Assembly (NCBI GenBank): GCA_021792795.1
Contig: JAJYUB010000001.1
Span: forward strand, 62,001-126,000
From: Acidobacteriota bacterium
GTDB lineage: Bacteria; Acidobacteriota; Terriglobia; Terriglobales; Acidobacteriaceae
Length of the DNA stretch: 64,000 nucleotides
Direction: 5' to 3'
The notes under the pieces are model-generated. The model made no database searches and was not told the DNA's origin. It saw only the letters and a list, made by a program, of their open reading frames with translations. The translations under genes were made by a program, and so were the position numbers. Positions within the stretch are counted from its first letter, which is position 1. The number at the start of each line of letters is the position of its first letter. This document shows, in pieces, positions 1-64,000 of this stretch.

Positions 1-476
1 GAACAGTTGGGATTGGTCACAATGTAACCGCGCTTTCCGCCGCTTGTTTGCGAACCATTCCAGTTTTGCTGCGGAATCAGTGCCAGATGATCGGCATTCA
101 CTTCCGGAATGACCAGCGGAACGTCCGCTTGCATGCGGAATGCGCTGGAGTTTGAAATGACGGCGCATCCCGCCGCCGCAAACTTCGGCTCCAGCTCGCG
201 CGCAATGTCGGTGTCGAGCGCGGCAAAAATAATCTCCGGAACGCCGTCCGGATCCCGTTCCGGCGTCGCAGGCGAGAGCGGAAGTTTTGCAACTGAAGGC
301 GGAATGGGCGTGTCCAGCTTCCAGCGCACGGCGTCCGCGTACCGCTTGCCGCTGGAGCGATCGCTGGCCGCCACCCACGCCACCTGAAACCATGGATGGT
401 CCTCCAGTAGCTGGATGAAACGTTGGCCGACCATCCCGGTCGCGCCCAGAATGCCTATCTTGTATGGTCTCTGCAT
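1..476 (-). CDS. asd: Aspartate-semialdehyde dehydrogenase, N-terminal part (runs off the window)
   Basis: Reduces aspartyl phosphate to aspartate semialdehyde with NADPH, the branch point to lysine/diaminopimelate, threonine and methionine. The first 158 codons are present, beginning MQRPYKIGILGATGMVG with the Rossmann GATG at residues 11-14. The last complete codon at the window edge is the expected catalytic cysteine in the motif NPNC (Cys158), so the frame is intact up to the cut. The start ATG at 476 gives the usual short lead into the nucleotide-binding motif. It lies 150 nt downstream of the isocitrate dehydrogenase gene on the same strand. Only the NADP domain and nucleophile are visible; the C-terminal dimerisation domain lies outside the window. 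Confidence 0.93.
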   Translation of the reverse strand, partial: MQRPYKIGILGATGMVGQRFIQLLEDHPWFQVAWVAASDRSSGKRYADAVRWKLDTPIPPSVAKLPLSPATPERDPDGVPEIIFAALDTDIARELEPKFAAAGCAVISNSSAFRMQADVPLVIPEVNADHLALIPQQNWNGSQTSGGKRGYIVTNPNC

Positions 477-626
477 TGGGGATAATTATTTCACTTATAG
501 CAGCCCTGTGCGCGTCGATGCATCGGGCGCTGAAAGGAAAATTCGCGACCGGCGTCGCATGGCTTTGCGCCGTGATCGATTGCGACTGTGTTCCAGCTTC
601 TCCTGTACCGCGACTCCCACCGCAAA

Positions 627-1652
627 TCATCTTGCCAGCGCCGCAATCACTGCATCGCCAAATTCGTTCGTTCCGGCTGTGCCTCCCACATCGCGCGTCA
701 ACGATTGCTTGGCCTCATAGACCTTCTCAATCGCATGGTGCAAGCGGTCCGCAGCGTCTTCTTCGGCGATATGGCGCAGCATCAGCACTGCCGATTGCAG
801 TAGTGCGGTGGGGTTGGCGATGTTCTTGCCTGCAATGTCCGGCGCGGAACCGTGGACGGCCTCGAAAATCGCGCAATCCGCTCCCAGGTTCGCTCCTGGA
901 ACCAAGCCCAGGCCGCCGACAAAGGCCGCGCACAGATCGCTAATGATGTCTCCATAAAGGTTTTCCAGCAGCAGCATGTCGTATTGAAACGGGTTGGTCA
1001 CCAGTTGCATGCAGGTGTTATCGACCAGATGTTCCCCATAGATCACGTCCGGATATTTCTTCGCCACGTCGCGCGCGCAGCGAAGAAACAGGCCGTCGGA
1101 CATCTTCATGATGTTGGCCTTATGCACGGCGTGAATTTTCTTGCGGCGATGCTTGCGAGCGTACGCGAAGGCAAATTCCGAAATCCGCGTTGAGGCTTTC
1201 TCCGTAATGATCTTGATCGATTCCACCACGCCGGGCACCACTTCGTATTCAATGCCGGCATAGCCGCCTTCGGTATTTTCACGGAGAATGATCAGATCGA
1301 CACCGGGGTAATGTGTCGGCAGGCCGGGAAGGTTCTGGATGGGACGGAAATTTGCATAGAGTTCAAAGTGCTTGCGCAGAATCACGTTGATCGACGTAAA
1401 ACCGCCGCCGATCGGCGTCGTCACCGGCCCCTTCAAGGCAACACGATTGCGTTCGATCGACTGATACAGTTCGTTCGGAATGTACTCCCGGTATCGCTCG
1501 TACGCCTCCGCCCCCGCCAAATGCTCTTCCCAGACGAATTTCAGCCCGGTCGCTTCCAGAATCCTGACCACGACGCGAGTGATCTCCGGTCCAATGCCAT
1601 CGCCGGGAATCAGCGTAATCTTGTGCTCGGTTGCGTTCGACTGTGCCTTCAT
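627..1652 (-). CDS. NAD-dependent isocitrate dehydrogenase (isocitrate/isopropylmalate dehydrogenase family)
   Basis: Cytoplasmic beta-decarboxylating dehydrogenase of 341 residues, most likely oxidising isocitrate to 2-oxoglutarate in the TCA cycle. LIPGDGIGPE is near residue 14, the substrate-loop block TPIGGGFTSINV near residue 80, and RENTEGGYAGIE near residue 123. The last is followed by a stretch (VVESIKIITEKAS) resembling eukaryotic mitochondrial NAD-IDH rather than LeuB. GSAPDIAGKNIANP, the adenine-binding loop, is in the C-terminal quarter. A GGGAG ribosome site lies about 10 nt upstream of the ATG. It follows nrdR by 56 nt on the same strand, so the two may be co-transcribed. Isopropylmalate or homoisocitrate dehydrogenase is the alternative; no leu or lys genes are adjacent. 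Confidence 0.88.
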   Translation of the reverse strand: MKAQSNATEHKITLIPGDGIGPEITRVVVRILEATGLKFVWEEHLAGAEAYERYREYIPNELYQSIERNRVALKGPVTTPIGGGFTSINVILRKHFELYANFRPIQNLPGLPTHYPGVDLIILRENTEGGYAGIEYEVVPGVVESIKIITEKASTRISEFAFAYARKHRRKKIHAVHKANIMKMSDGLFLRCARDVAKKYPDVIYGEHLVDNTCMQLVTNPFQYDMLLLENLYGDIISDLCAAFVGGLGLVPGANLGADCAIFEAVHGSAPDIAGKNIANPTALLQSAVLMLRHIAEEDAADRLHHAIEKVYEAKQSLTRDVGGTAGTNEFGDAVIAALAR

Positions 1653-1708
1653 GCGGAGTATCTCCCAATTATTCGGGTACTGGCGTTTTTATATCGGTGC
1701 AGATCCGC

Positions 1709-2152
1709 TCAGAGCGATTCCAGCTCGGACTTGAATTCATTCACATCTTTAAAGTCCCGGTGGACGGAGGCATATCGGATGTACGCGACCGTATCGAGCG
1801 ACTTCAGCTCGCGCATGATCAGCTCGCCCACTTCGACCGTGCTGCGCTCGCGTTCGGCGGAATCCATGACGTAACTCTCTACCTGGTTGACGATGGATTC
1901 CAACTGCGCCGCCGGCACGGGACGTTTTTCGCAGGCGCGCAGCAGGCCGCTGAGTACTTTCTGCCGCTCGAATTTTTCGCGGCGGCCGTCTTTCTTGACG
2001 ACCATGTAAGGGATTTCATCCAGGCGTTCATAGGTGGTGAAGCGCTTCTCGCAACGCTCGCATTCGCGCCGCCGCCGGATGGAATCGGCTTCCTTGCTTT
2101 CGCGCGAATCGACAACTCGGTCTTGCGTAAACCCACAATAGGGACATTTCAT
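1709..2152 (-). CDS. nrdR: Transcriptional repressor NrdR
   Basis: Zinc-ribbon/ATP-cone repressor of ribonucleotide reductase genes, which senses ATP/dATP and binds NrdR boxes. The 147-residue length is normal. The N-terminus has the zinc ribbon Cys3-x2-Cys6 and Cys31-x2-Cys34 (start MKCPYCGF), followed by the basic stretch SIRRRRECERC. The ATP-cone occupies roughly residues 48-138 (IPYMVVKKDGRREKF to AYIRYASVHRDF). It lies between the copper ATPase gene and the isocitrate dehydrogenase gene on the same strand. No ribonucleotide reductase gene is in the window, so its targets lie elsewhere. Confidence 0.97.
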   Translation of the reverse strand: MKCPYCGFTQDRVVDSRESKEADSIRRRRECERCEKRFTTYERLDEIPYMVVKKDGRREKFERQKVLSGLLRACEKRPVPAAQLESIVNQVESYVMDSAERERSTVEVGELIMRELKSLDTVAYIRYASVHRDFKDVNEFKSELESL

Positions 2153-2201
2153 CGGTATGGTTTGATTCTACCAATCGCGACGGTTTGCGGAGGATCGGAG
2201 G

Positions 2202-4982
<2,781 letters not shown>

Positions 4983-5121
4983 GTGCTCTCCAATCGAGGG
5001 AATCACGCGATGGCCAAAACAGATCGGGCAATCCGCGAAGAAAGTCTTCTTCTGGCTCGATCTCCGCTCCCATCAAGGTCCCGCGTGGGCCCAATCGTCC
5101 GGCACTCCATTGGATGACGAA

Positions 5122-7845
5122 TCATTGCTGCGGTTGCGGGTCCTGGTTCGGCTGCTGATTTTGGTTCTTGTCGTCATCTTTGAAAACGCCGAATATCTTG
5201 CCGAAGAACCCCTTCTTCTTTTTCTTCGGTCCGGCCTGGTTCTGCGCGCCATTTTCGCCATTCGCTGGATTTGTAACCGATGGAGGCTTCGGCTGCATTA
5301 CGTTTGCCGGAGGCGGGGGAATGGGCGGCGCAGACTGGCTTTCTCCCAACCCAAACATCTTTTGAAAAATATTTCGCTGGTCGCCATTGGGATGGTCGCA
5401 GGTCCCAGTCGGTTGCGTGCCATCGAGGAATGCAGCGGTATAGTCGTCGGGGCAGGATGCATCCGCGATCAGGTTGGTCGCTTTGTCGAGTGTGACTTCC
5501 GTGATGCCCGCAGGTGGGTCAAAGAACTGTGTATCGGAATATTGCGGCAGTTTCACCGCGTTCTTCATGAACTCCGCCCACATGGGCACTGCCGCCTGCG
5601 CGCCTTCCAGTTTTAGGTCGGTGTAATCGTCGTTGCCGATCCAGATGACGCACAGCAGATTGCTGGTAAAGCCGGCGAACCACGCATCGTGCTCGGTCCC
5701 AGTCTTCCCGGCGGCAGGCGCGGTGAATCCCAGTCCGCGCACCCTTTGGGCTGTGCCGTGGTTGATGACGTCCTCCATCAGGCTCAACGTCAAATAGGCC
5801 ACGCGCGGGTCAAGCACAGGCTTTGAGATCGGAGCAAAATCGTCCACCACGTCTCCGTCGGACGTTCGGACTGAAGAGATCATGTTCGGCTCAATCCTGA
5901 CCCCATTGTTGGCGAAGACTGTGTACGCGCCGGCGACCTGAAGCGGAGAAGCGCCGTAGGTCCCAATCGCCACAGACGGAGTCGCTTCAGCGGACGCGAT
6001 GCCGGCCTGATGTGCCAACGCGGTCACATTGTCGAAGCCGACCATTTGCGCCAACGCGATCGTGGCAACATTTTGCGACAACATCAGCGCCGTTCGCGCC
6101 GTAATCATGCCCATCTGTTCGTGTTTATAGTTATGCGGCGAGTACTGCACGTTGCCGTTGCCGTTGTCGAAGTCGAAGGTCGTGTCGGCGTCGTTCAACA
6201 TGGTTACCGCGGTAAACACACCCTGCTGGCCCGGCAGCGCAACTCCCGTCAGGCTGCTGTTGAATGCGGTGGCGTAAACAAATGGCTTGAACGACGATCC
6301 CATCGGCCGCTGGCTGATTGCATGGTTCAACTGGCTGGAGCCGTAGTTGCGGCCACCCACCAGCGCCAGTACCTGCCCGGTATGTGGATTCAAAGCGATC
6401 ATCGCCACCTGTGGATAGGTGATGTGCTGGTTGGTCATTACGATGCCATGGCGAGTGTGGCGTTCGTAGCGCCTTCGTACCAGATCGTCCACCTGTTTCA
6501 TGCCGTTCTCAACCGCCACCGTGGCGATGCTTTGCAGGTCAGGGTCGAGCGAGGTATAGATGTGCAGGCCCTCGCCGTTGATGTCGCGGTCCCCGTACCG
6601 CTCGGTCAGCCGCTTGCGCACCAGGTCGACGAAAAACGGCGCCTCTCGTTCATCCACGCTGAATGGCGTCAAATTGAGCGGCTCCGCCTTCGCCTGCCGT
6701 GCCTGCTGGCGCGTGATGGAACGGGTCTCCACCATGGCGTCCAGCACAATGTTGCGCCGCGCGATGGCGCGTTGCGGATAGCGGTAGGGCGACAAGCGGC
6801 TGGGCCCCTGGATCATGCCCGCCAGCAATGCGCATTCCGGCAGCGTAAGTTCGCGGATGTTCTTGCCAAAATAGGCCTGCGCCGCCTCTCCGAAGCCGCT
6901 GATCGCGAAGCTGCCGCGTTGCCCCAGGGGCACCTCATTGGCGTAGATAGTGAAGATTTGCTTCTTCGTATAGCGATGTTCCAACTGGAAGGCAATCGCG
7001 GTTTGAATGATCTTGCGTCTCCACTGCTTTTCCGGCGAAAGGAAGAAAAGCCGCGCCACCTGCATGGTCAGCGTGGAACTGCCCTCGCTGTAGCGACGCG
7101 ACCGCAGGTCTGCAAACGCTGCGCCGAAAACACGGACATAGTCCACCGCGCCATGCTCAAAATAACGCTTGTCTTCAATGGAAATCACTGCGGGGACAAG
7201 ATATTTTGGCAACTCGTCGTACGTCACCAGACGCCGCTTGCCGCGATCTTTATCGGAGAGCCCGGTAATCAGTTGCGGTTCCAACTCGTAGGCGCTTAAC
7301 TGCTCGCCGTTGTCCGCCTTGATCGCTGTGACTACGCCTTTTGCGGTGTAGATGGTTGCGCCGTCCGGAGCGTGGTAGGACTGAGGGCCAGGCTGAATGT
7401 GAATGCTGCTTTCGGCCAGCGCGAAGGTCCCCAACTGGGACGGATGGGACACTCCCACCGGGCTGTAACCCGCCTGCGTCAGGGCTTGCGATATTTGCTG
7501 AACGCTGTATTTCTGGTCTGGCCGAACTTCGGCTGGAGCAGCATAGATCTTCGCCGTATTGGCAAACAGCGGCTGCCGCAGACGCTCTTCCACCACATGC
7601 TCATACGCGTGATAGTAGTAAGCAAAAACGATGCCGCCCACGGCGCAGACAAACAAGATGCAAGCCGCAATCCCCAGCAGCAGCTTGACTCTCCAATCGG
7701 AATGCCATTGTTTGCCGCCAACGCCGCTGCGGCTGGAACGGATACGTGGACGATTGCCGCCTCCGCTGCCTGCCCGCGCTCTGGCTGCGCCGCTGGATGG
7801 ATTTGGCCGCGATGCCGTTCGCGGAGGTCTCTCGGTTCCTGCCAT
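5122..7845 (-). CDS. Class A penicillin-binding protein (PBP1b-type transglycosylase/transpeptidase)
   Basis: Bifunctional peptidoglycan synthase of 907 residues anchored in the inner membrane. A basic, Gly/Ser-rich cytoplasmic tail leads into one membrane helix at about 53-76. A UB2H-like region follows, then the GT51 domain with EDKRYFEHGAVD (catalytic Glu region) and SSTLTMQVAR. The transpeptidase domain has SxxK in SSFKPF near residue 516, SQN near 589 and KTGT near 712. The C-terminal 80 residues are low complexity, Pro/Gln/Asn-rich with a KKKKKGFFGKIFG patch, which is unusual. The start is supported by an AGGAA site next to the ATG. It follows proS by 88 nt on the same strand. Confidence 0.93.
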   Translation of the reverse strand: MAGTERPPRTASRPNPSSGAARARAGSGGGNRPRIRSSRSGVGGKQWHSDWRVKLLLGIAACILFVCAVGGIVFAYYYHAYEHVVEERLRQPLFANTAKIYAAPAEVRPDQKYSVQQISQALTQAGYSPVGVSHPSQLGTFALAESSIHIQPGPQSYHAPDGATIYTAKGVVTAIKADNGEQLSAYELEPQLITGLSDKDRGKRRLVTYDELPKYLVPAVISIEDKRYFEHGAVDYVRVFGAAFADLRSRRYSEGSSTLTMQVARLFFLSPEKQWRRKIIQTAIAFQLEHRYTKKQIFTIYANEVPLGQRGSFAISGFGEAAQAYFGKNIRELTLPECALLAGMIQGPSRLSPYRYPQRAIARRNIVLDAMVETRSITRQQARQAKAEPLNLTPFSVDEREAPFFVDLVRKRLTERYGDRDINGEGLHIYTSLDPDLQSIATVAVENGMKQVDDLVRRRYERHTRHGIVMTNQHITYPQVAMIALNPHTGQVLALVGGRNYGSSQLNHAISQRPMGSSFKPFVYATAFNSSLTGVALPGQQGVFTAVTMLNDADTTFDFDNGNGNVQYSPHNYKHEQMGMITARTALMLSQNVATIALAQMVGFDNVTALAHQAGIASAEATPSVAIGTYGASPLQVAGAYTVFANNGVRIEPNMISSVRTSDGDVVDDFAPISKPVLDPRVAYLTLSLMEDVINHGTAQRVRGLGFTAPAAGKTGTEHDAWFAGFTSNLLCVIWIGNDDYTDLKLEGAQAAVPMWAEFMKNAVKLPQYSDTQFFDPPAGITEVTLDKATNLIADASCPDDYTAAFLDGTQPTGTCDHPNGDQRNIFQKMFGLGESQSAPPIPPPPANVMQPKPPSVTNPANGENGAQNQAGPKKKKKGFFGKIFGVFKDDDKNQNQQPNQDPQPQQ

Positions 7846-7933
7846 TGTTCCTCTCGACTGTCGTTGCTCGGTCGACTGGTGTTGCCGGCCCGCATGCCAG
7901 GGCGCTCGGTCTCCCTTGCCGTGTTTCCGTCGC

Positions 7934-9781
7934 CTATGCCAGCGCGACCGGCGTGGCTGCCTGCACTCGTTCGCGAATCTGCTTTGCGGCTGTTTCCAGC
8001 GGAATGTCCTCGCTGCTCTTCGCGGACCGCGTCACCAACTCCACGATGCCGTCGGCAGCTTTTTTCCCTACATTGATCCGGAAGGGAATCCCAACTAAAT
8101 CCGCGTCTTTGAATTTGACGCCGGCGCGCTCCTCGCGGTCATCCAATAACACGTCAAGACCGGCAGAATGTAACTCTTCCGCCAACTTTTCTCCGGCACT
8201 CTTCAAGTCCGCATCGCTGACGTTCGTAATTGTCACCACCACATCGAACGGCGCGATCGAAGGCGGCAGGGAAAACCCATTGTCGTCGAAGCTCTGCTCT
8301 ACGCTGGCAGTTAGGATGCGCTCAATGCCGATGCCGTAGCTGCCCATGATAGGCGTGACTTCTTTCCCGTTGGGATCGAGCACGCGCGCTCCCATGCTCT
8401 CCGAATAGCGATACCCCAGCTTGAAGATATGTCCTACTTCCACAGCTTTGGCCACGCGCAGCGGCGCATTGCAAACCGGGCAGCCTTCGCCTTCATTGAC
8501 CGCGCGGATGCTGGCTGCAACGGTCCAGGCAATGTCCCGCTTCGGAGTCACATTGCGGAAGTGATAGTCGAGCTTGTTGGCGCCGCAGATCATATTGCTG
8601 CGTTCTGCCAGGGCTTCATCCAGCACTACCACCATCTTCAGCCGGTTGGCCGCCGCCCAGAACTGCTGCGTTTTGTTGGGCTGGAAGGTCGTGCGCTGCA
8701 ACTCTGGCAGCAGGCTCGACTCGACAGTCTGCGTCAAGCCGACCGGCCCCAGAAATCCTCCCGGGGCCTTGAAGTAAATGGCGAGTTCTTCCGGCAACAT
8801 CGGCCGCAATTGTCCAGCCCGCAGCAGCCCCATCAGCTTGGTCTCGTTCACATTGTGATCGCCGCGCAAAAAGACGGCGACCGCCAGCCAAACCGGTTGG
8901 TCAGCCGCATCGCGCTTTTCCGCCATGTAGGCCACGCACTTGATGTCCTGGCTGGCGCTGACCTGCATGAAAGCGGTCACGTCGGCGATCGCGCCCATCC
9001 CCGGCGTATGCACCAACTCCGGCAGGCCATCGCCAGTGGGCGTCAGGTCTACCGCCGGCGTCAGTTGCGAGGTCGCTTTTTCTACATTGGCGGCGTAGCC
9101 ACACTGCGCGCAGCTTGCGATCAAGTCTTCGCCGGCTTCCGTGTAGACCATAAACTCCTGCGACTGCGAACCGCCCATCGCGCCCGAATCCGCCTCGACC
9201 GCGACAAACTTCAACCCGCAGCGCGAGAAAATCCGCCGATACGCCGAATCATGTTTTTGATAGCTAACGTCCAGTCCCGCCGCGTCGATATCGAAGGAAT
9301 AGGCGTCCTTCATCAGGAACTGGCGCACTCGCAGCAAGCCAGACTTCGGCCTCGGCTCATCGCGGAACTTGGTCTGGATCTGATACCAGATCTGCGGCAA
9401 CTGTTTGTAGCTGCGCAGTTCTTTCCGCGCAATTTCCGTCATCACTTCTTCGTGCGTCATGCCCAGGCACAGGTCGGCGCCCTTGCGGTCCTTCAGCCGG
9501 AACATGTTATCGCCCATGCTGGTCCAGCGCCCGCTCTGTTCCCACAACTCGCGTGGCAATAGTGCGGGCAGCAGAAATTCCTGGCCGATCGAATCCATTT
9601 CTTCGCGCACGATGGCGACAATCTTATTGATCGAACGCTGCCCGAGAAAAAGATAGGAGTAGATGCCCGCGCCCAACTGGCGAATGTATCCGGCGCGGAC
9701 CAGAAACTTGTGACTGGCAACTTCGGCGTCTGCCGGGGCTTCACGAAGAGTAGGAAGAAACAGTTGCGACCAGCGATGCAT
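7934..9781 (-). CDS. proS: Prolyl-tRNA synthetase
   Basis: Class II aminoacyl-tRNA synthetase charging tRNA-Pro, 615 residues. The bacterial-type N-terminus ([31 protein letters not shown]) leads to motif 1 and motif 2 around [17 protein letters not shown] near residue 140. The long insert between motifs 2 and 3 (about 230-400) is the YbaK-like editing domain expected in bacterial ProRS. The class II motif 3 region is [13 protein letters not shown] near residue 480, and the anticodon-binding domain ends the protein. It is somewhat longer than the usual 565-580 residues. It stands upstream of the PBP gene and downstream of kdsD, all on one strand. Confidence 0.97.
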
Positions 9782-9918
9782 GAGGTGTCGTTGCTTTCCC
9801 GTTCACGCCGTGGAGATCGATGCGTGACGCTTTCAAGTGAAAACCCTATTCTAAATTGCGTACCGGGAAGCTCCCAAACAGTCCGTTTCTTTTTTCGCGG
9901 TATCGACCGGCAGAAACT

Positions 9919-10980
9919 TTAAAACAATTCCGTGCCCCACAGATCGTGCAGGTGGATCACGCCTTCCACACGGCCCTGGTCATCGACCACGACCAGAGAG
10001 GTAATCTTGCGCTCTTCCATGCGGTGCAGGGCTTCGGCGGCAAATTCACCTGTGGATATCGTCTGCGGACTGCGATGCATCGCTTCGCCCGCAGTTTTCG
10101 CCAACGCGCTCGCGCCATCCTTCTCCAACAGCCGACGCAAATCGCCATCGCTCAGCAGTCCAACCAGTTTTCCGTCCGCTACCACTGTGGTCATGCCCAG
10201 ACCTTTGCTCGACATTTCGTAGATCACATCTGTCATCGCAGTCTTCGGCGCAACACGCGGCACGGCATCGCCGGAGTGCATCAACTGCTCGACGCGCATC
10301 AGCCGCTTGCCCAGCTTTCCGCCGGGATGCAGGTTGGCAAAATCCTCCGCGCGAAATCCCTTGCGGGCAGAAATTGCAATCGCCAGCGCGTCGCCCAGCG
10401 CCAGCATCGTTGTGGTGGAAGCCGTCGGCGCCAGGCCGAGCGTACATGCCTCCTGCTCCACCGAACAGTCCAGCGCCACATCGCTGGCCAGCGCCAGCGT
10501 GGAATCCATCTCGCAGCAGAAGCTGATCAAGCCATCGCCAATCCGCTTCAGCATCTCCAGCAGGCGAAGAATTTCTTCCGTCTCGCCGCTTGCCGAAAGC
10601 GCAATCACCACATCGCCCTTCGCCAGCATGCCCAGGTCGCCGTGGTGTGCTTCCGCGGGATGCAGAAACAATGCCGGCGAGCCAGTGGAGCTGAGCGTGG
10701 CGGCAATTTTCTGCGCGATGATGCCGCTCTTGCCCATCCCTGTGACCACCACCCGCCCGCCCGCCGCGCCACAGGCGACAATCAGATCGACCGCGCGCGC
10801 AAACTCCTTCGCCATGCTGCTGGTCGAATCTTTTCCCCTCTCCAGGCGCTCGGCCAGCGCCAGCAATGCCTGCGCCTCAATCCTGACTAACTGCGCTGGA
10901 TCGACACCGACGGGGCGGTTGTTACCCAGTCCGGACGGGCGCGAAATATTCTCGGGTTTTTTCGCTTGTTTCATGTGCAT
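9919..10980 (-). CDS. kdsD: Arabinose-5-phosphate isomerase (KdsD/KpsF family)
   Basis: Interconverts ribulose 5-phosphate and arabinose 5-phosphate, the first step of Kdo synthesis for lipopolysaccharide. 353 residues. The SIS sugar-isomerase domain spans about 55-190, with GMGKSGIIAQKIAATLSSTG, HPAEAHHGDLGML and the active-site region LALGDALAIA. Two CBS domains fill the C-terminus. The N-terminus is some 30 residues longer than in E. coli, with a Lys/Pro-rich lead, and a second in-frame ATG lies 6 nt in. Together with hldE and the GT9 gene at 30-33 kb it indicates an organism with an LPS core. It is divergent from the thioredoxin gene. Confidence 0.95.
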   Translation of the reverse strand: MHMKQAKKPENISRPSGLGNNRPVGVDPAQLVRIEAQALLALAERLERGKDSTSSMAKEFARAVDLIVACGAAGGRVVVTGMGKSGIIAQKIAATLSSTGSPALFLHPAEAHHGDLGMLAKGDVVIALSASGETEEILRLLEMLKRIGDGLISFCCEMDSTLALASDVALDCSVEQEACTLGLAPTASTTTMLALGDALAIAISARKGFRAEDFANLHPGGKLGKRLMRVEQLMHSGDAVPRVAPKTAMTDVIYEMSSKGLGMTTVVADGKLVGLLSDGDLRRLLEKDGASALAKTAGEAMHRSPQTISTGEFAAEALHRMEERKITSLVVVDDQGRVEGVIHLHDLWGTELF

Positions 10981-11160
10981 GGGCAGCAGGGAACTGAAAT
11001 AGACGATACTGCATCCGGCGCATCGAAGCCATCGGCTTGCGCTCGCGAACTTGCGACAACCTGCGGAGGCGCGTTTCCGAGATGGAAACTCGCGTGCCTT
11101 ACCCGATACAATAAAGGGTTATGTCCCCGGGTTTCTCCCTCGCGGGATCGAGGAGTAGGA

Positions 11161-11823
11161 ATGAAGCGCAGCGCAATCGTAGTTGTGGTCCTAATCGCAG
11201 GCATGACGGCAATGATCTGGTCGGGAGTGATGGCCTACCGGATGAGGAAGGCCCTTCATACGCCGCCAACCATGCAGAGTCCGTCGCCGGAGCTACGCAA
11301 GTTTCTAGGTGCGCCTTCCGCCGACTCTGGCAATCCGAACGCCGCCGCTGCCAGCAGCGATGAAAATTCTCCGTCCGCACAGGGTCTGCCCGATTTTCGA
11401 GACAAGCCAGCCCCTGCGTTTACCCTGAAGACCGTGGACGGCAAAACTGTCTCGCTTTCGGATTACAAGGGAAAGGCCGTACTGCTGAATTTCTGGGCCA
11501 CATGGTGCAGTCCTTGCAAGCTGGAAATGCCGTGGCTGATCGATATGCAGAAAAAATATGCCTCCCAGGGATTTACCGTGCTGGGGATTTCAGAGGATGA
11601 CGGTTCCACCAAAGAGGTCGGCGATTTCACGGCCAAAATGGGCGTGGATTATCCCGTGCTGATGTACAACGATCAAATGAATAAGGCCTACGGCGGCATC
11701 GACTATCTGCCGACCTCCTTCTACCTTGACCGCGACGGCAAGGTGATTGTCGAATCTGGCGGACTGATTTCCGAAAGCGAAATGGAAGCCAATATTCAAA
11801 AGATTCTCGCCAAGGGGGCCTGA
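11161..11823 (+). CDS. Membrane-anchored TlpA/ResA-type thioredoxin
   Basis: Periplasm-facing thiol-disulfide oxidoreductase, 220 residues. The ATG at 11161 is preceded by GAGGAGTAGGA, a strong ribosome site. An N-terminal signal anchor spans about residues 5-26. A Ser/Pro/Asn-rich linker leads to the AhpC/TSA-thioredoxin fold (PAPAFTLKTVDGKTVSLSDYKGK), with the redox centre WCSPC at Cys116/Cys119 and the cis-proline loop YLPTSF. It may keep cytochrome c apoproteins or other periplasmic thiols reduced. The next gene starts 2 nt after its stop and encodes a DsbD-type domain, so the two form an operon acting in one redox pathway. Confidence 0.93.
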   Translation: MKRSAIVVVVLIAGMTAMIWSGVMAYRMRKALHTPPTMQSPSPELRKFLGAPSADSGNPNAAAASSDENSPSAQGLPDFRDKPAPAFTLKTVDGKTVSLSDYKGKAVLLNFWATWCSPCKLEMPWLIDMQKKYASQGFTVLGISEDDGSTKEVGDFTAKMGVDYPVLMYNDQMNKAYGGIDYLPTSFYLDRDGKVIVESGGLISESEMEANIQKILAKGA

Positions 11824-11825
11824 GC

Positions 11826-12359
11826 GTGCCGACAGGGAAGTCCGCGATCGTTCTCATGTTGGCTGCGGGAATCGTGTGTGCCGGAGCCTTGGTTGCGCAG
11901 TCCGCATGGCAGCCCAGTCCTCACGGCATCGGCTTCGGCGCGCCCAAGTCCAAACAGTGGGTACAGATGGTTTCTTCCCCGCAGCTTGCCGTCAAGGCAT
12001 CTGCCCCGGCGAGCGCGCCAAAAGACATCGAACTGCGCTTCCTGATTCAGGATGGCCTGCATATCAATTCCCATACGCCGCATTCGCAATTTTTGATTCC
12101 GACCGCGCTCACTCTCGACAAAACGGCCGGCGTGAAGGTCGCTCGCGTCGACTATCCCCAGGGCGTGGACTATCATTTCCAATTCTCGCCGAAAGACGCG
12201 CTGAGTGTGTATACAGGCGAATTTAGCGTGCTGGTTCGACTCCACGCCCAGGCCGGCCACTACACAATGCACGGCCAGCTCCACTACCAGGCCTGCGACA
12301 ACAAAGCCTGCAATCCACCCGAGACGCTTCCGCTGCAATTGGATGTAACGGCCAGGTAG
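11826..12359 (+). CDS. DsbD N-terminal-domain-like periplasmic protein
   Basis: Exported protein of 177 residues, starting at GTG 2 nt after the thioredoxin stop with a G-rich ribosome site inside the upstream gene. An N-terminal signal segment (about 5-25) leads to an immunoglobulin-like domain of the DsbD-alpha/DsbC-corrector family. It is recognised by YQACDNKACNPPETL near residues 155-169, which holds the conserved cysteine pair (about Cys157/Cys162). In DsbD this domain passes electrons to periplasmic partners. The membrane (beta) and C-terminal thioredoxin (gamma) domains are missing, so electrons presumably come from the neighbouring TlpA protein or an unlinked CcdA/DsbD. The family assignment is firm; the partner is inference. 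Confidence 0.85.
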   Translation: MPTGKSAIVLMLAAGIVCAGALVAQSAWQPSPHGIGFGAPKSKQWVQMVSSPQLAVKASAPASAPKDIELRFLIQDGLHINSHTPHSQFLIPTALTLDKTAGVKVARVDYPQGVDYHFQFSPKDALSVYTGEFSVLVRLHAQAGHYTMHGQLHYQACDNKACNPPETLPLQLDVTAR

Positions 12360-12386
12360 TGTTCCCTATTGCGAACAAACCAGGCC

Positions 12387-12455
12387 CTGACGCCGCCGAC
12401 GGGTGACCAGGTAGAGACCTGGGGAGCTGGTAACGAAAGCCACGGCGGAAGTCAG
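12387..12455. other. Possible structured RNA or palindromic element after the DsbD-like gene
   Basis: A long-range stem closes the element: CTGAC (12387-12391) pairs with GTCAG (12451-12455), and CCGCCG (12393-12398) with CGGCGG (12443-12448). Inside is a perfect hairpin, CCAGGT-AGAG-ACCTGG (12407-12422), and a possible short TGG/CCA helix. There is no T-run, so it is not a classical terminator. It starts 28 nt after a stop codon and lies between convergent genes. It matches no riboswitch consensus that I recall. The ACCTGG arm resembles the 26-nt hairpin family at 46849 and 38735. Confidence 0.4.
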
Positions 12456-12484
12456 TTCTAGAGCGGATTGATGGTTCGTGGAGC

Positions 12485-12530
12485 CAGAATGACTCATCCC
12501 CAAAATGATTGCGCCAACTGTAAATCCGCG
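12485..12530 (-). repeat. Bipartite post-stop repeat, copy 1
   Basis: Read on the minus strand, GCGGATTTACAG begins 1 nt after the TAA stop of the secretin gene and is followed 24 nt later by GTCATTCTG. The same two arms at the same spacing occur after the porin gene (copy 2) and, with a 23-nt spacer, after the symporter gene (copy 3). The spacers differ in sequence. This copy lacks the longer AGCGAAGAATCC extension seen in the others. Confidence 0.75.
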
Positions 12531-14531
12531 TTACTGCCCGGTATCTCCCTGGGGCAGGAACAGCATTTTAGAGGCTATTCGAGTGTGTGTAGCGTTGACG
12601 ATGTGTGGAGTGATGACAATCAAAAGCCTGCCCACGGTCAACTGAGTGGTAGGGCTGGCTGTCCATCCAAATCCAGGCAACTCACTCAGCCCTGGAATGC
12701 CGGACAAGGACGTCGATTCGGTGCTGCTTACCGCGCTGGTGACCAGCGCCGTGCCGCCATCGGGGATCTGGATGGTGGTGATGAAGTCGCGATTGTTGAT
12801 GATCGGCGAACCATTGACAGACGCTCCCGCCAACGAGGCCATGGTGACCTCCATCTGCATCTGCACGTCGTTGCTTTGCAGAATGCGGGGAAGCGCCTTG
12901 ACCGTCAGCCCCAGATCTACATACTGCACGGTCGGCGCCAAGGCCAGCGGGTTCGTACTGGCGGCGGCTGTCGCGCTCGGCCCCGCCAATAAACTTGCAA
13001 GGCTGGTGTTCCCAGTCGGCGTTTGCGTCCCGGCGGAATAGCTTTGCGTGACGATGGGGTAGCGCGATCCAATCATGACCGTCTGCTTTTGCAGGTCTCC
13101 GGCGCGCAGTTGGATGTGGTCGATCTCGCGCGTGTCGGAGATGTTCAGCGAGGCATTGGCGGTCGTGCTGCCGAACGAAAGACCGCTCAACGTCAGGCCG
13201 TTGCCAAAAAGCGCGAACGGCTGGTTCAGGACAGTCCCATTCACCAGCCCCAGTCCGACCAGAAGGGCCGCAATTCCGGCCAGATCTCCAGGATTCACCA
13301 ATCCGGAGGCAATCAATTGCGTAATCGTGCTCTGGTTGCTGCTGATGATGCTGGTCAATTGCGAAGTTACGTTGAACACGCTCAGTTGCTGCGGAAACGC
13401 GACCCCCAGGTCTTCCTGGCGTGAATCGTTCACCTGGTAGATGCGGACATCCAGCATCACTTCCGGCTTGTCCAGATACAGCGGCCCCAGGGTTGCATTG
13501 ATGGCCCGCAGCGTGTTTTCCGGAGCGCGAATACTCATCGTGCCCTGCTCCGCGTGGCTGGAAACCTGGCGCACCCCAAAGACATTTTTCACGATGTTGA
13601 CGGTGTTGACCATTTCCGTCTTGTCCAATCCAGGAAGAAAGACGGTTTCCAGCAGCAGCCGATCGAATTTTGTGCGGTTCTCTTTCGTGTCTTTGGCAAC
13701 CAGCACGTGCGTCGGATCCAAAGCGACCCAGAAAGTCCCCGTTGCCAGTGAGATAGCAGTGGATGCTTCGGCGAAGGTCGCATGGTCCAGGTCCATCTGG
13801 ATTTCCTTGGCAGGAACAGAGTCGTCCAGGATCGCGGTAATTCCATACGCGGAAAGGACCTTGTGCAGGATGTCCTGCGCATTGCCGCGAAGATGAAACG
13901 TGGATTGGATGGGAGCTGGGGCCAGTTCGACCAGGCCGGTGGAAAACTTCGGCATCGGCGCCGACTCAATGATCGCGGGCTCTTGTTCCGAATCCAGTGA
14001 CTGGATATGTTCGCGAACATACGGATTGTCAGGATCGAGGCTCAACGCCTGTTCCAGTTGCTGCTTCGCCGATGCGGTTTTGCCGGCTTGCCGATCCTGG
14101 CTGGCCGTCAGCAACAGTCCGCCCACCCATTGCTGCCGCGCCAGTTCGTACGCGGCCAGATAAGGGCCGTTGCCGGGGTCCAGCAGGTGGGCCTTGGCAA
14201 ACAGCGTCAGTGCCTGCGATGAATTCCGCGACCGCAGCGCGCGCGTGCCCTTACGAAAATACTCCCTCGCCTTGGCAACCTGTTGCGGGCTTGGCACTGG
14301 AACGGTAGCAGGCTCGTGGGCCGACGCGCCCGCGGTGGAGGCCGGCGCCCCTGTCGAGGAAGGGGTGTCCTCGGCGATGGTTTGCGGGACATAGGGAAAC
14401 ATCGCCAGCGACAGCGTCAGGCCGACAGCCGTCAGTTTTTTCTGCCAAGGGGAGGGCGTGACGAGTGAAGGCCGTGGCGATTTCCGCGCGCGATGCGCCA
14501 AGTTCATGGAAATTCGATTCCGCCGAGCCAT
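12531..14531 (-). CDS. Secretin (type II/III secretion-type outer-membrane channel) with N-terminal TPR region
   Basis: Outer-membrane secretin family protein, 666 residues from the ATG at 14531; ATG 14507 is an alternative, and neither has a strong ribosome site. A basic N-region and hydrophobic stretch (about 40-60) form a signal peptide. A TPR-like region lies at about 75-165. An STN/N0-like segment (FHLRGNAQDILHKVLSAYGITAILDD) and N1-like repeats follow. The secretin core (about 450-655) has VPDGG-like IPDGGTALVTS and the C-terminal LLIVITPHIV. No pilQ, gspE or other secretion genes adjoin, so the apparatus cannot be named. TPR-fused secretins of this kind are known in acidobacteria. A Fis-like regulator gene is directly upstream. 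Confidence 0.85.
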   Translation of the reverse strand: MARRNRISMNLAHRARKSPRPSLVTPSPWQKKLTAVGLTLSLAMFPYVPQTIAEDTPSSTGAPASTAGASAHEPATVPVPSPQQVAKAREYFRKGTRALRSRNSSQALTLFAKAHLLDPGNGPYLAAYELARQQWVGGLLLTASQDRQAGKTASAKQQLEQALSLDPDNPYVREHIQSLDSEQEPAIIESAPMPKFSTGLVELAPAPIQSTFHLRGNAQDILHKVLSAYGITAILDDSVPAKEIQMDLDHATFAEASTAISLATGTFWVALDPTHVLVAKDTKENRTKFDRLLLETVFLPGLDKTEMVNTVNIVKNVFGVRQVSSHAEQGTMSIRAPENTLRAINATLGPLYLDKPEVMLDVRIYQVNDSRQEDLGVAFPQQLSVFNVTSQLTSIISSNQSTITQLIASGLVNPGDLAGIAALLVGLGLVNGTVLNQPFALFGNGLTLSGLSFGSTTANASLNISDTREIDHIQLRAGDLQKQTVMIGSRYPIVTQSYSAGTQTPTGNTSLASLLAGPSATAAASTNPLALAPTVQYVDLGLTVKALPRILQSNDVQMQMEVTMASLAGASVNGSPIINNRDFITTIQIPDGGTALVTSAVSSTESTSLSGIPGLSELPGFGWTASPTTQLTVGRLLIVITPHIVNATHTRIASKMLFLPQGDTGQ

Positions 14532-14584
14532 GATCCAGGCCAGAGCATTTTTCCTGTAGGCGTCGAGTCGCCAAGGCTGCCGAC

Positions 14585-14610
14585 GCAGCCGTCCTTCAAG
14601 GGGCGGCTGC
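14585..14610. other. Hairpin upstream of the secretin gene
   Basis: GCAGCCG (14585-14591) and CGGCTGC (14604-14610) form a perfect 7-bp stem around a loop containing CCTTCAAGG, itself a small palindrome. It sits in the leader between the Fis-like gene and the secretin gene. It could be regulatory or a decayed repeat; no T-run follows on either strand. Confidence 0.35.
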
Positions 14611-14758
14611 ACTTGAATCGGTCTCCGCCCTATCCATGAACAGGAAACATGCGTCCAGCGTGGGACGCAACTCAAGAGTGTGTTGTGGAGGAAACGGTGC
14701 TGCGTTAAATGGTCCTTTGCCACGCGCCAATACACTGCCTTACCCCAAAGAAGGGTCG

Positions 14759-15043
14759 CTACCTCGAGCGTATCAGTTGCACTGCGGGAAGAACAGCGTG
14801 CTCCCCGCGAGGCGGACGCTTCAGTCCCAGCTTGATCTGGACGGGATCGAGTTCCAATTCCGCCAATGTGCGGCTCAACGTATTGCGGTGTACCCCGAGT
14901 TCTCGCGCAGCCTTGCACTGGTTGCCTTTATTGTTGCGCAGCACTTCCTGGATGTAACGGCGGCGAAACTCGCGGACAGCCTCTTCGTAGGTGATGCCAC
15001 TGGCGTACATCTGTACGACAAGATTATCCAATTCGCGTTTCAC
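14759..15043 (-). CDS. Fis-family helix-turn-helix protein
   Basis: Small DNA-binding protein of 94 residues made essentially of a Fis-type (HTH_8) domain: YIQEVLRNNKGNQCKAARELGVHRNTLSRTLAELEL at about 30-65. This is the C-terminal DNA-binding module of NtrC-type activators without the AAA domain. It starts at GTG 15043, with GAGG 7 nt upstream. A conserved position beside cvpA and upstream of the secretin suggests a local regulator, but no target can be read from the sequence. Confidence 0.85.
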   Translation of the reverse strand: MKRELDNLVVQMYASGITYEEAVREFRRRYIQEVLRNNKGNQCKAARELGVHRNTLSRTLAELELDPVQIKLGLKRPPRGEHAVLPAVQLIRSR

Positions 15044-15133
15044 TTGACGACCTCTCTGACCCGGCTTGCAAAATCTGCGGCAGTGAATGGCTCTGATTGC
15101 GGAGAAAATGTTTCAAAAAGTCTACTCAATGTT

Positions 15134-15688
15134 CTAACGTGTGGCTGGGGGAGGATGCAAGTGGAATTGGATCCATTCTGGACCTTGCTTGATGATGGCC
15201 ACTCCCTCTCGAATCCTGTGTTGCAATTCTGCAGGCGCCCCGGCGGAGAAGTCGTTGGCCGCGGACAGAAAGTAAGGCGCCAGCTTCGATCCGTTCAGCC
15301 ATGTCTTCCGCGGCATAAAGGCGGCAATTGCAATGATAGCAACGACCACCAGAAAACAGCCGCGAATCACTCCAAAAATCGCCCCCAGCAGGCTATCCAG
15401 CCCGCCAAGTCCAGCCGCGTGCGCCACTTTGGAAATGGCCCGCCCGATGAGGCCGATGACCAGCATGACGCCCAGCGCAATCAACAGAAACGCCAGGACG
15501 TCCGCAACGCCCGCGGAGTGAATCGCGTGCGACAACGGCGCTGCCAACAGGCCGTAGGTCCAGAAGGCAAGCCACAGGCCCAGAACCAGGGCGGCCAGCG
15601 AGACGACCTCCAGAACGAGCCCTTGCGATGCTGCCATGATGGCCGACAGAACAATGACAACGACAATGGACCAATCGAAAAGTGTCAT
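15134..15688 (-). CDS. cvpA: CvpA family membrane protein
   Basis: Inner-membrane protein of 184 residues with four predicted helices (about 5-25, 30-50, 63-85 and 104-125) and a C-terminal cytoplasmic or amphipathic tail. The opening MTLFDWSIVVVIVLSAIMAASQGLVLEV and the GLLDSLLGAIFG-like block (LGGLDSLLGAIFGVIRG) are typical of the CvpA/colicin V production family. Its molecular role is poorly defined; it is linked to envelope stress. It follows purC by 113 nt on the same strand, echoing the cvpA-purF association of proteobacteria. Confidence 0.88.
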   Translation of the reverse strand: MTLFDWSIVVVIVLSAIMAASQGLVLEVVSLAALVLGLWLAFWTYGLLAAPLSHAIHSAGVADVLAFLLIALGVMLVIGLIGRAISKVAHAAGLGGLDSLLGAIFGVIRGCFLVVVAIIAIAAFMPRKTWLNGSKLAPYFLSAANDFSAGAPAELQHRIREGVAIIKQGPEWIQFHLHPPPATR

Positions 15689-15801
15689 ATCGGCCGAAAT
15701 CGGCTCTCCCTAAACGCGATGGAGGGTCAAAGGAATTCTAGCAGTCTTGTTACCACTGCGCGTAGGTGCAAGATACATACGGCAATGGGAAGAGGGCCGG
15801 G

Positions 15802-16698
15802 CTAGTGCAGCGAATTGCGCCCGGTGATGCGGCGAAACGCTTCCAGGTACTTTTCCTGTGTTCGTGCCACCACATTGTCAGGCAACGCTGGGGCCGGGGC
15901 CTGCTTGTTCCAGTGGCTCTCTACTAAATAGTCGCGCACGAACTGCTTGTCAAAAGAAATCTGCGGGCCGCCGGGTTGGTAGCTGCTCTTCCACCAATAG
16001 CGCGAGGAATCCGGCGTCAAAACTTCATCTGCCAGCAGCACCCCCTGGGTCGTGCGGCCAAACTCGAATTTGGTGTCGGCAAGAATCATGTCCTGGCCGG
16101 CAACGTGGCGGGAGGCGCGGTCATAGATCATCAGGCTCAGGTCGCGCAGCAATTCCGCATTTGTCTGCCCGATGCGACATCCCATCTCTTCCATCGAAAT
16201 GTTCATGTCGTGCTCGCCCGCGGGCGCCTTGGTCGCCGGAGTGAAGATCGGTTCCGGCAAGCGGTCCGACTCTACCAGGCCCGACGGCAGGGCAATGCCG
16301 CACACGCGGCCAGTCTCCTGATAGTCCTTCCATGCCGAACCCGTAAGATAGCCGCGGACCACGCACTCGATGGGGAATATCTCTGCCGGCTTCACCAGCA
16401 TCGAACGAAAATGCAACATCTGCCGATACGGCTGCAGGGCCTCCGGATACAAGTTGACATCGGCGGTGATCAGATGGGTCGGTACCAGGTCAGACAGCAG
16501 ACGGAACCAGAACAGGGAAATCTGGGTAAGAATTTTCCCTTTGTCCGGGATGCCGGTTGCCAAAATGTGGTCGAAGGCGGAGATTCGGTCGGTGGCGATC
16601 AATAACAACTCGTCGCCCACAGCGTAAATATCTCTGACCTTCCCGCGTGCATGCAGCTTCAGAGTTGGAAGGTCGGCTTGGAGAAGTGCTTCTGGCAT
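15802..16698 (-). CDS. purC: Phosphoribosylaminoimidazole-succinocarboxamide synthase (SAICAR synthetase)
   Basis: Ligates aspartate to CAIR in de novo purine synthesis. 298 residues from the ATG at 16698; the frame stays open 44 codons further upstream but that stretch lacks family similarity. Visible family blocks are LHARGKVRDIYAVGDELLLIATDRISAFD at the N-terminus, IECVVRGYLTGSAWKDY, the ATP/Mg region LILADTKFEFG-like (MILADTKFEFGR) and DEVLTPDSSRYW. The length matches the yeast/plant-like longer PurC form. It lies between smc (upstream, 100 nt) and cvpA on the same strand. Confidence 0.97.
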   Translation of the reverse strand: MPEALLQADLPTLKLHARGKVRDIYAVGDELLLIATDRISAFDHILATGIPDKGKILTQISLFWFRLLSDLVPTHLITADVNLYPEALQPYRQMLHFRSMLVKPAEIFPIECVVRGYLTGSAWKDYQETGRVCGIALPSGLVESDRLPEPIFTPATKAPAGEHDMNISMEEMGCRIGQTNAELLRDLSLMIYDRASRHVAGQDMILADTKFEFGRTTQGVLLADEVLTPDSSRYWWKSSYQPGGPQISFDKQFVRDYLVESHWNKQAPAPALPDNVVARTQEKYLEAFRRITGRNSLH

Positions 16699-16798
16699 AC
16701 CCTTGGGCCTTTCATGCGAATGCGTCTCTGGATAGCAGCTTACAACGCCGGATGCGTTCAGGCACGATTTGCTTGCATAAGGATAGTACTTCGGGGTC

Positions 16799-19700
16799 TC
16801 AGGCGGAGGCCCTCTCCAGCGTGCGATCATGGCCCAGGCGTACCGAAACGATCTTCGAGACGCCGGGCTCCTGCATGGTCACGCCGAAGATGGCATCGGC
16901 TGCCTGCATCATTCGCTTGCTGTGTGTAATCACAATGAAGTGCGTATGCGCGCTCATTTTTTTCAGCATGTTCGCCAGCCGACCTACGTTCGATTCATCC
17001 AGCGCCGCATCCACCTCGTCCAGTACGCAAAAGGGGCTGGGCTGAAACTGGAAAATCGCCATCAGCAGCGACAAGGCTGTCAGCGCCTTTTCTCCGCCGG
17101 AGAGCAGGAGGATGTTCTGCAATTTTTTTCCCGGAGGAGAAGCGATGATGTCGACGCCGCTTTCATCGGAGTTATCCTGGTCCGTAAGTTTCATGAATGC
17201 CTGACCCCCGCCGAACAGATGGGTAAACGCCGCCGAGAAATTCTCATTGATGGCCGCGAAGGCCTCTTCAAACTTGCTGCGCAGGACCACTTCAATTTCA
17301 CGAATGCTGTTCTGCGTATTTTCGATCGAGTCGATCAGGTCCTTGCGCTGCGTTTCCAGGAACGCATGGCGTTCGGACGCTTCCTTGTATTCGTCCAGCG
17401 CCATCATGTTCACCGGCCCCATCGATTCCAGCTTCTGCTTGATGCCGCGGCAGGCTTCCTCTTCCGACGCCAGGGGTTCGGCTTCCAGACGGATCAGCGC
17501 TTCATCCGCGCGCAATTCATCCGCAGGCATGGAAAGGTCCTGCATGCAGGTCTCTTCCAGATGCGCCAGGTCAGAGGACAGGCGTGCGGCCCGCGCGGCG
17601 GCCTCACTGCGGCGGTCGCGGAATGCTTCCAACTCGACACGCAAAGCGCGTACTTGCTGCTCCACCTCGGCCGCTTGCTGGCGAAGTGCCGCCGACTGTT
17701 GCGCCAATTCTTCAGCCTGTTGCCGCGCCGTCGTTCGCGTTGTTTCCAGTTCCTGGCTGCGAAGCTGTAACCGCTCTTGCTCCAGCACGCGCTGCTTCTG
17801 CTCTGTATCGCCGGACGCAATCATCTGCTCCAGTTGACGCACCCGCTGATCGAGTCCCCCCACCATGCGATCCAGCCGCTCGGCAGAGTTGACCGCGCCG
17901 CGTCTGCGCTCTTCCAGGCCCGCCAACTCGATGGAGGCCGCGGACATCTGCTCCTGCGCCGCATCGCGCGTCAGCCGAAGGGTTTCCAGCGAACCCTGCG
18001 CTTGGTTCAATTGCTGTTCAAATTGAAGACGCTGCTGCTCGTGCCGTTCGACTTCCTCGCGCCGTTGCGTAAGCCACTCAGTTTTTTCGGCCTGTGCGGC
18101 GGTATTGCGCTCCGCCTGCAGCGTCCACTCACTCAAGCGCCGTTCCAGGCGCCCGACTTCGGCTTCCAGTTGCCGCAAGGCAGCGCCGCTGTGGGCGGAT
18201 TCCTGCTCAGCCTTGCGCCGCTCGGCAGACTTGACTTCAATCTGCTGCGAAAGTTCCGCCACCATGTGGGCCAGCTTGGCCGTTTCCATCTCCGCGGCGG
18301 CCAGAGATTCTTCCACCCCCGTCAGCGATTGCTGCGTGCTGCGCAATTCACGCTTCAGCGCCAGCGGGCCTTCCACGCTCGGTTTGCCGCCGGTCACGGT
18401 GACATTGTGAAAGCATTCCCCGTTCGGCGAGAGGAAAAACGCTTCCGGATTTTCCAGCGCCAGCGACTTTCCGACTTCGGAGTTCGGCACCACGTAGCCG
18501 TGCCGCAGCTTGGGCAGAATCACTTCCAGCGAACTGCCGAAACCATCCAGCACGCGAATGCAATCTCTCAACCGCACCACGCCATCGCGAGCTTCGCTCA
18601 GGGGCGTCACAACACCCGGCGCAAATGAAAACTTCGCCTGCGAGTCATCCGGATGCACCAGGAACGTCGCGCGGCCATCGACGTCCGTCTTCAGCACGCG
18701 CATGCCTTCCTGCGCGTCATTCCAGCTTTTCACCACGATGAAATTCAGTTCGTCGCGCAGAAATTCATCTACCACCGTTTCATATTTATCGGAAACTTCG
18801 ACGAAATCCGCCAGCACGCCGACCGGCGCGTGGCCGCCCTCCATGGTGTTGGCGCGCAATAACTGGCGAACCGTGTCTGTCGAGTAGCTGTGTTCGCGAA
18901 TCAGGGATTCCAGCGAATTGCTGCGCCCCTGCAGCGTCGCTTGCTCGGCGCGCAGCTGGTCCGCCTGCCGGCGAGAGGCGGCTTCCTCGGTGCGCTGGGT
19001 TTCCAGTTCGGCGCGCAAGGCCGTTAACTCGGCTTCTGCGTCCTGCAGTGCAGTGCTGGCGGAGGCAAAGTTCAGGGAAACCTGTCCTCGCTCGATGCCA
19101 AGTTTTTCCAGTTCGCCGTAAACGCCCGCGCGCTCGGTCGCCAGTCGTTCCGCTTCCCGTTGGTAGCCCTCAAGGCTGGCTTCCCCTTGGCTGATCTGGT
19201 TGCGCACCTGGTTGGCCTGCGTCATCCAGTGCAGCATCTGGCGGCGAGAGGTTTCCATGCGCTCGTTCACAGACGCCAATTCGGTGGTCGCTGACTGAAA
19301 CGCATTCTGACGCGCCTGCATGTCTTGCCGTGCCAGATCGACGGCCTGCTGCGCCTGCGCTAAAAACGCCTGTTGCTGCGTGCGCTCCGCTTCCAGCCCC
19401 GTCAGTTGCTGCTGCGTTTGCCCCATCTCCGCCTGCGCGGCCTGCAGTCGCAGCGTCAGGTCCGCGGCGCGGTCTTCATTGGCTTTCAAGTGTCCCAGCG
19501 TTCGTTCCAGCTCGATAGAGGCATTGTTGGCGTTGGTCGCGGCGTCGCGTGCCTGCTGTTCCCGCGTGTAGCCTTCGGCAACGGCAACCGCCCGCTGCTG
19601 ATCGACCGAGGCAATGGTTTCGGTAAGCGCATCGATCTCAGCCGTCAACTGCGCCAGTTCCGTCGCAACGGAGACCGTCGCCGCATCGGTCAGCGAAATC

Positions 19701-20656
19701 CTGGTCGCAATCGCCACCCGCAGCCTTTGGCGAAGCTCGTCGCGCAACGCGCCGTAACGTTCCGCCTTGGACGCCTGGCGTTTCAGCGAATTCATCTGGC
19801 GCGCCACTTCATCGAAAATGTCATTCACGCGCGCCAGATTTTGCTTCGCCTGCTCCAGCCGCAACTCCGCCAGGTGCTTCTTCGTTTTGAAGCGCGTGGT
19901 CCCGGCAGCTTCTTCGATAATGGCCCGGCGCTCGTGCGGTTTGCTGCTCAACAACTGCCCAATGCGCTCCTGCCCGATGATTCCGTAAGAGTCCGAACTG
20001 AGTCCCGTGCCCATCAGCACATCGTGGATGTCGCGCAGACGGCAAAGCTTTCCGTTCAGCAGATATTCGCTTTCCCCGGTGCGGAAAAGACGTCGCGAAA
20101 TGATGATTTCTCCATCCTGCGCGTGGTTCCGTTGAAATTTACGCCGGCGAATCTTCAGCACCACCGCGCTCGCATCCACAGTAGTCTCGGCTTCGTGGTC
20201 CCCAGGGTGACCCACATCTCGTTTCTGAGATGCGGGTTCCGTGTCCGCTTCTTCGATCACCTGGCCCGGCTGCAGTTCCGCGATGATCTCTTCCGTCTCC
20301 TGCGCGGCCTGCGAGCGCGCCGCCGCCTCGTCCCAATCGTCTTCCACCATCTCTGGCCCGCGATGAATGCTCGCCGGCTGATACACCTCCGGATCGATCA
20401 GGACCAGCGAAACCTCGGCCATGCCGGTCGGTTTCCGCTCCCGCGTACCGGAGAAGATAACGTCCTCCATCTTGATGCCGCGCAGGTCCTTCGCCGACTG
20501 CTCGCCCAATACCCAGCTGATCGCATCGGAAATATTGGATTTGCCGCACCCGTTGGGGCCTACAATCGCAGTAACGCCGTTGCTGTCGAGCAACACTTCC
20601 GTGCGATCGCAGAAGGACTTGAAGCCGAGAATATGTATGCGCTTAAGTTCGAGCAA
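16799..20656 (-). CDS. smc: Chromosome segregation protein SMC with an acidic head insertion
   Basis: ATP-driven chromosome-organising protein, 1285 residues. The head begins MLELKRIHILGFKSF with Walker A GPNGCGKSN at 33-41. Two long coiled coils flank the hinge (about 540-690, with GVLADFVEVSDKYE). The C-terminal head has the ABC signature LLSGGEKALTALSLL and Walker B FCVLDEVDAALDESN. About 90 extra residues (about 90-182) interrupt the N-terminal head before DGEIIISRRLFRTGESEYLLNGK, where most SMCs have a short turn. The insert is acidic, and residues 141-149 are encoded by a palindromic repeat (20211-20236). scpA and scpB are not adjacent. It is the first gene of a run smc-purC-cvpA-fis-secretin. 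Confidence 0.97.
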   Translation of the reverse strand: MLELKRIHILGFKSFCDRTEVLLDSNGVTAIVGPNGCGKSNISDAISWVLGEQSAKDLRGIKMEDVIFSGTRERKPTGMAEVSLVLIDPEVYQPASIHRGPEMVEDDWDEAAARSQAAQETEEIIAELQPGQVIEEADTEPASQKRDVGHPGDHEAETTVDASAVVLKIRRRKFQRNHAQDGEIIISRRLFRTGESEYLLNGKLCRLRDIHDVLMGTGLSSDSYGIIGQERIGQLLSSKPHERRAIIEEAAGTTRFKTKKHLAELRLEQAKQNLARVNDIFDEVARQMNSLKRQASKAERYGALRDELRQRLRVAIATRISLTDAATVSVATELAQLTAEIDALTETIASVDQQRAVAVAEGYTREQQARDAATNANNASIELERTLGHLKANEDRAADLTLRLQAAQAEMGQTQQQLTGLEAERTQQQAFLAQAQQAVDLARQDMQARQNAFQSATTELASVNERMETSRRQMLHWMTQANQVRNQISQGEASLEGYQREAERLATERAGVYGELEKLGIERGQVSLNFASASTALQDAEAELTALRAELETQRTEEAASRRQADQLRAEQATLQGRSNSLESLIREHSYSTDTVRQLLRANTMEGGHAPVGVLADFVEVSDKYETVVDEFLRDELNFIVVKSWNDAQEGMRVLKTDVDGRATFLVHPDDSQAKFSFAPGVVTPLSEARDGVVRLRDCIRVLDGFGSSLEVILPKLRHGYVVPNSEVGKSLALENPEAFFLSPNGECFHNVTVTGGKPSVEGPLALKRELRSTQQSLTGVEESLAAAEMETAKLAHMVAELSQQIEVKSAERRKAEQESAHSGAALRQLEAEVGRLERRLSEWTLQAERNTAAQAEKTEWLTQRREEVERHEQQRLQFEQQLNQAQGSLETLRLTRDAAQEQMSAASIELAGLEERRRGAVNSAERLDRMVGGLDQRVRQLEQMIASGDTEQKQRVLEQERLQLRSQELETTRTTARQQAEELAQQSAALRQQAAEVEQQVRALRVELEAFRDRRSEAAARAARLSSDLAHLEETCMQDLSMPADELRADEALIRLEAEPLASEEEACRGIKQKLESMGPVNMMALDEYKEASERHAFLETQRKDLIDSIENTQNSIREIEVVLRSKFEEAFAAINENFSAAFTHLFGGGQAFMKLTDQDNSDESGVDIIASPPGKKLQNILLLSGGEKALTALSLLMAIFQFQPSPFCVLDEVDAALDESNVGRLANMLKKMSAHTHFIVITHSKRMMQAADAIFGVTMQEPGVSKIVSVRLGHDRTLERASA
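20211..20236. repeat. 26-nt hairpin repeat inside smc
   Basis: CCCACATCTC and GAGATGCGGG pair (one mismatch) around GTTTCT: a 10-6-10 palindrome of the same design as those at 38735 and 46849 (consensus CCCA-NN-TCTC, N6, GAGA-NN-NGGG). Here it lies inside the smc reading frame and encodes part of the acidic insertion, keeping the frame open. Confidence 0.65.
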
Positions 20657-20867
20657 TCGACACCCCTGGGAGACAGCGTTGCGGCGGCCTGAAACTAGCC
20701 TGCCGATGGCTCCACTTTAGTCCTGCCAAGGCCTCGGGTCAATATAAGATACAGCGGGTTGTGGATAAGAAGTCCAGAACCCAAGCTGTTGTGTGTGCAG
20801 TGGAATCAGGCCCTAGAAATCGGTAGATCTCCGCCCACGAATCCTCGCCCATCCAACTCCCAAAATC

Positions 20868-21596
20868 CTACTTTTTCAGTGTCGGTCGTATCTGCACTTC
20901 GCTGATGAAGGATTCGGCGGCCTGCGTTGCCAGCAACGCGACAATGTTGGCAATGTCGGCCGGCGCAATCGCTCCCAGAGCGGATTTCTGGCTGGACTGT
21001 CCCGAGCCGAATTCCGTCCGCACCGTCCCCGGCGCGACCAGCGACACTCGCACCTGATGCTGCCGCAACTCCTCGGCGGCGGAAACCATCATGCCATTCA
21101 ATCCCCATTTTGTCGCCGCATAGGCGGCCCCGTTAGGCACGGGATTCTTCCCCGCCAGGGAGGACATGTTGATGATGTGGCCTCGCTGGGCCGCAATCAT
21201 GGCGGGCGCAAATGCGCGCAGCAGCAAATACGGCGCCCGCAGGTTGATGGCAAACAGGTGGTCCAAGGTTTCGGGTGGCGTCTCGTGCAGCGGCCCTTGA
21301 AACCAGCCCACGCCCCCATTGTTGACAAGAATGTCGCAGCGTCCGTGGGCTTCCAATACGCGCCGCGCAAAACTTTCGATCTGCGCCGGCTGCGTCAGAT
21401 CGCACAGGTGAGACTCAGCAAGGCCGCCCTCCGCCTGAATCTCGGCGACGACTTTGCTGAGTTGGTCCTGGTCCCTCGCTGTCAAGACAACGTGTGCGCC
21501 TAGCGAAGCAAGCTTGTGCGCGATCGCGGCGCCTATTCCGCGGCTGGCGCCGGTGACAACCGCAATTTGTCCGGCAAGCATGGAAGGGTGTTCCAC
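20868..21596 (-). CDS. Short-chain dehydrogenase/reductase
   Basis: NAD(P)-dependent oxidoreductase of 242 residues with a Rossmann fold. The cofactor motif TGASRGIG is at about 16-23, NNGG near 90, the catalytic serine in NMSSLAGK near 142 and the YxxxK pair in YAATK near 158-162. The GTG start at 21596 has AGGAG 7-8 nt upstream; ATG 21581 is the alternative. The sequence resembles the 3-oxoacyl-ACP reductase (FabG)-like branch, but no fatty-acid genes adjoin, so the substrate is unknown. A 34-residue membrane peptide may be encoded directly upstream. Confidence 0.92.
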   Translation of the reverse strand: MEHPSMLAGQIAVVTGASRGIGAAIAHKLASLGAHVVLTARDQDQLSKVVAEIQAEGGLAESHLCDLTQPAQIESFARRVLEAHGRCDILVNNGGVGWFQGPLHETPPETLDHLFAINLRAPYLLLRAFAPAMIAAQRGHIINMSSLAGKNPVPNGAAYAATKWGLNGMMVSAAEELRQHQVRVSLVAPGTVRTEFGSGQSSQKSALGAIAPADIANIVALLATQAAESFISEVQIRPTLKK

Positions 21597-21653
21597 TGTT
21601 TTGCTCCTCGCAGGGGTCGATGCTGTGCGATAGACGCGCCTCCGTCCGGACCG

Positions 21654-21758
21654 TCAACCGAAAATTCTCCCGATCAACCACAACGCCGCCAGCAGCGTCA
21701 GCGCCAGGCCAAGGGCCAGCAACCGCAAATTTCCGAGCTTTTCAGGCCAATGTTTCAT
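21654..21758 (-). CDS. Possible 34-residue single-helix membrane peptide
   Basis: An open frame of 34 codons begins at ATG 21758, MKHWPEKLGNLRLLALGL, and continues as one hydrophobic helix ending in RIFG. AGGAGG lies about 12 nt upstream, slightly far. The composition (a Lys/Arg-flanked hydrophobic core) is what a small membrane peptide would show. The frame closes 57 nt before the SDR start on the same strand, so the two could share a transcript. I know no homologue; it may be spurious. Confidence 0.4.
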   Translation of the reverse strand: MKHWPEKLGNLRLLALGLALTLLAALWLIGRIFG

Positions 21759-22021
21759 GTCATGTAGACCCCTCCTTGCATCGTACATAGCGAAAGGCTA
21801 TTGCGCCGGATGGACACTGGGTGGAATACTGACACGAGCCGGAACGTTCGGTCATATAATCCTGCTAACCACACAAATGCGGCATAGTCTGTTCAGTCAA
21901 AGCCATTCGTCACGATGTTTCCGTTGCATGTTCGGAACAGCGCGCGGGCGCGACACTGGCAGGCAAACGCGTGGCATAATTCTATAGTCCCAATGAAACA
22001 CTCGTTCGCGAGGAGTGATCG

Positions 22022-23320
22022 ATGAAGAAAAAGATTTTGTACGTCACGGTGCTGGCGCTGGCCAGCTCCGCTATGGGTGCCGCTCCCTTGATGATGCAGG
22101 CGCAAAGTGCAGGTTCGGGCACGATCACCATAAAAAATCCTGCGGAATATAACGCCTACAACGCTGCCATCAGTCAGCCGACGCCCCAGGGCAAGGAATC
22201 GGCGATCGAAGGATTTTTGCAGCAATATCCCGACAGCGTCGTCAAGCAGCAAGTGCTGGAAATCTTGATGGATACCTATATGCAGACCGGCAACGCCGCC
22301 AAGGCGCTGGATGCGGCGCACAAAGTGCTGCAGGTCGATCCGACGGACTTGCGCGCCCTGGTGACCAGCGCGTATGTTCTGCGCGCGGAAGCGGGACAAA
22401 AGACGAATTCCGCCGACGCGCTGCCGTTGCTGGATGAAGCGGCCAAAGACTCCCAGGCGGGTCTGAATGCTCCCGCGCCTTCCGGCGCGGACGCTGCAAA
22501 CTTCGACAAGATGAGGGCCCAGGTAACGTATATCTTCGACGGCGCGATTGCCAGTGACGATCTTGAGAAAAAGAACTACGCGGAGGCGATCAAGTATTTT
22601 CTGGCGGAGCTGAAAGCGATGCCGGAGCAACAGACGACTACCGGGCCGGGAATCGAAGATACGTATCAACTGGGTACGGCGTACGTCCAGCAACAGCCGC
22701 AGAACCTGGTCAATGCAGTCTGGTACCTGTCCCGCGCCGCCGCCTTTGCTCCCGAGCCATTCAAGGACGAGATCCAGAAGGCCGCCCAGTACTGGTACAA
22801 GAAATACCACGGCGGCATGGATGGGTTCGATCAAGTGCAGGCACAGGCCAAGGCTTCCTTGAATCCGCCCGCCGGATTTACCATTACGCCCGCGCCGCCG
22901 CCGCCGTCTCCGCAGGAACTGGCCCACAACGCCGTCACATCCACGCCTGACCTGAAAACCATGGCCCTGACGGACAAGGAATTCGTCCTTGCCAACGGGA
23001 CCACGGACGATGCCGGCAAGGTCTGGGACACGATGAAGGGTTTGACCACCAAGGTCCCTGGAAAGGTCATCTCGGCGACTCCGGATTCCGTAGAAGTGGC
23101 TGTCTCCGACGATGCCCAACAGTCGAACAAGGCGGACTTCACGATCAACATGAAGACCCCGTTGAAAACGCCGCCCGCCATCGGTTCTGTGGTGAACTTG
23201 ATTGCAACCTTCGACTCGTATACGCAGAATCCTCCGATGATTATCATGAAGGATGGCATAGCGCCGCCGACGGCAAAGCCGCGACCCACGCATCGCACCA
23301 CCCACCACAGCACGCACTAA
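22022..23320 (+). CDS. Secreted TPR-containing protein of unknown function
   Basis: 432 residues, starting at ATG 22022 after a strong GAGGAG site. A signal peptide (about 1-28, ending in MQAQ) predicts export. Residues 40-290 form TPR-like helix pairs, for example AIEGFLQQYPDSVVKQQVLEILMDTYMQ, NAAKALDAAHKVLQVDP and KKNYAEAIKYFLAELKA. A proline run then leads to a C-terminal all-beta region (about 345-415: GKVISATPDSVEVAVSDD and IGSVVNLIATFDSY), which looks like a small OB/SH3-type barrel. The tail is His/Thr-rich. This layout is common in acidobacterial periplasmic proteins; no enzymatic motif is seen. A strong terminator follows. Confidence 0.85.
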   Translation: MKKKILYVTVLALASSAMGAAPLMMQAQSAGSGTITIKNPAEYNAYNAAISQPTPQGKESAIEGFLQQYPDSVVKQQVLEILMDTYMQTGNAAKALDAAHKVLQVDPTDLRALVTSAYVLRAEAGQKTNSADALPLLDEAAKDSQAGLNAPAPSGADAANFDKMRAQVTYIFDGAIASDDLEKKNYAEAIKYFLAELKAMPEQQTTTGPGIEDTYQLGTAYVQQQPQNLVNAVWYLSRAAAFAPEPFKDEIQKAAQYWYKKYHGGMDGFDQVQAQAKASLNPPAGFTITPAPPPPSPQELAHNAVTSTPDLKTMALTDKEFVLANGTTDDAGKVWDTMKGLTTKVPGKVISATPDSVEVAVSDDAQQSNKADFTINMKTPLKTPPAIGSVVNLIATFDSYTQNPPMIIMKDGIAPPTAKPRPTHRTTHHSTH

Positions 23321-23337
23321 TGAGTTGCGACACAAGA

Positions 23338-23375
23338 AGGACTGGGCATCCCGATGGATGCCCAGTCCTTTTTTT
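23338..23375 (+). terminator. Rho-independent terminator after the TPR gene
   Basis: A perfect 14-bp stem, AGGACTGGGCATCC / GGATGCCCAGTCCT, with a CGAT loop, followed by six further Ts. It lies 17 nt after the TPR stop. The opposite gene ends at 23392. On the minus strand no matching T-run is present beyond the short A-side of the stem, so it mainly serves the plus-strand gene. Confidence 0.92.
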
Positions 23376-23391
23376 GGTGGCGATGCGGTCG

Positions 23392-24189
23392 TTATTCGCC
23401 CAGCATAAAATGGCGGATCGACTGAGCGCGTCCGGTGGCCGCATCGCACTCGATTAAAGCCGCGCACATCTTGGGATTCTTCCTGGCCGCATCGAATTTC
23501 GCCGGCATGCCGCGCAAAAATCGGTCGAGCACCTGCTCCACTTCGACCCCGATCACGCTGTCGTAAGGGCCGCTCATGCCCACGTCGGTTTGAAATGCGG
23601 TGCCGCGCGGCAACACGCGCGCGTCCGCCGTCGGCACATGCGTATGGGTCCCCAGCACGGCGGTCACGCGGCCGTCGAGATACCATCCCAGCGCGACTTT
23701 TTCCGACGTTGCCTCGGCGTGAAAATCCACCAGGATCACTTTGGCCGTCAACTTTTCAAGGACCGCATCGGCAGCGCGAAAGGGATCGTCGCTGGCGGAC
23801 ATAAAGACGCGGCCCTGCAGGTTGATGACGGCATAAGCCGTCCCATCCGCTAATTTCCCTTCGTAAACGCCATGGCCCGGTGTCCCCGGGGCATAATTCG
23901 CCGGCCGCAGCAGACGCCGCGGCCGCTCGTGGCTATCTGCGGGAACGGTGTGCATCCAGTCGATGATTTCGCGCTTGTCCCAGATGTGGTTGCCTGTGGT
24001 CAGCACATGCGCGCCCAGGGTGAATAGCTCCTCGGCAATGCTGGGCGTCACCCCAAACCCGCCTGCGGCGTTTTCCGCGTTGATCACCACCAGGTCGACC
24101 GCATGGGTCTCGATCAGATGGCCCAGATGTGCGTGGACAATCCTGCGTCCCGCGCCGCCAAAAATATCTCCGACAAAAAGTATCTTCAA
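23392..24189 (-). CDS. YmdB-type metallophosphoesterase (TIGR00282 family)
   Basis: Binuclear-metal phosphodiesterase of 265 residues; the B. subtilis relative hydrolyses cyclic nucleotides and affects biofilm and sporulation decisions. The best start is TTG at 24189 (LKILFVGDIFGGAGRR), with GGGAG 11 nt upstream. A longer in-frame ATG at 24351 would overlap the divergent Rrf2 gene and adds unconserved residues. Metal ligands are visible in GDIFG, INAENAAGG, TGNHIWD, DFHAEATSEK and GTHTHVPTADARVLPRGTA. It faces a divergent Rrf2 regulator 131 nt away. Confidence 0.93.
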   Translation of the reverse strand: MKILFVGDIFGGAGRRIVHAHLGHLIETHAVDLVVINAENAAGGFGVTPSIAEELFTLGAHVLTTGNHIWDKREIIDWMHTVPADSHERPRRLLRPANYAPGTPGHGVYEGKLADGTAYAVINLQGRVFMSASDDPFRAADAVLEKLTAKVILVDFHAEATSEKVALGWYLDGRVTAVLGTHTHVPTADARVLPRGTAFQTDVGMSGPYDSVIGVEVEQVLDRFLRGMPAKFDAARKNPKMCAALIECDAATGRAQSIRHFMLGE

Positions 24190-24320
24190 ATCAGGACAAA
24201 CTCCCGCGTAAAAGCTTGATGGTAGCACCTGCCGGTCCGTTCCAAGCCGGACAGACTGGCGAAGATTTGTCCGACGTCGGAATCGCGTCAGGATCGACGA
24301 ATTGTGATATTTTTGGGCAC

Positions 24321-24803
24321 ATGGCAGCCAATCTGCGGTTTTCGACGGCAATCGAAGCGCTGGCGTTGATGGCGACGGAGCCGGAGAAGTTCCACACGTC
24401 GCACGCCCTCGCGACCGCGCTCGCCACCAACCCCGTCGTCATTCGCCGCTTGCTCTCCGCGCTCAGCCACGCCGGTCTGGTCTCCAGCGTCAAGGGTCCT
24501 TCCGGCGGCACGCGCCTGGCAAAAAGTCCAAAGCAGATTACGCTGCGGGATATTTATCGCGCCCTCGATGCCGGAGAACTGCTCCACCAGACTGCGCACG
24601 ATTCCGCGGAAACCATGGACCTGAAAAAGACCATGCGCAGCGTGTTTCGCAAGGCGCAGAAATGCCTTGAAGAAGAATTGGATTCAACCACGCTGAATCA
24701 GTTATTGAAGAAGTCCGGCAAGAAGGCCGCCAAGCATGCCGCGGACTCCAGTACGGAACAGCCTGAGCCTGCAGCTTCCCCTGAGTTAGTGGACGCCCAC
24801 TAG
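24321..24803 (+). CDS. Rrf2 family transcriptional regulator
   Basis: Winged-helix regulator of 160 residues from ATG 24321. The N-terminal winged helix has [14 protein letters not shown], the recognition helix region [32 protein letters not shown] and LRDIYRAL, typical of Rrf2. Only one cysteine follows, near residue 114, so the three-Cys Fe-S site of IscR/NsrR is absent. This points to a cluster-free member such as the YwnA type. The tail is Ala/Glu/Pro-rich. Its last 18 nt overlap the convergent end of ispG. It is divergent from the YmdB gene, a plausible target. Confidence 0.88.
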
Positions 24804-26033
24804 GTCTTTGGACTTCGCCGCTCCGTAGCGGTTCACCACGTACTCATCCAGAATTTTCGTAAACTCCTGCACAATGCGATCGCCGCGCAGCGTCAGCAGC
24901 AGGCGACCATCCACATACACCGGGGCGACCGGCTCTTCAAACGTACCCGGCAGGGAAATGCCGATGTTGGCGTGCTTCGACTCTCCCGGTCCGTTCACCA
25001 CGCATCCCATCACAGCCAACTTCAACTCCTCGACGCCCGGATATTTCTGGCGCCAGATCGGCATCGACTCGCGCAGGTGGCTTTGAATCTGCTGCGCCAG
25101 TTCTTGAAAGAATGTGCTGGTCGTCCGTCCGCAGCCCGGGCACGCCGTTACTTGCGGAGTAAAGCTGCGAATGCCCAGCGATTGCAGGATCTGCTGCGCC
25201 GTCAAAACTTCTTCCGTGCGATCGCCATTCGGTTTCGGCGTCAAGCTGACGCGAATGGTGTCCCCAATGCCGGCCAGCAGCAGCGGCGTCAACCCCGCGG
25301 TCGAGGCAACAATGCCTTTCATTCCCATGCCCGCTTCGGTCAGTCCCAGGTGCAGCGCATAGTCGCAGCGACTGGCCAACATGCGATAGACATCGATCAG
25401 GTCGTGGACCCCGCTGACCTTGGCGCTCAGAATGATCTGGTCATGCCGCAGACCGTAGCGCTCCGCCATCTCCGCGGAATCCAGCGCGCTGCGCACCATG
25501 GCTTCCATGGTCACATCGCGCGCATCTTTTGGCTGGGCGGACTTTGCATTTTCATCCATCATGCGCGTCAACAGCGCCTGATCCAGCGATCCCCAATTGA
25601 CGCCGATGCGCACAGGCTTTTGGTTCTCCACGGCGCATTCAATCATGGTGCGAAAATTATCGTCATCCTTGCGTCCGATGGAGCAGTTTCCCGGATTGAT
25701 GCGATACTTGGCCAGCGCGCGCGCGCAGTCCGGATATTTCTTCAGCAGCAGATGTCCGTTGTAGTGGAAATCGCCAACGATCGGCACATGTACATCCTGC
25801 TGCGCCAGTTCCTCCACAATGGCGGCGACAGACTTGGCCGCTTCATCGTTGTTGACCGTGACCCGGACAATCTCTGAACCGGCGCGATGCAGCGCGGCCA
25901 CCTGCTTCACGGTGGAAGCAACATCGGCGGTATCGGTATTCGTCATCGACTGCACCACAACCGGTGCATCCGAACCGACCCGCACGTTGCCGATCGGGAC
26001 AGTAGGTGTCTTTCTGCGAATGGTTTCTGGCAT
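24786..26033 (-). CDS. ispG: 4-hydroxy-3-methylbut-2-en-1-yl diphosphate synthase
   Basis: Penultimate enzyme of the MEP isoprenoid pathway, a [4Fe-4S] protein converting MEcPP to HMBPP. 415 residues. The TIM-barrel part opens [29 protein letters not shown]. The Fe-S cysteines are visible in ACPGCGRT (about residue 305) and [18 protein letters not shown] (about residue 347). The single-insert bacterial architecture is intact. The 3' end overlaps the convergent Rrf2 gene by 18 nt. The start ATG at 26033 matches the family N-terminus. Confidence 0.97.
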
Positions 26034-26289
26034 AAGCGTTCCGCCGCTATTTTATCATTTTGCAGAGGCGGCTTGGTTCGCCTCATTACCGAGTGGTTGT
26101 CACCAGAAAGGGCCCCGAGGTGCGTCCTTGTCTTGTCGAAAATGTCGACTTCGGCCCCACCCCGCCCCTCAAGCCGCGGATGCCGCGGATGCCGCCATTG
26201 CAGATAAGGCCGTTTCCTGTTAGGTTTACGAGGGTCAGGGTCATTCGGTACATACGCCCTCTAGAACACATGAAACGAGTGTGTCTGCA

Positions 26290-26850
26290 ATGAAGCCATC
26301 GCCAATGAAAAAGAATACGGCCTCAATGCCTCGCGTGATTGCCGGCAAGCCCGACGCCATCGCCGACCCAGGCCGGAAACAGCGGATTCAGAACTACGAG
26401 ACTGCGGTGCGTCTCATGCGGGAAGGCAAGTACGAGAAGGCCAAGGCCGCGCTGGAGGCATTGCTCTCCTCCGGCGCCGGCGACCTGGTGGACCGCGCCC
26501 GCGTTCACCTGGCCGCCTGTGAGCGCCAGATGAAAAAGAACGCCATCTCCTTCCACGGCCCAGAGGAGCAATACGACTATGCCATCTCGCTGCTGAATAC
26601 CGGCTACTACGAAGACGCTCGCGAACAATTCGAAGCCATCCTGAAAAAGCATCCGTCGGCCGATTATGCCCACTACGGCTTGTCCGTGATGCACTGCCTG
26701 ACAGGCCGTACAGAGGATTGCCTGGAGCAACTGGCCTTCGCCATCGAATTGAATCCGCAGAACCGCATTCAGGCCCGTCTGGACTCGGATTTTCAAGAAA
26801 TAACCGACGATCCCCGTTTTACTGAACTGCTGTATCCGGAAGTTCTTTAA
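26290..26850 (+). CDS. TPR-repeat protein of unknown function
   Basis: 186 residues from ATG 26290, with a weak ACGAG site about 10 nt upstream; GTG 26281 in the same frame is the alternative. No signal peptide or membrane helix is seen, so it is probably cytoplasmic. TPR-like units are NYETAVRLMREGKYEKAKAALEALLSSG, QYDYAISLLNTGYYEDAREQFEAILKKHPSADY and TEDCLEQLAFAIELNPQNR. The C-terminus (SDFQEITDDPRFTELLYPEVL) resembles the last helix of acidobacterial tetratricopeptide proteins. It precedes yvcK by 50 nt on the same strand. Confidence 0.82.
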   Translation: MKPSPMKKNTASMPRVIAGKPDAIADPGRKQRIQNYETAVRLMREGKYEKAKAALEALLSSGAGDLVDRARVHLAACERQMKKNAISFHGPEEQYDYAISLLNTGYYEDAREQFEAILKKHPSADYAHYGLSVMHCLTGRTEDCLEQLAFAIELNPQNRIQARLDSDFQEITDDPRFTELLYPEVL

Positions 26851-26900
26851 GCGTCTTTCCGGTCGCGGCCTGACACGTCCGCCCAATTGGCGTCTGGAGA

Positions 26901-28004
26901 ATGAGCAAGTTGACGAACATGCATCCAGCCGGTCCCCCTGAGTACCGTCTCTCCGACCTAAAACAACCGGCGCCTGCGGACGTGACAAAGGAAACCTTGC
27001 TGCGTGTGGCTGCCATCGGCGGCGGCACCGGTCTGTCCACTTTGCTGCGCGGGCTGAAGCGACATACGCAATCTCCTTTGCAAGCTGCTACGTCATCGGA
27101 CTTTCCTTCCGGGCCGCCCGCGGTCATCTCAGATCTTGCAGCCATTGTTACTGTCACCGATGATGGCGGTTCCAGCGGTCGGCTGCGCCGGGACATGAAT
27201 ATGTTGCCGCCCGGCGATCTGCGCAACTGCATGGTCGCGCTGTCGGAGGATGAGCATCTGCTGTCGCGGCTGTTTCAGTATCGGTTCGACAGCGGAGAAG
27301 GTCTGGAAGGTCACAGCTTCGGCAATCTTTTTCTGGCGGGATTGACCGCGGTGACCGGCGACTTTGCCCTCGCCGTCAAAACGTCGTCGCAAATTCTTGC
27401 CACCCGCGGACACCTGTATCCTGCGACAAATTCCAACGTCACCCTGGCCGCGCTGATGGACGATGGATCGACCGTCCTCGGCGAGACCCAAATTACCGCC
27501 AGCAAGCATCGCATCGTTCGGCTGATGTTGGAACCGGAGCGCGTGGCGGCGCTGCCGGAGGCGGTCGAGGCGATCCTGGGCGCGGACCTGATTACGCTCG
27601 GCCCCGGTTCCCTCTACACCAGTTTGATTACCAATCTTCTGGTCGAAGGCATCGCCGAGTCGCTGGTGGCCGCCCACGGACTGCGGGTTTTTATCTGCAA
27701 CCTGATGACGCAATCGAATGAAAGCCTGCACCTGACCGCTTCGCAGCACATTGAGCGTATTTACGAGCATAGCGGCGGCGCCATCTTCGACTATGCCTTG
27801 GTCAACGTTGCGCCCATTCCCGACGCGGCGCGACAGCGTTATGCGGCCGAGGGCGCGGAACAAATCGTTGCCGATATCGAGCGGATTGAGCGCCTGGGTG
27901 TGCGCTGCATTACCGGCAATTATCTTGGCGCGGAAAAAGTGTTGCGCCACGACTACGAACGCGTTGCCGATGTGCTGCTGGAACTTGGCCTGAAACATCG
28001 TTAG
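26901..28004 (+). CDS. yvcK: Gluconeogenesis factor YvcK (CofD-like family)
   Basis: UDP-sugar-binding protein of the YvcK/CofD-like family, needed in Firmicutes for growth on gluconeogenic carbon sources and for placing PBP1. 367 residues, starting at ATG after TGGAGA. A 35-residue variable N-terminus leads to the motif AAIGGGTGLSTLLRGLK (about 37-53), then VTVTDDGGSSGRLRRDMNMLPPGDLRNC and GHSFGNLFLAGLT. The rapZ and whiA genes that accompany yvcK in Gram-positives are not adjacent. A function in envelope or carbon control is inferred from family knowledge. Confidence 0.93.
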   Translation: MSKLTNMHPAGPPEYRLSDLKQPAPADVTKETLLRVAAIGGGTGLSTLLRGLKRHTQSPLQAATSSDFPSGPPAVISDLAAIVTVTDDGGSSGRLRRDMNMLPPGDLRNCMVALSEDEHLLSRLFQYRFDSGEGLEGHSFGNLFLAGLTAVTGDFALAVKTSSQILATRGHLYPATNSNVTLAALMDDGSTVLGETQITASKHRIVRLMLEPERVAALPEAVEAILGADLITLGPGSLYTSLITNLLVEGIAESLVAAHGLRVFICNLMTQSNESLHLTASQHIERIYEHSGGAIFDYALVNVAPIPDAARQRYAAEGAEQIVADIERIERLGVRCITGNYLGAEKVLRHDYERVADVLLELGLKHR

Positions 28005-28139
28005 AGCTTAAAGTTCACTCCCGACTTCCATCCCTGCCCATCCAAAAAATATTTTCAACTTTTCTCGCTTTTTTGCGTTCTCCCGTGGCCCGATCTGCGT
28101 ATATGCAGGTACAGAGAAGCCTGGGGAAGGACGAATCCA

Positions 28140-28715
28140 TTGCAATCCGCGAGCGCAAACTCATCCGTGGCATCGATCTCGCCGTCGAGAGATGGGTTTC
28201 GTGACTTGGTGGAGCGGCACCAGTCCCGCGTGTACAGCATTGCGTATCGCATTCTTGGCGATTGCGGCACGGCGGAAGAAGTGGCGCAGGATGTTTTCCT
28301 CGCGCTCTATCGCAACTTGGACCGACTGCAGTCGGAAGAGCACTTGTTGGCCTGGCTGCGGCGGGTCACGATGCACCGGGCAACCGATGCGTGCCGCCGT
28401 CGCGCCAGCCGGGTAGATTTTGCCGCCGCCGAGTTTTGCGAGGAGCGGACGCTTCTAAACGGCAACGGTCCTACGGTTTCACAGGGATGCTTCGAGTCGG
28501 CTTCTACGGCGACCAGCATTGAGCAGATGGTTGCAGCCCTTCCGCCGGCGCAGCGCGCGGTCCTGCTGCTGCGCTATCAGGAGGACCTGCCGCCAACGGA
28601 GATTTCCGCGCTGCTTTCGATGCCGCTGGGAACAGTCAAGAGCCATCTGCAACGCGCGCTGAAACTGCTGCGCGCCCAAGCGTCACGGCAACGAAAGGAG
28701 CTCATCCATGGTTGA
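28140..28715 (+). CDS. ECF-type RNA polymerase sigma factor
   Basis: Extracytoplasmic-function sigma factor, 191 residues. It starts at TTG 28140, with AAGGA 8 nt upstream. The sigma-2 region (about 20-85) has HQSRVYSIAYRILGDCGTAEEVAQDVFLALYRNL and the -10-recognition helix EEHLLAWLRRVTMHRATDACRRR. Sigma-4 (about 128-180) has LPPAQRAVLLLRYQEDLPPTEISALLSMPLGTVKSHLQRALKLLR. The following gene starts 8 nt before its stop and encodes a membrane protein that is the likely anti-sigma factor. Such operons usually regulate themselves. Confidence 0.95.
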   Translation: MQSASANSSVASISPSRDGFRDLVERHQSRVYSIAYRILGDCGTAEEVAQDVFLALYRNLDRLQSEEHLLAWLRRVTMHRATDACRRRASRVDFAAAEFCEERTLLNGNGPTVSQGCFESASTATSIEQMVAALPPAQRAVLLLRYQEDLPPTEISALLSMPLGTVKSHLQRALKLLRAQASRQRKELIHG

Positions 28716-29112
28716 GTTCGGTAGAGAGTTTCACGATGCGGAGAGCGATGGATTCGACCCGGAACTGGAACCGGGATTCGAGCGGGAGTTGCGGGCCGCC
28801 CTTCAGCCCCGCCCGGCGCCGGAAGGTTTTATGGGCCGCGTGCTTGCGAAGGTAGATGCATTGCCGGGCCATGGACCGGCCCCGTGGCCCATTCGGACAA
28901 TCCGAAATCCAGTGGCGCGTGGCGGCATCGCAGCGCTGCTGCTGATGGCTGTTGGCATCGGCGGCTACTTCGAGCACCAGAGAGAACGCCAGATTGCCGG
29001 CGAACAAGCACGCCAGCAGGTCCTGCTCGCGCTGAGGATCGCCAGTTCGACCTTGCAGGATGTCCGGAACAAAGTGGATGGCGACAACGTGGGCCGCGAA
29101 AACGCAAATTAA
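28708..29112 (+). CDS. Probable anti-sigma factor (single-pass membrane protein)
   Basis: 134 residues translationally coupled to the sigma gene by an 8-nt overlap. An acidic N-terminal cytoplasmic segment (1-60) is followed by one membrane helix (about 72-88, GGIAALLLMAVGIGGYF) and a periplasmic segment with a coiled-coil-like helix (QRERQIAGEQARQQVLLALRIASSTLQDV). There is no zinc-binding HxxxCxxC motif, so it is not a ZAS-type anti-sigma factor. Its role is inferred from position and topology. Confidence 0.75.
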   Translation: MVEFGREFHDAESDGFDPELEPGFERELRAALQPRPAPEGFMGRVLAKVDALPGHGPAPWPIRTIRNPVARGGIAALLLMAVGIGGYFEHQRERQIAGEQARQQVLLALRIASSTLQDVRNKVDGDNVGRENAN

Positions 29113-29123
29113 GGAGAAATATC

Positions 29124-29720
29124 ATGACTCGAATGAAACGATCTACTGCCGCATGTCGAACCGGATTGCTGCTTGCTTGCGGCCTGCTGCTTGCGCTTCC
29201 TGTCGTCGCTCAGGACATTCAACCCAATTTCCCTGTCGCGCTCGATAAAAAGCTGGCGGCGCGGGCATCCGATGTGAATGAAGTGACGATGAACAAAACC
29301 ATGCTCAAGTTCGCGGGCCTTTTTCTCCACTCGGATGAAAAAGACGATGCGGAGGCGCAACACCTGATTCAGAACCTGAATGCGATCTACGTGCGTAACT
29401 ACGAATTCTCCCAGCCTGGCCAGTACACAGCCGAGGACCTGAAAACTATCCGTCAACAATTTCTCGGCCCAGACTGGAATCCGATGGTGAAGGTGCGCTC
29501 CAGGAAAGGCGAGGGCGACACCGATATCTACGTCAAGATGGTCCATAACGAGATACAGGGAATGTTCGTTCTCGACGCCGAACCGAAGGAACTGAACATG
29601 GTCTACATCTCCGGTTCGATCCGCCCGGAAGACTTGAAGGAACTGGGCGGAAACTTCGGCATTCCCAACATCAATACCGGGAAGGGCGCGTCGAAGGGGT
29701 CGAGCGGAGGATCCAAATGA
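29124..29720 (+). CDS. DUF4252 domain exported protein
   Basis: 198 residues, starting at ATG 29124 after AAGGAG; a longer in-frame reading upstream overlaps the anti-sigma gene in another frame. A signal peptide (about 1-31, ending VVAQ) is clear. The DUF4252 fold covers about 45-175: NKTMLKFAGLFLHSDEKDDAEAQHLIQNLNAIYVRNYEF and DTDIYVKMVHNEIQGMFVLDAEPKELNMVYISG. A Gly/Ser/Lys-rich tail follows. Function is unknown; DUF4252 genes usually sit behind ECF sigma/anti-sigma pairs, as here. The next gene overlaps by 4 nt. Confidence 0.88.
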   Translation: MTRMKRSTAACRTGLLLACGLLLALPVVAQDIQPNFPVALDKKLAARASDVNEVTMNKTMLKFAGLFLHSDEKDDAEAQHLIQNLNAIYVRNYEFSQPGQYTAEDLKTIRQQFLGPDWNPMVKVRSRKGEGDTDIYVKMVHNEIQGMFVLDAEPKELNMVYISGSIRPEDLKELGGNFGIPNINTGKGASKGSSGGSK

Positions 29721-30223
29721 AGAAAGTCTTGTGTCTCATGGCGGCCTCGGTCTTGCTGGTTTCCACCGGATGTTCCGCCGCGGACCATGATTTCAATTCC
29801 GTCGTGTCCGCCGTGGAGCACAAGTACTCCGTCCATGCGCAGCGCATTCCCCTGATGGGCCTGGTCGGCATTTGCGCCAGCCTGAAAACGCACGGCGGTG
29901 TAAGGGGCCTGCGGGTCGCTGAGTTCGACAATGTGCGCGGCCTGGATGGAAAGGACCTGTATCCGTTGCTGCGGTCCAGGCTCGGCGACGAATGGCAGCC
30001 GTTTGTCATGGAAGTGAGCGGAGGACAAAATCATGACGGCGACCAGTCGGTGATCTTAGTGCGCCCCAACGGTTCGTCGATGGGCATGATGATCGCGGAT
30101 TACGACCACGGCGAACTTGACCTGGTGGGAATGGAAATGAACGGGGCAGCCTTGTCCAAGTGGCTGCATGATCCAGAAAGACAGCAGCATTCTTTCCATC
30201 CCGGCAATGCTTCCGGCGACTAA
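29717..30223 (+). CDS. Exported DUF4252-like paralogue, possible lipoprotein
   Basis: 168 residues starting in an ATGA overlap with the preceding DUF4252 gene. The N-terminus MKKVLCLMAASVLLVSTGCSA is a signal peptide with a cysteine after Ser-Thr-Gly, close to but not a perfect lipobox. The rest follows the DUF4252 layout: LRVAEFDNVRG, then LLRSRLGDEWQPFVMEVSGGQNHDGDQSVILVRPNG, then MMIADYDHGELDLVGMEMNG. It therefore looks like a diverged tandem duplicate. It ends the sigma operon, and a palindromic repeat begins about 22 nt later. Confidence 0.75.
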   Translation: MKKVLCLMAASVLLVSTGCSAADHDFNSVVSAVEHKYSVHAQRIPLMGLVGICASLKTHGGVRGLRVAEFDNVRGLDGKDLYPLLRSRLGDEWQPFVMEVSGGQNHDGDQSVILVRPNGSSMGMMIADYDHGELDLVGMEMNGAALSKWLHDPERQQHSFHPGNASGD

Positions 30224-30245
30224 CGCACTTTCACGCTAAGGTAGA

Positions 30246-30265
30246 CCCCGGACTTCAGTCCGGGG
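30246..30265. repeat. ACTGAAGT-type palindrome, copy 1
   Basis: CCCCGGAC-TTCA-GTCCGGGG, a perfect 8-bp stem after the sigma operon. On the minus strand the core reads GGACTGAAGTCC, as at 46746 and 50405. A second small palindrome, CGCC-TTCA-GGCG, follows at about 30286. No T-run follows, so it is probably a dispersed repeat that might also slow transcription. Confidence 0.7.
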
Positions 30266-30398
30266 GAGCAGAGGCAGCCGGAATACGCCTTCAGGCGCTG
30301 GGGTTTGAAGCTTTGAAGTTGTTCGGGCAAGCCGTCCAACACGCTCGCCCCACGGGCGGCGAAGTATGGAATGAGGATGGCGCGGTTGACGGTATTTC

Positions 30399-31904
30399 CT
30401 ACGATTTTGATTCGGTCATACGATTCATTTCCTGCGCTGCGCTCATCTTCTGCACCAGGTTGGTGGTGCTGAAGCCCGCGACCGTCGGCACAATCGCGAC
30501 ACGGCCGCCCCAGCTGCGCACCAGCTCCGCGCCAACCACCGTCTCTTCCGTATAGTCGCCGCCTTTCACCAGGACATTGGGCCGCAGTGCCTCGATGGTC
30601 GCCAGCGGCGTGTCGTCGTCGAAGATCACGATGGCATCGGTCGACGCCATCGCCGCCAGAATGCGCGCCCGCTCATTCTCGCCGACGATGGGTCGGGTGG
30701 GGCCCTTCAAGCGGCGCGCTGAAGCATCGCTGTTGATGCCGAGCACCAGATGGTCGCCCATGCGGTGCGCGTTTTCCAGCAGCGTAATGTGGCCGATGTG
30801 CAGCAGATCGAAGCATCCATTGGTGAACACAATCGTCTCGCCTCGATCGCGCCATTGCGCCGCGCGCGCAATCAGGCCGGCGCGGTCCACCACCTTTTCC
30901 CGCGTGCTGGCCGCTACTTCCACTGACAATGTCGCCAGCAGGTTCGCGCGATCGATCGGCACCGTGCCCACGCGGCTGACAACAATTCCGGCGGCGACAT
31001 TGGCCAGTTGAAGCGCGCTTTCCAGATCGAGCTTCGCCGCGGCTGCTGCGGCCAGCGTCGCAATCACGGTATCGCCCGCGCCGGAGACATCGTAAACTTC
31101 GCGCGCCAGGGCTGCGGCATGCAGGTCGTGCTCCGGGTCGCGATCCACCACGCGAATGCCGCGCTCGCTCATCGTCACGGTCAGGTAGTCGAGCGCGAGC
31201 GACGCAATCAACACGCGACCCGCTGCCAGCAGTTTCTCCGGTTGCTGCACAGTTACTCCGGTGCAGATCGATAGCTCCTGCAGGTTGGGGCAGATCGTCG
31301 TGGCATGCCGGTATTTGGAAAAATCGCTTCCTTTAGGATCGACCAGCACCGGAATGTTCTTGCTGCGCGCTTCTTCGATAACGTGCCGGCAGACCCGTTC
31401 CGGCAGCGCGCCCTTCGCGTAGTCGGACAGAATGACGCTGTCGGCGTTCGCAATTTGCGCCGTTAAGGCGTGCAGCAGGCAATCGATCTCCGTCTCGAAC
31501 GGCAGCTCCGGCGTTTCCACGTCGAGCCGCATCAATTGCTGCCGCCCTGCCATGACGCGCGTCTTCGAAATGGTCGGACGCTTCCAGACGCAAACCGCCT
31601 CCGCCCCGATTCCTGCCGAGGCCAGCAGCCCGCGCAATGTCTCCGCAGATTCATCCTCGCCCAAAAAGCCGGCCAGCGATACCTGCGTCCCCAGACCGGC
31701 CAGGTTCATCGCAACATTGGCAGCGCCGCCGGCAACATGCGTCCGCCGTGCAGACCGCAGCACAGGCACGGGCGCTTCCGGGGAGATACGGCTGACGTCG
31801 CCCCACAAATACTGGTCCAGCATTAAATCGCCGACCACCAGCACGCGATAACGCTGGAAGCCGGACTCAACCAGATCGAGGACACGGTGAAGATCGCGTA
31901 TCAT
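30399..31904 (-). CDS. hldE: Bifunctional heptose-7-phosphate kinase / heptose-1-phosphate adenylyltransferase
   Basis: Makes ADP-heptose for the lipopolysaccharide inner core. 501 residues from ATG 31904 with GGAG 6 nt upstream; a TTG 12 nt further out is less likely. The N-terminal PfkB/ribokinase domain (about 1-320) has VVGDLMLDQYLWGDVSRISPEAPVPV, VAGGAANVAMNLA and the catalytic DVSGAGDTVIA. The C-terminal nucleotidyltransferase domain has VFTNGCFDLLHIGHITLLENA (HxGH) and VLVKGGDYTEE. It lies 43 nt behind a heptosyltransferase gene, forming a heptose unit. Confidence 0.97.
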   Translation of the reverse strand: MIRDLHRVLDLVESGFQRYRVLVVGDLMLDQYLWGDVSRISPEAPVPVLRSARRTHVAGGAANVAMNLAGLGTQVSLAGFLGEDESAETLRGLLASAGIGAEAVCVWKRPTISKTRVMAGRQQLMRLDVETPELPFETEIDCLLHALTAQIANADSVILSDYAKGALPERVCRHVIEEARSKNIPVLVDPKGSDFSKYRHATTICPNLQELSICTGVTVQQPEKLLAAGRVLIASLALDYLTVTMSERGIRVVDRDPEHDLHAAALAREVYDVSGAGDTVIATLAAAAAAKLDLESALQLANVAAGIVVSRVGTVPIDRANLLATLSVEVAASTREKVVDRAGLIARAAQWRDRGETIVFTNGCFDLLHIGHITLLENAHRMGDHLVLGINSDASARRLKGPTRPIVGENERARILAAMASTDAIVIFDDDTPLATIEALRPNVLVKGGDYTEETVVGAELVRSWGGRVAIVPTVAGFSTTNLVQKMSAAQEMNRMTESKS

Positions 31905-31947
31905 GCTGTGCTCCAATCTATCCTAACCGCCTTCATCGCAGATTGGG

Positions 31948-33042
31948 TCATCGCGGGCTGGGGACCAGGGTATGGGCCAGCGAAAGTCGCGCCAGCACGC
32001 GATGCACCAATCCCAGCACTTCCGCCGGAAGAATCGACGTGAGGCATTTTTTCTTCTGCTCGACGCATGTTTCCAGATCGCATCCCCAGCAGTCGGTGCG
32101 GTGATACACCACTTCATGCTGGCTTCCCCAGGGAAACCATGTCCGCGGTTTATTCCGCGCGGCAAATACCGCGACGCAGGGCGTGCCGACCGTCGCCGCA
32201 AGATGCATCGGACCGCTGTCATGGCCCAGAAAAAGCTTCGTACGCGCCAACATCGCCGCCGACTCGCGAGGAAGAAGTTTTCCGCACAAATTGACGGACC
32301 GTCCCGCCCACGACGCCGCAGCACGTTCACTTACGGCAGTCTCTTCTCCGGCTCCCACCATCACCAACCCGTACCGCGGCAACTCCGCGGCCAACGTATC
32401 CAGCACGCTGCGCCAATTGTCCGCGCCCCAATCTTTTGCCTGCACTTTGGTGCCCACGCAACACGCCAGCAGCGGCCGCCCTTGCACCGGTTCCAGCGCC
32501 TCTGCCGCGCGTTTATGTTCGTCGAGTGTTAGCCCCAAGTCCCAATTCGCAGGGTCCTGCAGGTCAATCATTCCCAGGCTTCGCATTAAGCGCGCCAGCC
32601 GCACCGCTTCCGGCTCATACCATCCGGTCGCCGGGTCCAGCAGATTGGCGCGGGCGTCGCGCGCCAGCGGCAGGCCAATGATCCTGGGAATGCCGCACAG
32701 CCGAAAAAACGCAGCGTCGCGCAGCACCTCGCTCGCCAATCGTCGCGGCGTCAGGTAGACCAGCACCTGGGCGCGATACGCGCGAATTTCCCGTTGCAGT
32801 GCGATCAGGTCGCCGAGGCTTCGCGTCGCAATCGGATAACGCATATAGCTGTGTACCAGTCCAGAGCCCCCTAACACCGCAAACGCAGCCGGAGCTTTGC
32901 TGTGCACGGGAATGTTTGTCAGCAGACGGCGCTCCGCATCGGGATAGGCGCGCGCAATCTGATGGAAGCAGGGCAGCGCCACCACCGTGTCGCCCAGGCT
33001 TCCCAGCCGATAAATCAGAACGCGTTCGACACCATTCCGCAT
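31948..33042 (-). CDS. Glycosyltransferase family 9 (ADP-heptose:LPS heptosyltransferase type)
   Basis: GT-B glycosyltransferase of 364 residues, predicted to add heptose to the LPS core. The N-terminus has VLIYRLGSLGDTVVALPCFHQIARAYPDAERRLLT, typical of WaaC/WaaF/RfaQ. The C-terminal donor site has FLGHDSGPMHLAATVGTPCVAVFAARNKPRTWFPWG. Two cysteine pairs (CWGCDLETC and KKKCL) near the C-terminus resemble the extension seen in many GT9 proteins. It is probably co-transcribed with hldE. Exact acceptor position (heptosyltransferase I, II or other) cannot be read from the sequence. Confidence 0.9.
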   Translation of the reverse strand: MRNGVERVLIYRLGSLGDTVVALPCFHQIARAYPDAERRLLTNIPVHSKAPAAFAVLGGSGLVHSYMRYPIATRSLGDLIALQREIRAYRAQVLVYLTPRRLASEVLRDAAFFRLCGIPRIIGLPLARDARANLLDPATGWYEPEAVRLARLMRSLGMIDLQDPANWDLGLTLDEHKRAAEALEPVQGRPLLACCVGTKVQAKDWGADNWRSVLDTLAAELPRYGLVMVGAGEETAVSERAAASWAGRSVNLCGKLLPRESAAMLARTKLFLGHDSGPMHLAATVGTPCVAVFAARNKPRTWFPWGSQHEVVYHRTDCWGCDLETCVEQKKKCLTSILPAEVLGLVHRVLARLSLAHTLVPSPR

Positions 33043-33157
33043 GTCTGTAGAAGTCCAATGCTACTGTGCGATCGATCGAAGAAGAACAGGAATTTCTTTG
33101 CCGTCTCTCTGAGGCAACGCGATTGGATGCTTCAACCTGCCCGGCAATTGCGTCGTC

Positions 33158-33163
33158 TATAAT
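33158..33163 (+). promoter_or_regulatory. Perfect -10 element for nuoI, implying a leaderless transcript
   Basis: TATAAT ends 6 nt before the nuoI ATG (33170), which places the expected transcription start on or next to the start codon. No Shine-Dalgarno sequence precedes the ATG. The -35 region is poor (ACCTGC at 17-nt spacing). Confidence 0.5.
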
Positions 33164-33169
33164 GATCGT

Positions 33170-33655
33170 ATGTCGATTGTGCGCGATCTCGCAGCCGTTG
33201 CCAAAGGAATGAGCGTCACTTTCGGGGAAATCTTCCAGCCGACCGAGGTGGAGAACTATCCCGACGGTCCTGGGCCCTTTCGCGGCGCGAAATTTGAAGA
33301 ACGCTACCGCGGCCGGCATGTGCTGCAACGCGATGAAAACGGCCTGGAAAAATGCGTGGCATGTTTCTTGTGCGCCGCCGCGTGCCCGTCGAACTGCATT
33401 CACATCGAGGCAGCCGAGAATACCGCGGAACAGCGTATTTCCAGCGCAGAGCGCTACGCCAAGGTCTACAACATCGACTACAATCGCTGCATTTTTTGCG
33501 GCTACTGCGTTGAGGCCTGCCCCACCGACGCCATCACCCATGGCCACGGGTTTGAGTTGTCCTCGCTGAACACCACCAGTCTGGTCATGCGTAAAGAGGA
33601 CCTTCTGGCCCCGATGCCGGACTCCCCGGCCAAACTGGAATCTTCCACTCAATAA
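33170..33655 (+). CDS. nuoI: NADH-quinone oxidoreductase subunit I (orphan copy)
   Basis: Peripheral-arm subunit of complex I carrying two [4Fe-4S] clusters (N6a/N6b). 161 residues. The cluster motifs are CVACFLCAAACPSNCI (about 57-72) and CIFCGYCVEACPTDAI (about 105-120), both complete. The family region FEERYRGRHVLQRDENGLEKC precedes them. No other nuo gene is adjacent. The normal operon must be elsewhere, and this may be either the only nuoI or a second copy. The acidic C-terminal tail (about 135-161) is variable. Confidence 0.93.
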   Translation: MSIVRDLAAVAKGMSVTFGEIFQPTEVENYPDGPGPFRGAKFEERYRGRHVLQRDENGLEKCVACFLCAAACPSNCIHIEAAENTAEQRISSAERYAKVYNIDYNRCIFCGYCVEACPTDAITHGHGFELSSLNTTSLVMRKEDLLAPMPDSPAKLESSTQ

Positions 33656-33793
33656 CTGAAACCCGCGCAATCGCTAAGATAGAACCAAAGGCTGAAGTTT
33701 GCCCGTCGATTCTGTATTTGCGGTCGGACAGTTATGGCGGAACGCTGCATGCGTCGATGGATGGAGCAAATTTCAAGTTGGAGAGGCCGTCAA

Positions 33794-34390
33794 ATGAAGC
33801 CGCCTAAATTTTTTTACGTGGGCATCGCCGCTGTCCTCGCGTGCGTCTTTTCCGCCCAGGCTCGTGGAGTTGCGCCAACCGGCAGTACGGCGCCCCAGGG
33901 GGCCCAGCCCAGCGCTGTTCTTGCGCAGGGCCAAGCGCCGTTGATGAAGTTCAAAATACTGAACCAAAGCGCGCAGGAAACAACCTACGCCGTTATCTTC
34001 GGCGCTGGGGATGAGGTGTTCAGCGGTCTGACACAGTTCGCGGAAGATCATCATATTTCCGCCGCGAGAATTACGGGCATTGGCGCGATCGAGAGCGCAA
34101 CCCTGGGGTGGTTCGATCCGCAGCGGAAGACCTACCGGCGCATCTCCATCGATCATCAGTCGGAGGTGCTTTCATTGTTGGGGGACATCGCACTGTATCA
34201 GGGCAAGCCCGTCGTCCATGCCCACATGGTCGTTGGGTTTCCAGATGGGACCGCGCGCGGCGGCCACCTTTTGCAGGCCCATGTTCGACCAACCCTTGAA
34301 GTCATCGTTACGGCATATCCACGGCCCCTGTACAAGAAATTTGATGCAGAGAAGGGACTTGCGGTGATTGATCCGTCGATTCAAAAGTAG
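33794..34390 (+). CDS. Exported PPC (DUF296)-domain protein
   Basis: 198 residues from ATG 33794, preceded by GGAGAGG 7 nt away; an in-frame ATG at 33734 would put 20 polar residues before the signal peptide. A signal peptide (about 1-24, VLACVFSAQA) predicts export. The PPC/DUF296 domain (about 55-180) has FGAGDEVFSGLTQFAEDHHISAARITGIGAIESATLGWFD and HAHMVVGFPDGTARGGHLLQAHV, whose histidines may bind metal. PPC domains are usually cytoplasmic, or attached to plant AT-hook proteins; an exported version is unusual. Biochemical function is unknown. Confidence 0.85.
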   Translation: MKPPKFFYVGIAAVLACVFSAQARGVAPTGSTAPQGAQPSAVLAQGQAPLMKFKILNQSAQETTYAVIFGAGDEVFSGLTQFAEDHHISAARITGIGAIESATLGWFDPQRKTYRRISIDHQSEVLSLLGDIALYQGKPVVHAHMVVGFPDGTARGGHLLQAHVRPTLEVIVTAYPRPLYKKFDAEKGLAVIDPSIQK

Positions 34391-34399
34391 CCGGGGTGC

Positions 34400-34438
34400 G
34401 GGGTGCCCCATTCAAGCATTCTTTTGGCTTGAGTGGGG
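34400..34438 (-). repeat. CTCAAGC-type hairpin with GGGGCACCC tail, in the metH leader
   Basis: Read on the minus strand: CCCCACTCAAGCC, a short loop, then GCTTGAATGGGGCACCC. The same arms occur on the plus strand at 46945-46980. It lies just upstream of the metH ribosome site (AGGAGA at 34453), so the hairpin would be in the metH leader. Confidence 0.7.
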
Positions 34439-34461
34439 ACAAACCTATTTTGAGGAGAACG

Positions 34462-37400
34462 ATGCAGAACTTCTTAGAAATTTTACGAGATCGAGTGATC
34501 GTCTACGACGGCGCCATGGGCACCAGTATCCAGAAGCATGCCCTGACCATCGACGATTATTGGAACAAGGAAGGCTGCAATGAGCTGCTGGTGCTCAGCC
34601 GGCCCGATGTGATTCGCGGTATTCACGCGAGCTTCCTCGAAGTTGGCTGCGACGTCATCGAGACCGACAGTTTCGGTTCGTCGCGTCTCGTGCTGGCGGA
34701 GTACCAACTGGAAGACAAGACGCGCGAGCTGAACATGGTCGCCGCGCAGTTGGCGAAAGAAGTTGCCGCGCAATATTCCACGCCGCAAAAGCCTCGCTTT
34801 GTTGCGGGTTCCATTGGCCCCACCACCAAGCTCCCATCGCTCGGGCACATTACCTACGATGCCATGGCGGAGGCCTATCGCGAGCAGATTGAGGCGTTGA
34901 TTGAAGGCGGCGTGGACATTCTGTTGATCGAGACCTGTCAGGATTTGTTGCAGGGCAAGATCGCGCTGGCCGCGTGTGAGGACGCGATGCGCTCGACCGG
35001 CAAACGCCTGCCAGTCCAGATGCAGGTCACCTTGGAAGCCACGGGAAGAATGCTGCTGGGCAGCGAAATCGGCGCGGCGCTTGCCGTACTGGAATGCTTT
35101 CAGCCGGACATCGTCGGGCTGAACTGCGCCACCGGTCCGCGCGAGATGAACGACGCGGTGCGCTTTCTCTGCCAGAATGCGACCCGGCCTGTCAGTGTGC
35201 TGCCGAATGCCGGGCTGCCGCAGAATGTCGGCGGCCATGCCGTGTATGCGCTAACGCCGGCGGAGCTGGCGCATTTTCACAAACAGTTCGTGGAAGAGTA
35301 TGGCGTGCGTGTTGTGGGCGGCTGCTGCGGCACCACGCCGGAGCATCTGCGCGCCGTAGTCGAAGCGGTAGAACATTCCAAGCCGGCGCCAACCCATGCC
35401 GTGGCGCAGAGCGTGGCGGCCAGTGCTTACTCCTCGATCCCGCTGGAGATCGACGGACAACCTGTGATCGTCGCCGAGGAAATGAACACGACCACGCGCA
35501 GTCCCGTGTTTCGCGAGATGGTCCGAAGCGGCGATTATGGCGGCATCCTGGCGCTTTCAAAACGTCTGGCTGCGGAAGGCAGCCAGATGCTCGATATCTG
35601 CTGCGCCATTGTCGGTGAAGACGAGAAGGCATATATGAATGCGGTGCTCGATCAGATTGCCACGCGTGTGCCCGCGCCGGTGCTGGTCGATTCCACCGAA
35701 GCGGATGTGATTGAAGAAGCGCTGAAGCGTATTCCCGGCAAGCCGTTGATCAACTCCATCAACCTGGAAGATGGCGAAAAGCGAACGTCGAAGGTGCTGC
35801 CCATGGCACGCCGCTATGGCGCGGCTGTGATTGCGCTGACCATCGACGAAGACGGAATGGCGCTGACCGCGCAGAAGAAAGTCGCCGTGGCGCGGCGTAT
35901 TTTCGAGTTGGCGACGAAGAAGTATGGGCTGCGCCCGCAGGACCTGATCTTCGATCCGCTGACGTTGCCGATTTCAACCGGTCAGGAGGACTATCGCACC
36001 GCCGGCATTGAAACGCTGGAAGCCGTGCGCCTGCTGAAGCAGGAGTTGCCGGAATGCAAAACAATTCTCGGCGTCAGCAACATTTCCTTTGGATTGTCGA
36101 CCTATTCGCGCCGTGTTTTAAACAGCGTGTTCTTGAAAGAAGCGGTCGATCGCGGGCTCGATATGGCCATTGTGAATTACTCGAAGATTTATCCGCTCTA
36201 CAAAATCCCTGAAAAGGAAGTGGACCTGGCGCGCAAGCTGATCTTTCGCGAAAGGGCTCAAGACGAATCCGGGGATACTTCAGACGGCGATCCACTGCAG
36301 GTGTTTATGGCCTATTTTGCCAACCTGCAAAAAGACCCCAACGCGGAGCCGGAGCCGGAGGCCGTCGAAGCCCTCACCATTGAAGACAAGCTGAAGCAGT
36401 TGATTATTCGCGGAGAGCGCAGCGTCGGTGCGGGCGCGAGTAAGCAGTCGCTGGAGGACCTGCTGGAGACCGCGCTTGAGACCTACACGCCATTGCAACT
36501 CATCAATACGGTGTTGCTGGATGGGATGAAGACAGTTGGGGAACTGTTTGGCGCGCGCAAGATGCAGCTTCCGTCGGTGCTCGATTCGGCATCGGTGATG
36601 AAAGCTGCGGTCGCATACTTGGAACCGAAGATGGAGCGCGTCGAAGGCTCGCAGCGGGGGACCATTGTGCTGGCCACAGTGAAAGGGGATGTACACGACA
36701 TCGGCAAAAATCTCGTGGACATCATCCTGTCGAACAATGGCTATAAAGTGGTAAATCTCGGTATTAAGCAGCCGTCGGACGCGATCATCAAGGCGGCGCA
36801 CCAGCACAAGGCGGACGCAATCGGCTTGAGTGGACTGCTGGTAAAGAGCACGTTGGAGATGAAGTATGTGATCCAGGATTTACAACACCTGGAAAGCGAC
36901 ATCCCGGTTATTTGCGGCGGCGCCGCGTTGACGCGGAAATATGTCGAAGACGATCTGCGCAAGGAATACGCGGGCCCCGTGTACTACGCGGAGGATGCCT
37001 TCGCGGGGCTGCATGTCATTGGAGACCTGACAGCGGAAGATGCCGGCGTGCGCGCGGAGCGCATAGAAGACGGGCGAACGGTGCGGTTGTTCGAACGGAA
37101 AAATCTTTTGCCGGAGGAGCAGATCGGGCCGCAGCCGCCTGTATCGACCGAGCGGTCATCGGTGATTCAAGACGCGCCGGACATTCCGCTGCCGCCATTT
37201 TACGGAGTGCGCGTGAAGAATGATTTTTCTCTCGACACTGTGTTCGCATACATCAACGAGACGGCGTTGTTCAAGAATCAATGGCAACTGAAGACCGCTT
37301 CCGCAACGGACTATGTTCGCCTGGTCGATGAAAAGTATCGTCCGATTTTGCATGAGATGATTGCCGAGGCGAAGCAGACGGGATGGCTGGAGCCGAAGGT

Positions 37401-37989
37401 CGTCTACGGCTATTTCCCGTGCAACAGCGATGGCAATGACGTGGTCGTGTATGCGCCGGAAGCGGCGCCGCCAGGGAATACGAAACAGGAACTGTTACGT
37501 ATTTCTTTTCCGCGACAGCGCGAGGGCCGCAAGCTTTCCATCGCCGACTTCTTTCTGCCGAAAACCTCGGATCGCCTCGATGTCATTGGGTTTTCCGTCG
37601 TCACGGTGGGGCAGCGCGCCAGCGATTTGACCAAGGAATTGTTCGATCGCGGAGATTTTACGAAGTATCTATACACGCATGGACTCAGTGTAGAAACTGC
37701 CGAAGCGCTGGCCGAGTACATGCACAAACTGATGCGCGAAGAGCTTGGTATTGACGGCGAAGATTCAAAAGAAGTGCGGGACCTGTTCCATCAAAAATAT
37801 CGCGGCTCGCGATATTCGTTTGGCTATCCAGCGTGCCCGAATTTGGAAGACCAGGCCAAGATTTTTGCATTGCTGCATCCGGAGGAAAACATCGGGGTGC
37901 GGTTGACGGAGAGCTATCATCTGGAACCGGAGCAGAGCACGGATGCCATTATCGTGCATCATCCCCAGGCGAAATATTTCGTGATTTAG
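34462..37989 (+). CDS. metH: Cobalamin-dependent methionine synthase
   Basis: Methylates homocysteine from 5-methyltetrahydrofolate through methylcobalamin. 1175 residues from ATG 34462 with TGAGGAG directly upstream; the frame also opens 22 codons earlier inside a repeat. The homocysteine domain (1-315) has DGAMGTSIQ and zinc cysteines in GLNCATGP (about 222) and GGCCGTTP (about 287-288). The pterin domain is at about 350-610. The B12 cap and binding domain has KGDVHDIGKNLV (cobalt-ligand His near 743) and SGLLVKSTLEM. The AdoMet-activation domain is at about 920-1175 (YRGSRYSFGYPACPNLEDQ). All four modules are intact. No B12 riboswitch is visible upstream. Confidence 0.97.
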   Translation: MQNFLEILRDRVIVYDGAMGTSIQKHALTIDDYWNKEGCNELLVLSRPDVIRGIHASFLEVGCDVIETDSFGSSRLVLAEYQLEDKTRELNMVAAQLAKEVAAQYSTPQKPRFVAGSIGPTTKLPSLGHITYDAMAEAYREQIEALIEGGVDILLIETCQDLLQGKIALAACEDAMRSTGKRLPVQMQVTLEATGRMLLGSEIGAALAVLECFQPDIVGLNCATGPREMNDAVRFLCQNATRPVSVLPNAGLPQNVGGHAVYALTPAELAHFHKQFVEEYGVRVVGGCCGTTPEHLRAVVEAVEHSKPAPTHAVAQSVAASAYSSIPLEIDGQPVIVAEEMNTTTRSPVFREMVRSGDYGGILALSKRLAAEGSQMLDICCAIVGEDEKAYMNAVLDQIATRVPAPVLVDSTEADVIEEALKRIPGKPLINSINLEDGEKRTSKVLPMARRYGAAVIALTIDEDGMALTAQKKVAVARRIFELATKKYGLRPQDLIFDPLTLPISTGQEDYRTAGIETLEAVRLLKQELPECKTILGVSNISFGLSTYSRRVLNSVFLKEAVDRGLDMAIVNYSKIYPLYKIPEKEVDLARKLIFRERAQDESGDTSDGDPLQVFMAYFANLQKDPNAEPEPEAVEALTIEDKLKQLIIRGERSVGAGASKQSLEDLLETALETYTPLQLINTVLLDGMKTVGELFGARKMQLPSVLDSASVMKAAVAYLEPKMERVEGSQRGTIVLATVKGDVHDIGKNLVDIILSNNGYKVVNLGIKQPSDAIIKAAHQHKADAIGLSGLLVKSTLEMKYVIQDLQHLESDIPVICGGAALTRKYVEDDLRKEYAGPVYYAEDAFAGLHVIGDLTAEDAGVRAERIEDGRTVRLFERKNLLPEEQIGPQPPVSTERSSVIQDAPDIPLPPFYGVRVKNDFSLDTVFAYINETALFKNQWQLKTASATDYVRLVDEKYRPILHEMIAEAKQTGWLEPKVVYGYFPCNSDGNDVVVYAPEAAPPGNTKQELLRISFPRQREGRKLSIADFFLPKTSDRLDVIGFSVVTVGQRASDLTKELFDRGDFTKYLYTHGLSVETAEALAEYMHKLMREELGIDGEDSKEVRDLFHQKYRGSRYSFGYPACPNLEDQAKIFALLHPEENIGVRLTESYHLEPEQSTDAIIVHHPQAKYFVI

Positions 37990-38048
37990 GCCGACCGCCG
38001 CGGCGCCTACGAGGGCCCCAAAGTGGCCGCGCGCGGGCCCAGGAAAAA

Positions 38049-38110
38049 TTAGTTGCTAAGGCAACTAAAATGAGGGAAAACGATGCAATTGGTTGCCTTA
38101 GCAACCAATT
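38049..38110. promoter_or_regulatory. Two tandem MarR-like palindromes upstream of the glucosaminidase gene
   Basis: Palindrome 1 (38049-38068) is TTAGTTGC-TAAG-GCAACTAA, a perfect 8-bp dyad. Palindrome 2 (38087-38110) has 10-bp arms, AATTGGTTGC and GCAACCAATT, around CTTA. Both contain GTTGC-N4-GCAAC, the loops are complementary (TAAG/CTTA), and the centres are 40 bp apart, close to four helical turns. Operators of this type bind MarR-family dimers. A smaller CGTTGCAACG palindrome follows at 38144-38153. No MarR gene is in the window. Confidence 0.55.
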
Positions 38111-38219
38111 TATTGCCGGCGGTTTCCGTTGCCGTAAAGTGGTCGTTGCAACGGACATTGGCGCATCGATCGATCGTTCCCATGGATACTGGAAGTAGAG
38201 TCCCTTCCCAGGAGCGTCC

Positions 38220-38696
38220 GTGTCCATTCAAACGATTTTTCTGTCTCGCGCCTATCGGGCCGCCCAAGCCGCGCATCACATTTTTCCCGCGTACGCCGCT
38301 TGCGAGGCCGCGTTGGAGTCGGGATGGGGCCGATCCCAACTCGCCGTGGAGGCGAACAACCTGTTCGGCCAAAAGCAGAGCCAGCCTCCGCTGGCTGCGA
38401 CGGAGACCATTACCCTGCCGACGCGGGAATACCTGCACGATCACTGGATGACGGTCTCAGCCAACTGGGCGAAGTTTCCCGACTGGAACGAGTGTTTCAG
38501 GGCGCGCATGGCGCTACTGGAACGGCTGGCCCGCGCCTATCCGCATTATGGAGCGGCGCTGAAAGCGGCCACAGGCGAGCAATATGTGACTGCGGTGTCA
38601 CTGAGCTGGTCGACCGATCCGGAGCGGGCGGGCAAGGTCCTCGCGGTCTATGACGCACATGCGGCCGCCTTTACGGATCCGCAGCGGGCAGCGTAG
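38220..38696 (+). CDS. Glucosaminidase (GH73, FlgJ-like) domain protein
   Basis: Probable N-acetylglucosaminidase acting on peptidoglycan, 158 residues. It starts at GTG 38220, with GGAG 6 nt upstream. The GH73 core is visible as FPAYAACEAALESGWGRSQLAVEANNLFGQK, with the catalytic glutamate in ALESGWG near residue 33, followed by DWNECFRARMALLERLAR and YVTAVSLSWSTDP. There is no signal peptide, so export would need holin-like help or another route; phage endolysins share this layout. It lies between metH and a phosphohexomutase, behind two tandem palindromes that may control it. Confidence 0.85.
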   Translation: MSIQTIFLSRAYRAAQAAHHIFPAYAACEAALESGWGRSQLAVEANNLFGQKQSQPPLAATETITLPTREYLHDHWMTVSANWAKFPDWNECFRARMALLERLARAYPHYGAALKAATGEQYVTAVSLSWSTDPERAGKVLAVYDAHAAAFTDPQRAA

Positions 38697-38724
38697 GTTA
38701 CATATTCCTTGTTGTTGCTCCTGA

Positions 38725-38770
38725 CCGCCGAACTCCCAGGTCTCAAGGTCGAGAACTGGGAGTTCGGCGG
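38725..38770. repeat. Long hairpin containing a 26-nt repeat of the CCCA-TCTC type
   Basis: Outer perfect 15-bp arms, 38725-38739 and 38756-38770 (CCGCCGAACTCCCAG and its complement), enclose TCTC-AAGGTC-GAGA. The central 26 nt (38735-38760) follow the 10-6-10 design seen at 20211 and 46849. It lies between the glucosaminidase and phosphohexomutase genes. No T-run follows, so it is not a classical terminator. Confidence 0.75.
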
Positions 38771-38833
38771 CACATGGGCAAGATGCATCCAACATTCGGT
38801 ATTCTTGTTTCTAAGAAAGTAGAGAGGGAGAAG

Positions 38834-40237
38834 ATGCCGACACAGATTCATTTTGGGACCTCGGGCTGGCGCGCTGTTGTTGCCGACCAGTTCACGCTGC
38901 CGAACATCCGGCGTGCAATTGTGGGAATTGCCGGGTACGTGGCGAAGCAGCCGGGAGAGCATCGCATCCTGGTGGGCCGCGATCCGCGATTCATGGGGGA
39001 GATGTTCGTCGAAGAAGCTGCGCGGCTGCTGGCGGAGCGAGGCGTCGTTCCTGAGGTGATTGCAAGTCCGGCGCCCACACCGGCGATTGCGTATGCGGTG
39101 CGGCAGCGCAAGACCAGCGGGGCGATCAACTTTACGGCGTCGCACAATCCGCCGGAATATAACGGGATCAAATTCTCCACGCCCGACGGCGCGCCGGCGT
39201 TGCCGGAGGTGACGAAGCAGATTGAGGCGGAAATCGCTGCGCTGGGAGACGCTGAGGTCCGTCCCGGCGCCGCCGCCGACAAGAAGTTCGAAACCGTCGA
39301 CGTAAAGCCGGACTACCTGAAGCGGCTGGCGGAACTGATCGACATCCAGGCGATTGCGAAGGCGAAGCTGCGCATCGTGGTCGATCCATTCTGGGGAGCC
39401 GGGCGTGGGTATGCGCAGCAGCTCCTGACGGAGAACGGGGTTTCCGCGGTGAGCGTCCACGATTACCGCGACGTTCTGTTTGGCGGCCATGCGCCGGAGC
39501 CGGACGATCCCTTGCTGGGCGATTGCAAGGCCAAAATGCGCGAGACCGATGCGCACCTGGGGATTGCCACGGATGGCGATGCGGATCGTTTTGGGGTGGT
39601 CGATCGAGATGGCACGTTTATCCAGCCAAATTACATCATTGCGCTGCTGTTCGAGTATCTGGTGGAGACGCGCGGCTGGCGCAACGGGGTGGCGAAGAGC
39701 GTTGCCACGACCAACTGCGTAAATGCGCTGGCGGAGCACTACAAAATTCCGCTGTACGAAACGCCGGTTGGCTTCAAATACATTGGCGAGCTGATCGACC
39801 GGGACAAGATTGCCATCGGCGGGGAAGAGAGCGCCGGCCTGACGATTCGCGGGCATGTTCCGGAGAAAGACGGCATGCTGGCTGGATTGCTGGTGGCGGA
39901 GATGGTGGCCGTCCGCGGCAAGACGATCGGCGAGCAGTTGCAGGCCCTTTTTGGCAAAGTGGGTTCCTATTATCCGGTCCGAGAGAATTTCCACTTGACG
40001 CAACAGGCCAAAGACAACTTCACTAAGAAGTTGAAGACCGAGCCGCGCGAACTTGCCGGCCGCAAGGTTTCCGCCATAGTCCGAACGGATGGGCTGAAGC
40101 TGGTCTTCGACGACGGTTCGTGGGTCTGTTATCGTCTGTCTGGCACGGAACCCGTGGTGCGGGCCTATACAGAGGCCCGCTCCAAGGAAGATTCCGTGAA
40201 ATTGACGGAAGCCGCGAAGCAGTGGGTGCTGGAGTAG
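38834..40237 (+). CDS. Phosphoglucomutase/phosphomannomutase family protein
   Basis: Alpha-D-phosphohexomutase of 467 residues from ATG 38834, preceded by GGAG; an earlier in-frame ATG (38774) starts within a hairpin repeat. FGTSGWRAVVADQF opens the protein. The phosphoserine loop is TASHNPPEYNG (Ser near residue 101), the metal loop is DGDADRFG (near 247), the sugar-binding loop GGEESAGL (near 333), and the phosphate-binding loop RLSGTEPVVRAY is near the C-terminus. The likely reaction is glucose 1-phosphate/6-phosphate interconversion, which would feed the glucan and LPS pathways encoded nearby. Phosphoglucosamine mutase is less likely from the sequence. Confidence 0.92.
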   Translation: MPTQIHFGTSGWRAVVADQFTLPNIRRAIVGIAGYVAKQPGEHRILVGRDPRFMGEMFVEEAARLLAERGVVPEVIASPAPTPAIAYAVRQRKTSGAINFTASHNPPEYNGIKFSTPDGAPALPEVTKQIEAEIAALGDAEVRPGAAADKKFETVDVKPDYLKRLAELIDIQAIAKAKLRIVVDPFWGAGRGYAQQLLTENGVSAVSVHDYRDVLFGGHAPEPDDPLLGDCKAKMRETDAHLGIATDGDADRFGVVDRDGTFIQPNYIIALLFEYLVETRGWRNGVAKSVATTNCVNALAEHYKIPLYETPVGFKYIGELIDRDKIAIGGEESAGLTIRGHVPEKDGMLAGLLVAEMVAVRGKTIGEQLQALFGKVGSYYPVRENFHLTQQAKDNFTKKLKTEPRELAGRKVSAIVRTDGLKLVFDDGSWVCYRLSGTEPVVRAYTEARSKEDSVKLTEAAKQWVLE

Positions 40238-40278
40238 GTTACGATGGCGGATGAGGCGTGGACCGTGAGAATGCGCAG

Positions 40279-40710
40279 ATGAATCTTGGATCGCGGAACA
40301 AATTGCAACGGCAGTTGATCGCTCACGATGTTTCCGCGCCGGTGCCTGCATCCGTTCCGCAGGGAAGCCGAATTGCGCGGTTGTCGACGAGCGCGCTGGG
40401 GATGCGACGCAAGGCGGCCACTGTGTTGTTTGTGGCGCTGTCGGTGTTTCTAGGCTTCTACGCGATCTTTGGCCACGACGGCTTGGTTGCGTATCAGCAG
40501 AAGCAGCATCAGGCGCAAAGGCTCCAGCAGCAGATTCTCGACCTGCAAAAGCAGAACGACAGGTTGGCGCTGCACGACCAGCGCCTGAAGACCGACCGCG
40601 ACACGATTGAGTATGAGGCGCGCGAGCAGATGCACTATACCCGTCCGGGCGAAGTGATTTACACGCTGCCAGAGGCGCCAGCGACGGCCCCCGCATCGAA
40701 AGCTAAGTAG
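40279..40710 (+). CDS. FtsB/DivIC-type septum formation initiator
   Basis: Small bitopic division protein of 143 residues from ATG 40279 (GTG 40258 also possible). A cytoplasmic N-terminus with basic residues is followed by one membrane helix (about 46-62), then a periplasmic coiled coil (YQQKQHQAQRLQQQILDLQKQNDRLALHDQRLKTD) and the family end-motif DTIEYEAREQMHYTRPGEVIYTLPE. FtsB links FtsL and FtsQ in the divisome. The cytoplasmic segment is longer than in E. coli. It follows the phosphohexomutase gene closely. Confidence 0.9.
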   Translation: MNLGSRNKLQRQLIAHDVSAPVPASVPQGSRIARLSTSALGMRRKAATVLFVALSVFLGFYAIFGHDGLVAYQQKQHQAQRLQQQILDLQKQNDRLALHDQRLKTDRDTIEYEAREQMHYTRPGEVIYTLPEAPATAPASKAK

Positions 40711-40745
40711 TTGTTTAGCGAACGGACCGCTTCTGCCAGCACACT

Positions 40746-40812
40746 CTGGATTCTTCGCTACGCTCAGAATGACTCATCTCATTTTTGAGTACGGTATCTG
40801 TAAATCCGCTTT
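40746..40812 (-). repeat. Bipartite post-stop repeat, copy 2
   Basis: On the minus strand, directly after the porin TAA stop, AAGCGGATTTACAG is followed 24 nt later by GTCATTCTGAGCG and then AGCGAAGAATCCAG. The arms are the same as copies 1 and 3. The spacer contains CTCA-TTTT-TGAG, a small hairpin. Confidence 0.78.
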
Positions 40813-42365
40813 TAAAACTCGAGGTGGAGGCGGACGCTTTCGACGTTGACAGGGCCGCGGGCCTGGTTGTAGCCCGGATGCTCGATGAACTGGTTGTCCA
40901 AGGCGTAGTACACGCCGCGCCAGGCGTGGACGTTGTAATACGCCTCCAAAATATCTTCTCTCGCATAATTCAGGTTCCCATCCCCAAGTAAAAATCCCAG
41001 GCCGCCAAACCGCAGGTAATTCTGATGGTCTTTCTTGATGGCATTGGTGACAAAGGCGACGCCGACCTTATCCAATTTGCGATGCCAGCTTGAGCCTCCA
41101 TAGTCCGCGCCGAGCAGAAATGTCTGATCGTCTTCCGTGTAAGCGAAGGATTCATGCTGGCCTTCGTTCCAGCCGAAGCGTCCACCGACGCGAAGGTCCC
41201 GTGTGATGTTTTGCTCCACGTTGACGCCGAAGCCATATTTCAGCGCGCCAAACTTTTCGACCGAAGTGATCTCCGGTTTGGGCGTCAGGCCTTCAAAATA
41301 ATGAATGACAGCTTCGCGGTAGTCGCCCATGTGGGCGTTGTTGCCATAGGCGAGCAGACGGATGCGGCCTTCGCGACCGGGCAGGAATCCTTTGCGAATT
41401 TCCATCTCCATGTTTTGCCCATGGGCGCGCCGCAGGGCCCAGTCCAGCGTGATGCCGTTGGCGACGGTCGGCATCAGCCCCAGCACGTAGCGCAAGGCCC
41501 AGGCGCGGTCTTGATATTCGATGGCGGCGCCGTAGGTGTAGCCACGCGTGTCGGCGGCGTAATCCCACGCGCCGTTGTTGTCGACAGTCCAGTTCATGAA
41601 CTGCTGGTGGCTGTCGCTCAAAATGGCGTTCACATCCAGCATGTCCGGCAGGGTGAATTTTCCGGCTCGCAGATCGAGCCGTCGTACCGGGACCTGGGTT
41701 GCCAAGGCTAGCGGGCCACGCTCCTGCGGCACGGTTTCATTCGTAAATCCGATGGTCTGATGGAACTGGACGCGCGCGGTGTAGGGGACGATGCTCAGAT
41801 TGGGATTTCGCACCACATCCAGATTGGTGAAGCCTGCCAATCCAAGGGCCTGGCTGAGGCCGCGCCCGCCCGCATTCTCCTCGTCATAGATAAATTCCGT
41901 TTCATATCGTGGGGCCGGATTCAGTTGATACCCGAGATAGAGGGTGGCCAGTTCCGAGGCTTTGTATTCAAAGGGCGCGGTGAAGCTGTTGGGTCCTTGA
42001 TAGGGGGAGTGAAAGTTTCCGTGCATCTGATAAATGCTGTTAGCCTGGCCGTTGATCCAATAGCGAGTGGCGTCGGGGTGGGGAAAAAAGGTGAGCTGGT
42101 CTTCACCGGGCGGCTCGATTTTCTCCGCCAGCGACTGAGGCGCAGGGGCACGTTGCGGCCCGGGATTTGGCGAAGAAAAATCCAAGGCAATATAGAAGAT
42201 TGGGCGCGGGCCGCTGTTTCCTGCTCCAACGCAGGCAGCGGGGCAGGATTCGGCAGGTTGCGTTGTGGGCTGGGGGGCCTGGGGCAGGTCCTGGGCCAAG
42301 GCAGGCGATAGGCCCAGGGACACAGACAGCAGCATAAGCACAGCGAATTGGAGGCAGTATTTCAA
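40812..42365 (-). CDS. OprB-like carbohydrate porin
   Basis: Outer-membrane beta-barrel of 517 residues with a signal peptide (1-24, ending ALAQ). A Pro-rich linker, then a barrel of alternating aromatic strands: WINGQANSIYQMHGNFHSPYQG, LYLGYQLNPAPRYETEFIYDEENAGGRGL and the end block NLNYAREDILEAYYNVHAWRGVYYALDNQFIEHPGYN, which is typical of the carbohydrate-selective OprB family. The protein ends in Phe, as barrel proteins do. Nearby glucan and trehalose genes are consistent with sugar uptake, but the substrate is unknown. Confidence 0.88.
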   Translation of the reverse strand: MKYCLQFAVLMLLSVSLGLSPALAQDLPQAPQPTTQPAESCPAACVGAGNSGPRPIFYIALDFSSPNPGPQRAPAPQSLAEKIEPPGEDQLTFFPHPDATRYWINGQANSIYQMHGNFHSPYQGPNSFTAPFEYKASELATLYLGYQLNPAPRYETEFIYDEENAGGRGLSQALGLAGFTNLDVVRNPNLSIVPYTARVQFHQTIGFTNETVPQERGPLALATQVPVRRLDLRAGKFTLPDMLDVNAILSDSHQQFMNWTVDNNGAWDYAADTRGYTYGAAIEYQDRAWALRYVLGLMPTVANGITLDWALRRAHGQNMEMEIRKGFLPGREGRIRLLAYGNNAHMGDYREAVIHYFEGLTPKPEITSVEKFGALKYGFGVNVEQNITRDLRVGGRFGWNEGQHESFAYTEDDQTFLLGADYGGSSWHRKLDKVGVAFVTNAIKKDHQNYLRFGGLGFLLGDGNLNYAREDILEAYYNVHAWRGVYYALDNQFIEHPGYNQARGPVNVESVRLHLEF

Positions 42366-42652
42366 CGCAAAATATCCTGGAGCGCACGGGGTCGATTTTG
42401 ATGGTTATTTGGCGGAACTAGACGCATGGATATGGAATGGCCACGCGCCTGGGGTAGTTTGGGTTGCAACAGGACTGGCCCAAGCATGGAAACCGATGGA
42501 AAAGCCAGCTCAAAAAGCGCCTCGATTAGTATATCCCCTTATGGTATGCGGCGCGTTGGCTGCAAGGAATATTTTGCCTGGGAAATGTGAATTCTTGAAC
42601 AATTCGGCGCGGTCAAGCAGGATGCGATGGCGGCGGGGATGGCCAGCAACGC
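42366..42652. other. Intergenic region with no recognised feature
   Basis: 287 nt between the porin start and the end of the APC permease gene, both on the minus strand. It must hold the porin promoter, but I can place no convincing -35/-10 pair; TATACT-like sequence occurs near 42530 on the minus strand without a partner. No coding frame with a ribosome site and no repeat family member were seen. Confidence 0.4.
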
Positions 42653-44548
42653 TCATTCCGTCTTCGATGTGGGATCCGGGCGCGGTTCCAGGTACCAGGG
42701 AATATTGGCGACCACGGTCTGTTGCGCTCCACGAAGATACAACATGGTTTTTAAGAGCGTCGCCCGCTGGTTATGCAGGACATAGAAATACCATCGGCTC
42801 TCAATCAGTTCCGGCAGCAGCACCAGCAATTGGCGGCCTGGGTTCTGTTGCTCCAGCTCGCCGATCTGGTCGAGGATGGGCGCTAGCACGCGCCGCGTGG
42901 GAGATTTCAACTGAATCAGATTCGGTTGGGGCAGGCCCGCCTGCTGCAGCGGACCGGTGACGTTCTTTTTCCATAGCGGGGCCAGGGGTTGCTCGCCTTC
43001 ATCGTTTTTTACGTGGATGCAATAGACTTCCGTCGAGATGGACAGGGCGAAACGGAGTCCTTTGGCGGTGACGCGGTCCCATCCGGGAATGGGCAGGATG
43101 ACGATGGGCTGGTCCAGTTTGCCGGTGTCGAGCGCTTCCTTGGCGGCAACCTGGCGGCCCACCCAGAGATAGTGATGGTGGATGGCCAGCATGAGGAGAA
43201 TCATCGCCGGAATGACGAGGGCGGTGATCCATGCTCCCGAGGTGAATTTTGTGACCAGCACGACGCAGACGGTGATTCCAGTGGCGACGGCGCCGATTCC
43301 GTTGACGGCCATGCTGAGTTGCCAGCCCTGGCCGCGCTTGCGACGCCAGTGCTGGACCATCCCGGCCTGCGACAGAGTGAAGGCGAGGAAAGCGCCGATG
43401 GCGAAAAGCGGAATCAGGCGATCGGTAATGCCGCGAAAGAGGACCAGAAGAAAGGCCGCCGCCAGGGCCAGCACGTAGACGCCGCCGGAATAGACCAGAC
43501 GCCGGCCGCGAAGAGTGAAGGCGAAGGGAAGATATCGGTCGCGGGCGACATTGTGGCAGAGGCGGGGAAAGTCCGCAAAGCCGGTGTTGGCGGACAGCGC
43601 CAGCACCAGCAGGATGGAGGCGATGGAGACGTAGTAGAAAATGCCGCGGCCGCTGACGGCGGCGATCAGTTGCGAGAGCACGCTTTGATAGCCGGGGGCA
43701 AATGGGTCGGTGGCGGCGATGCGATAGGCGGGCGCCAGGAAGGCGATTCCAAGCAGCAGCACGGCGAGCAGGGCGATGATGATGGTGAGAGTGAGTTGGG
43801 CGGATTTCTGGCGAGGCTCCTCAAATGCGCCTACGCCGTTGCTGACGGCCTCGACGCCGGTCATGGCCGTACAACCGCTGGAGAAGGCCTTCAAGAGCAG
43901 CCAGAGGCTGAGAACTGCTGTCGCGTGGCCCAACTGCGGCGGAGCGACGACGGGATGCGGATGGCCGCCGGAGAGGATGACCTTGGCCACTCCCCAGGCG
44001 ATGACGGCAAGCAGGCAGACGATAAACAAATATGTGGGCGCCATGAAAATGACGCCGGAAGAACGCGCGCCGCGCAGGTTCAACACGGTGAGGATGGCCA
44101 GGATTGCGAGGCAGAGGGCGAGCGTGTGAGGTTGGAGTGTTGGCAGCGCCGAAACCAGCGCGCCAACACCGGCGGAGATGCCGACGGCAACTTCGAGAAT
44201 GTAGTCCACCATGAGCGCCGAACCGGCGAGCAGGCCGACGACCGGGCCGAGATTTTCTCCGGCCACAGTGTAGGAACCGCCGCCGTTTGGATAGGCAGCG
44301 ATGGTCTGACGATAGGAAAAATACAGAATCGCGAGCAGCGCCAGAATGGCGGCCGTAATCGGCAGGACGAAATGGACGCCAGCCATCCCCAGGGGAATCA
44401 GCAGGGTCATGGCGGCTTCCGGGCCGTAGGCAGCGGAGCTGAGGGCGTCGAGGCCGAAGATGGGAATGCCTTGCGGCGCGCCGATTTTTTCCGCGCGATC
44501 TTCCCAGGAGGCAAGCGGGCGGCCGAGTAAAGCATCGAGGAATTTCAT
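42653..44548 (-). CDS. APC superfamily permease, KimA (YdaO)-like
   Basis: Twelve-helix inner-membrane transporter, 631 residues. The first helix has GIPIFGLDALSSAAYGPEAAM, the DALSSxAY signature of KimA-type potassium/proton importers. A second cation-site region is YPNGGGSYTVAGENLG. A C-terminal cytoplasmic domain of about 160 residues (PIVILPIPGWDRVTAKGLRFALSISTEVYCIHV) resembles the USP-like KimA tail that binds c-di-AMP in Firmicutes. An amino acid permease is the alternative. The neighbouring MscS-helix protein fits a role in potassium or turgor balance, which is inference. Confidence 0.85.
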   Translation of the reverse strand: MKFLDALLGRPLASWEDRAEKIGAPQGIPIFGLDALSSAAYGPEAAMTLLIPLGMAGVHFVLPITAAILALLAILYFSYRQTIAAYPNGGGSYTVAGENLGPVVGLLAGSALMVDYILEVAVGISAGVGALVSALPTLQPHTLALCLAILAILTVLNLRGARSSGVIFMAPTYLFIVCLLAVIAWGVAKVILSGGHPHPVVAPPQLGHATAVLSLWLLLKAFSSGCTAMTGVEAVSNGVGAFEEPRQKSAQLTLTIIIALLAVLLLGIAFLAPAYRIAATDPFAPGYQSVLSQLIAAVSGRGIFYYVSIASILLVLALSANTGFADFPRLCHNVARDRYLPFAFTLRGRRLVYSGGVYVLALAAAFLLVLFRGITDRLIPLFAIGAFLAFTLSQAGMVQHWRRKRGQGWQLSMAVNGIGAVATGITVCVVLVTKFTSGAWITALVIPAMILLMLAIHHHYLWVGRQVAAKEALDTGKLDQPIVILPIPGWDRVTAKGLRFALSISTEVYCIHVKNDEGEQPLAPLWKKNVTGPLQQAGLPQPNLIQLKSPTRRVLAPILDQIGELEQQNPGRQLLVLLPELIESRWYFYVLHNQRATLLKTMLYLRGAQQTVVANIPWYLEPRPDPTSKTE

Positions 44549-44627
44549 CGCGGTCGTTTCATCGTACCTGGGGAGCTATGAAATGGTACATAGGTCTGGA
44601 CTGAGGCGGCCAATGAATTTCCTTCGG

Positions 44628-45326
44628 TCAAAAGTGCCGGACGACTTCTTCTTCCGGCGGCATTTTGTGACGGTCCCGTTCGAGCGATCGGCTGACAAGG
44701 TCACGAGATCCGAGGCCGACAGCCAGCGCCAACGCCAGCACGATGCCGCCGAAAAGAATGCCAAAGCCAAGATCGACGATGCCGCGGGCGATGCCGAGAT
44801 GATCGAGCACCATGGCGGCGGTGAAGACCAGCACCAGCCATTTTGCGCCGAGACTTAACAGGCGGGCATGCTCCAAGTTCATATTGACGCCGTTGATGAG
44901 GACGCTACGGGAAAGGAAGCGGGCGACAACGATGCCGATGACGACCACAACCACGGCGGCGACGATCCTGGAAATATATGCGACGACGTAGGCGGACAGG
45001 CCGGAGGACAAGGAGGCGTCGAAGGCGGCGATGCCGACAAAGAGGCCTGCGATGACGGTCATCCAGAAGAGGATGCGGGTTGCCAGGAAGGTTGGCGTCT
45101 TGGCGGAAGACCAATCGGAAATATTGACGAGGCCGGACTTCTCCACGCGAGCATCGAAGCGCAGCGCGTGGAGGATGCTCCGGAGAAGGGCGGCGAGAAG
45201 CCATCCTATAAAGATGGAAACCAGCAGCGCGACGATGAGCGCGAGGACCCCGGGTAGCAGCGTGGCGACTTTGAAAACGGCGCGGTGAAGCGATTCCAGC
45301 AGCGCCTGATGTACTTGTTCCCACAT
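44628..45326 (-). CDS. MscS-type conserved TM-helix protein (CmpX-like)
   Basis: 232 residues with about four to five membrane helices and no soluble beta domain. The conserved-TM-helix repeats of this family are visible as LLPGVLALIVALLVSIFIGWLLAALLRSIL and VVAYISRIVAAVVVVVIGIVVARFLSRSVL, with GLGSRDLV near the C-terminus as in MscS pore helices. It is probably an accessory membrane protein related to mechanosensitive channels (CmpX in Pseudomonas). CAGGAG lies 7 nt upstream of the ATG. It sits between the KimA-like permease and a glycosyltransferase-like gene. Confidence 0.85.
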   Translation of the reverse strand: MWEQVHQALLESLHRAVFKVATLLPGVLALIVALLVSIFIGWLLAALLRSILHALRFDARVEKSGLVNISDWSSAKTPTFLATRILFWMTVIAGLFVGIAAFDASLSSGLSAYVVAYISRIVAAVVVVVIGIVVARFLSRSVLINGVNMNLEHARLLSLGAKWLVLVFTAAMVLDHLGIARGIVDLGFGILFGGIVLALALAVGLGSRDLVSRSLERDRHKMPPEEEVVRHF

Positions 45327-45353
45327 GACGGACTCCTGTTCTACTGCGGGCGA

Positions 45354-46637
45354 TTACGGATGGAAGCGATCTGGCCAGCGCCAACGGGAGAGGAGATAGG
45401 GCTTCTCCGACTCGTAGGCGCGTGCCAGTTGTTCGATTCGTTGTTGCGCGGCGGCGATGCCGCTCCGGTTGATCTCAACCGCGTACGACGCGACCCATCC
45501 GAGATAGAGAGGCGTGAGCGCGCCAAAAAGATGAGTGCGATTGATATTGCGAAGCCGGTGGGCCAGCGCAAAATCGTACACAATGCGGGCCCACAGAGTA
45601 TCCGGCATTTGGAATTCATCGGGCGAAAGCCGGGAAAGTTTTTTCAGTTCCAGCAAGGTCACGGGAGGCAAAATCAGCGACCATATCTCCCGCAGATTGC
45701 GTTCGCCGAGATGGAATGCCTCGACCATGGGGCGGACATCGACCGTGTCGGTTGTTTCGGCGGAGGCGGAGGCGGCGCCGAAAATGGGGGCGTCGTGGGA
45801 GCCGCGAATGCGCTGCCAGAAAGCGGCATTGTCTTCCATGTCGAGGAACAAAGGCCCCGTCAACTGGGCCAGAGCGTCGCTCAACTCGATGCCGTCGGAG
45901 CTGGAAGGACGACGCGCTCCGAGCTGGACCTGACAGATTTTCAGATTTCGATTCGCGGCGATGGTCGCCAGCCAAGGCAGCCGTCCTTGTTGCTGGCTTG
46001 AATCTCTCAGCGCGTATGCGGAGAGGACCGGGAACAGTTTCGACGACATCTGAAATTCGGTCCCGAGAGGATTTTGCACGCGGTGGCCGTAGAGAGTACG
46101 GGTCAGGGGATAGAGAATACTTTTGTTCACCAGGTCGTCGAATGCCTGGGTGGTGTAGAGAGGCAGCACCAGGTCGAAGCTCCCTTCGATTCCGGGATCG
46201 ACGAGGAGCGTGAGTTTGTCTGGGGTGAGCGAGTCGCGGGTAAATCCGGAATCTGTACCGAGGACGGTGCAGGCGCGCGCGTCCAGCTTGGTCGCCAGCC
46301 GGGCAATTTCTCGATAGGTGGCTGCGTTGGGAAGCCAGGGAATGGTTCCTGGGAGGGCCGCCGGCAGGGGATAGTTGACATAACGCAAGGGCCGCTCCGA
46401 GGCAGGTTCAGGGCTGGCCTGAGGAAGCTCCGCGGGCGTGGCCTGGGAATTTTCTCCGGGCAATGCAAGTACGATCCGGCAGGGTGTTGAGAGCAACTTG
46501 CAGGCGCGCAGCAGCTTCGCAATCGTGGGCGCGAGGGCCTCGCTTCCCAGGGGAACGGGAATGGCCATCAGCAGATCGGCGTGGCCGATCTCGGTGCTTT
46601 CCGCTTTCGATTCCTGCAGCGCTTCCAGTCCAGCCAT
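45354..46637 (-). CDS. Degenerate glycosyltransferase-like protein (glucosylglycerate synthase-type family)
   Basis: 427 residues, cytoplasmic. The middle and C-terminal parts follow the pattern I associate with GT-A enzymes of the bacterial glucosylglycerate synthase type: SFDLVLPLYTTQAFDDLVNKSILYPLTRTLYG, VQNPLGTEFQMS, LKICQVQLGARR and LTGPLFLDMEDNAAFWQRIRGSHDAPIFG. The N-terminal nucleotide-sugar half is poorly conserved. Where the family has DAD, this protein reads TDSG (in VLGTDSGFTRDSL), so the metal-binding DxD is lost. It may be inactive, use another mechanism or be regulatory. It stands 367 nt downstream of treS-mak on the same strand. The family call is from memory of motifs. Confidence 0.6.
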   Translation of the reverse strand: MAGLEALQESKAESTEIGHADLLMAIPVPLGSEALAPTIAKLLRACKLLSTPCRIVLALPGENSQATPAELPQASPEPASERPLRYVNYPLPAALPGTIPWLPNAATYREIARLATKLDARACTVLGTDSGFTRDSLTPDKLTLLVDPGIEGSFDLVLPLYTTQAFDDLVNKSILYPLTRTLYGHRVQNPLGTEFQMSSKLFPVLSAYALRDSSQQQGRLPWLATIAANRNLKICQVQLGARRPSSSDGIELSDALAQLTGPLFLDMEDNAAFWQRIRGSHDAPIFGAASASAETTDTVDVRPMVEAFHLGERNLREIWSLILPPVTLLELKKLSRLSPDEFQMPDTLWARIVYDFALAHRLRNINRTHLFGALTPLYLGWVASYAVEINRSGIAAAQQRIEQLARAYESEKPYLLSRWRWPDRFHP

Positions 46638-46745
46638 GGTTTCGATTTACTCCGCCGCGAGGGAACAAGGTGTTTCAATCCTGAATTCCGGCGTCTTTGG
46701 AGATTGCCTCAGGGGTCAAGGCCCGCGATTTTTCCGTTCCGTAAC

Positions 46746-46776
46746 GGCACGACTGAAGTCGTGCCCCGATACAAGC
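46746..46776 (+). repeat. ACTGAAGT-type palindrome, copy 2
   Basis: GGCACGAC-TGAA-GTCGTGCC, a perfect 8-bp stem, followed by CCGATACAAGC. The copy at 50405 has the same core and the tail CCGATACGAAGC, so the conserved unit is the hairpin plus about 11 nt. Confidence 0.78.
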
Positions 46777-46842
46777 CACTGCGAGCTACGTTGCGAAATG
46801 GCCTCCAAGTCTTTGACTGCCTGATTTCCTCTAGGGGAGCTA

Positions 46843-46888
46843 GAGAATCCCAGGTCTCAAAGTCGAGACCTGGGGCACCCAGATTCTC
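46843..46888 (+). repeat. 26-nt CCCA-TCTC hairpin with GGGGCACCC tail
   Basis: CCCAGGTCTC-AAAGTC-GAGACCTGGG (46849-46874) is a perfect 10-6-10 hairpin, followed by GCACCC. Outer arms GAGAATC (46843-46849) and GATTCTC (46882-46888) extend it. Confidence 0.78.
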
Positions 46889-46944
46889 TTTGACCGTGGA
46901 AACCGCAGGTCCCTCCGCTCCGGTCGGGAAGACAATATCTTCAA

Positions 46945-46980
46945 CCCCACTCAAGCCTACAGATGGCTTGAATGGCCACC
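46945..46980 (+). repeat. CTCAAGC-type hairpin, copy 2
   Basis: CCCCACTCAAGCC-TACAGAT-GGCTTGAATGG followed by CCACC. It matches the minus-strand element at 34400-34438 in the metH leader. The tail is GGCCACC here instead of GGGGCACC. Confidence 0.7.
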
Positions 46981-47004
46981 CGCCCGCCATTCTTCCAACC
47001 AGTC

Positions 47005-50000
47005 CTATTCAAATTCCTGCTGCAGCAGAGCCGCAACGCCCATCAACGGTATCTTCACCCAATCGGGACGACTATTCAACTCATAGACAAGTTCATAAAA
47101 TGCTTTTTCCAGCAGATAGAGATCGAGCAAACTCCACTGCGCGGAAGGCGCGGCGGGAACCAGGCGACTGCCCGCCATGGTTTGCATGTAAGCATGCAGA
47201 AATTCCGCTGAGGCGGACGCTTCCCACAACGTGGCCCATGGTTCCAGCTTCGATTGATCTTTTGGACGGCGGGAGGAGTAGCGCATGAGCGCAGTCCAGG
47301 CCGCGTAGTTGAAAGAGCGCAACATTCCGGCAACATCTTTCAACGGGGAATGCTTGGCCCTGCGGACATCGAGAGAACGCGCCGGCTCGCCTTCGAAGTC
47401 GAGAATGACGAAATCGGATTTGACGCGCAGCACCTGGCCGAGATGATAGTCGCCGTGGATGCGGGTGCGGCGACCGTCCATGGCGCCCATGTTGGAAACG
47501 CCCAACCCGTCGAGGATGCGGGTGCGATGGCTGAGAAGCAGCGCGGCGATCTCCACCGTGTCGTCTGCCAGGCCCGACATGGTCCTGCGCAGCAGATCGT
47601 AGGCATGGGCCGCCTGGGCGTTGATGGACGCCTGCAAATCGTCAAAATACTCTTTGGTCAATAGCTCGGGAGAGAAGGCGATATTGGCGGTAGACGAAGC
47701 CAGGGCCAAATGCATTTCCGCGGTGCGGCGGCCGAGTACGGCCACGGCATCGAGCGCGACACCGGCATGTTCCCGCGTAAACTCCGACGCACGCGCCACG
47801 CCCAGGCGTGCCGATGTGGAAACCGCAGGCAGGCCCAGTTCCCCCGCCGGGACCGTCTTCTGGACACAGTTTTCGTAATAGCGCTCCAGCTCCTCCGACA
47901 TCCATTGCCAGCCGTCGCCCTGGTTTGCGACCAGGCCCTGGAGCATGCAGAGCGTGGTGGGAGGGTCGCTCTGGTTGACGTACTCGATGGATCCGCCGAA
48001 AGGCGGGATGTTCGAAAAGCGCGTCTGCTCGGTGAGGAACCCGCCGATTTCGCAATCGGGGTTCAGGCCCGCCTCCGGATGGCGAAAGAGTTTCATGATG
48101 AGGCGATCGCCGAAGAGGACAGAAGTGTTGCTTTGCTCGGCGGTGCTACGCCGAGGAGACAACTGCTTTTCCTGCGGGTCCCGAGTCATCAAGCCATGCA
48201 ATGCGCTGCTGGGCGCGCCCTGGATGGACCCCTGTTGCAGCTCAACCGTGGTTGAGTTGGCGATGATATTCAACCATGTCTCGCAGGAATGCGGATCGTA
48301 GGTCGCGTCATACAAAATGCCTTCGCCGGCGGGAGACAGCACGGCGGAAAGGATGGAGGCCGGGAAAGTGTCGTGGAGGGCGCGCGCCGACTCACCGAAG
48401 GCCATGGCAACCGGAAGAAAATAGCGGTCTGCCTTTCCCGCTTCATACTCCACGTGGACAAGCAAGAAGATGGCGCCGCAGTGGTCGATCCTGCCCCAAT
48501 CTGAAATGGATGCGCGGCGGACCGCATCGGACTTGTTGCCGAACCAGCGCTGCAAGGGAAGATAGGCGGGCAGAATGGATTCCTGAAGCTTGCGCAGGTT
48601 GCCATCCAGCAGCAGGCTGCGCCAATCGGCGGTATCGGCCAGCAGCAGGGCGGAATCCTCCGGCTGCACGGCGGCGGTGTCGGGCGAGGGATGCAGTTCC
48701 AGCCAGAGAAATCCATAGGGCGCAAGGGTGACCGCATAGGGCTGACGGCTGATGGAAGGGAATTCGACGTAGCCGAGCATCTCGACGGGGACCATGCCGT
48801 CGTACTCGCTGAGGTCGAGCTGCGCGGGCTGGGCGAAGCGGGAAAGGTTGGCGACACACAAGACGATTTCGTCGTCGGCTTCGCGGATGTAGGCAAGGAC
48901 TTTGCGATTGGAGGGATCGAGAAATTTGAGCGCGCCGCGTCCGAAGACGCGAAACAGTTTGCGCAGGGCGATGAGGTTGCGCATCCAGTTCAGCAGGGAA
49001 GAGGAATCGCCCTGCTGGGCCTCGACATTGATCGCCTGATAGCCCCAGATGGGGTCCATGACGACGGGACTGTACAGCTTGGCGGGAACGGCGCGGGAGA
49101 AACCGGCATTGCGGTCGGCGGTCCATTGCATGGGGGTGCGAACGCCGTTGCGGTCGCCGAGATAAATGTTGTCGCCCATGCCGATTTCATCGCCGTAGTA
49201 AAGAATCGGAGTGCCGGGGAAAGAAAACAGAAGACTGTTGAGCAGCTCAATGCGGCGGCGGTTGTTATCGAGCAAGGGGGCCAGACGACGGCGAATGCCG
49301 ATGTTGATGCGCATGCGCGGGTCGGCGCTGTAGGCGAGGTACATATAGTCGCGCTCATCGTCGCTGACCATTTCCAGGGTGAGCTCATCGTGATTGCGAA
49401 GGAACAGGCCCCACTGGCAGTTGTCGGGAATGGGCGGCGTCTGGCCCATGATTTCCGTGATGGGAAGACGGTCTTCCTGGCGGAGGGCCATGTATATGCG
49501 CGGCATCAGCGGGAAGTGAAAGGCCATGTGACACTCGTCGCCGTCGGCAAAGTATGGGCGAACGTCAGCCGGCCACTGATTGGCTTCGGCAAGGATGATG
49601 CGATTTTCATAGCGCGCGTCGATCTCGGCGCGAATCTTCTTCATCACGACATGGGTTTCAGGAAGGTTTTCGCAGTTGGTGCCGTCGCGTTCGACCAGGT
49701 AGGGAATGGCGTCGATGCGGAGGGCGTCCACCCCCATGTCGAGCCAGAATCGCATCACTCGCAGCACTTCATCCAGCACCAGAGGATTGTCGTAATTCAG
49801 GTCCGGCTGATGGGAGAAAAAGCGATGCCAGTAATATGCCTTGGCGATGGGGTCCCAGGTCCAGTTGGATTTTTCTGTGTCGGTGAAGATGATGCGCGCG
49901 TCTTTGTACTTTTCGTCGGTGTCGCTCCACACGTAATAGTCGCGCTCCGGCGACCCCGGAGGCGCGAGGCGAGCGCGCTGGAACCAGGCGTGCTGATCGG

Positions 50001-50361
50001 AAGTGTGGTTGACGACCAGCTCAATCATGACCTGCAGGCCGCGGTCGTGGGCGGCGTGGAGGAAGCTCTGAAAATCCTCCAGCGTGCCGTAGCTGGGATG
50101 CACGGTCATGTAGTCGGCGATGTCGTAGCCGTCGTCGCGCAGCGGAGACGCAAAAAACGGCAGCAGCCAGATGCAGGTGATGCCGAGCTCCTGCAGGTAA
50201 TCCAGCTTGCTCAAAAGCCCCTGGAAATCGCCGATGCCGTCGTTGTTGGCATCCGCGAACGCCTTGACGTGCAGCTCATAAATGATGGCGTCTTTGTACC
50301 AGAGGGGGTCGGAGGCGCTGCCTGGCTGCTTCAACGTGTTATTCCTCGGGGTATCGTGCAT
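47005..50361 (-). CDS. treS: Trehalose synthase / maltokinase fusion
   Basis: 1118 residues from ATG 50361; a TTG at 50397 in the same frame abuts a repeat and is less likely. The GH13 TreS part (about 20-560) interconverts trehalose and maltose: DPLWYKDAIIYELHVKAFADANNDG, the nucleophile region GVDALRIDAIPYLVERDGTNCENLPETH, and FLRNHDELTLEM. The C-terminal part (about 610-1118) is a Pep2-type maltokinase, which phosphorylates maltose at C1; it has the kinase motif RIHGDYHLGQVL near residue 965 and ILDFEGEPARSL. The fusion channels maltose to GlgE, whose gene lies 100 nt upstream on the same strand. Confidence 0.96.
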   Translation of the reverse strand: MHDTPRNNTLKQPGSASDPLWYKDAIIYELHVKAFADANNDGIGDFQGLLSKLDYLQELGITCIWLLPFFASPLRDDGYDIADYMTVHPSYGTLEDFQSFLHAAHDRGLQVMIELVVNHTSDQHAWFQRARLAPPGSPERDYYVWSDTDEKYKDARIIFTDTEKSNWTWDPIAKAYYWHRFFSHQPDLNYDNPLVLDEVLRVMRFWLDMGVDALRIDAIPYLVERDGTNCENLPETHVVMKKIRAEIDARYENRIILAEANQWPADVRPYFADGDECHMAFHFPLMPRIYMALRQEDRLPITEIMGQTPPIPDNCQWGLFLRNHDELTLEMVSDDERDYMYLAYSADPRMRINIGIRRRLAPLLDNNRRRIELLNSLLFSFPGTPILYYGDEIGMGDNIYLGDRNGVRTPMQWTADRNAGFSRAVPAKLYSPVVMDPIWGYQAINVEAQQGDSSSLLNWMRNLIALRKLFRVFGRGALKFLDPSNRKVLAYIREADDEIVLCVANLSRFAQPAQLDLSEYDGMVPVEMLGYVEFPSISRQPYAVTLAPYGFLWLELHPSPDTAAVQPEDSALLLADTADWRSLLLDGNLRKLQESILPAYLPLQRWFGNKSDAVRRASISDWGRIDHCGAIFLLVHVEYEAGKADRYFLPVAMAFGESARALHDTFPASILSAVLSPAGEGILYDATYDPHSCETWLNIIANSTTVELQQGSIQGAPSSALHGLMTRDPQEKQLSPRRSTAEQSNTSVLFGDRLIMKLFRHPEAGLNPDCEIGGFLTEQTRFSNIPPFGGSIEYVNQSDPPTTLCMLQGLVANQGDGWQWMSEELERYYENCVQKTVPAGELGLPAVSTSARLGVARASEFTREHAGVALDAVAVLGRRTAEMHLALASSTANIAFSPELLTKEYFDDLQASINAQAAHAYDLLRRTMSGLADDTVEIAALLLSHRTRILDGLGVSNMGAMDGRRTRIHGDYHLGQVLRVKSDFVILDFEGEPARSLDVRRAKHSPLKDVAGMLRSFNYAAWTALMRYSSRRPKDQSKLEPWATLWEASASAEFLHAYMQTMAGSRLVPAAPSAQWSLLDLYLLEKAFYELVYELNSRPDWVKIPLMGVAALLQQEFE

Positions 50362-50404
50362 AGTTTGCAGGGGCCGAAGCCCGTCCTGATTTTTCAATAC
50401 TTAC

Positions 50405-50435
50405 GGCCGGACTGAAGTCTGGCCCCGATACGAAG
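50405..50435 (+). repeat. ACTGAAGT-type palindrome, copy 3
   Basis: GGCCGGAC-TGAA-GTCTGGCC (one G-T pair) followed by CCGATACGAAGC. It fills most of the gap between the glgE stop and the treS start. Same unit as 46746-46776. Confidence 0.78.
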
Positions 50436-50461
50436 CGCGGCGATCCAGGGAGCCTTGTAGC

Positions 50462-52465
50462 TTACGCCGGAGCGGGCGCTTCCGTTCCAATGTGAAAGAT
50501 GTGGGAGCGCCCCGGCTCCAACTGAATATAGTTTCGCGCGCCGGTCCACTGATAATGCCGGTCGGCGAGCAGATCGTGAACGTTAAAAGTTTGAGCCGGT
50601 TGGACGCCCAGTTCGATGAGAGCCAGATCGACCCATCCAGCCTGCGTATTTCGATGGTCAAGGTTGACGACGACGAGAACCACGTCATGTTTCTCTGCAT
50701 CCGTCTTGCTGTAACAGATGAGAAACGGCTGGTCAGTCGGATGAAAGCGCAGGGTGCGATTGCCGTGCAGCGCTGGATGGTTGCGGCGAATTGCGTTGAC
50801 GCGCGCGATGAGCGGCTGTAGATTTTGCGGCCCCTCGATGTTCCAATGACGGAGCTGATATTTCTCTGAGTTGAAATATTCCTCGCTGCCTGGCTTGACT
50901 GGCGTGTTCTCGCATAATTCATACGCGGGGCCGTAGATGCCGTAGTTGGCTGACAGCGTTGCGGCCAGCACAAAGCGGCTGAGGAAGGCGGGGCGGCCGC
51001 CGGTCTGCAACTCCTCATGCAGAATGTCGGGCGTGTTCGGCCAGAAATTTGGGCGGAAGAATTCCGCGACTTCGGTTTGCGTCAACTCTTGCAGATACTC
51101 GGTGAGGTCTTCCTTGGTATTGCGCCAGGTGAAATAGGTGTAGGACTGGGTGAAGCCAAGCTTGGCGAGGCGGTACATGACTTTGGGTCGCGTGAAAGCT
51201 TCGGCGAGGAAGATGACCTCGGGATGCGCGGCCTTCAGCTCGGCGATGACCCACGTCCAGAAGGGAAACGACTTGGTGTGGGGATTGTCGACGCGGAAGA
51301 TGAGGACGCCTTCGTCGATCCAATACTCGATGACGCTTTTCAATTCCGTCCACAGCGCGCGCCAGTCTTCGGTCTCAAAGTCCAGCGGGTAAATGTCCTG
51401 ATATTTTTTGGGAGGATTCTCGGCGTACTGGATGGTCCCATCGGCGCGCTTGCGGAAGAAGCTGGGGTGCTGCTGCACGTAGGGATGGTCCGGCGAGCAT
51501 TGGTACGCAAGGTCTAGCGCGATTTCCAGTCCATGCTGTTTGGCTGCGGCCAGCAGCGAGTGAAAATCTTCGAGCGTGCCCAGTTGAGGATGAATTGCCT
51601 TGTGGCCGCCCTCTTCCGAACCGATGGCCCAGGTGCTGCCAACGTCGTCCGGCGCGGCCTTTTCCGCGTTATTTTTGCCTTTGCGAAAGGCGTGGCCGAT
51701 GGGATGAATGGGCGGCAGATAGAGGACGTCGAAGTTCATGGAGGCGATGTAGGGCAGCCAGGATTCGCAATCTTTGAATGTGCCATGATGGCCGGGCGTG
51801 GGCGCGCAGGAGCGTGGGAAGATTTCATACCAGGCGGAGAATCCGGCGCGCTCGCGGCCGACGCTGACGCTGAGTTCCTTGGCATAGCGAGTGGCGTGCG
51901 CGTGCTCGGCATAGGTCTGCATCAGGGATTCAAGCGCTGGATCGAGAGACGCGACCGAGGCGGCGGACTGATCGGTGTCGTTGATTTTTGCGGCGAAGTC
52001 TTTCAGGGATTTTGCGGCATCTTTTTTTGCGCGTTTGGCGGCTGCGGCGACCAGCGTAGAACCGGCCATGCGTTCGACGTGGGTTTCCTGGCCGGCCTCG
52101 ATGCGTTTCTTCATGGCGTTGCGCCAGGTGGTGAAGGCGTCGATCCAACCTTCGACGGTATAGCAATATTCGCCCAGCTCTGCCACCGTGAATTGCGCTT
52201 GCCAGCGATCGTTGCCGAGAGGCTGCATGGGCACGGCGCGCCAACTGCGCTCGCTGCTTCTGCGATAGAGAAGCTGTGCCGAGACGGAGTCGTGGCCGTC
52301 GGCAAAAATGTCGGCCTCCACCGTCACTGTTTCTCCAACGACGCGCTGGGTGGAAAATTCACCGCCATCGATCTCCGGCTGCACGCCCTCAATGACGACT
52401 CTGCTTCGACCCTCCAACTTCGCTGCAATTGTATCCTTCCGCTGCTGCCTGCTGTCCGTTGCCAT
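50462..52465 (-). CDS. glgE: Alpha-1,4-glucan:maltose-1-phosphate maltosyltransferase
   Basis: GH13_3 enzyme that extends alpha-1,4-glucan with maltose 1-phosphate. 667 residues from ATG 52465 (a TTG precedes it in frame). An N-terminal beta-sandwich (about 20-130, VVIEGVQPEIDGGEFSTQRVVGE) is followed by a helical insert. The barrel has YLPPIHPIGHAFRKGKNN, the nucleophile in FRVDNPHTKSFPFW (Asp near 393), the acid/base in FLAEAFTRP (Glu near 418) and GFTQSYTYFTWRN. The C-terminal beta domain is complete. It forms an operon with treS-mak. glgB is not in the window, so a branching enzyme must come from elsewhere. Confidence 0.96.
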   Translation of the reverse strand: MATDSRQQRKDTIAAKLEGRSRVVIEGVQPEIDGGEFSTQRVVGETVTVEADIFADGHDSVSAQLLYRRSSERSWRAVPMQPLGNDRWQAQFTVAELGEYCYTVEGWIDAFTTWRNAMKKRIEAGQETHVERMAGSTLVAAAAKRAKKDAAKSLKDFAAKINDTDQSAASVASLDPALESLMQTYAEHAHATRYAKELSVSVGRERAGFSAWYEIFPRSCAPTPGHHGTFKDCESWLPYIASMNFDVLYLPPIHPIGHAFRKGKNNAEKAAPDDVGSTWAIGSEEGGHKAIHPQLGTLEDFHSLLAAAKQHGLEIALDLAYQCSPDHPYVQQHPSFFRKRADGTIQYAENPPKKYQDIYPLDFETEDWRALWTELKSVIEYWIDEGVLIFRVDNPHTKSFPFWTWVIAELKAAHPEVIFLAEAFTRPKVMYRLAKLGFTQSYTYFTWRNTKEDLTEYLQELTQTEVAEFFRPNFWPNTPDILHEELQTGGRPAFLSRFVLAATLSANYGIYGPAYELCENTPVKPGSEEYFNSEKYQLRHWNIEGPQNLQPLIARVNAIRRNHPALHGNRTLRFHPTDQPFLICYSKTDAEKHDVVLVVVNLDHRNTQAGWVDLALIELGVQPAQTFNVHDLLADRHYQWTGARNYIQLEPGRSHIFHIGTEAPAPA

Positions 52466-52692
52466 CAAAAAATATCACCCTCGGGGAAAAAGTTGTCCTA
52501 CTAAATAGAGATGCAGAATTCGCGGAAATCGTTCTGGTGTCTACTATATTGATTGCCGGCGAAAGTCTGCCGTTTTTTGGCGGGCGCTTGTGTTCCGTGT
52601 CCGTCGGCGAGTCGGAAAGCGTTGCGCGCTGATAGACTGATAGGGGTCTACCGAACGAAGTAAATCGATTGCGAAGGGTGGTTCGACGAAGC

Positions 52693-54039
52693 ATGGCAAC
52701 CAACGAAGCCAGCGACAAGAACAGCGCTGGGGCAACAAAGATTGAGCCCGCGAAGGGCAAATTAGGCGTCATGGTGGTCGGCATGGGGGCGGTTGCAACC
52801 ACCCTGGTGGCCGGCGTAGAGGCAGTTCGCAAGGGATTGGCAAAACCGATCGGCTCCATCACGCAGATGGGGACGGTCCGGCTGGGAAAACGCACCGATG
52901 GCCGCACGCCATTGCTGAAGGACTTTGTTTCGCTGGCGGACTTGAACGATGTGGTGTTCACCGGCTGGGACATTTTTCCCGGCAACATGTATGAAGCCGC
53001 CAGCACGGCGAAGGTGCTGGACAAGGACCTATTGCAGTCGATTCGGCCGTACCTGGAATCGATCCAGCCGATGCCGGCCGTCTTCGATCAGTACTACGTG
53101 AAGCGGCTGCACGGGACCAACGTGAAGCAGGGGAAGAACAAGCGCGACCTGGCGGAACAACTGCGCGCCGACATTCGCGAGTTCCGCAAAAAAACCGATC
53201 GCCAGGTGATGATCTGGTGCGGCTCGACGGAGATTTTTCTGCATCCGTCGGCGGTACACGACTCCGTGGCCGCGTTTGAAAAGGGGCTGGAAGCGAACGA
53301 CGTGAACATTGCGCCGTCGCAGATTTATGCGTATGCGGCGTTGTCGGAAGGCATTCCGTTTGTGAATGGCGCGCCGAACCTGACGGTGGATTTGCCGGTG
53401 ATGCTGGAGCTATCGAAGAAGAACAATGCTCCCGTCTGCGGCAAGGACTTCAAGACCGGCCAGACGATGATGAAGACAGTGCTGGCGCCGGCCTTCAAGG
53501 CGCGGATGCTGGGCGTTGCAGGGTGGTACTCGACCAATATCCTGGGCAACCGGGACGGGGAAGTGCTGGACGATCCGGAGTCGTTCAAGACCAAGGAAGA
53601 GTCGAAGCTGGGGGTGCTGGATTACATCTTGCAGCCGGATTTGTACCCCGATTTGTACGCCAACATTTTCCATAAGGTCCGCATTAACTATTATCCGCCA
53701 CGCGGTGACAATAAAGAAGGTTGGGACAACATCGACATCTTCGGTTGGCTGGGTTATCCGATGCAGATCAAGGTGGATTTCCTGTGTCGCGATTCGATCC
53801 TGGCGGCGCCGATTGCGCTGGACCTGGTGCTGCTGATGGATCTGGCCAAGCGGAGCGAGGAGCTGCGCGGCATTGGGATTCAGGAGTGGCTGAGCTTCTT
53901 CTTCAAGTCGCCGATGACGCCGGAGGGTCTGTATCCGGAGCATGATTTATTTATTCAGTCGATGAAGCTGAAGAACACGTTGCGGCACATTCAGGGCGAG
54001 GAATTGATTACGCACCTGGGGCTGGAATACTACGACTAG
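52693..54039 (+). CDS. ino1: Inositol-3-phosphate synthase
   Basis: NAD-dependent isomerase making myo-inositol 1-phosphate from glucose 6-phosphate. 448 residues from ATG 52693. A poorly conserved N-terminal 20 residues lead to KLGVMVVGMGAVATTLVAGVEA (Rossmann). Later blocks include GWDIFPGNMYEAAS, GKDFKTGQTMMKTVLAPAFKARML, NILGNRDGEVLDDPESFKTKEESK and DFLCRDSILAAPIALDLVLLMD, all characteristic of Ino1. The gene is divergent from glgE over a 227-nt region. The product could feed inositol lipids or osmolytes. Confidence 0.95.
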   Translation: MATNEASDKNSAGATKIEPAKGKLGVMVVGMGAVATTLVAGVEAVRKGLAKPIGSITQMGTVRLGKRTDGRTPLLKDFVSLADLNDVVFTGWDIFPGNMYEAASTAKVLDKDLLQSIRPYLESIQPMPAVFDQYYVKRLHGTNVKQGKNKRDLAEQLRADIREFRKKTDRQVMIWCGSTEIFLHPSAVHDSVAAFEKGLEANDVNIAPSQIYAYAALSEGIPFVNGAPNLTVDLPVMLELSKKNNAPVCGKDFKTGQTMMKTVLAPAFKARMLGVAGWYSTNILGNRDGEVLDDPESFKTKEESKLGVLDYILQPDLYPDLYANIFHKVRINYYPPRGDNKEGWDNIDIFGWLGYPMQIKVDFLCRDSILAAPIALDLVLLMDLAKRSEELRGIGIQEWLSFFFKSPMTPEGLYPEHDLFIQSMKLKNTLRHIQGEELITHLGLEYYD

Positions 54040-54060
54040 CCTGCACGCATCTCTTATCGG

Positions 54061-54093
54061 AAAGGGCCGCCGGACCATTCCAGCGGCCTTTTT
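54061..54093 (+). terminator. Rho-independent terminator after ino1
   Basis: GGCCGC (54065-54070) and GCGGCC (54083-54088), extended by GG/CC across one mismatch, enclose ACCATT and are followed by TTTTT. It lies 21 nt after the ino1 stop. Confidence 0.85.
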
Positions 54094-54133
54094 CATTTGG
54101 GGTAGGTGAAGGCGACTGACGGTCTAACGCCCT

Positions 54134-54150
54134 ATCGCAGTTTCTGCGAT
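54134..54150. other. Short perfect palindrome in the ino1-M48 gap
   Basis: ATCGCAG-TTT-CTGCGAT: 7-bp arms with a 3-nt loop. It lies between the ino1 terminator and a CCTAGC-type repeat. Could be an operator or a repeat remnant. Confidence 0.35.
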
Positions 54151-54166
54151 GCGAGGCTTGCGCTCT

Positions 54167-54209
54167 CCCACCCTAGCTGCGCTAGGATGGGGCACCCCAT
54201 GACATTACA
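54167..54209 (+). repeat. CCTAGC-type hairpin with GGGGCACCC tail, copy 1
   Basis: CCCACCCTAGC-TGC-GCTAGGATGGG followed by GCACCCC and ATGACATTACAC. The copy at 56031 matches through the tail (ATGACATACAC). The two copies bracket the M48/DUF1801 gene pair. Confidence 0.8.
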
Positions 54210-54337
54210 CCAGTCGGAAGCACTTTAGGTTGCACGCGGAGCGAGGCATCGAAACGCGGGCGGCAGCGGGCGCATACTATTTGTAGGGCAGCGGGCAAAA
54301 CACGTCATATTTGTGTTTCGCTGTGGGAGCTTTTCAC

Positions 54338-55471
54338 GTGCCTTTTGGAACTCGACAATTCCGGCGCTGGAACCTGAAGGTCGCGGGATTGGTATTTACT
54401 TTCGTGGGCGCGGCGGCGTGTTTCGCCGCGACGACGGAGCAGAAAGAACCTCCATGTCCGACGACGACAGCAGGCAAACCGACGACGGCGAATACCGCGA
54501 GCGCGACGACGGCGGACACTTCTGACTGCTTGATGCCGGGGGTGAAGCAGGGCAGCCTTAACGACGTGAACGCGGTGGGGCATCGGAAGATCGGCGGACG
54601 CGGAGTCGGCAACTGGTATTCCGAGAAGAGCGAAATGGCCTGGGGAGCGCAGATTGCGCAGCAGGTGATGAAGTCGTCGAAAATCGTGCGCGATCCGGTG
54701 GTGGAGGAATACGTAAACCGGATCGGCCAGAACATCGTGAAAAATTCCGACGCCAAAGTTCCGTTCACCATCAAAGTGATCGATTCGGACGAAGTGAATG
54801 CGTTCGCGCTGCCGGGGGGATATTTTTTTGTAAACAGCGGCCTGATTTTGGCGGCGGACAATGAGGCGGAGCTCGCCGGGGTGATGGCGCATGAGATTGG
54901 GCACGTGGCGGCGCACCACCAGGCGCGCGAGATGACGCGCATGCATTATGCCGACCTAGGGACGGTGCCGCTGGTGATGATGACCGGCTATAGCACGCTG
55001 GGCTATGGACTGTATGAGGCGTCGGCGTTTGCGGTGCCGCTGACGTTTCTACAGTTTCAGCGGGACTTCGAAGAGCAGGCGGACTGGCTGGGCGTGGAGT
55101 ACATGTACGACGCGGGCTACGATCCGCAGCAGTTGATTGCGTTCTTCGAGAAGATTGAAGAGTTGCAGAAGACCAAGCCGGGGTTGATCTCGAAGACGTT
55201 CGCCACGCATCCGCAGACGCCGGCGCGGGTGGAGCGGACGCAGCACGAAATCGCGAAAATTCTGCCGCCGCGGCCGGAATACGTGGTCGATACTTCGGAG
55301 TTTCACGCGGTGCAGGAGCGGCTGCGACGGCTGGAAAATCGGCGACCGGTGAAACCGGGCGCGGGCAAGAACGCGCCGACGTTGCGGCGGGTGGCGGCGG
55401 GCCAGGGCGAAGGTGTTCCGTCGTCCTCCGATGACGAGCGGCCGACGCTGCATGAAGGGCCGAGTCAGTAG
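54338..55471 (+). CDS. M48 family metalloprotease (BepA/Oma1-like)
   Basis: Zinc endopeptidase, 377 residues, probably periplasmic. GTG 54338 has TGGGAG 8 nt upstream and gives a signal segment (LKVAGLVFTFVGAAACFA). A Thr/Ala-rich linker leads to the peptidase domain. The zinc motif HEIGH is in MAHEIGHVAAHHQ near residues 185-189, and the third-ligand region is FEEQADWLGVEYMYDAGYD. ATHPQTPARVERTQHEI follows, as in BepA/YfgC outer-membrane quality-control proteases, but the TPR tail of BepA is missing. Its stop overlaps the convergent DUF1801 gene by 7 nt. Confidence 0.92.
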   Translation: MPFGTRQFRRWNLKVAGLVFTFVGAAACFAATTEQKEPPCPTTTAGKPTTANTASATTADTSDCLMPGVKQGSLNDVNAVGHRKIGGRGVGNWYSEKSEMAWGAQIAQQVMKSSKIVRDPVVEEYVNRIGQNIVKNSDAKVPFTIKVIDSDEVNAFALPGGYFFVNSGLILAADNEAELAGVMAHEIGHVAAHHQAREMTRMHYADLGTVPLVMMTGYSTLGYGLYEASAFAVPLTFLQFQRDFEEQADWLGVEYMYDAGYDPQQLIAFFEKIEELQKTKPGLISKTFATHPQTPARVERTQHEIAKILPPRPEYVVDTSEFHAVQERLRRLENRRPVKPGAGKNAPTLRRVAAGQGEGVPSSSDDERPTLHEGPSQ

Positions 55472-55971
55472 GGTTTTGCTGTTTTGCGAGTTCGCGCGGG
55501 AGACGCGGTTGCAGCGGGACGGCGCGGACGCTGTTGGACGGAGATTGAGCGAATGACGAGGCGGTGCTTGCCCTGGGGATCAAAGGGAACTTTGGCGCGG
55601 GCGGTGGCGGCCCGCATCAGCGCGACGACGGCGGGATCGTCGAGCGTATCCGGTGAGGTGAGGCGAATGTGGGCGACCTGTTTGCCGCTGCCTTGCAGAA
55701 TCTTTTTCGGATCGGGCAGGCCTTTGGCTTGCAGGAAGAACAAACTGACCCACTTCGGATAAAGGACGATGGAGAAAATGACTTCAGACGGCCGCTCGGT
55801 CGGACTGAAGCCAATGCCGAGCGCGTTGTAATTGTCGTAGACCAGCTCCAGCGCCGTGGGATAGCGGGCCCGCATCTTCTTTAGAATTGCCTGGGCACGC
55901 GAGGCAATCTCCGGCGAGTATTTGGCGAGGAAAGATCGAAGCTGCGCGGTTGCGCTAGCGGTTGTCGCCAT
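55465..55971 (-). CDS. DUF1801-like (YdhG-type) protein
   Basis: 168 residues, cytoplasmic. The core (about 10-140) resembles DUF1801/YdhG: IASRAQAILKKMRARYPTALELVYDNYNALGIGFSPTE, then EVIFSIVLYPKWVSLFFLQAKGLPDPKKILQGSGKQVAHIRL and LDDPAVVALMRAATARA. A basic Ala/Pro/Arg tail follows. Function is unknown. The last 7 nt overlap the convergent M48 gene. Confidence 0.75.
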   Translation of the reverse strand: MATTASATAQLRSFLAKYSPEIASRAQAILKKMRARYPTALELVYDNYNALGIGFSPTERPSEVIFSIVLYPKWVSLFFLQAKGLPDPKKILQGSGKQVAHIRLTSPDTLDDPAVVALMRAATARAKVPFDPQGKHRLVIRSISVQQRPRRPAATASPARTRKTAKPY

Positions 55972-56030
55972 AGGAATTTTCCAGAGCCTAAAGCATTTTC
56001 ACTATTACTGTAATGCGGGCTCCGTTCTAT

Positions 56031-56071
56031 CCCACCCTAGCTTCGCTAGGATGGGGCACCCATGACATACA
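56031..56071 (+). repeat. CCTAGC-type hairpin with GGGGCACCC tail, copy 2
   Basis: CCCACCCTAGC-TTC-GCTAGGATGGG, then GCACCC and ATGACATACAC. Nearly identical to 54167-54209. It ends 18 nt from the lexA stop. Confidence 0.8.
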
Positions 56072-56088
56072 CTATCCGTGAAAAGGCT

Positions 56089-56691
56089 CTACGCGAATTT
56101 GCGGACAATGGCGAGCACGCGGCCTTGAATGGCGACCTGGGCGGCGGGAACGTAAATCGGTTCCATTTCGGAGTTCGCCGGTTGCAGTCGGACCGTGTCG
56201 CCCTCCAGATAATAGTGCTTCAGCGTGGTCTCGCTGCCGTCGACCAAGGCTACGACAATTTCTCCCTGGCGCGCGGTCTGGGTTTTTTCCACCAGCACAT
56301 AATCGCCGTTCATAATATGGTCGTCGCGCATGGACTCGCCGCTGACTTCAAGCGCGAAGACGGCCTTGTTGTCGATAATATCGTTCAGCGAAAGGCTGTC
56401 GCGATACTCCATCGCCTCCAACGGGCGACCGGCGGCGATGCGGCCCATCAAGGGAATGTCCTGCATGGTGGCGGGCTTGCGCTCCGGCGTCAGATCGATG
56501 GATCGGCTGCGATTGTGGGCGCGGTTGAGGAGACCTTTTCGTTCCAGATTGGAGATATGTTTGTGGACGGTGGCGAGGGAGCTTAGATCGAGCCCGGAGG
56601 CAATCTCTTCAAAGGAGGGAGAGTAGCCGCAGCGCTCGACGAAATTCCGAATGAAATCGAGGACCTCTTTTTGACGCTTGGTGATTGCCAT
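56089..56691 (-). CDS. lexA: LexA repressor
   Basis: SOS regulator of 200 residues. The N-terminal winged helix (about 1-68) reads MAITKRQKEVLDFIRNFVERCGYSPSFEEIASGLDLSS. The self-cleavage site is Ala86-Gly87 in GRIAAGRPLE. The serine is in SGESM (near residue 119) and the lysine in ETTLKHYY (near 157), so the S24 latent protease is intact. The recognition helix region (SSLATVHKHISNLERKGLL) differs from the E. coli type, as expected outside the proteobacteria. I do not recognise an autoregulatory operator upstream. Confidence 0.97.
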   Translation of the reverse strand: MAITKRQKEVLDFIRNFVERCGYSPSFEEIASGLDLSSLATVHKHISNLERKGLLNRAHNRSRSIDLTPERKPATMQDIPLMGRIAAGRPLEAMEYRDSLSLNDIIDNKAVFALEVSGESMRDDHIMNGDYVLVEKTQTARQGEIVVALVDGSETTLKHYYLEGDTVRLQPANSEMEPIYVPAAQVAIQGRVLAIVRKFA

Positions 56692-56738
56692 GGTGCCTGC
56701 AGTCTAGCGAATGAAAGGCGAAATTACAAGAAGAGTTT

Positions 56739-57080
56739 TTGGAGATTTTGTTCGAGTGGCGCCAGGTAGTACACGGTGGTCGGAGCATTCGGTGGATGGG
56801 GCAGGGACAGGAAAGCTCCGCGCTGGTGCTGACCTGGGGCGGGCTGCATGGCGGATTGTTGCTGGCGCTGCCGTTGGCGGATGGCCGTAGCTGGATTCTT
56901 GCGACGACGTACATTGTGGTGGTGTTTTCTATGGTGCTGCAGGGCGGCTCGCTGGGACTGTTTCTGCGCAGGTTCAAACCCACCGAAACTCGTCAGCCGC
57001 CGAAGAACCGCAAGAAATGTGAGGGTGTCTCGGTTTCCGACTGGCCGACTACCATCCCGAATCCTGGGTTTAATAATTGA
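56739..57080 (+). pseudogene. Remnant of a CPA1-type sodium/proton antiporter (C-terminal fragment)
   Basis: The open stretch encodes ALVLTWGGLHGGLLLALPL and then TYIVVVFSMVLQGGSLGLFLRRF, which match the last two membrane helices of CPA1 antiporters (usually LTWGGLRGG...LAL and TYxVVLFSILVQGLTLGPLLRR). The ten or so preceding helices are absent: lexA lies directly upstream on the other strand. There is no good start codon or ribosome site. The fragment borders the ATPase/TOPRIM-like cassette, so a rearrangement may have removed the rest. Confidence 0.65.
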
Positions 57081-57117
57081 TCTTCGCCCAGACGGAACGT
57101 TTGTAGGAGAAGCTGCC

Positions 57118-57669
57118 TTAGAACGTGAGACGATTCAGTTCTCTGACGCCAGTATGCAAAGAGTCGATGCAGTGGTTTGGCAGTTCGGCTTCCTGCCGTG
57201 TCCATTGAAATAGCGTTGCCGCCGCTGTAGGAATCAGCTCATTCCAGTCGTTTCTCGTATTTCTGTAATCGGTTTCCTCGTCCACTGTCTGCTTAGTTAG
57301 ACAAAGAATCCATGTCTCGATATTACGCTTTGGAACCACCCGCGCAATTTTCTCATGCTCGATATCGACGGGTAGTTTTTCAGCATCCTTCAAAGCTTGA
57401 TCGAGTTGCTTCCATCTATCTTGGACCGAATGAGCGTCTGCGTCGATTACCACGATCAGCGCAGTTTTGGCTTTGCGTTGGCGTAGGCGGTATGCGCTTA
57501 CTTCCTTGTCAAACCTGTTCCGCACCCAACTTTCAGCGCTCCCCCTGCCTGGGGGCGGAAGCTCAATCCTTATCTCATGGCCCAAGCCGTGCTTCTTGAG
57601 ATATCTGTAGATGAGCATTTTGTGATGGTCATCTTCCAAAAGCACGATGACCTGCGATGGCTTACTCAT
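57118..57669 (-). CDS. TOPRIM-like (DUF4276-type) protein, partner of the AAA ATPase
   Basis: 183 residues. The arrangement of acidic residues resembles TOPRIM nucleases: Glu12 in VLLEDDHHKMLIYRYLKKHG, Asp76-x-Asp78 in ALIVVIDADAH, and RNIETW (Glu118), a motif typical of DUF4276-like proteins. It starts 8 nt inside the end of the ATPase gene, so the two are translationally coupled. Codon use and base composition are visibly AT-richer than in flanking genes. ATPase/TOPRIM pairs (OLD-type Gabija, PARIS AriA/AriB, AbiL) protect against phage; membership in any of these is not established. Nuclease activity is inference. Confidence 0.65.
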   Translation of the reverse strand: MSKPSQVIVLLEDDHHKMLIYRYLKKHGLGHEIRIELPPPGRGSAESWVRNRFDKEVSAYRLRQRKAKTALIVVIDADAHSVQDRWKQLDQALKDAEKLPVDIEHEKIARVVPKRNIETWILCLTKQTVDEETDYRNTRNDWNELIPTAAATLFQWTRQEAELPNHCIDSLHTGVRELNRLTF

Positions 57670-58759
57670 CCTCCCATCCCCGCGCGATCAATTCAGAGGG
57701 CTGTAGATTTCCACCAGGATCAGGCTTGAATTTCTCCGTCCGGACGTGGCCATTGTTCTCGCGGAAAAAGCGCAATCCATGTCTTATGGCCCATTGATTC
57801 AGAATTTCCGGGTGATGGGAGATAAGGATAAGTTGTCCATGGTGATCTTCGACCGCTTCCTCCGCCGCTAGGAGCCATGGCTGTATTTCACGCAAGGAGA
57901 TGAAGTTATCCGGTTCATCGATAAATATTGTATGCCCCTTGGCTATCAGAAAATGAAGGACCATGTATAAGGCCAGTAGGCACCGCTGACCATCGGAAAG
58001 TTCAGACAGTGAATAATTCGCTCGTTTCTTTGTCGAGGTCATAAAATCAGCGCGAAGCTTCCTCACGCCATCCTCTTCGGACGAAAACCGCAGAGTCTGA
58101 AATCCATCGAGCGCAGCCTTCGTAGACTCCAAGAATTTCAGATTTTCATCGGGATAAGCTCCCAATAAATGGCGGTACCAACCAGCGATGTTCTCGAGTT
58201 CATAGTCGGGCTGGTCTTCTTCGCTATCGGCACTCTCATTCATCGCGTTGTGATATTCGTCGATCCGGAAGCAATGGACAGATTTCATCCATTCAACAAA
58301 ATTGCGGACGTGTGAGTTGCTTAACTGCGATAGGTGCAAGGCAGACCTGACCGTTTCCAGTGGTACGGCCGTTGCTTGGTCGCTGCCGTTCGAGAAAAAG
58401 CGAATTTCTCCCTTGGCCAGCTCAAATACGGTTGCTCCAGAGACTTTCAGGCTTTCTAGATGTACCGACGGTTGTCTTGTCTCAGGCTCAAATCGGACCT
58501 CAACCCGGTATTCGTATTTCCTACGATCCAAAAGGGCCTCGATTTCCACGATCTGAAGAGGCTTGTCCTGCCAACGGGTGCGAGTTGACTGCGTAAAGGG
58601 ATTCTCATCGCCCTCTATAAACCGTTTAAGATAGCGAATCGCGTCGAGCAACGACGACTTGCCGCTGCCATTGGATCCAAGCAGCAGTTGCTTTCGCTCC
58701 GGTCTGTACTCGAAGTTGACGAAGCTGCGGAAATTATCGATGTATATCCGAGTCAGCAT
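57662..58759 (-). CDS. AAA/ABC-type ATPase of a putative defence cassette
   Basis: 365-residue RecF/AAA_21-like ATPase. The N-terminus MLTRIYIDNFRSFVNFEY leads to Walker A GSNGSGKSS (28-36). The signature-like SLSELSDGQRCLLALYMVL is near 250, Walker B TIFIDEPDN near 278 and the H-loop ISHHPE near 312. The middle region (about 60-240) is variable and helical. Such ATPases sense and gate the effector in systems like PARIS, Septu and AbiL. The ATG has no Shine-Dalgarno; TATAGT ends 8 nt before it, suggesting a leaderless message. Its gene overlaps the TOPRIM-like gene by 8 nt and is AT-richer than its surroundings. Confidence 0.88.
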   Translation of the reverse strand: MLTRIYIDNFRSFVNFEYRPERKQLLLGSNGSGKSSLLDAIRYLKRFIEGDENPFTQSTRTRWQDKPLQIVEIEALLDRRKYEYRVEVRFEPETRQPSVHLESLKVSGATVFELAKGEIRFFSNGSDQATAVPLETVRSALHLSQLSNSHVRNFVEWMKSVHCFRIDEYHNAMNESADSEEDQPDYELENIAGWYRHLLGAYPDENLKFLESTKAALDGFQTLRFSSEEDGVRKLRADFMTSTKKRANYSLSELSDGQRCLLALYMVLHFLIAKGHTIFIDEPDNFISLREIQPWLLAAEEAVEDHHGQLILISHHPEILNQWAIRHGLRFFRENNGHVRTEKFKPDPGGNLQPSELIARGWEDE

Positions 58760-58767
58760 GGCTACAT

Positions 58768-58773
58768 ACTATA
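58768..58773 (-). promoter_or_regulatory. -10-like element directly before the ATPase start
   Basis: TATAGT on the minus strand ends 8 nt upstream of the ATPase ATG, so transcription would start within 1-2 nt of the start codon. No clear -35 was found at 16-18 nt. Confidence 0.35.
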
Positions 58774-58858
58774 TGGGCAACATTCGAAACGGTGAGCATT
58801 CTTGGATAGCCATCCCGGGTGGGGAGATGTGGGAATCCGCGCAGAGCGCGAACCCTCG

Positions 58859-59866
58859 CTAATTTCCTAACACGGCGCGGTAGCGGACCTGGTTTTTCTT
58901 TAGCCTCGCGACGGCGTCGTTCACTTTGGCCATGGGGAAGGCTTCGGTGATGGCTTTCACTCCATGGCGCGCGGCGACGGTCAGCATCTCCTGCAACATG
59001 CTGGGGCTGCCGCTGGGGCTGCCAGCAATGCTGCGCTGTCCGGCGATCAGCGGAAATGCTTGCACGGAAATGGGGCTGGGAGGCACGCCGACAACGGCCA
59101 AAATTCCTCGCGGACGCAATGCGGCGACCAGAGTGTTCCAGTCGGGGTCTTGATTGATGGTCGATAAAATCAAATCGAACGAGCCGGCGAGTTTCTTCAT
59201 GGCTTCATTGTCGCGGGAATTGACGAAATGATGCGCGCCCATCGACTTGGCTTCCGCTTCCTTATTCGGCGAGGTGGAGATGGCCGTGACCTCCGCGCCG
59301 AAGACGCGGGCAAATTGCAGGGCGAGGTGGCCGAGTCCGCCAATGCCGACGACAGCGACGCGCGAGCCGGGAAAAACGCCGGCGGCGCGAATCGGGTTGT
59401 AGACGGTGATGCCGCCGCACATCATGGGCGCGGTCGATTCGCTTTCCAGCGCTTGCGGCACGGGAATGGCGAAGCGGGCATTCACACGGGTGCGCTCCGC
59501 AAATCCGCCATGGCGATGGACGCAGGTGGCAACGCTTTTCGCGCACAGATTTTCATCGCCGCGCAGGCACCACTCGCAGGTGCCGCAGGAGTCCGCCTGC
59601 CAGCCGACGGCGACGCGCTGGCCCAGGCTGCGGTCCTTGACCTGGCTACCCATGGCGGCGATCGTGCCGACAATTTCATGCCCTGGAATGAAGGGATACT
59701 GCGTCAGTCCCCAATCGTTGTCGATCAGGTGCAGGTCGCTGTGGCAGATGCCGCAATGCGTGATGGCGATCTCGACATCATTGGGCTTCAGATCTTGAAC
59801 GTCGTACTTGAAAGGCAGCAGTTCCGCGCCCGCGGCGTGGGTGGCGTAGCCATGGATCGTACTCAT
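58859..59866 (-). CDS. Zinc-dependent alcohol dehydrogenase (cinnamyl-alcohol/YahK-like)
   Basis: MDR-family NADP-dependent reductase of aldehydes, 335 residues from ATG 59866; the frame extends 25 codons upstream without conservation. Catalytic zinc ligands: Cys38 in THCGICHSDLH, His in FIPGHEIVG, and a later cysteine (MMCGGITVY). Four structural-zinc cysteines are in CGTCEWCLRGDENLC. The cofactor loop is GIGGLGHLALQ, and STSPNKEAEAKSMGA follows, where the serine after the beta strand suggests NADP preference. The substrate is not determined. It lies between the defence cassette and an S55 peptidase gene. Confidence 0.93.
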   Translation of the reverse strand: MSTIHGYATHAAGAELLPFKYDVQDLKPNDVEIAITHCGICHSDLHLIDNDWGLTQYPFIPGHEIVGTIAAMGSQVKDRSLGQRVAVGWQADSCGTCEWCLRGDENLCAKSVATCVHRHGGFAERTRVNARFAIPVPQALESESTAPMMCGGITVYNPIRAAGVFPGSRVAVVGIGGLGHLALQFARVFGAEVTAISTSPNKEAEAKSMGAHHFVNSRDNEAMKKLAGSFDLILSTINQDPDWNTLVAALRPRGILAVVGVPPSPISVQAFPLIAGQRSIAGSPSGSPSMLQEMLTVAARHGVKAITEAFPMAKVNDAVARLKKNQVRYRAVLGN

Positions 59867-59951
59867 CGGAGCGATTTCTCTACTTTCCGGGGATGGTTTT
59901 GAAGCAAAACAGGGCCCCTCAATAAAGTACATCACGACCAACTGCCGCAGG

Positions 59952-61838
59952 TTAAGGTTGCACGTCCAGCGTAACGACCTGGGAGCCCGTCACGGCCATG
60001 TCCAGGCGTTGGGAGCCAAGCGCGATGGCGGTTTCGCCGTCGATGGAGAAGCTGCCATCGTTTTCCAGCGGCTGCAAAATGTTGGCCATGGTCAGCGGAA
60101 CGGCCGGCAGATCGTGGCCCTGCACCATGGCTTGCGGCACCGGCGCCAGCAGGGTTGCGTACAGCAGATTGTTTGGATGCAGTTGGTTGAGCCGGGAGAT
60201 GGTCTCGCCCAATCCTAGCGGCGGCGCGGTAGGGTTGGGAACCAGGTGGAGGGTATGGTCGAGCGTAGTGCCGTCGCTGATGAGCAAGCGAACTGGACCG
60301 GGCGGCAGGGTGGCCGGCAAGGCCACCGTCCAACGAAGGATTCGCTGCGGCCCGCGATAGGGATGGAGGGTTGCTTCCACGGTGACGCGATCGCCCGCAT
60401 GGACCCGGTTGGCGAGCACGCGCGCCGCGTCCAGCCGCGCCGACTGCCGGCCCGGCGATGTATCCAATGTGAGCGACACCTGGCGAATGGACGGCATTTC
60501 GCGGGGGTTGCTGTAGAGGCCCTCAAACCGCTGCGCGACCGCCATGGCGACGGCCAGACTGGCGGGCTGCCGGTCGGTCGCCGCAATCCAGTCGTCGATA
60601 TGCACGTCGGGGAATCCCGCGACGGAGATGGCGCCGCGCAGTTCATCGGTGGAAGGATCGTTGTAGCCGTTGGTGTCCTGCATGGCCTGGTAAACGGTGG
60701 CCAGCAGCGCGGCGGAGGTGAGGCGCGGATGCTCGACCACGGCGAAGCGATAGGTGTGCGGCTGCGGGCCGCCCAGGGCCAGCGTCACGGGAATCATGCT
60801 GGCCTTTTTTCCAAAGACGCCGAGGATGCCCGACTCACGGTCCTGCGTAAACGATCCCACGGTCTCGGTGGTGTTGACGATCTTGATGGGCTCCAGGGAG
60901 GAAGCCACGGTGGCGACCACCTGGGCCTTGGTCATGGGCAAGGAGACATCGCCGAAGCGCGTGATGGGATGTCCGCAGGCGAGCAGCCGTTTTGGATCGA
61001 CATAGGTGACGGTGCAGGTGGCGGCCATGTCAAAGTCGCCCGAGACGATGATGGCGCTGATCGCTGAACCTGGCACGACGGGAGCCGGGTCCACCACGTT
61101 GGGAGTCGCGCTGCCGAGGCCAGAGACGGGAGTGAGCCCGAAGGAACGGAAGCGCTGCTGAAACATGTGGATGGCCTGCGACGAGAAGCCATCGAACACC
61201 AGCGGGGTTTCAATGGGATGGACTTCGGCGTCGGTCCCGGAGGACCATGGCGGCGCGGAGGAGGTGCTGGCTGGCTGGGTTGCGGCAAGCTCGGCGCCGG
61301 GGTTGAGCGGGTCCTGTGCTGCATCGGAGGCCGACGCTTCCGCAGAAGAATTTTCTGGGCGGATGTCGCCTTCCTTTGCGACCTCCAACATTTGCGCAAT
61401 CGGCGTGATGCCGGCGATGGGCTGTTTTGTGAACTGGCCGATGCGGAATCCGATGGCCCCGACTAATTTGCCGTCGATGTAGACGGGGCTTCCGCTCATG
61501 CCGGCAACGACGCCGTCATACTCCGCCTTGGCGCCCAGCAGTCGCGCCAGAATCATGTCCTTGCCGGGGCCGATGGCGTCGTGCAGCACGCCGAGAATTT
61601 CCAGGTCGATGGCCTCCGGCTTGCTTCCCTCCAACACCGTGTAGGCGGTGCCGTGCAGCCCGGCATGCACCTGCGACAGCGGATACATGGGCTGGGTGGC
61701 CAGCGAAACGGCAGGCGCGGGCGGTGGCGCAGGGCTGGGCGCGACGGCTGCCAAGTTTTGCGCGGCAGTGAACGAAGCGCAGGCCGCGATCACCAGGAAG
61801 GCGGACGACCGGGAAAGTCTTCGAAGAAAGGTATGCAC
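59952..61838 (-). CDS. SpoIVB-type S55 peptidase domain protein
   Basis: 628 residues, exported (signal peptide about 1-27). After a Pro/Ala linker comes the S55 domain (about 50-410): YPLSQVHAGLHGTAYTVLEG, then GMSGSPVYIDGKLVGAIGF with the serine near residue 115, and TYVDPKRLLACGHPITRFGDVSLPMTKAQVVATVASS. An Ala/Ser-rich insert splits the domain at about 160-205. The C-terminal region (about 410-628) is of unknown fold. In Bacillus SpoIVB cleaves SpoIVFA during sporulation; here no spore genes are seen, so the substrate must differ. PDZ-like similarity is weak. Confidence 0.85.
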   Translation of the reverse strand: MHTFLRRLSRSSAFLVIAACASFTAAQNLAAVAPSPAPPPAPAVSLATQPMYPLSQVHAGLHGTAYTVLEGSKPEAIDLEILGVLHDAIGPGKDMILARLLGAKAEYDGVVAGMSGSPVYIDGKLVGAIGFRIGQFTKQPIAGITPIAQMLEVAKEGDIRPENSSAEASASDAAQDPLNPGAELAATQPASTSSAPPWSSGTDAEVHPIETPLVFDGFSSQAIHMFQQRFRSFGLTPVSGLGSATPNVVDPAPVVPGSAISAIIVSGDFDMAATCTVTYVDPKRLLACGHPITRFGDVSLPMTKAQVVATVASSLEPIKIVNTTETVGSFTQDRESGILGVFGKKASMIPVTLALGGPQPHTYRFAVVEHPRLTSAALLATVYQAMQDTNGYNDPSTDELRGAISVAGFPDVHIDDWIAATDRQPASLAVAMAVAQRFEGLYSNPREMPSIRQVSLTLDTSPGRQSARLDAARVLANRVHAGDRVTVEATLHPYRGPQRILRWTVALPATLPPGPVRLLISDGTTLDHTLHLVPNPTAPPLGLGETISRLNQLHPNNLLYATLLAPVPQAMVQGHDLPAVPLTMANILQPLENDGSFSIDGETAIALGSQRLDMAVTGSQVVTLDVQP

Positions 61839-61975
61839 ACTACCAGAGTAGAGGGGAAGTGGCCGCGACGGAAGTGGGCAGGCGGCGGAGGGCCAGTGTA
61901 AGATTCAAATTTGCTGCGCCGGTTTCGCATTCGGGGCTGGGAAGAACGCTTGGCTGTGCAGCTTGAGGGTCCACG

Positions 61976-63847
61976 GTGTCGACTGCTTCCGCGCTGGCCA
62001 TCGGCCTGAGAACGAACCTGACCGGGATCGACTGGCTGATTATGCTGGTCTATTTCGCGTTTGTGCTGGGCATTGGCTTTTTGCTGAAACGGCACATGCG
62101 CACCAGCACCGATTTTTTCCTGGCAGGGCGGGCGCTGCCTGCCTGGGTGTGCGGACTGGCCTTTATTTCCGCCAACCTGGGAGCGCAGGAAGTGATCGGC
62201 ATGGGCGCCTCGGGCGCAAAGTATGGCATTGCGACCAGCCAGTTTTACTGGATCGGCGCGATTCCGGCGATGGTGTTTGTCGGCCTGTTTATGATGCCGT
62301 TCTATTATGGGTCGAAGGCGCGTTCGGTGCCGGAATATCTGAAGCTGCGCTACGACGAGAAAACGCGGGCGTGGAATGCCGGCTCGTTCGCCATTATGAC
62401 TGTGTTTTCCTCCGGCATTTCCATGTACGCCATGGCCAAGCTGATCCAGGTGCTGCATATTTTCGACGGGCTGTTTCTTCACTTTGGGCTGCCGCTGGGC
62501 TGGATCTTTCACTTCTCCATATTTCTCTCCGCGGTGATTGTGCTGGGCTACATCTCGCTGGGCGGGCTGACCAGCGCCATCTACAACGAGGTGCTGCAAT
62601 TCTTTTTGATCGTCGCCGGATTTATGCCGCTGGTCTGGATCGGGCTGAAGAACGTGGGGGGATGGCACGGCATTCAACGCGCGCTGGGACCGGCCTATAC
62701 CCACTCCTGGCGCGGCATGGCGCACGCCAGCACCAACCCGCTGGGCACGCAATGGTATGCGCTGGTGTTTGGCCTGGGGTTCGTGCTTTCCTTTGGATAT
62801 TGGTGTACGGATTTTCTTGTGATCCAAAGCGCGATGGCCGCCGAGTCGCACCTGGCCGCGCGGCGCGTGCCGTTGATCGCTGCCATCCCAAAAATGTTTT
62901 TTCCGTTTCTGGTGATCCTGCCGGGGCTGATTGCGATCTCCGTTCCGACGGTGTCGCAGCGGATGATGGGGCAGGCGAAAACCGCGCCGACATCGGCTGC
63001 CGCGCGGGGATCTGTGGCCTCCGGAGCCTCTTCGGCGCTGGTTGGCAGGGGACTGGTCCCGGTCAAGATCGATCCGGTGAATGGCCGCGTGCTGACCGAC
63101 AACAAAGGCAAGCCGCTGCTCGACTACGACCTGGCGACGCCCAACATGCTGCTGCATTTTTTCCCCACGGGAATGCTGGGGCTGGGGTTGACGGCGCTGC
63201 TTGCCAGCTTTATGTCCGGCATGGCGGGCAACGTGACCGCGTTCAATACGGTGTGGACCTACGACATCTATCAGTCCTACATCCATAAGCATGGGAGCGA
63301 TGCGCATTATCTGTGGATGGGTCGCATGGCGATGATCGGCGGGGTGGCGCTTTCGATTGGCGCGGCGTATTTTGTCACGTCGTTCAACAACATCATGGAC
63401 GCGCTGCAACTGGTCTTCTCCTTTGTGAATGCGCCCCTGCTGGCGACGTTTCTGCTGGGCATGTTCTGGAAGCGCACCACCGGCCACGGCGCATTCTTGG
63501 GATTGCTGTCGGGCACCTGCGCGGCGGCGTTGCATACGGGTCTAACTTTGCCAGCGGATGTTTCCGGTGTCGGCATTCACGGTGGATGGATCGCCGTGCT
63601 GCACGTCTATCCCAGCACCATGGCGCAGACGTTTTGGACCGCGATCTGGGCCTTCTGCGTTTGCTTGGCGATGACGGTGGGGTTGAGCCTGATGACAAAG
63701 CCGCGCGATGAGAAAGAACTGGTTGGGCTGGTATATTCGTTGACGCCCAAGCCTGCTGAAGGGCATCTGCTGTGGTATCAGCGGCCGGCATCGTTGGCCA
63801 TTCTGGTGCTGGCGATGGTGGTGGTGTTGAACCTGGTGTTCTTGTAG
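61976..63847 (+). CDS. Sodium:solute symporter family protein (SGLT-like)
   Basis: Secondary transporter of 623 residues with 13-14 helices, starting at GTG 61976 after a GAGGG site. The N-terminal block is DWLIMLVYFAFVLGIGFLLKRHMRTSTDFFLAGRALPAWVCGLAFISANLGAQEVIGMGASGAKYG, as in SGLT/SSS proteins, and the sodium-site helix is LASFMSGMAGNVTAFNTVWTYDIYQ. A soluble insert of about 50 residues (about 335-390, with VKIDPVNGRVLTDNKGKPLLDYDL) lies in a loop. The substrate is probably a sugar or polyol; myo-inositol is attractive given ino1 nearby, but this is speculation. Confidence 0.92.
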   Translation: MSTASALAIGLRTNLTGIDWLIMLVYFAFVLGIGFLLKRHMRTSTDFFLAGRALPAWVCGLAFISANLGAQEVIGMGASGAKYGIATSQFYWIGAIPAMVFVGLFMMPFYYGSKARSVPEYLKLRYDEKTRAWNAGSFAIMTVFSSGISMYAMAKLIQVLHIFDGLFLHFGLPLGWIFHFSIFLSAVIVLGYISLGGLTSAIYNEVLQFFLIVAGFMPLVWIGLKNVGGWHGIQRALGPAYTHSWRGMAHASTNPLGTQWYALVFGLGFVLSFGYWCTDFLVIQSAMAAESHLAARRVPLIAAIPKMFFPFLVILPGLIAISVPTVSQRMMGQAKTAPTSAAARGSVASGASSALVGRGLVPVKIDPVNGRVLTDNKGKPLLDYDLATPNMLLHFFPTGMLGLGLTALLASFMSGMAGNVTAFNTVWTYDIYQSYIHKHGSDAHYLWMGRMAMIGGVALSIGAAYFVTSFNNIMDALQLVFSFVNAPLLATFLLGMFWKRTTGHGAFLGLLSGTCAAALHTGLTLPADVSGVGIHGGWIAVLHVYPSTMAQTFWTAIWAFCVCLAMTVGLSLMTKPRDEKELVGLVYSLTPKPAEGHLLWYQRPASLAILVLAMVVVLNLVFL

Positions 63848-63850
63848 TTC

Positions 63851-63915
63851 AAGCGGATTTACAGATTCTGTAATCTAAATTAGAGAAGTCATTCTGAGCG
63901 CAGCGAAGAATCCAG
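63851..63915 (+). repeat. Bipartite post-stop repeat, copy 3
   Basis: Four nucleotides after the symporter TAG comes AAGCGGATTTACAG, then a 23-nt spacer containing TCTAA-A-TTAGA, then GTCATTCTGAGCG and AGCGAAGAATCCAG. Same arms and orientation relative to the stop codon as copies 1 and 2. Confidence 0.8.
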
Positions 63916-63949
63916 GGAGCGATGGAAGCGTCTACGGTGCATACATCGT

Positions 63950-63996
63950 CTGGATTCTTCACTTCGGTCGCTGTGGCGACCTTCGTTCAGAATGAC
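63950..63996 (-). repeat. Inverted partner of the ATTCTGA repeat
   Basis: CTGGATTCTTC ... TTCAGAATGAC is an inverted, diverged copy of the right arm (63889-63915), with an internal insertion containing GTCGCTGTGGCGAC (a small palindrome). With copy 3 it would form a long hairpin after the symporter gene. Confidence 0.7.
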
Positions 63997-64000
63997 TCTC

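Follow-up and report, generated by a model that had tools for sequence, protein, structure and literature searches.

The 64,000-nucleotide stretch analysed here (the window) spans positions 62001–126000 of contig C73 in the source genome (G000; 4.04 Mb in 133 contigs). Between a gene for cobalamin-dependent methionine synthase (metH) and a gene for a GH73-type glucosaminidase lie two perfect dyads, TTAGTTGC-TAAG-GCAACTAA and AATTGGTTGC-CTTA-GCAACCAATT, exactly where a preliminary description of this DNA had placed them (Table 1). That description took them for tandem MarR-like operators upstream of the GH73 gene. Their cores are 40 bp apart, as it had said, although this distance amounts to about 3.8 helical turns and not the ‘about four’ that it gave. 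The downstream gene was named correctly, as its product matches PF01832 (Glucosaminidase) at 74.4 bits (cut-off 30.2). The palindromes are real and far from chance: the window contains two GTTGC-N4-GCAAC sites where 0.14 are expected, and none of 100 shuffles contained two. The element begins 62 bp past the end of metH, and a separately conserved block sits between it and the GH73 gene. Within this block, 3' of the element, is a small inverted repeat, TCCGTTGC..GCAACGGA (38125–38155). Four Rfam matches at 37900–38400, two of them over the element, were rejected, as all are sub-threshold and fall far below the gathering score.

Table 1. Features of the metH–GH73 region, in window coordinates.
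Feature	Position	Strand	Details
metH, cobalamin-dependent methionine synthase (upstream gene)	34396..37989	+	Named by eye from sequence; start codon uncertain (a simple gene-calling script puts it at 34462)
Left outer arm	37997..38048	.	Helix-phased AT/GC over ~50 bp (family average)
Palindromic operator 1 (putative)	38049..38068	.	Core GTTGCTAAGGCAAC at 38052-38065; dyad read from sequence
Inner spacer between cores, 26 bp	38066..38091	.	AT-rich centre with GC-rich blocks either side (averaged profile of the 40-bp class, not of the window copy alone)
Palindromic operator 2 (putative)	38087..38110	.	Core GTTGCCTTAGCAAC at 38092-38105; dyad read from sequence
Right outer arm	38111..38162	.	Helix-phased AT/GC over ~50 bp (family average)
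GH73-type glucosaminidase (downstream gene)	38220..38696	+	PF01832 Glucosaminidase

The preliminary description had proposed a search of the genome for other GTTGC-N4-GCAAC sites, and such sites exist. The core occurs 36 times in the source genome, against 8 times for a reversed control, and although 14 of these cores are single, the other 22 form 11 pairs, each on its own contig, the core starts being separated by 40 bp in nine pairs and by 29 bp in two. A core search allowing two mismatches in the same genome was uninformative (321 forward matches vs 403 for the control). Across 61 genomes, the pair pattern matched in only six, the source genome included (G000, G004, G006, G007, G008, and G009), all of one genus. 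No pairs were found in the genus mates G001, G002, G003, and G005, two of which are incomplete (G001, 73%; G005, 88%). Together, the six carriers hold a family of 70 pairs of twin GTTGCYWWRGCAAC sites, 9–15 pairs per genome, at 22 orthologous places; these places were defined by grouping the pairs by flanking genes, with two merged orthologue groups split by hand. Both cores are perfect in 63 pairs, and seven pairs have one or two mismatches in one core.

The distance between core starts is 29 bp in nine pairs, 30 bp in 33, 31 bp in one, 39 bp in one, and 40 bp in 26. Thus, 69 of the 70 pairs fall at 29–31 or 40 bp, in two classes that differ by about one helical turn. The inner-side bases next to the two cores tend to differ, one being G:C and the other A:T (complementarity 0.30 vs 0.51 in shuffles), an observation that is unexplained. 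Outside the 70 pairs stand six single-core loci (L022, L075, L094, L100, L111, and L120), three of which (L075, L094, and L111) have the core inside a gene. Four further loci were left out, either for having no GTTGCYWWRGCAAC core (L076 and L077) or for having single, chance-like cores (L028 and L029). The left neighbour of the single-core site of L022 (L022:5452-6042; G000:C59) encodes a lysine/alanine-rich protein that resembles a histone H1 tail and has no Pfam match.

A search of the GTDB genome set with the exact pair pattern, which is not exhaustive since a pair without a CTTA loop in either core would escape it, returned 47 stretches, 45 of them from five acidobacterial MAGs (DX1, FK2, WH2, JA1, and BP9). 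The remaining two come from a Deltaproteobacteria MAG (L136, spacing 30) and from Brevibacillus migulae (L146, spacing 38). A viral origin was rejected, as a search of IMG/VR with the exact twin pattern did not find it.

The order metH, element, GH73 is present in all six carriers, with spacings of 40 (G000), 30 (G004), 40 (G006), 29 (G007), 30 (G008), and 30 bp (G009). In this spacer, the cores have been retained while most other sequence has diverged, and the block nearer the GH73 gene is conserved in non-carriers too. Absence upstream of orthologues, which the preliminary description had named as counting against its reading, is seen in none of the six carriers but is seen in G003 and G005. 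Both have the spacer with neither the element nor the MarR gene described below, and neither offers a readable clean insertion (empty) site. The search for the flanking genes did not place metH next to the GH73 gene in G002 and did not find the GH73 gene itself in G001. By eye, the place of the element in the G003 spacer (L238) is taken by a long inverted repeat that is unrelated to it and has CATTCTGAGCGAAGCGAAGAATC arms, and the G011 spacer has a terminator-like hairpin.

The preliminary description saw no regulator gene nearby, and none was recognised by eye among the open reading frames of 34000–42500, but a candidate lies elsewhere in the genome. It is a 158-aa protein (G000:C94:23587-24060) that matches PF12802 (MarR_2) at 51.7 bits (cut-off 27) and PF01047 at 46.8 bits (cut-off 24.6). 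One of the orthologous places has the order lpxC (LpxC named by PF03331), element, marR, and here the element precedes the marR start by 19–30 bp in every carrier. A marR gene with the same motif in its own promoter, which had been suggested as a check, is thus found in six of six carrier genomes. Orthologues of the protein (70–79% identity to that of the source genome) occur in 6/6 carriers and 0/4 non-carriers, a co-occurrence that may go back to one evolutionary event, either gain or loss. In the GH73 tree, the monophyly of the carriers stays open, with two label changes, and one change in 28% of bootstrap trees. A distant MarR-like gene (G009:C303, L204) has a palindrome, ATAGTTGCTTTTAGCAACTAT, in which the spacing of the GTTGC arms is one base wider; it lies upstream, at about 150 bp from the matched stretch.

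Homologues of the candidate regulator (E below 1e-15) were detected in 27 of 399 genomes of the class, two of the 27 belonging to the genus. Upstream of each of the 26 marR homologues from beyond the genus stands a related palindrome, with an operator score of 9 or 10 out of 10 points; 0 of 4740 control windows scored as high, on a scale drawn up once the sites were already known. Many of these operators are GTTTCCATGGAAAC types, and 14 of the 26 genes carry another site at a distance of 21 bp. The closest outside homologue, in G150 (another genus; 52% identity), has the symmetric GTTGCCTTAGCAAC. The presumed recognition helix, MTK[AG]P[VI]SRL, is found in 7/7 proteins with symmetric GTTGC operators and in 0/25 others, and all of these 25 have no P at that helix position and K instead of R. 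Because the G150 protein is the closest outside homologue by identity, the match between helix and operator is partly a matter of shared descent.

The distribution of sites within these relatives was examined in two ways. When 14 GTTTCC-type relatives were searched with the 21-bp twin pattern (up to two mismatches), the marR promoter was matched in 13 of the 14 genomes, with both marR genes matched in G348. Away from marR, only two places were matched, both with two mismatches and both in G260, and a reversed control gave one match each in G452 and G260. Thus, the twin operator is local, at marR, in these relatives and dispersed in the six-genome clade. A strict single-site pattern, applied to 25 relatives, recovered the marR site in only eight, plus one other position (G376:C1:2271894), and is a weak test of dispersal compared with the twin search.

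Since the copies in the regulator's own promoter, the co-occurrence of gene and element, and the match between helix and operator point the same way, the twin palindromes are putative MarR binding sites. With the quantised spacing, these observations lend good support to the earlier suggestion of MarR-type twin operators in helical phase. The elements are very probably MarR-type operators read by the protein encoded at G000:C94:23587-24060. In the Deltaproteobacteria and Brevibacillus stretches, marR genes (L136:4094-4661 and L146:5979-7320) also adjoin twin GTTGC-N4-GCAAC sites, while their proteins are only 22–23% identical to the MarR of the source genome; judged from these sequences, the operator type may have been used repeatedly.

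Averaged over copies, the DNA within and around the palindromes swings between AT and GC in step with the helix. Counted outward from the element centre, the 40-bp class has AT peaks at 0, 10, and 20 bp, separated by GC; the 29/30 class has GC at the centre itself (0), with AT some 4.5 and 15 bp away. Measured from each palindrome, both classes fall on one AT/GC lattice, and such a common, palindrome-locked lattice would account for spacings of 30 and 40 being suitable and 35 not. Outside the palindromes, an AT/GC wave with a period of 10.5–11.5 bp extends for about 50 bp per side. Its power is 0.21, compared with at most 0.047 in 2000 row-shift nulls, and 0.216 in a comparison with 299 control gaps, from which 1000 sets gave no more than 0.019; at 61–110 bp from the palindromes, the signal is weak (p 0.012, period 13). 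Each of the 22 orthologue groups is positively correlated with the average of the remaining ones (0.03 to 0.77; 0.51 for the group of the metH–GH73 copy), and the wave can still be seen at coding positions (r 0.125, against -0.013 with sd 0.029 for the null). The same wave was not seen around the operators of the 26 outside relatives (p 0.30). By analogy, the phasing of the arms may be read as in DNA wrapped on a protein.

MarR operators are normally promoter elements, and the copy before marR is such an element. The other copies could, in principle, form an ordinary MarR regulon that has grown within the clade, each twin site repressing or activating its neighbour, here the GH73 gene. The genomic context makes this unlikely. 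Among the 66 pairs with both neighbours called (by our own simple gene-calling script, with four contig-edge pairs outside these counts), 33 are in tandem, 23 in convergent, and 10 in divergent gaps. Convergent gaps contain 35% of pairs but 22% of intergenic bases (gaps of at least 60 bp, same loci), and in tandem gaps, 23 of the 33 pairs are closer to the end of the upstream gene and 10 to the start of the downstream gene; none of these counts carries a p-value, because orthologous copies are not independent. No pair of the 70 lies inside a called gene, and that of L093 overlaps a gene end by 8 bp.

The ten divergent pairs and the ten tandem pairs near a downstream start mean that promoter roles are possible for some copies. 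As a set, however, the dispersed copies are not found in the promoters of regulated genes, given the convergent pairs and the tandem pairs nearer an upstream end. Scattering in 3' regions like a repeat, which the preliminary description had weighed against its own reading, is in part what is seen, as many copies lie behind or between convergent genes, but others are at promoter-like places. Also against a regulon, a search of 37900–38400 for a sigma-70-like promoter found none, and the 20 neighbour genes scanned with Pfam (among them SOD, bacilliredoxin-type, PPDK, DtxR-type regulator, glycerol kinase-type, and Usp genes) have no common pathway by eye. Phased arms of about 50 bp are not required by operator control alone. 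The regulation of GH73 by the element, as first envisaged, is not supported, as this copy begins 62 bp behind metH, the conserved block intervenes, and many members of the family are outside promoters. For the window copy, the MarR reading is right in kind, but it is no plain GH73 operator.

Less probable again is that the palindromes act as hairpins in RNA or single-stranded DNA, whether as intrinsic terminators or as a switch between two hairpins and one long stem. The window strand does fold as one long stem (-37.9 kcal/mol, z -4.57), but so would any two inverted copies of one palindrome. Both window palindromes score as terminator-like stems with T runs; these stems, however, are on the minus strand and so face the opposite way to metH and GH73. 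Intrinsic terminators were rejected across the family, as the T tract runs along transcription in 10 of the 33 tandem pairs and opposes it in 13, with ties in 10, and is strongest in divergent gaps. Complementarity within a palindrome tops that of shuffles at several positions beyond the core (positions 1, 3, 4, 6, and 7 of P1; 1, 6, 7, and 10 of P2), a result that either dyad recognition or hairpins could give. Between the two palindromes, the inner arms are more complementary than shuffles at position 7, as pairing hairpins would have it, but less so at positions 1 and 3, and the outer arms show no covariation (lowest p 0.08 of 12 positions). The hairpins noted by eye in the metH–GH73 spacers of G003 and G011 could also be counted in favour, while the helical-turn spacing is not needed by RNA hairpins. 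The switch that the preliminary description had derived from complementary loops does not survive these comparisons: among the 47 pairs in which both loops are plain CTTA/TAAG, 12 have them in the same orientation. The complementarity of the loops in the window comes from two near-symmetric sites facing opposite ways by chance.

A dispersed repeat of the REP/REPIN/MITE type, spread by a transposase, would be expected to comprise paired, intergenic palindromes, as these are, but this origin is very unlikely. A Y1 (REP-associated type) transposase gene (L078:620-1084; PF01797) does lie 160 bp from one element (1245-1298; G006:C2), and an IS110-like gene (by eye) is near another (L021). Close homologues of the former, however, occur only in G006 and in element-free G003, where the gene is 80% identical; a REP/REPIN system with a cognate RAYT gene was rejected on this lack of co-occurrence. 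Furthermore, copy number is low, positions are common to species, flanking sequences are unlike, and spacing is quantised. The lack of a readable empty site in G003 and G005 counts neither for nor against such a repeat. Finally, the dispersed operators might be decoys that titrate MarR and set its induction threshold without local effect, for which binding alone suffices and which would explain the non-promoter positions and the missing common pathway, but conserved positions and phased arms would go unexplained, and this is the least probable of the alternatives.

Sequence comparison establishes the family, its quantised spacing, its orthologous positions, its phased arms, the copy at the marR promoter, the co-occurrence with marR, and the match between operator and helix. 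Taken as a whole, these features are somewhat more probably than otherwise explained by a clade-specific chromosomal element of paired MarR operators with an architectural or insulating role. Two MarR dimers on operators 29–31 or 40 bp apart would sit on nearly the same face of the helix. The MarR protein (G000:C94:23587-24060) would bind every copy as paired dimers, and the bound pair might bend or wrap its flanks into a nucleoprotein complex within roughly 150 bp of helix-swinging AT/GC DNA. At the marR promoter, the bound complex would autorepress. Elsewhere, rather than a promoter switch, it may form an architectural site, serving as an insulator, a roadblock, or a topological anchor and possibly as a place where gyrase docks. 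Whether the elements are mainly architectural, as opposed to controlling local genes, is evenly balanced. A more specific scenario is offered tentatively, with the chances rather against it: a MarR autorepressor may have become a sequence-specific chromosome-architecture protein in one clade, its helically phased dimer pairs nucleating wrapped complexes of about 150 bp, possibly with gyrase, that serve as topological insulators at about 20 conserved places between genes.

If this proves true, a bacterial transcription factor has been caught while turning into a genome organiser. How a local regulator turns into a nucleoid-organising protein is an open evolutionary question, and both states would be represented within one bacterial class, by relatives with a twin operator at marR and by a clade with 22 places, new spacing, and phased arms. 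The set of elements also supplies a putative binding-motif family for uncultured Acidobacteria, and the proposal is testable with one small protein and DNA pieces of 65–150 bp. A title-level search of the open-access literature found no like motif and no MarR protein as a chromosome organiser.

The element nevertheless has partial counterparts among known systems. Like REP and BIME sequences, some of which have been suggested to bind gyrase, it consists of paired intergenic palindromes. It departs from them, as they are outlined in the accounts consulted, in having 9–15 pairs per genome, species-shared positions, no co-occurring transposase, and no constant flank. A second likeness is to the gyrase motif of E. 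coli, which spans about 130 bp, with a 36-bp centre and two arms of 10.75-bp GC periodicity, and whose sites are enriched downstream of transcription and in BIME-2 (PMC6379681). The acidobacterial element also has two arms of 10–11-bp GC periodicity, but unlike the gyrase sites as outlined in that report, it has two strict operators at its centre, a wave locked to them, and two centre lengths. Between the two spacing classes, the arms are shifted by about 5 bp relative to the element centre, a poor fit to one rigid, gyrase-like centre. Because the wave keeps its register with the palindromes and the two classes have centres of unequal length, the element is not called a gyrase site here.

A third likeness is to the autoregulatory operators of MarR-family proteins, such as SCO3205 of Streptomyces coelicolor, where the sites are pseudopalindromic too and two lie close to the gene of the regulator (PMC3737563). 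In the part of that system which the report sets out, these two act on that gene and on the neighbour divergent from it, whereas the acidobacterial sites form phased pairs at 22 conserved places, often behind genes, and are flanked by long phased arms.
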